This document shows positions 1-64,000 of a stretch of DNA of 64,000 bases, in pieces. Under the pieces are notes generated by a model. The model searched no databases, was not told the DNA's origin, and worked only from the letters and a program-made list of their open reading frames with translations. The DNA is from Streptomyces sp. DT2A-34 (GTDB lineage Bacteria; Actinomycetota; Actinomycetes; Streptomycetales; Streptomycetaceae): NCBI RefSeq assembly GCF_030499515.1, contig NZ_JASTWJ010000001.1, positions 558,001 through 622,000 on the forward strand. The letters run 5' to 3'. Each line of letters starts with the position of its first letter. The stretch's first letter is position 1. Both the position numbers and the translations under genes were made by a program.

Positions 1-1884
1 GGGCATGAGGGTGAGCGCGTCGCGGGCGTGGGCGTGGGCCCCGGCGAGGTCGCCCTCGCGCAGGGCGATGTCGCCGCGCACCCCGGCGTAGAGCGCCTGT
101 GCCACGGCGAGGTCCCTGGCCCGGGCGTCGTCGAGGAGTTTGTCGCACCAGGACCGGGCGAGGTCGAGGCGGCCGGCGTGCACGAGGGCGTGCAGCGCGG
201 GCAGTGCCGTCTGGGGCCCCCAGGACATGCCGTCGCTCGGCCGCGCGACCTGCAGCACGTGCTCGGCGTCGGTGACGGCGTGTTCGTCGGGCCCCTGGGT
301 GAGGACGGTCGTCAGCGCCGTCACGGCCCTGAGTGCCGGGCCGGTGGTGCGGCCGGCCGGTCCGCTGTCGCGGTCGGTCCCGGCGGGTGGCCGGGTGCGT
401 CGGGCGAGCGGCGGGTGGGTGCAGGCCAGCCACAGCTCGGTGGTCCGGTCGGCGGTGCCCGGCTGGTGCCGGGCGCGCCGCAGCCGTTCCATCGCCTCGG
501 CCGCCTCGTCGACGCGCCCGTGCCACAGCAGGGGCGGCACCAGGGAGCGCACATCGCGGTCGGACAGCCGCCCGGCGCGCATCGCGTCGGTGACGGTGGT
601 GAGCCGGCGGCCCGCGGCGGCGGGGTTGACCCGCGACTCCACGCGCACCAGCTTCGCCGCGATCGCCGCCTGCCGGTGTGCCTCGGGGCAGGCGCGGTGG
701 GCGCGTTCGAGGCAGCGCAGCGCCGTGTCGATCCGTTCCTCGCGCAGCGCGTGCTCGGCGGCCTCCTCGAACACCGGTACCGCCCAGCTCTCGTCGGCCC
801 TGTCGGCCCCGTCGGCACGCAGCAGGTAGGGCGCCACCTCGGTCGCGGGCGCTCCCTCGTCGTGCACCAGCAGAGCGGCGGTCCGGTGGGTCCGGCCGCG
901 TTCGTCGGCGGGCATGTCGTCGAGTACGGCGGTGCGGGCGGCGTCGGTGCGGAAGCGGCCGTCGGCCAGCAGCCCGGCATCGGTCAGGAGGTCGAGCGCC
1001 GAGCGCACCGCCTCGACATCGAGGCCGGCGAGGCGGCCCAGCCGCTCGACGGTGGCGTGGGCGCCGGTGACGGCGAGCGCGCGGGCGACCGCCACGACGT
1101 ACGGCTCGCAGCGGTGGACACAGCTGACGAGGGCCCGGCGGAACCCGGGGCCGGGCGCCGGCACGCCGTCCGCGTCCGGCCCGGCCGTCCGCCGGTCGGC
1201 GAGCAGGGACCGGGCCAGCAGCGGGTTCCCCCCGGTGAGCGCCATGGCCTCGCGGCCCGCGTCGGCGCCGCCGAACAGGTCGGCCATGCCCGCCTCCGAC
1301 AGGGGCGCCACGCCGATCTCATGGCAGTGCGGGTGCCGTGACAGCTCGGTGTGCAGCGGGGAGTGGGCGGCGCCGGGGCTCGCCGTGCGGGCGAGGAGCA
1401 GCAGGATGCCGGCCCGGCCGAGGCGGCGGACGAGCGACAGCAGCCAGTGCAGTGACTGCGGGTCCGCGTGCTGCACGTCGTCGACGCCGATCACCAGCGG
1501 GCTGTCCGCGGCGAGGTCGAGCAACGCCAGGCACAGCGTGTGCAGTTGGTGGGCGGTCGCGGGTCCCGCGGTCCGGGCCGCCGCGTCGAGCAGGTCCCTG
1601 ACCTGGGCAGGCGCGCCGAGCGCATGCAGGAGCTGGCCGGCCACGCCGAAGGGCAGGTCGCGTTCGAGGGCCGAGCAGGTCGCGGACACGAACCGTTCGC
1701 CGCAGCGCTCGCCGAACCGGTGCAGCAGCTCGGTCCTGCCGCAAGCCACCGGGCCCGTCACGAGGGCGACCCGGCCCGATCCGGCGACGGCGTCCGACAG
1801 CAGCGCGGTGAGGCCGGCCCACTGGGCGTCGCGTTCGATCAGTCCCGTGCACCCCGTCTCGGCGCGCCGGTCCGTGCCGGTCAT
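1..1884 (-). CDS. LuxR-family LAL-type transcriptional regulator, N-terminal 628 residues (3' end outside window)
   Basis: The minus-strand frame is open from the ATG at 1884-1882 to the window edge. It encodes an ATPase-type signal domain as in the large ATP-binding LuxR (LAL) regulators of macrolide and polyene clusters. A degenerate Walker A, GPVACGRT, lies at residues 44-51, with Arg in place of the usual Lys. A Walker B-like VIGVDDVQ lies at about 131-138. Helical TPR-like sequence follows, rich in Ala, Leu and Arg. The C-terminal LuxR helix-turn-helix would lie beyond position 1 and is not seen. The start was chosen because the frame reads straight into the conserved N-terminus. An upstream ATG at 1894 belongs to another frame with non-conserved, Arg-rich sequence. 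The gene is divergent from the glycosyltransferase, so a pathway-specific activator role is inferred, not shown. Confidence 0.85.
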   Translation of the reverse strand, partial: MTGTDRRAETGCTGLIERDAQWAGLTALLSDAVAGSGRVALVTGPVACGRTELLHRFGERCGERFVSATCSALERDLPFGVAGQLLHALGAPAQVRDLLDAAARTAGPATAHQLHTLCLALLDLAADSPLVIGVDDVQHADPQSLHWLLSLVRRLGRAGILLLLARTASPGAAHSPLHTELSRHPHCHEIGVAPLSEAGMADLFGGADAGREAMALTGGNPLLARSLLADRRTAGPDADGVPAPGPGFRRALVSCVHRCEPYVVAVARALAVTGAHATVERLGRLAGLDVEAVRSALDLLTDAGLLADGRFRTDAARTAVLDDMPADERGRTHRTAALLVHDEGAPATEVAPYLLRADGADRADESWAVPVFEEAAEHALREERIDTALRCLERAHRACPEAHRQAAIAAKLVRVESRVNPAAAGRRLTTVTDAMRAGRLSDRDVRSLVPPLLWHGRVDEAAEAMERLRRARHQPGTADRTTELWLACTHPPLARRTRPPAGTDRDSGPAGRTTGPALRAVTALTTVLTQGPDEHAVTDAEHVLQVARPSDGMSWGPQTALPALHALVHAGRLDLARSWCDKLLDDARARDLAVAQALYAGVRGDIALREGDLAGAHAHARDALTLMP

Positions 1885-2164
1885 GTCGCTGCACCTCTCA
1901 CCTGGGGCCCTTCCGACGGAGTCCGCGCGGCGTCGCGATGCCCGTCAGGCTCGCGTGCTCATCGTCGCGGCCTCGGACGGGGGGCCGAAAGCGCAGCACA
2001 GAGGTTCTAGGGCATCACCTGGACATCGGGCGGGCGGCAACTCTAGGGCTTCACCTCGACATGGCCCGCACCCGGCGACACCGGCACACGGCGTCGGGCA
2101 GGCTCGGCGCCACCAGCAGATTCCGCGGTGCCAGATTCCGTCATGCCGCCTGAAGGGTGCAGCC
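1885..2164. promoter_or_regulatory. Divergent intergenic control region between LAL regulator and tailoring operon
   Basis: This 280-bp gap must carry the promoter(s) for the regulator (leftward) and for the glycosyltransferase operon (rightward). I see no convincing small gene in it; the short reading frames are GC-driven. It contains the 36-bp-spaced direct repeat listed separately and ends with a Shine-Dalgarno-like GAAGGG at 2152-2157, seven bases before the glycosyltransferase ATG. Confidence 0.6.
2006..2062 (+). promoter_or_regulatory. Paired 21-bp direct repeats, candidate regulator operators
   Basis: Copies at 2006-2026 and 2042-2062 are identical at 19 of 21 positions and start 36 bp apart. 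Each holds CTAGGGC, one variable base, then TCACCT, one variable base, then GACAT. Aligned to the PimM-type operator consensus CTVGGGAWWTCCCBAG, as I recall it, each copy matches 12 of 16 positions. Repeats of this sort in a regulator/biosynthesis divergent promoter are likely binding sites for a cluster activator. Which regulator binds is not shown. Confidence 0.45.
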
Positions 2165-3547
2165 ATGAGTCAGCGGCCGATCTTGTTCGTCAGCCTGCCC
2201 GAGAGCGGTCTGTTGAACCCGATGTTGGTGCTCGCGGAGGAACTGTCCCGGCGTGGCGTGGCCGACCTGTGGTTCGCCACCGACGACAAGGCGCGCGAGG
2301 AGGTCGCGGCGACGGCGGTCGGCTCCCCCGTCGAGTTCTTCTCCCTGGGCGAGGTCGTCTCCGAGATGTCCTCGGTGACCTGGGACGACAGCACGTATGC
2401 GGCGGTGACGCAGCGGTCGCGGTTCAAGGCGCGGCGCGCCGTGATCGAGCAGACCGACCGGCCCGCGCTGCGGGTGCCCAAGTACCGGGCGCTGGAAGAG
2501 GCGGTGGAGAAGATCCGGCCGGCCCTGATGGTCGTGGAGAGCATGTGCCAGTTCGGCTGGGAGCTCGCCATCTCCAAGGGGATCCCGTTCGTGCTCAGCG
2601 ACCCGTTCGTGCCGTCGAACCTGCTGACCTCGGCCGTGCCGATCGGGCCCTCGCACACCCCCAAGGGCTTCCCGGTGCCGCACTCGGGCCTGCCCGCCGA
2701 CATGTCGTTCCCGCAGCGGTGGCAGAACAGGCTGTTCCAGTGGCGGACGCTGGCCATGGCGTTCGGGAAGTTCAACAAGGAGCGCAACGCGGTCGACGCG
2801 CGGGTGCGGGCGGAGCTGGGCATCGCCCCTGAGGCGTACGGCCAGTTCTGCCGCGTGGAGCGGTCCGAGCTGGTGCTGTGCTACTCGATCCCGGAGATGG
2901 ACTACGCCTTCGACCTCCCGGCGAAGCTGCGCACGGTCGGCGCGCTGGTGCCGCCGCTGCCGCAGTGCCCGCCCGGCGAGCTGTCCGCCTGGCTCGACGC
3001 GCAGGGGTCCGTGGTCTACATGGGCCTCGGCACGATCACCCGGCTCACGGCCGGGCAGGTGCGGGCGTTCGTGGAGGTGGCCCGGCGGCTGGAGGGCCGG
3101 CACGCGGTGCTGTGGAAGCTGCCGCGCGACCAACAGGCCCATCTGCCCGCGGACCTGCCGGGGAACCTGCGGGTCGAGACCTGGGTGCCGTCGCAGCTGG
3201 ACGTGCTGGCGCACCCGAACGTGAAGGTGTTCTTCACCCACGCGGGCGGCAACGCGTACACGGAGAGCATCCACTTCGGCAAGCCGATGGTGTCCCGTCC
3301 GCTGTGGGTCGACTGCTACGACCAGGCCGTGCGCGCCGAGAGCTTCGGCGTGGGGCTCACGCTGTCGAAGCCGCACACCGTCGACCCCGACGACGTGCTC
3401 GACAAGCTGACGCGCGTGCTCGACGACCCCGCGTTCACCGAGAACGCCCGGCGTCTGGCCGCGCTGCAACAGGCCGCCGGCGGCCGGACCGCCGCCGCCG
3501 ACCTGATCCTGGACCTGCCCGCGCTGTCTTCGGAAGTGAGTCGATGA
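2165..3547 (+). CDS. Mycosaminyltransferase-like macrolide glycosyltransferase (NysDI/AmphDI type)
   Basis: A 460-residue GT-B (family 1/MGT-like) glycosyltransferase. The N-terminus has the acceptor-domain pattern ILFVSLPESGLLNPML. The C-terminal nucleotide-sugar site is visible at about 358-390 as THAGGNAYTES followed by GKPMVSRPLWVDCYDQA. In the polyene family this enzyme attaches GDP-mycosamine to the hydroxyl at the end of the polyene, here predicted to be C21. The gene lies directly before the aminotransferase that would make mycosamine, and the stop overlaps the next start (ATGA at 3544-3547), so translation is probably coupled. The start at 2165 follows GAAGGG with seven-base spacing. 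The much longer upstream extension of this frame is not coding-like. Sugar identity is inferred from neighbours. Confidence 0.88.
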   Translation: MSQRPILFVSLPESGLLNPMLVLAEELSRRGVADLWFATDDKAREEVAATAVGSPVEFFSLGEVVSEMSSVTWDDSTYAAVTQRSRFKARRAVIEQTDRPALRVPKYRALEEAVEKIRPALMVVESMCQFGWELAISKGIPFVLSDPFVPSNLLTSAVPIGPSHTPKGFPVPHSGLPADMSFPQRWQNRLFQWRTLAMAFGKFNKERNAVDARVRAELGIAPEAYGQFCRVERSELVLCYSIPEMDYAFDLPAKLRTVGALVPPLPQCPPGELSAWLDAQGSVVYMGLGTITRLTAGQVRAFVEVARRLEGRHAVLWKLPRDQQAHLPADLPGNLRVETWVPSQLDVLAHPNVKVFFTHAGGNAYTESIHFGKPMVSRPLWVDCYDQAVRAESFGVGLTLSKPHTVDPDDVLDKLTRVLDDPAFTENARRLAALQQAAGGRTAAADLILDLPALSSEVSR

Positions 3548-4605
3548 GCTTCACGTATCCCGTGTCGATGCCGTCGCTGAAGGGCAATGAGCTCGACTAC
3601 GTCACCCAGGCCGTCACCAGCGGCTGGATCTCCTCGCAAGGGCCTTACGTGCCCCGGTTCGAGGAGGCGTTCGCCGCCTACAACGGGGTGGCCCACGGGG
3701 TGGCCTGCTCCTCGGGGACGACCGCGCTGACGCTCGCGCTGCGCGCCCTCGGGGTCGGTCCCGGCGACGAGGTGATCGTGCCGGAGTTCACGATGATCGC
3801 GTCGGCGTGGGCGGTCACCTACACGGGCGCGACACCGGTGTTCGTGGACTGCGCCGACGACCTCGACATCGACGTGACGAGGATCGAGGAGAAGATCACC
3901 CCGCGCACCAAGGTGATCATGCCGGTGCACATCTACGGCCGGCGCTGCGACATGGACGCGATCCTGGAGCTGGCGTACGAGTACAACCTGCGCGTGGTGG
4001 AGGACTCCGCGGAGGCGCACGGCATCGCGCCGACCGGCGATATAGCCGCGTTCTCCCTGTTCGCCAACAAGATCATCTCGGCGGGCGAGGGCGGCATCTG
4101 CCTGACCGACGACCCCCATCTGGCCCGCCAGATGGCGCATCTGCGCGGCATGGCGTTCACCCGGGACCACAGCTTCCTGCACAAGAAGCTCGCCTACAAC
4201 TTCCGCATGACCAACCTCCAGGCGGCCGTGGCGCTGGCCCAGACCGAGCGGCTGGACGAGATCCTGGCCACCCGGGCACGGATCGAGAAGCGCTACGACG
4301 AGGGACTGCGCGGCATCGACGGCATCACCCTGATGCCGGAGCGGGACGTGCTGTGGATGTACGACCTGCGCGCCGAACGCCGGGAGGCACTCCGGGAGTT
4401 CCTCGCCGGCCGGGGCATCGAGACCCGCCTGTTCTTCAAGCCCATGAGCCGGCAGCCCGGCTATCTGGACCCGGTCTGGCCGACGCTGAACGCGAACCGC
4501 TTCGCCGAGGACGGCCTGTATCTGCCGACGCACACCGAACTGACCGAGGAAGACCAGGAGTTCATCGTGGCGCAGGTCCGCGCGTTCTACGAGGTGTCGT
4601 CATGA
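3544..4605 (+). CDS. DegT/DnrJ/EryC1-family sugar aminotransferase (mycosamine synthase, NysDII/AmphDII type)
   Basis: A 353-residue PLP-dependent sugar aminotransferase of normal family length. The internal aldimine lysine is Lys176 in SLFANKIISAGEGG, and VVEDSAEAHG (Asp154) should hold the pyridine nitrogen. In polyene clusters this enzyme converts GDP-3-keto-6-deoxymannose to GDP-mycosamine, the donor for the preceding glycosyltransferase. It overlaps its neighbours at both ends: its ATG lies in the glycosyltransferase stop (3544-3547), and its stop contains the P450 ATG (4602-4605). The partner GDP-mannose 4,6-dehydratase is not in this window. Perosamine-synthase-type activity on another sugar cannot be excluded from sequence alone. 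Confidence 0.88.
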   Translation: MSFTYPVSMPSLKGNELDYVTQAVTSGWISSQGPYVPRFEEAFAAYNGVAHGVACSSGTTALTLALRALGVGPGDEVIVPEFTMIASAWAVTYTGATPVFVDCADDLDIDVTRIEEKITPRTKVIMPVHIYGRRCDMDAILELAYEYNLRVVEDSAEAHGIAPTGDIAAFSLFANKIISAGEGGICLTDDPHLARQMAHLRGMAFTRDHSFLHKKLAYNFRMTNLQAAVALAQTERLDEILATRARIEKRYDEGLRGIDGITLMPERDVLWMYDLRAERREALREFLAGRGIETRLFFKPMSRQPGYLDPVWPTLNANRFAEDGLYLPTHTELTEEDQEFIVAQVRAFYEVSS

Positions 4606-5810
4606 CCTCCTCCCCCACGGCCGGCGCCGAGGCCGACGCCGAGGACGAGGACGAGATCGTCCCGTTCGTGCTGCGCCGCCCCGGCGCCCCGTTCCCGCCC
4701 CCCGAGTACACGGAGTTCCGGCAGCGGCCCGGCCTGGTGAAGGCCGCGCTGCCCTCGGGCGACACGGTGTGGCTGGTGACCCGGCACGAGGAGGTGCGCC
4801 GGATCCTCACCGATCCGCGCATCAGCGCCAACCCCGCGCACCCGGGCTTTCCCAGGCCGTCGCGCACCGGGGGCGTGCCCACCGCCGACGAGGTGCCGGG
4901 CTGGTTCGTGGCGCTCGACCCGCCGGACCACACCAAGTTCCGCAAGGCGCTGATCCCCGAGTTCACGGTGCGCCGCATCCGCGCGCTGCGGCCGGTCGTC
5001 GAGGAGATCGTCGACCACACCATCGACCGGATGCTCGCCCGGGGCGACACCGCCGACCTCGTCGAGGACTTCGCGCTGTCGGTGCCGTCGCTGGTGATCT
5101 CGTCCCTGCTCGGTGTGCCCAAGGTGGACCGCGGCTTCTTCGAGGCCAAGACGAAGGTCCTCGTCACCATCAACTCGACCGACGAGGAACGCGACAACGC
5201 CTCCCAGCAACTGCTGCGCTACCTCAACCGGCTGATCGCGATCAAGACCAAGCGGCCCGGCGACGACCTGATCAGCAAGCTGGTCGAGGGCGGGCTGCTG
5301 TCCCCGCAGGAGCTCTCCGGCGTGGCCATGCTGCTGCTGATCGCCGGCCACGAGACGACGGCCAACAACATCGCCCTCGGCGCGGTCACCCTGCTGAACG
5401 ACCCTCGGTGGATCGGCGACGAGCGCACGATCGAGGAACTGCTGCGCTTCCACTCGGTCGCCGACCTGGTGGCGCTGCGCGTGGTGGTGGAGGACATCGA
5501 GATCGGCGGCCGGCTGCTGCGGGCCGGCGAGGGCGTCGTACCGCTGGTGGCCGGCGCCAACCACGACCCCGCGGCCTTCGACCGCCCGCATGTGTTCGAC
5601 CCGTCCCGGTCCGCGCACGGGCATGTGGCGTTCGGCTACGGCGTCCACCAGTGCCTGGGGCAGAACCTGGTGCGTCTGGAGCTGGAGGTCGCCTACCAGA
5701 AGCTGTTCGCCCGCATCCCGACCCTGCAGATCGCGGTTCCGCCGGAGGAACTGCCGTTCAAGTACGACGGGGTGCTCTTCGGACTCCACGCACTGCCGGT
5801 GCGGTGGTAG
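4602..5810 (+). CDS. Cytochrome P450, CYP105H-like (NysN/AmphN type), exocyclic methyl to carboxyl oxidation
   Basis: A 402-residue soluble bacterial P450. The I-helix oxygen-activation motif is AGHETT (248-253), ExxR is EELLR near 279-282, and the heme loop is FGYGVHQCLGQN with ligand Cys351. The N-terminus is unusually acidic (Ala/Asp/Glu stretch at 7-18). In nystatin and amphotericin, the P450 between the aminotransferase and the ferredoxin oxidises the methyl branch to a carboxyl in three steps. Here the single methylmalonyl-loading module (M3 of PKS-A) supplies such a methyl, predicted at C18. The ferredoxin 33 bp downstream is the likely electron donor. The start overlaps the aminotransferase stop. 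The substrate is inferred from synteny. Confidence 0.87.
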   Translation: MTSSPTAGAEADAEDEDEIVPFVLRRPGAPFPPPEYTEFRQRPGLVKAALPSGDTVWLVTRHEEVRRILTDPRISANPAHPGFPRPSRTGGVPTADEVPGWFVALDPPDHTKFRKALIPEFTVRRIRALRPVVEEIVDHTIDRMLARGDTADLVEDFALSVPSLVISSLLGVPKVDRGFFEAKTKVLVTINSTDEERDNASQQLLRYLNRLIAIKTKRPGDDLISKLVEGGLLSPQELSGVAMLLLIAGHETTANNIALGAVTLLNDPRWIGDERTIEELLRFHSVADLVALRVVVEDIEIGGRLLRAGEGVVPLVAGANHDPAAFDRPHVFDPSRSAHGHVAFGYGVHQCLGQNLVRLELEVAYQKLFARIPTLQIAVPPEELPFKYDGVLFGLHALPVRW

Positions 5811-5843
5811 CGCCCCTCAAGCGCCCTTCCCGGAGGAAAGATC

Positions 5844-6038
5844 ATGACGCGCATCAGTGTGGACACCGACAAGTGCATCGGGGCGGCGCAGTGTGTGCTG
5901 ACCGCGCCCGAGGTGTTCGACCAGGACGACGACGGCTTCGTGGAACTCCTGCAGGAGGAACCGGAGGGGCCGGAGGAGCGTTCTGCGCGGATGGCCAGGT
6001 CGGTCTGTCCGGCTCAGGCGATCACCGTGCACGAGTGA
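5844..6038 (+). CDS. Small [3Fe-4S] ferredoxin, P450 redox partner (NysM type)
   Basis: A 64-residue ferredoxin with three cluster cysteines, Cys11, Cys17 (CIGAAQC) and Cys55 (SVCPAQAI). Position 14, where a [4Fe-4S] protein would have the extra Cys, is Ala, so a [3Fe-4S] cluster is expected. It delivers electrons to P450s; the adjacent upstream P450 is the obvious partner and the two other P450s in the window could also use it. No ferredoxin reductase is present, so a housekeeping one must serve. A strong GGAGGA at 5832-5837 supports the ATG at 5844. It is the last gene of the rightward operon, followed by a terminator. Confidence 0.9.
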   Translation: MTRISVDTDKCIGAAQCVLTAPEVFDQDDDGFVELLQEEPEGPEERSARMARSVCPAQAITVHE

Positions 6039-6068
6039 CCCGCCCCCGAACGCTCCCGAGCATCGAAA

Positions 6069-6099
6069 CGGCCCCCGCCCTTGGGCGGGGGCCGCTTTT
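6069..6099. terminator. Rho-independent terminator between convergent units
   Basis: A perfect 12-bp stem (6069-6080 pairing with 6083-6094) with a 2-base TT between the arms is followed by CTTTT at 6095-6099 on the plus strand. It sits 30 bp past the ferredoxin stop and 8 bp before the stop of the opposing P450, so it can serve both directions. The T-run is better for the plus-strand operon. Confidence 0.85.
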
Positions 6100-6107
6100 C
6101 GTGCGGG

Positions 6108-7292
6108 TCACCAGGTGACGGGGAACCTCGCCAGACCGCCGGCCAGCCGGCCGCCGGGGTGGGACTCCAGTTCGGCCTCCGGCACCGCGAGGCGCAGCGA
6201 GGGCAGGCGGGAGAACAGCGCGGTGTAGGCGACGGCCAGGATGATGCGCACCAGCGGCGCGCCCGTGCAGTGCCGCATGCCGTGCCCGAACGTGAAGTGC
6301 GGGTTGGGCGTGCGGGTGACGTCGAAGCGGGACGGCTCCTCGAAGGCGCGGGCGTCGTGGTTGGCCAGCGAGAAGTCGAGCATCACCAGGTCGCCCTCGG
6401 CGATGGTGACCCCGCCGATCTCGATGTCCTCGCTCGCGTACCGGGGCAGCACGGGGCTTCCGATCGTGGCCCGCATGACCTCGTCGACCGCCCGGACCAT
6501 GACGTTCGGGTCGGCCATGGCGAGGGCGAGCTGGTCGGGGTTGCGCAGGAACAGCAGCACCCCGAAGTCGAGGTGGGAGGCGAGCCCGGACAGGCCGGTG
6601 AACAGCAGCGTGACCGTGTGCAGTCCGATCTCCTCGTCGGTGAGACCGGAGTCGATGAAGCGGGAGATCACGTCGTCGCCGGGTTCGTCACGGCGTTTGG
6701 CGCCGAGCTCGGCGGCGTAGCCGAACAGGGCGTCCATGCCGGACTCGGCGTGCTGCCGGTCGGTGTCGCCGACGGTGTCCATCATGGCCAGCAGCCGCCG
6801 GCGGTCCTCGGCGGGGACGCCGACCATGTCGCACAGCGCCTGCTGGGAGTACTCCATCGAGTAGGACTCGTGCAGGTCCGCGGTCGGTCCGGCGGCGATG
6901 ATCCCGTCGAGCGTGGCGTGCGCGATCGCCTCGACGCGGGAGCGGCGGTCGAGGACCTTCCGGGCGGCGAAGCTCTTGGTGTACAGGACACGCTTGTTCT
7001 CGTGGGCGCGCCGCTCGGTCTCCACGTCGTCGCTGGTGACGAGCATGTCCAGCATCGGGTTGCGGAAGAACCGGGGCGCGTTCTGCGGATCCTTGTGCGA
7101 GCGGCCGAGGCGGTGGTCCTGCAGCAGCGCCTTGACCTCGGCGTGGCGGGTCACCAGCCACCCCTCGTCGCCGGCGGGCGTGAGGATGCGGCACACGGGG
7201 GCCTGTTCCTGCAGACGCAGGCGGATGTCGCTGAAGGCGAGGATCGAGGGCTGTTCGACCCCGATCAGGGGCAGTTGCTGTGAGAGAGGCAT
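6108..7292 (-). CDS. Cytochrome P450, CYP161-like (NysL/AmphL/PimD type), late macrolide-ring oxidase
   Basis: A 394-residue P450 with ExxR at EVMR (271-274) and heme loop FGHGMRHCTGAP with ligand Cys342. The I-helix reads FTGLSGLASH (231-240) and lacks the usual acid-Thr pair. It lies directly after the thioesterase-bearing PKS gene, the position of nysL and amphL, whose products hydroxylate a polyol CH2 (C10 in nystatin, C8 in amphotericin). PimD, the same family, epoxidises an olefin. No module in this window makes an olefin in the C1-C21 part, so hydroxylation, probably at C8 next to the C7 methylene, is the better inference. A GGAAGG precedes the ATG at 7292. The gene is likely co-transcribed with PKS-B and PKS-C. 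Confidence 0.85.
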   Translation of the reverse strand: MPLSQQLPLIGVEQPSILAFSDIRLRLQEQAPVCRILTPAGDEGWLVTRHAEVKALLQDHRLGRSHKDPQNAPRFFRNPMLDMLVTSDDVETERRAHENKRVLYTKSFAARKVLDRRSRVEAIAHATLDGIIAAGPTADLHESYSMEYSQQALCDMVGVPAEDRRRLLAMMDTVGDTDRQHAESGMDALFGYAAELGAKRRDEPGDDVISRFIDSGLTDEEIGLHTVTLLFTGLSGLASHLDFGVLLFLRNPDQLALAMADPNVMVRAVDEVMRATIGSPVLPRYASEDIEIGGVTIAEGDLVMLDFSLANHDARAFEEPSRFDVTRTPNPHFTFGHGMRHCTGAPLVRIILAVAYTALFSRLPSLRLAVPEAELESHPGGRLAGGLARFPVTW

Positions 7293-7301
7293 GGGATCCT
7301 T

Positions 7302-7344
7302 CCCGCTGGTGGGGGTGGCTGGGGCCCGCTGGTGGGGGGTGGCT
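7302..7344. repeat. Short tandem duplication in the PKS-C/P450 junction
   Basis: A 19-bp unit starting CCCGCTGGTGGGGG and ending TGGCT (7302-7320) recurs as a 20-bp copy with one extra G at 7325-7344, start-to-start 23 bp. The second copy overlaps the PKS-C stop codon. It probably arose by local duplication; no function is apparent. Confidence 0.7.
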
Positions 7345-8060
7345 AGGGCCGGTCGGTGGCCAGGGTGGTGAGCCAGTCCTCGATCACGCCGGCGGTCAGG
7401 GCGGCGTCCTCCTTGACCATGGCCATGTGGTCGGTGGGCACGATGCGGATCTCGTCCGCGGGTACGGACACCTCCTGGCCGGTGGTCGTGAACTCCGTGC
7501 CGTCCACTTCCCGGCCGCACCGCACGAGCATCTTCGGCACGGTGGGGTGCAGGCCGGTGTCGGTGATGCGGACGAACCAGTGGGCCATCGCCGACAGGCG
7601 CGCACTGTTCAGGTTCACCGCGGGCGAGTCCATGGTGGTGAAGTAGTTGGTGGTGACCGAGTCGAAGTCGAGGCCCTCGTTGGTGTCGTAGTTGAGGCTC
7701 AGCGTGTCGAGCATGATCACGGCTTCGGGGGCGATGCCCCAGGTCTCCTCCAGCACAGCCGCGGCGAGGTAGGCCAGGGTGCCGCCGGAGGAGTGCCCGA
7801 CCAGGCAGAACGGTTCACCGTCGCCGGCGTGCAGCACGCTCTCGGCGACCCAGCGCACGGCGGCCGCGGTGTCCTTGGGCAGCGGCTCGCCCGGCTCGAA
7901 CCCGATCAGCGGCAGCGCCGACACCTGCCGTTTGCCGCGCAGGTGCGCCGCGAGGCGGGCGTACATGTGGACGCCGGCGGTCGCGCCGGGCGCGCTGATG
8001 CAGATCAGCTTGGGCAGCGCCGGGCCGTGGGCGAGGGTCACCGCCGTGGGCAGGTCCTCC
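7343..8060 (-). other. Thioesterase domain of PKS-C
   Basis: Alpha/beta-hydrolase thioesterase. The nucleophile motif GHSSGG is coded at 7781-7798 and the C-terminal catalytic His lies in PTDHMAM. It releases the finished chain as a macrolactone. Confidence 0.88.
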
Positions 8061-11000
8061 AGTTCGGCCGGCGTCTCGAACATCGGGCGCAGGTTCGCCA
8101 CGGCCTTGAGCAGGCTCAGGCCCTGCAGCACCTTGCCGGTCGACACCGACTCCATGAACAGCCCGAACACGGTGTCGGACGGGTCGACGGCGGCGCCGGT
8201 ACCGGCGGAGGCCTCGGCCGGGCCCTGGAGCGTGCCGAGGTCGGCGAGCAGGGTCCGGGCGAGGTTCGCCGGGGTCTTGTTGTCGAAGACGATGGAGCCC
8301 GCCAGCTTGCGGCCGCCCAGCAGTTCGCCCAGCTGGTTGCGGAGTTCGACGGCGATGAGCGAGTCGAAGCCCAGCTCCAGGAAGTCCTTCTCCGGGTCGA
8401 CGGCGCTCGGGTCGGGGTGGCCGAGCAGCGCCGCCGAGGTGCCCACGACGAGGTCGCGCAGCATGGTCTCGCGGGCCTCGGGGCCGGCGCCGCGCAGCCG
8501 GTCCAGGACGGTGACGGCGGCCTTCTCGGCGGGCACCGCGGTGGGCGCGTCGGTGAGGAGGCCGCGCAGCAGCGGGGCGACGGGGCCGTGGGCCCGCCGG
8601 CCGGCCGGGTTGACGTACATCGGCACGAGCAGTGCCTCGTCGCGGGCGAGCGCCGCGTCGAACAGGGCGAGGCCCTGCTCCGCCGCGAGGGGCGGCATCC
8701 CGGAGCGCGCGATGCGTTCCATGGCGGCCTCGCTCAGCCCGCTCGTCATGCCGCTGTCCTGCGCCCAGGGACCCCACGCCAGCGAGACGGCGGGCAGCCC
8801 CTCGGCCCGGCGACGGACGGCGAGGGCGTCCAGGTAGGCGTTGGCGGCGGCGTAGTTGCCCTGCCCGGCGGCGCCCATGACGTTCGCGACCGACGAGTAC
8901 AGCGCGAACACCGCGAGGTCCAGGTCCCGGGTGGCCCGGTGCAGATGCCAGGCACCGTCGGCCTTGGGGCGCAGCACCGCGTCGAGGCGTGCGGGGGTGA
9001 GGGTGTCGACGAGGCCGTCGTCCAGCACGCCGGCGGTGTGTGCGACACCGGTCAGCGGGTGGGCGGCGGGCACGGCGGCGAGCAGTTCCGCGACGGCCTC
9101 CTCGGTGGAGACGTCGGCGGCGACGACGGTGACCGAGGCGCCCCGCGCCTCGAGTTCGGCGCGCAGTTCGCCCGCGCCGGGCGCGTCGGGGCCGCGGCGG
9201 CCGGCGAGCAGCAGGTGCCGTACGCCGTGGCGGGCGACGAGGTGGCGGGCGAGTGCGGCGCCCAGGCCGCCGGTGCCGCCGGTGATCAGGACCGTGCCCT
9301 CGGGGTTCCAGGCGGGGGCGGACGGCGCGGTGGCGGGCAGTTCGGCGAGGCGGGCGACCTTGACGACGCCGTCGCGGACCAGCACCTGGGGCTCGTCCCA
9401 CGACACCAGCCGTACGACCGTGGCGATCGACACGTCCGACGCGTCGAGGTCGACCAGGGTGAACCGGCCGGGGTGCTCCGCCTGTGCGGTGCGCACCAGG
9501 CCCCACGCCGCGGCGGCGGCCAGGTCCTCGCCGGTTGCCGCGCCCCGGCTGACGAACACCACGCGGGCGCTCTCGTACCGCAGGCTCTCCTGAAGCACCG
9601 TCAGGACCCGGGTCGTCGTGTCCCGCACGCTGTCGGGCGTCTCGGCACCCGACACCGACACGACGAACACGTCCGGCGCGGCGGCCTGGCCCGCGGCGTC
9701 GGCCAGGGTCTCGCCGTAGCCGGTGACGGTCTGGCCCGCGCTGTAGAGGACGTGGGCCACGTCGAACTCGTCGGTGCCGACCACGGCCCAGCGGGCGGTG
9801 GCCACGGGCACGCCGTCAAGCGGGGCGGTGACCCAGTCGACCTCGTGGAGCGCGGGGCGGTGGGCCTGCTGCGGTCCGGCGTACGGGCCGCCCGGCGCCA
9901 TGGTGGACTGCGGCCAGAACCGGTGCCGGTCGAACGGGTAGGTGGGCAGGTCGATCCGGCGGCCACCGGCGTAGAACGACGACCAGTCGACCTTCGCGCC
10001 GGCCGTGTGGAGCCGGGCGAGCGCGGTGACGAGGGCGGTGTCCTCGGGCCGGTCCCGGCGCAGCAGGGGCACACAGCCGTCGACGAGGGCGGAGAGCACG
10101 CCGACCGGGCCGACCTCGACGAAGGTGGCGTCGCCGATCGCGGCGACGTGGTCGGCGAACCGCACCGCGTCCCGCACGTGCCGCACCCAGTACTCGGGCG
10201 AGGTGACGTCGCCGGTCGTGGCGATGGGCAGGCGCGGCGTGTGAAAGGCGAGGTCCTTGATGGAGTGGCGGAACTCGTCGAGCATCGGCTCCATCAGCGG
10301 CGAGTGGAAGGCGTGGCTGACGCGCAGCCGCTTGTGCTCCCAGCGTTCGGCGATCCGCAGGACCTCGCTCTCGTCGCCGGCGATCACCACGGAGTCGGGG
10401 CCGTTGACGGCGGCGACGGAGACGTGCGCGGTGAGGTGCGGGAGAACGTCCGCCTCGGTGGCCGTCACGGACACCATGGCGCCGCCTGCGGGCAGGGCCT
10501 GCATCAGGCGGGCTCGGGCGGTGACCAGCGTGGCCGCGTCCCGCAGCGTGAGGACTCCGGCGACATGTGCGGCGGCGATCTCGCCGATCGAGTGCCCGGC
10601 GAGGTGGTCGGGCTTGATGCCGTAGGACTCCAGCAGGCGGTAGAGGGCGACTTCGAGGGCGAAGAGTGCGGGCTGGGTGTTGCCGGTGCGGTTCAGGGCC
10701 GCCTCGTCGTCGCCCCAGATCACGTCGCGCAGCCCGGGGTCCAGGAGCGCGAGCACCTCGTCGAGGGCGGTGCGGAACACCGGGAAGCGGTCGTACAACT
10801 CGCGCCCCATGCCCAGGCGTTGGGCGCCCTGGCCGGAGAACAGCACGGCGAGCGGGCGGCGGGTGACCGTGCCCCGGGCGAGCACGTCGCCGTCGAGGAG
10901 TACGGCTCGGTGCTCGAAGGAGGTGGAGCGGGTGGTCAGCAGGGAGTACCCGATATCGACAGCGCCGACGGGGTCGCCGGAAAGCTGTTGTGCCTGCTCC

Positions 11001-12511
11001 ACACGGGAGTTCAGGGCGGTGTCGGACTTGGCGGAGACCAGCCACGGGACCGAGGAGGGGACCGCAGAGGCGGCCGGGCGCTCACCGGCCGCGGGCGCTT
11101 CCTCAGCCGGCCCCACCTCAGCCGATGCCTCCTCAGCCGATGCCTCCTCGACCGGCGCCTCCTGGATGATCACGTGCGCGTTGGTGCCGCTGACGCCGAA
11201 CGACGACACACCGGCCCGGCGCGGCTTCTCCGTGGGCGGCCACGGCACGGCGGAGGTGAGCAGTTCGACGTTCCCGGCCGTCCAGTCGACGTGCGAGGTC
11301 GGCTCGGTGACATGCAGGGTGGGCGGCAGTTCGGCGTGGCGCAGCGCCATCACCGTCTTGATCACCCCGGCGACGCCGGCGGCGGCCTGGGTGTGACCGA
11401 TGTTCGACTTGATCGCGCCCAGCCGCAGCGGCGTCTCACGACCCTGTCCGTAGGCGGCGATCAGCGCCTGTGCCTCGATGGGGTCGCCGAGTGTCGTGCC
11501 GGTGCCGTGCGCCTCGACGGCGTCCACGTCGGACGGGGTGAGGCCGCCGGAGGCGAGCGCGGCGCGGATCACCTCGCGCTGGGCGGGGCCGTTGGGCGCG
11601 GACAGCCCGTTGGAGGCGCCGTCCTGGTTGATGGCGCTGCCCGCGAGCACGGCGAGCACGGGGTGGCCGTTGCGGCGGGCGTCGGACAGCTTCTCGACGA
11701 GCAGCACGCCGATGCCCTCGGACCAGCCGGTGCCGTCGGCGTCGTCGGAGAACGCCTTGCAGCGGCCGTCGGCCGCCAGGCCGCCCTGGCGGGTGAACCC
11801 GGCGAAGTTCGACGCCGTCGTCATGACGGTGACGCCGCCCGCGAGGGCGAGGGAGCACTCGCCGCCCCGCAGCGCCTGCGCCGCCAGGTGCAGGGCGACC
11901 AGCGAGGAGGAACAGGCGGTGTCGAGGGTGAGCGAGGGGCCTTCCAGGCCGAGCGTGTAGGAGACCCGGCCGGAGATCACGCTGGCCGCCGTACCCATGC
12001 CGGCGTGGCCCTCGACGTCCTCCTGCGAGGCGATCAGCACATGGCCGTAATCCTGGCCGTTGGTGCCGACGAACACGCCGGTCCGGCTGCCGCGCAGCGT
12101 CACCGGGTCGATCCCGGCGCGTTCGATCGCCTCCCACGAGGTCTGCAGCAGCAGCCGCTGCTGCGGGTCCATGGCCAGCGCCTCACGCGGGGAGATGCCG
12201 AAGAAGCCGGGGTCGAACTCGGCCGCGTCGTACAGGAATCCGCCCTGCAGGGTGGCGCTGTCGCCGCCGGCGAGCGTGCCCAGGTCCCAGCCCCGGTCGG
12301 TGGGGAAGCCGGAGACGGCGTCCCGGCCCGAGGACACCAGGTCCCACAGGTCCTCGGGCGAGCGGACGTCGCCGGGGAACCGGCAGGCGATGCCGACGAT
12401 CGCCACCGGTTCGTGCCGGGCGTTCTCCGCCTTCTCCAGCCGCTGCCGGGTCTGGTGCAGGTCGGCGGTGACCCACTTCAGGTACTCCACGAGCTTCTCG
12501 TCGTTCGGCAT
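7343..12511 (-). CDS. Type I modular PKS-C: final module plus thioesterase (KS-AT-KR-ACP-TE)
   Basis: A 1722-residue terminal polyketide synthase, the NysK/AmphK/FscF counterpart. An N-terminal docking helix (residues 1-32) leads into KS (from about 33, active-site TACSSS). The AT is malonyl-specific (GHSIGE and HAFH). An active KR with the B-type LDD motif follows (from about 1075), then ACP (near 1381, GFDSL) and a thioesterase from about 1494 with nucleophile Ser1574 in GHSSGG. It adds C1-C2, leaves a hydroxyl at C3 and closes the macrolactone. The active KR distinguishes it from candicidin-type enzymes that keep a C3 ketone. It starts 18 bp after PKS-B with AGGAAGG before the ATG, so the two are one transcript. 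Confidence 0.93.
8270..12415 (-). other. PKS module M11 (KS-AT-KR-ACP), malonyl; predicts C3-OH
   Basis: Malonyl-type AT (GHSIGE, HAFH), complete KR with GGTGGLG and LDD, no DH or ER. The ACP serine lies in ELGFDSL near 8365. Confidence 0.85.
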
Positions 12512-12529
12512 CGCCGCAAACCTTCCTGG

Positions 12530-32728
<20,199 letters not shown>

Positions 32729-32806
32729 CCATCAGCTCCGTCGTCCGCAGTCATCCGAAGTCGTCCGACCGCAATTGCAGCAGCCAACCCAGTAGCGATT
32801 TCCTCA

Positions 32807-32844
32807 GAAAAACGGCCGGTCGTCCGTGCGGGACGACCGGCCGT
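32807..32844 (-). terminator. Rho-independent terminator after PKS-A
   Basis: A perfect 14-bp stem (32812-32825 with 32831-32844) and 5-base loop is followed on the minus strand by five T (32812-32808). It lies 10 bp beyond the PKS-A stop, in the 125-bp gap before PKS-B. It should end or attenuate PKS-A transcripts, so PKS-B/C would need readthrough or a promoter in 32729-32806. Confidence 0.85.
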
Positions 32845-32853
32845 CGGCGGACG

Positions 32854-59901
<27,048 letters not shown>

Positions 59902-59956
59902 CTCTCAACCCATCTCGACAGGCGACAGCGACGTGCTGGAAAGTCTTGTTCGGCGC

Positions 59957-59995
59957 GGGGTGGCATCCCCCTAGAAAGCGGGGGTGGCATCCCCC
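59957..59995 (-). promoter_or_regulatory. Direct repeats upstream of PKS-A, candidate operator
   Basis: GGGGTGGCATCCCC occurs at 59957-59970 and again, extended by one G and one C, at 59980-59995, about 55-95 bp before the PKS-A start. On the coding strand the copy nearest the start reads CTAGGGGGATGCCACCCC, sharing CTAGGG with the sites at 2007, 2043 and 62688. Each copy also has GGGG/CCCC ends that can pair. Confidence 0.4.
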
Positions 59996-60011
59996 GGAAA
60001 CCGTCGAAGGC

Positions 60012-60037
60012 CGCGCCGGCCTCGGAGGGCCGGCGCG
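60012..60037 (-). terminator. GC-rich hairpin after the CCR-P450 unit, possible terminator
   Basis: A perfect 10-bp stem (60012-60021 with 60028-60037) and 6-base loop lies 35 bp past the P450 stop. No T-run follows, so it may be a weak terminator or attenuator of the kind common in high-GC actinomycetes. With the repeats above it suggests PKS-A starts its own transcript. Confidence 0.5.
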
Positions 60038-60071
60038 CGCCGGGTGACGGGGTGCACGACGTGACGGTCGG

Positions 60072-61280
60072 TCACCAGGTCACGGGCAGCTCCCGCAGGC
60101 TGTAGACGATGGCGCCGTCACGGAAGCGCAGTTCCTGCGCGGGCTTGGCGAGCTTCAGCGTCGGAATGCGAGTGATCAGTGTGAGGACGGCCACCTGGAG
60201 TTCCACGCGCGAGAGGAACTTCGCGATGCAGCTGTGGATTCCGTGCCCGAAGGCCAGCGGGGTGCTGTCCTTGCGGGTGATGTCGAGCCGGTCGGCGTCG
60301 GCGTAGACGCTCTCGTCGCGGTCGGCCGAGGAGAGCAGGGCGATGACGCCCTCGCCCGCCCTGATCACCTGCCCGGCGATCTCCACGTCCTCCTTGGCGA
60401 CCCGGCCCACGCCGCACTGCATGACGTTCTGGTGGCGCAGCAGTTCCTCCACGGCGCCGACCACCAGGTCGGGGTTCTCGCGCAGTTTCACCAGCTGGTC
60501 GGGGTGTTCGAGCAGTGCGAGCACGCTGAGCGCGATGGAGCTGGCGGTGGTGTCATAGCCTGCCGACAGCAGCATCATGCCGATGACGACGACCTCTTCG
60601 CGTCGGATCTCACCGGTCTTGAGCTGGTTCTCCACCAGGAGCCCGAGCACGTCGTCGCTGGGCTCGCGCTCCTTCTGCATCACGAGCTTGGTGAGGTAGC
60701 CGAAGAGGGCGCCGGCGGCGGCGTTGCGGTGCGCCTGGCTGGAGGTGGTCTCGACGAGGGTGCCGATCCAGCGTCCGAAGGCCATCCGGTCCTTGTAGGG
60801 GACGCCGAGCAGTTCGCACACGACGGTGAGCGGAATGGGCCGGGCGAAGGCGGACACCAGGTCGGCGGGCTGCGGTCCGGCGAGCAGCGCGTCGATGCGT
60901 TCGTCCACGAGCTTCTGCACCGCGGGCCGGATGCTCTCGGCCTTCTTCTTGGTGAACATGCTCATGATCATTCGCCGGTAGCGGGTGTGCTCCGGCGGGT
61001 CGACGGTGACGAACGCACCCGGCTGCGGGTCGACCGGGAAGAGGTAGCGGGGGTAGCCGGGGTTCATCACCTCGGCGCTGAACCGCGGGTCGGCCAGCAG
61101 CGCGCGCACGTCGGAGTAGCGGCTGACCAGCCAGGCGGTGTCGCCGGCGGGGGTCTCGACCCTGCGGACCGGGTCGTCCTCGCGCAGGCGGCCGTACTCG
61201 GGGGGCAGGTCCAGCGGGTGGTGCGGGTCGCGCGGGGACGGGAACGGGCACGCCGCCGGCACGGAAGACTGGTCGTTCAT
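60072..61280 (-). CDS. Cytochrome P450 (CYP105-like), function in pathway unassigned
   Basis: A 402-residue P450 with a normal I-helix AGYDTT (240-245), ExxR at EELLR (279-282) and ligand Cys351. The heme loop reads FGHGIHSCIAKFLSRVE, in which the usual CLGQNLAR-type sequence is replaced. Its ATG overlaps the CCR stop (61277-61280), so the two are translationally coupled and probably act in one step or on one structural feature. Nystatin and amphotericin carry no P450 here. Filipin clusters pair P450s with a CCR-like gene, so hydroxylation of an alkyl branch or of the chain end is one possibility, which is inference only. Electrons may come from the ferredoxin at 5844. Confidence 0.85.
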   Translation of the reverse strand: MNDQSSVPAACPFPSPRDPHHPLDLPPEYGRLREDDPVRRVETPAGDTAWLVSRYSDVRALLADPRFSAEVMNPGYPRYLFPVDPQPGAFVTVDPPEHTRYRRMIMSMFTKKKAESIRPAVQKLVDERIDALLAGPQPADLVSAFARPIPLTVVCELLGVPYKDRMAFGRWIGTLVETTSSQAHRNAAAGALFGYLTKLVMQKEREPSDDVLGLLVENQLKTGEIRREEVVVIGMMLLSAGYDTTASSIALSVLALLEHPDQLVKLRENPDLVVGAVEELLRHQNVMQCGVGRVAKEDVEIAGQVIRAGEGVIALLSSADRDESVYADADRLDITRKDSTPLAFGHGIHSCIAKFLSRVELQVAVLTLITRIPTLKLAKPAQELRFRDGAIVYSLRELPVTW

Positions 61281-62632
61281 CGCAGCGGGGCTCCATCCTC
61301 CGAGCGGCGGGCGTCGGAGATCCGGAACCGGTTGATGGCGTCCAGATGGCGGTCGCGCAGCGCGTGGTCGCGCACGCCGAGCCCCTCCGAGGGCGCCAGG
61401 CACAGCACGCCGACCTTGCCCTGGTGGGTGTTGCGGTGCACGTCGTACGCGGCCTGCCCGGTCTCCTCCAGGGGGTACACCGTGGACAGCGTCGGGTGGA
61501 TCCGCCCCTGGGCGACCAGCCGGTTCGCCTCCCATGCCTCGCGGTAGGTGGCGAAGTGGGTGCCGATGACGCGCTTGAGGTGCATCCACAGATAGCGGTT
61601 GTCGTACTGGTGGAGAAAGCCGCTGGTGGAGGCGCAGGTGACGATGGTGCCGCCGCGTCTGGCGACGTACACGCTGGCGCCGAAGGTCTCCCGGCCGGGG
61701 TGCTCGAACACGATGTCCGGGTCCTGGCCGCCGGTCAGTTCGCGGATCCGCGCGCCGAACCGCTTCCACTCCCTGGGATCCTGGGTGTGCTCGTCGCTCC
61801 AGAACCGGTATCCCTCGGCGGACCGGTCGATGATCAGCTCGGCGCCGGCCCTGCGGACGACCTCCGCCTTCTGCGGCGAGGAGACCACGCACACCGGCGT
61901 CGCGCCGCCGTTGAGGGCGAGCTGGGTGGCGTAGGAGCCGAGCCCGCCGGAGGCGCCCCAGATCAGGACCGTGTCGCCCTGCTTCATGTTCGCGCCGTTG
62001 GCGGAGACGAGCTGCCGGTACGCGGTGGAGTTGACCAGGCCCGGCGCCGCCGCCTCCTCCCAGGTGAGGTGCTCCGGCTTGGGCATCAGCTGGTTGGCCT
62101 TGACCAGGGCGAGCTCGGCGAGGCCGCCGTAGTTGGTCTCGAAGCCCCAGATGCGCTGCTGCGGGTCGAGCATGGTGTCGCCGTGGCCGTCCGGGTGCTC
62201 CAGTTCGACGTCCAGGCAGTGCGCCACGACGCGGTCGCCGGGCTGCCATGCGGTGACGCCCGTGCCGACGCGGAGCACGACGCCGGCGAGGTCGGAGCCG
62301 AGCACATGGTGGGGCAGGTCGTGCTTGCCGCCGAGCCGCTTGAGGAAGGTGAAGGTGGGCAGCGGCTCGAAGATCGAGGACCACACCGTGTTGTAGTTGA
62401 CGGACGACGCCATCACCGCGATCAGCGCCTCGCCCGGCCCCACCTCGGGGGTCCGCACCTCTTCGAGGCGCAGCGACCGGCGCGGGTCCTTCTCCCGGGT
62501 CCGCAGTCCCTCGAACATGCCCACGTCCTCGCGGCGGACCACGACCCCCCGGTAGCTGTCGGGCACCGGCAGGGCTTCAAAATCCCGGGGCCCCGCGTCA
62601 TCCGACTCGATGGCACTCAGGATCTCACTCAT
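61277..62632 (-). CDS. ccr: Crotonyl-CoA carboxylase/reductase (ethylmalonyl- or alkylmalonyl-CoA / butyryl-CoA supply)
   Basis: A 451-residue medium-chain dehydrogenase-type enzyme of normal CCR length. It carries the NADPH motif WGASGGLGSYATQ (225-237), WGFETNYGG (162-170), EHPGRETFGAS (310-320) and THFATYREAW (358-367). Residues matching the CO2-binding set of the Kitasatospora CCR (Asn81, Phe, Glu, His) appear as Asn81, Phe164, Glu165 and His359, so it should be a reductive carboxylase and not a plain reductase. It converts crotonyl-CoA (or a longer enoyl-CoA) plus CO2 and NADPH to ethylmalonyl-CoA or a homologue. The start at 62632 was chosen over 62671 because MSEIL matches the family N-terminus and GAGGAG lies seven bases upstream. 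No AT in this window looks ethylmalonyl-specific. Confidence 0.92.
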   Translation of the reverse strand: MSEILSAIESDDAGPRDFEALPVPDSYRGVVVRREDVGMFEGLRTREKDPRRSLRLEEVRTPEVGPGEALIAVMASSVNYNTVWSSIFEPLPTFTFLKRLGGKHDLPHHVLGSDLAGVVLRVGTGVTAWQPGDRVVAHCLDVELEHPDGHGDTMLDPQQRIWGFETNYGGLAELALVKANQLMPKPEHLTWEEAAAPGLVNSTAYRQLVSANGANMKQGDTVLIWGASGGLGSYATQLALNGGATPVCVVSSPQKAEVVRRAGAELIIDRSAEGYRFWSDEHTQDPREWKRFGARIRELTGGQDPDIVFEHPGRETFGASVYVARRGGTIVTCASTSGFLHQYDNRYLWMHLKRVIGTHFATYREAWEANRLVAQGRIHPTLSTVYPLEETGQAAYDVHRNTHQGKVGVLCLAPSEGLGVRDHALRDRHLDAINRFRISDARRSEDGAPLR

Positions 62633-62639
62633 CCGGGCA

Positions 62640-62645
62640 CTCCTC
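62640..62645 (-). promoter_or_regulatory. Ribosome binding site fixing the CCR start
   Basis: GAGGAG on the minus strand with a 7-base spacer to the ATG at 62632. The alternative ATG at 62671 would place this site inside the coding region. Confidence 0.75.
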
Positions 62646-62687
62646 ACAACGGCCTCAGGGTCTGACACCACCGTAGGAGCGGGAACA

Positions 62688-62737
62688 CTAGGGATTCTGC
62701 GAGTCCTTGGGCCGCGGAAGTCTAGTGATCCCCCACG
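62688..62737. promoter_or_regulatory. Paired PimM-like boxes in the CCR/ABC-transporter divergent region
   Basis: CTAGGGATTCTGCGAG at 62688-62703 matches 13 of 16 positions of CTVGGGAWWTCCCBAG, the PAS-LuxR (PimM) operator consensus as I recall it. CTAGTGATCCCCCACG at 62722-62737 matches 12 of 16. Start-to-start distance is 34 bp, close to the 36 bp of the pair at 2007 and 2043. They lie in the 167-bp gap (62633-62799) that must drive CCR leftward and the ABC transporter rightward. I see no gene in this gap. Confidence 0.5.
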
Positions 62738-62799
62738 CTCCCCGTGCGGTCTGCTGGTCGGGCAAACCGTGTCGCCCTGGACCTCAAGGGGAGTGCCGT

Positions 62800-64000
62800 G
62801 TGCTGATCGGATTCCTGAAAACCCATCTGCGGCCCTACCGCCGAGGGCTTGTGGCCCTGCTGGTGCTGCAACTGATCCAGACCGTGGCCACCCTGCTGCT
62901 GCCCACCCTGAACGCCGCCGTCATCGACCACGGCATCCTCACCGGCGACGTGGAGTACATCTTCACCATCGGCGCGGTGATGCTGGCCGTCGCCGTGGTG
63001 CAGATCGTCACCGCCGCCGGCGCCGTCGTGTTCGCCGCCCGGTGCGCGGCCGGCCTCGGACGCGATCTGCGCCGCCGGGTCTTCCGGGCCGTGCTCGGCC
63101 TGTCGGCGCGCGAGGTGGGCGAGATCGGCACGCCCTCGCTCCTCACCCGCACCGTGAACGACGTCCACCAGGTGCAGACCATCGTCCTGACGACGGCGGA
63201 CGTGGCGGTGTCGGCGGTCATCATGTGCCTGGGCGGAGTCGTGCTGGCCGTCCTCCAGGACGTCGCGGTGTCCGTGGTCGTCGTCGCGCTCGTGGTGGCC
63301 GTGATCGCGAGCCTGACGGTGGTGCTGGGCCGGCTGAGCCCGTTCTACGCGCGCATGCAGAAGTCCATGGACCGCATCAACCACCTGCTGCGCGAGCGGA
63401 TCAGCGGGGTGCGGGTGATCCGCGCGTTCGTCCGCGACGACCATGAGCGTGCCCGCTTCGACCGCGCGAACGACGAGCTGTTCGAGGTGTCGCTGCGGGT
63501 GGGGCGGATCATCGCGGCCATGCCGGTCGTGGTGATGATCGTGATGAACGTCCTGACCGTGGTGATCATCTGGGTCTCCGGGCGGCGGATCGACGCCGGC
63601 GACATGCAGCTGGGCGCCCTCACCGCGCTGCTCAGCTACGTCACGCTGATCATCGTCTCGATCATCATGGCGGTGATGGTGTTCACCGAGGGCTCGCGGG
63701 CCGCCGTCTCGGCCGGGCGCATCCAGGAGGTGCTGGACGCCCGCACCAGCGTGCCGGCGCCCGAGCGTCCGGTGCGGGAGCTTCCCGCCCCCGGCCACCT
63801 CGAACTGCGGGGCGCCGCCTTCGGCTACCCCGGTGCGGAGAAGCCCGTCCTGCGCGACGTCGACCTCGTCGTCCGGCCCGGTCAGAAGGTCGCGATCCTC
63901 GGCAGCATCGGCAGCGGCAAGTCGACCCTCCTGAACCTGGTGCTGCGGCTGTACGACGTCACCGCCGGCCACATCCGGGTGCACGGCGTCGACGTACGCG
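62800..64000 (+). CDS. ABC exporter, fused membrane and ATPase domains (NysG/NysH-like), partial at 3' end
   Basis: The first 400 residues of a type-IV (ABCB-like) exporter half-transporter. A membrane domain has about six hydrophobic segments (e.g. LVALLVLQLIQTVATLLL near residue 18, ASLTVVLG near 165, VVVMIVMNVLTVVIIWV near 240). The ATPase domain begins at about 330 with Walker A GSIGSGKST. The window ends before the Q-loop and signature motif. Start is GTG at 62800 with AAGGGGAG at 62786-62793 and a six-base spacer; no in-frame ATG lies nearby. Polyene clusters carry two such genes side by side, making a heterodimer that exports the polyene; the partner probably follows outside the window. 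The role as exporter is inferred from context. Confidence 0.88.
   Translation, partial: MLIGFLKTHLRPYRRGLVALLVLQLIQTVATLLLPTLNAAVIDHGILTGDVEYIFTIGAVMLAVAVVQIVTAAGAVVFAARCAAGLGRDLRRRVFRAVLGLSAREVGEIGTPSLLTRTVNDVHQVQTIVLTTADVAVSAVIMCLGGVVLAVLQDVAVSVVVVALVVAVIASLTVVLGRLSPFYARMQKSMDRINHLLRERISGVRVIRAFVRDDHERARFDRANDELFEVSLRVGRIIAAMPVVVMIVMNVLTVVIIWVSGRRIDAGDMQLGALTALLSYVTLIIVSIIMAVMVFTEGSRAAVSAGRIQEVLDARTSVPAPERPVRELPAPGHLELRGAAFGYPGAEKPVLRDVDLVVRPGQKVAILGSIGSGKSTLLNLVLRLYDVTAGHIRVHGVDVR

Follow-up and report, generated by a model that had tools for sequence, protein, structure and literature searches.

We consider it very likely that the crotonyl-CoA carboxylase/reductase (CCR) at positions 61277-62632 of the window makes ethylmalonyl-CoA for modules 5 and 7 of its own polyketide line, that it is fed by a KASIII and a 3-hydroxybutyryl-CoA dehydrogenase (HBD) of the cluster, and that the line starts from an aromatic unit and yields a heptaene. 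This joint reading ties the genes, domains, motifs, clades and conservation that we observed to a predicted order of the PKS proteins, to predictions for every substrate and to a predicted product, namely a doubly ethyl-branched aromatic heptaene whose supply genes can be named.

The gene cluster

The window, i.e. the whole stretch of 64 000 nucleotides that was analysed, covers positions 558001-622000 of a contig in a two-contig genome of 10.3 Mb. We examined the contig around it from 438001 to 682000, and numbered the genes g34-g61 from codon-model gene calls. Coordinates are those of the window unless given as contig positions. The left edge holds the start of a large ATPase-type protein, probably a regulator (1-1884, minus strand, PF13191 AAA_16), that continues to the left. 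Four genes on the plus strand come next. The first two encode a macrolide-type glycosyltransferase (2165-3547, 82% identical in L. nigeriaca) and a sugar aminotransferase of the mycosamine or perosamine type (3544-4605, 90% identical in L. nigeriaca), which match macrolide glycosyltransferase and aminotransferase families, respectively, with scores below the cut-offs. The others encode a P450 (g50, 4602-5810) that matches P450 families, forms its own clade and is, judging from gene order, probably the exocyclic-carboxyl P450, and an adjoining ferredoxin (5844-6038, PF13370, 53.2 bits).

The minus strand then carries the second P450 of the cluster (g52, 6108-7292, PF00067, with an 80% identical copy in L. 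nigeriaca), three PKS genes, a third P450 (60072-61280, PF00067) and the CCR. An ABC transporter gene on the plus strand (62800-64000, PF00664 and PF00005) is the first of a pair that continues to the right of the window, where it is followed by a GDP-mannose 4,6-dehydratase-like gene and an alpha/beta-hydrolase (thioesterase-like) gene.

AT domains of the polyketide line

Six PKS proteins provide 24 extension modules (1 + 6 + 6 + 6 + 4 + 1). PKS-A (contig 546233-554104) contains a CoA ligase, a KR-like domain, a carrier domain and module 1, PKS-B (contig 518255-546181) contains modules 2-7 and PKS-C (contig 488419-518229) modules 8-13. The window itself encodes, all on the minus strand, PKS-D (32854-59901, modules 14-19), PKS-E (12530-32728, modules 20-23, with an ER in module 22) and PKS-F (7343-12511, module 24 and a thioesterase domain). 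We infer that the proteins act in the order A-B-C-D-E-F from gene order and from the precedent of other polyenes. The dehydratase motif HxxxGxxxxP is present in modules 9-14, and module 8 has A in place of P.

Among the 24 extension modules, the AT motif is HAFH in 20, YASH in two and VASH in two. The 11 ATs of the window (modules 14-24) are all HAFH except the YASH of module 16, exactly as the initial annotation had counted them, and all those of PKS-E are HAFH. It had placed the use of the CCR product in a module beyond the window, and this is most likely where it occurs: typing of the remaining ATs revealed motifs that are not all of malonyl or methylmalonyl type. Modules 2-7 of PKS-B read HAFH, HAFH, YASH, VASH, HAFH and VASH. 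Hence, both VASH ATs of the line, in modules 5 and 7, are in this protein, which lies 39.7 to 11.8 kb to the left of the window's first base.

We placed these domains in a tree of 47 ATs, comprising all 24 of this genome and part of those of five relatives. The 10 VASH rows (eight from these clusters, plus PDB 6iyt and 7vt1) form one clade (support 100/100). By sequence, the AT of module 5 is nearest to the structures 6iyt, 7vt1 and 7vrs (341-347 bits), and the YASH chains 7s6b and 6iyr rank after these VASH structures (298-300 bits). We take 6iyt and 7vt1 to be ethylmalonyl ATs, the former from the salinomycin pathway. The ATs of modules 5 and 7 are most likely of the ethylmalonyl type, a prediction from sequence that leans on this presumed substrate of the solved VASH domains. 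PMC10646177 describes VASH as the motif of ethylmalonyl ATs, and PMC12843615 stresses that an AT motif alone does not set specificity.

Relatives of the cluster

A search with the third P450 retrieved ten related loci, from seven Lentzea and from S. pacificus, S. nanshensis and Streptomyces sp. HNM0575, and in each of them the gene is paired with a CCR. The order CCR, P450, PKS-D is kept in all ten, and beside it stand the ABC transporter pair and the gene for the GDP-mannose dehydratase. Every one of the seven Lentzea has a pair of VASH ATs, of the same two kinds throughout, which lie within one long open frame in five genomes and on broken contigs in the other two; L. flava has two further VASH ATs elsewhere. 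In L. nigeriaca, L. xinjiangensis, L. waywayandensis and L. flava, PKS-B reads M, M, MM, VASH, M, VASH. The contigs of the three Streptomyces relatives end in module 5, after the ketosynthase that follows the YASH module.

The third P450 and the fate of the branches

The third P450 is separate in the tree (42 rows, 36 different sequences) from the P450s at 4602-5810 and 6108-7292. Its clade comprises 16 distinct clusters (19 rows, including three repeats), and the CCR is adjacent in 11 of them. A search with this P450 at E 1e-110 matched 10 of the 394 genomes of the host's family, its own included, and eight of these matches are distant (48-58% identity). At E 1e-120 we found it in 11 of the 249 genomes of the Lentzea family, five of them new. 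The P450s of the latter are 59-67% identical to the query and none has a CCR beside it; in four of these five clusters the homologue adjoins a P450 of the g52 type.

The genomes with an unpaired P450 differ from one another. Four of the five gave no CCR match at E 1e-100, and each of the four has a chorismatase and one VASH AT. In two of these four, G493 and G631, the P450 and the PKS are on different contigs and presumably belong together. We found no match to a GDP-mannose dehydratase or an aminotransferase within the examined stretches of G465, G493 and G596, which resemble the flavatericin type in this respect. The fifth genome (G613) carries a pair of VASH ATs, and its CCR lies elsewhere in the genome; it gave no chorismatase match at E 1e-60 and probably corresponds to the heptaene cluster described for Amycolatopsis albispora.

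The CCR stop and the P450 start overlap in ATGA, as initially annotated. This coupling had been read as a sign that the CCR-derived branch is then oxidised. If so, the P450 would act on the ethyl branches, which we consider unlikely even though part of the evidence favours it. The CCR and P450 genes of thailandin (thaC-thaOII) are also neighbours (PMC6273641), and all 13 clusters of the P450 clade with a readable VASH region have at least one VASH AT. However, such co-occurrence of CCR, P450 and VASH ATs is weak as evidence because the clusters share ancestry. The coupling itself stands, but what was drawn from it is weakened by the five clusters of the same clade in which no CCR is adjacent and, in four cases, a g52-type P450 is a neighbour. 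In addition, a search with the AT of module 5 (E 1e-95) gave no match in two genomes that have P450 relatives at 58% identity. These five clusters show that the P450 also occurs outside this pairing, and a constant tie between the two genes is ruled out. The enzyme would act as a post-PKS oxidase.

The carboxylase/reductase

The open reading frame of the CCR spans 61277-62671 on the minus strand. Its likeliest start is the ATG at 62632, giving 451 amino acids: GAGGAG ends seven bases upstream and the codon model also picked this start. The protein matches TIGR01751 with 601.5 bits, against a curated cut-off of 378.55. The residues N, F, E and H are present in all 45 aligned rows, which include the reference and the cluster CCR. 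We take them to be the four CO2-pocket residues of the K. setae enzyme, with an assumed numbering offset of two. On this residue list, the cluster CCR retains the full CO2-binding set, in agreement with the initial annotation.

The genome encodes four CCR genes (E 1e-150). The one at about 1386202-1387551 is directly followed by a methylmalonyl-CoA mutase-family gene and then by genes for a CitE-like lyase and for a MaoC-type hydratase, and judging by this gene order we take it to be the locus of the primary ethylmalonyl-CoA pathway. The CCR tree has 44 rows. The 49 matches listed, taken best first, resolve into 30 loci, of which 29 were used (all except the window's own copy), together with the copies of the host genome and of the relatives; the host's primary CCR was entered twice. 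The 11 cluster CCRs form one clade (99/92), and the 28 rows (27 different) that adjoin a mutase gene form a separate one (100/97) without the cluster CCR. The sequence groups the CCR with the other cluster copies in a clade of their own, separate from the sampled primary-metabolism enzymes.

One alternative would have the CCR supply modules 5 and 7 with a different extender, such as propyl-, allyl- or isobutyrylmalonyl-CoA. The isobutyrylmalonyl-type AT4 of divergolide likewise has the VASH motif (PMC6490886). Moreover, a six-residue deletion is found in nine of the 11 cluster CCRs, those of S. nanshensis and HNM0575 being the exceptions, whereas the remaining 36 rows of the alignment, among them the reference, lack it. 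Yet the cluster CCR scores 772-796 bits against five solved chains that bear the name crotonyl-CoA reductase or carboxylase/reductase, compared with 498 for an octenoyl-CoA one, placing it nearer the crotonyl type, and the cluster contains an HBD and a KASIII. We regard another extender as improbable. A long shot, in our view, is a combination of both ideas: that the cluster CCRs, with the deletion in nine of eleven, make a non-ethyl branch which the coupled P450 oxidises, so that an aromatic heptaene with functionalised branches next to its lactone corner would result. That the CCR is a stray copy of the enzyme of primary metabolism, which the identity of about 74% to the genome's own primary-type CCR might suggest, is hardly credible: we reject it on the separate clades of the sampled CCRs, and the genome already has a pair of CCR and mutase genes elsewhere.

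The starter unit

PKS-A begins with an AMP-binding CoA-ligase domain (PF00501) and the loading protein has no loading AT. The gene beside it (contig 554419-555396) encodes a chorismatase of the FkbO/Hyg5 family (TIGR04444, 432 bits for a cut-off of 325), present in all 11 genomes, i.e. in the ten relatives and the host. The pairing of a chorismatase with a CoA-ligase loader is the arrangement given for 3-hydroxybenzoate-primed heptaenes in PMC8944477. The match places the chorismatase in the FkbO/Hyg5 family as a whole rather than in one type. We favour 3-hydroxybenzoate because the protein is 74-76% identical to the Lentzea genes, called Hyg5 in two species in PMC8944477, and from these similarities it is most likely the starter. 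The initial annotation had offered butyryl-CoA, supplied by the CCR, as a starter, and rimocidin, which is a mycosamine polyene and whose cluster includes a CCR, does start from butyryl. We discard this option as extremely improbable, on the CoA-ligase loader without a loading AT and on the adjoining chorismatase, conserved in 11 of 11 genomes.

Extender supply and predicted product

Ethylmalonyl-CoA formed by the CCR would have a source within the cluster. At its far end lies a FabH-like KASIII (g38, contig 483050-484000), and the second half of a 564-residue protein (g41, contig 486634-488328) is the HBD. A close HBD is present in ten of the 11 genomes, on a contig with other cluster genes in seven; none was found in L. 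xinjiangensis. The KASIII and HBD genes stay together in two relatives, in L. nigeriaca beyond PKS-C and in S. pacificus on one contig. We propose that the KASIII and the HBD would take acetyl-CoA through acetoacetyl-CoA and 3-hydroxybutyryl-CoA towards crotonyl-CoA, with the crotonase step assumed to be supplied from elsewhere, and that the CCR would convert crotonyl-CoA to the ethylmalonyl-CoA used by modules 5 and 7 of PKS-B. The CCR is not strictly needed for this AT type to be kept, because the four genomes without a CCR match retain one VASH AT. Relatives with and without the CCR offer a natural comparison for asking whether the supply of an extender keeps up with AT specificity or trails it.

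Starting from an aromatic acid, most likely chorismatase-derived 3-hydroxybenzoate loaded through the CoA-ligase domain, the line would form an aryl carbinol in module 1 and a triene with one methyl in modules 2-4. Modules 5-7 would give carbinols, the VASH modules 5 and 7 also introducing an ethyl branch each. The heptaene would come next, provided that the module 8 dehydratase, with A for P in its motif, works. A polyol part would follow, in which the methyl from module 16 becomes the carboxyl. The chain would end up as an aromatic heptaene that bears mycosamine (or perosamine) and two ethyl branches, both on the starter side of the heptaene part and one adjoining it. A C2 side chain as in filipin or thailandin is rejected: the last AT (module 24) is HAFH and has no alkylmalonyl-type motif.

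Comparison with known systems

The CCR is a real, conserved and explained feature of this cluster, and one that is ordinary in kind. The initial annotation expected an unusual carbon skeleton. This is fair in comparison with nystatin and amphotericin, but an aromatic heptaene with ethylmalonyl modules had already been predicted for A. albispora, and polyene CCRs occur in the rimocidin and thailandin clusters. In the open-access papers searched, we found no published CCR in an aromatic heptaene cluster.

In rimocidin/CE-108, also a mycosamine polyene, the cluster CCR RimJ is tied to an ethylmalonyl module as proposed here (PMC4540446). Unlike the present product, rimocidin is a tetraene, takes ethylmalonyl at elongation step 13, which is the last, and has a butyryl or acetyl starter. 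Disruption of rimJ gave the parental compounds together with others in which methyl replaces ethyl at step 13 (PMC4540446), and loss of the CCR KirN lowered kirromycin production (PMC5818483). In thailandin, a P450 gene directly follows the CCR gene as here, but the sugar is rhamnose rather than mycosamine and alkylmalonyl is used in the last module, producing a C2 side chain (PMC6273641). Candicidin and partricin are also aromatic heptaenes, and candicidin likewise ends in a tetramodular protein and a monomodular one with TE. They differ in having 21 modules, a p-aminobenzoate starter and methylmalonyl branches, and the accounts that we drew on mention no CCR.

The heptaene of A. albispora, primed by AHBA, is closer in its branches: it was predicted to take ethylmalonyl at two alternating modules (6 and 8), just as we predict two (PMC8944477). 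It differs in its starter and in that, according to the same source, the extender genes are absent from the cluster. Our results touch this published gap, in which ethylmalonyl modules are predicted for a related heptaene whose cluster has no supply genes. The closest likeness is to the 3-hydroxybenzoate heptaenes of Lentzea and Saccharopolyspora (flavatericin type, PMC8944477), of which those of Lentzea are described as having the chorismatase, the CoA-ligase loader, 24 modules and the amino-sugar genes, as in the present cluster. The main text of that study speaks of ethylmalonyl in general and for A. albispora, and names neither a CCR nor an ethylmalonyl module for Lentzea. Two of the species that it covers, L. 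waywayandensis and L. xinjiangensis, recur in our set of ten relatives. Our cluster is a further member of this predicted group of 3-hydroxybenzoate-primed heptaenes, with its product and specificities predicted from sequence and its extender supply now explained.

CCR genes and probable ethylmalonyl-type acyltransferases

A six-residue deletion is common to nine of the 11 cluster crotonyl-CoA carboxylase/reductases (CCRs), namely those at loci L028-L035 and the one at 61277-62632 (minus strand) of the window, and occurs in none of the 36 other aligned rows. Four relatives that carry the cluster-type P450 with no CCR beside it (G465, G493, G596 and G631) encode one acyltransferase (AT) each with the VASH motif, read as ethylmalonyl type, and a search of these genomes at E 1e-100 returned no CCR match.

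Two additional CCR loci were observed on contig C1 of the Streptomyces sp. DT2A-34 genome. One CCR (2031765-2033105, L132) adjoins NRPS genes, one neighbour encoding condensation and AMP-binding domains. The other, in the region 8988903-9000000 (L133), is paired with a 3-hydroxybutyryl-CoA dehydrogenase upstream of a separate PKS that starts with an AMP-binding (CoA-ligase) domain; this locus is probably a further ethylmalonyl-using cluster with a ligase-loaded starter. L. flava (L055, L056 and G400:C8 124747-126213) has two extra VASH ATs on a different contig, together with a 3-hydroxybutyryl-CoA dehydrogenase relative, making this contig a candidate for another ethylmalonyl cluster.

Loading protein and starter unit

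The loader of PKS-A (546233-554104, L010) has a KR-like domain between its CoA ligase and carrier domain. As judged from its sequence, this domain may be inactive, because HAAAN replaces the YAAAN found in the other KRs here. Next to the chorismatase gene lies a predicted FAD hydroxylase of the hydroxyphenylpropionate type (C1 555484-557115), which may act on the aromatic starter, adding a hydroxyl; it has counterparts in L. nigeriaca (79%) and in G465 (63%).
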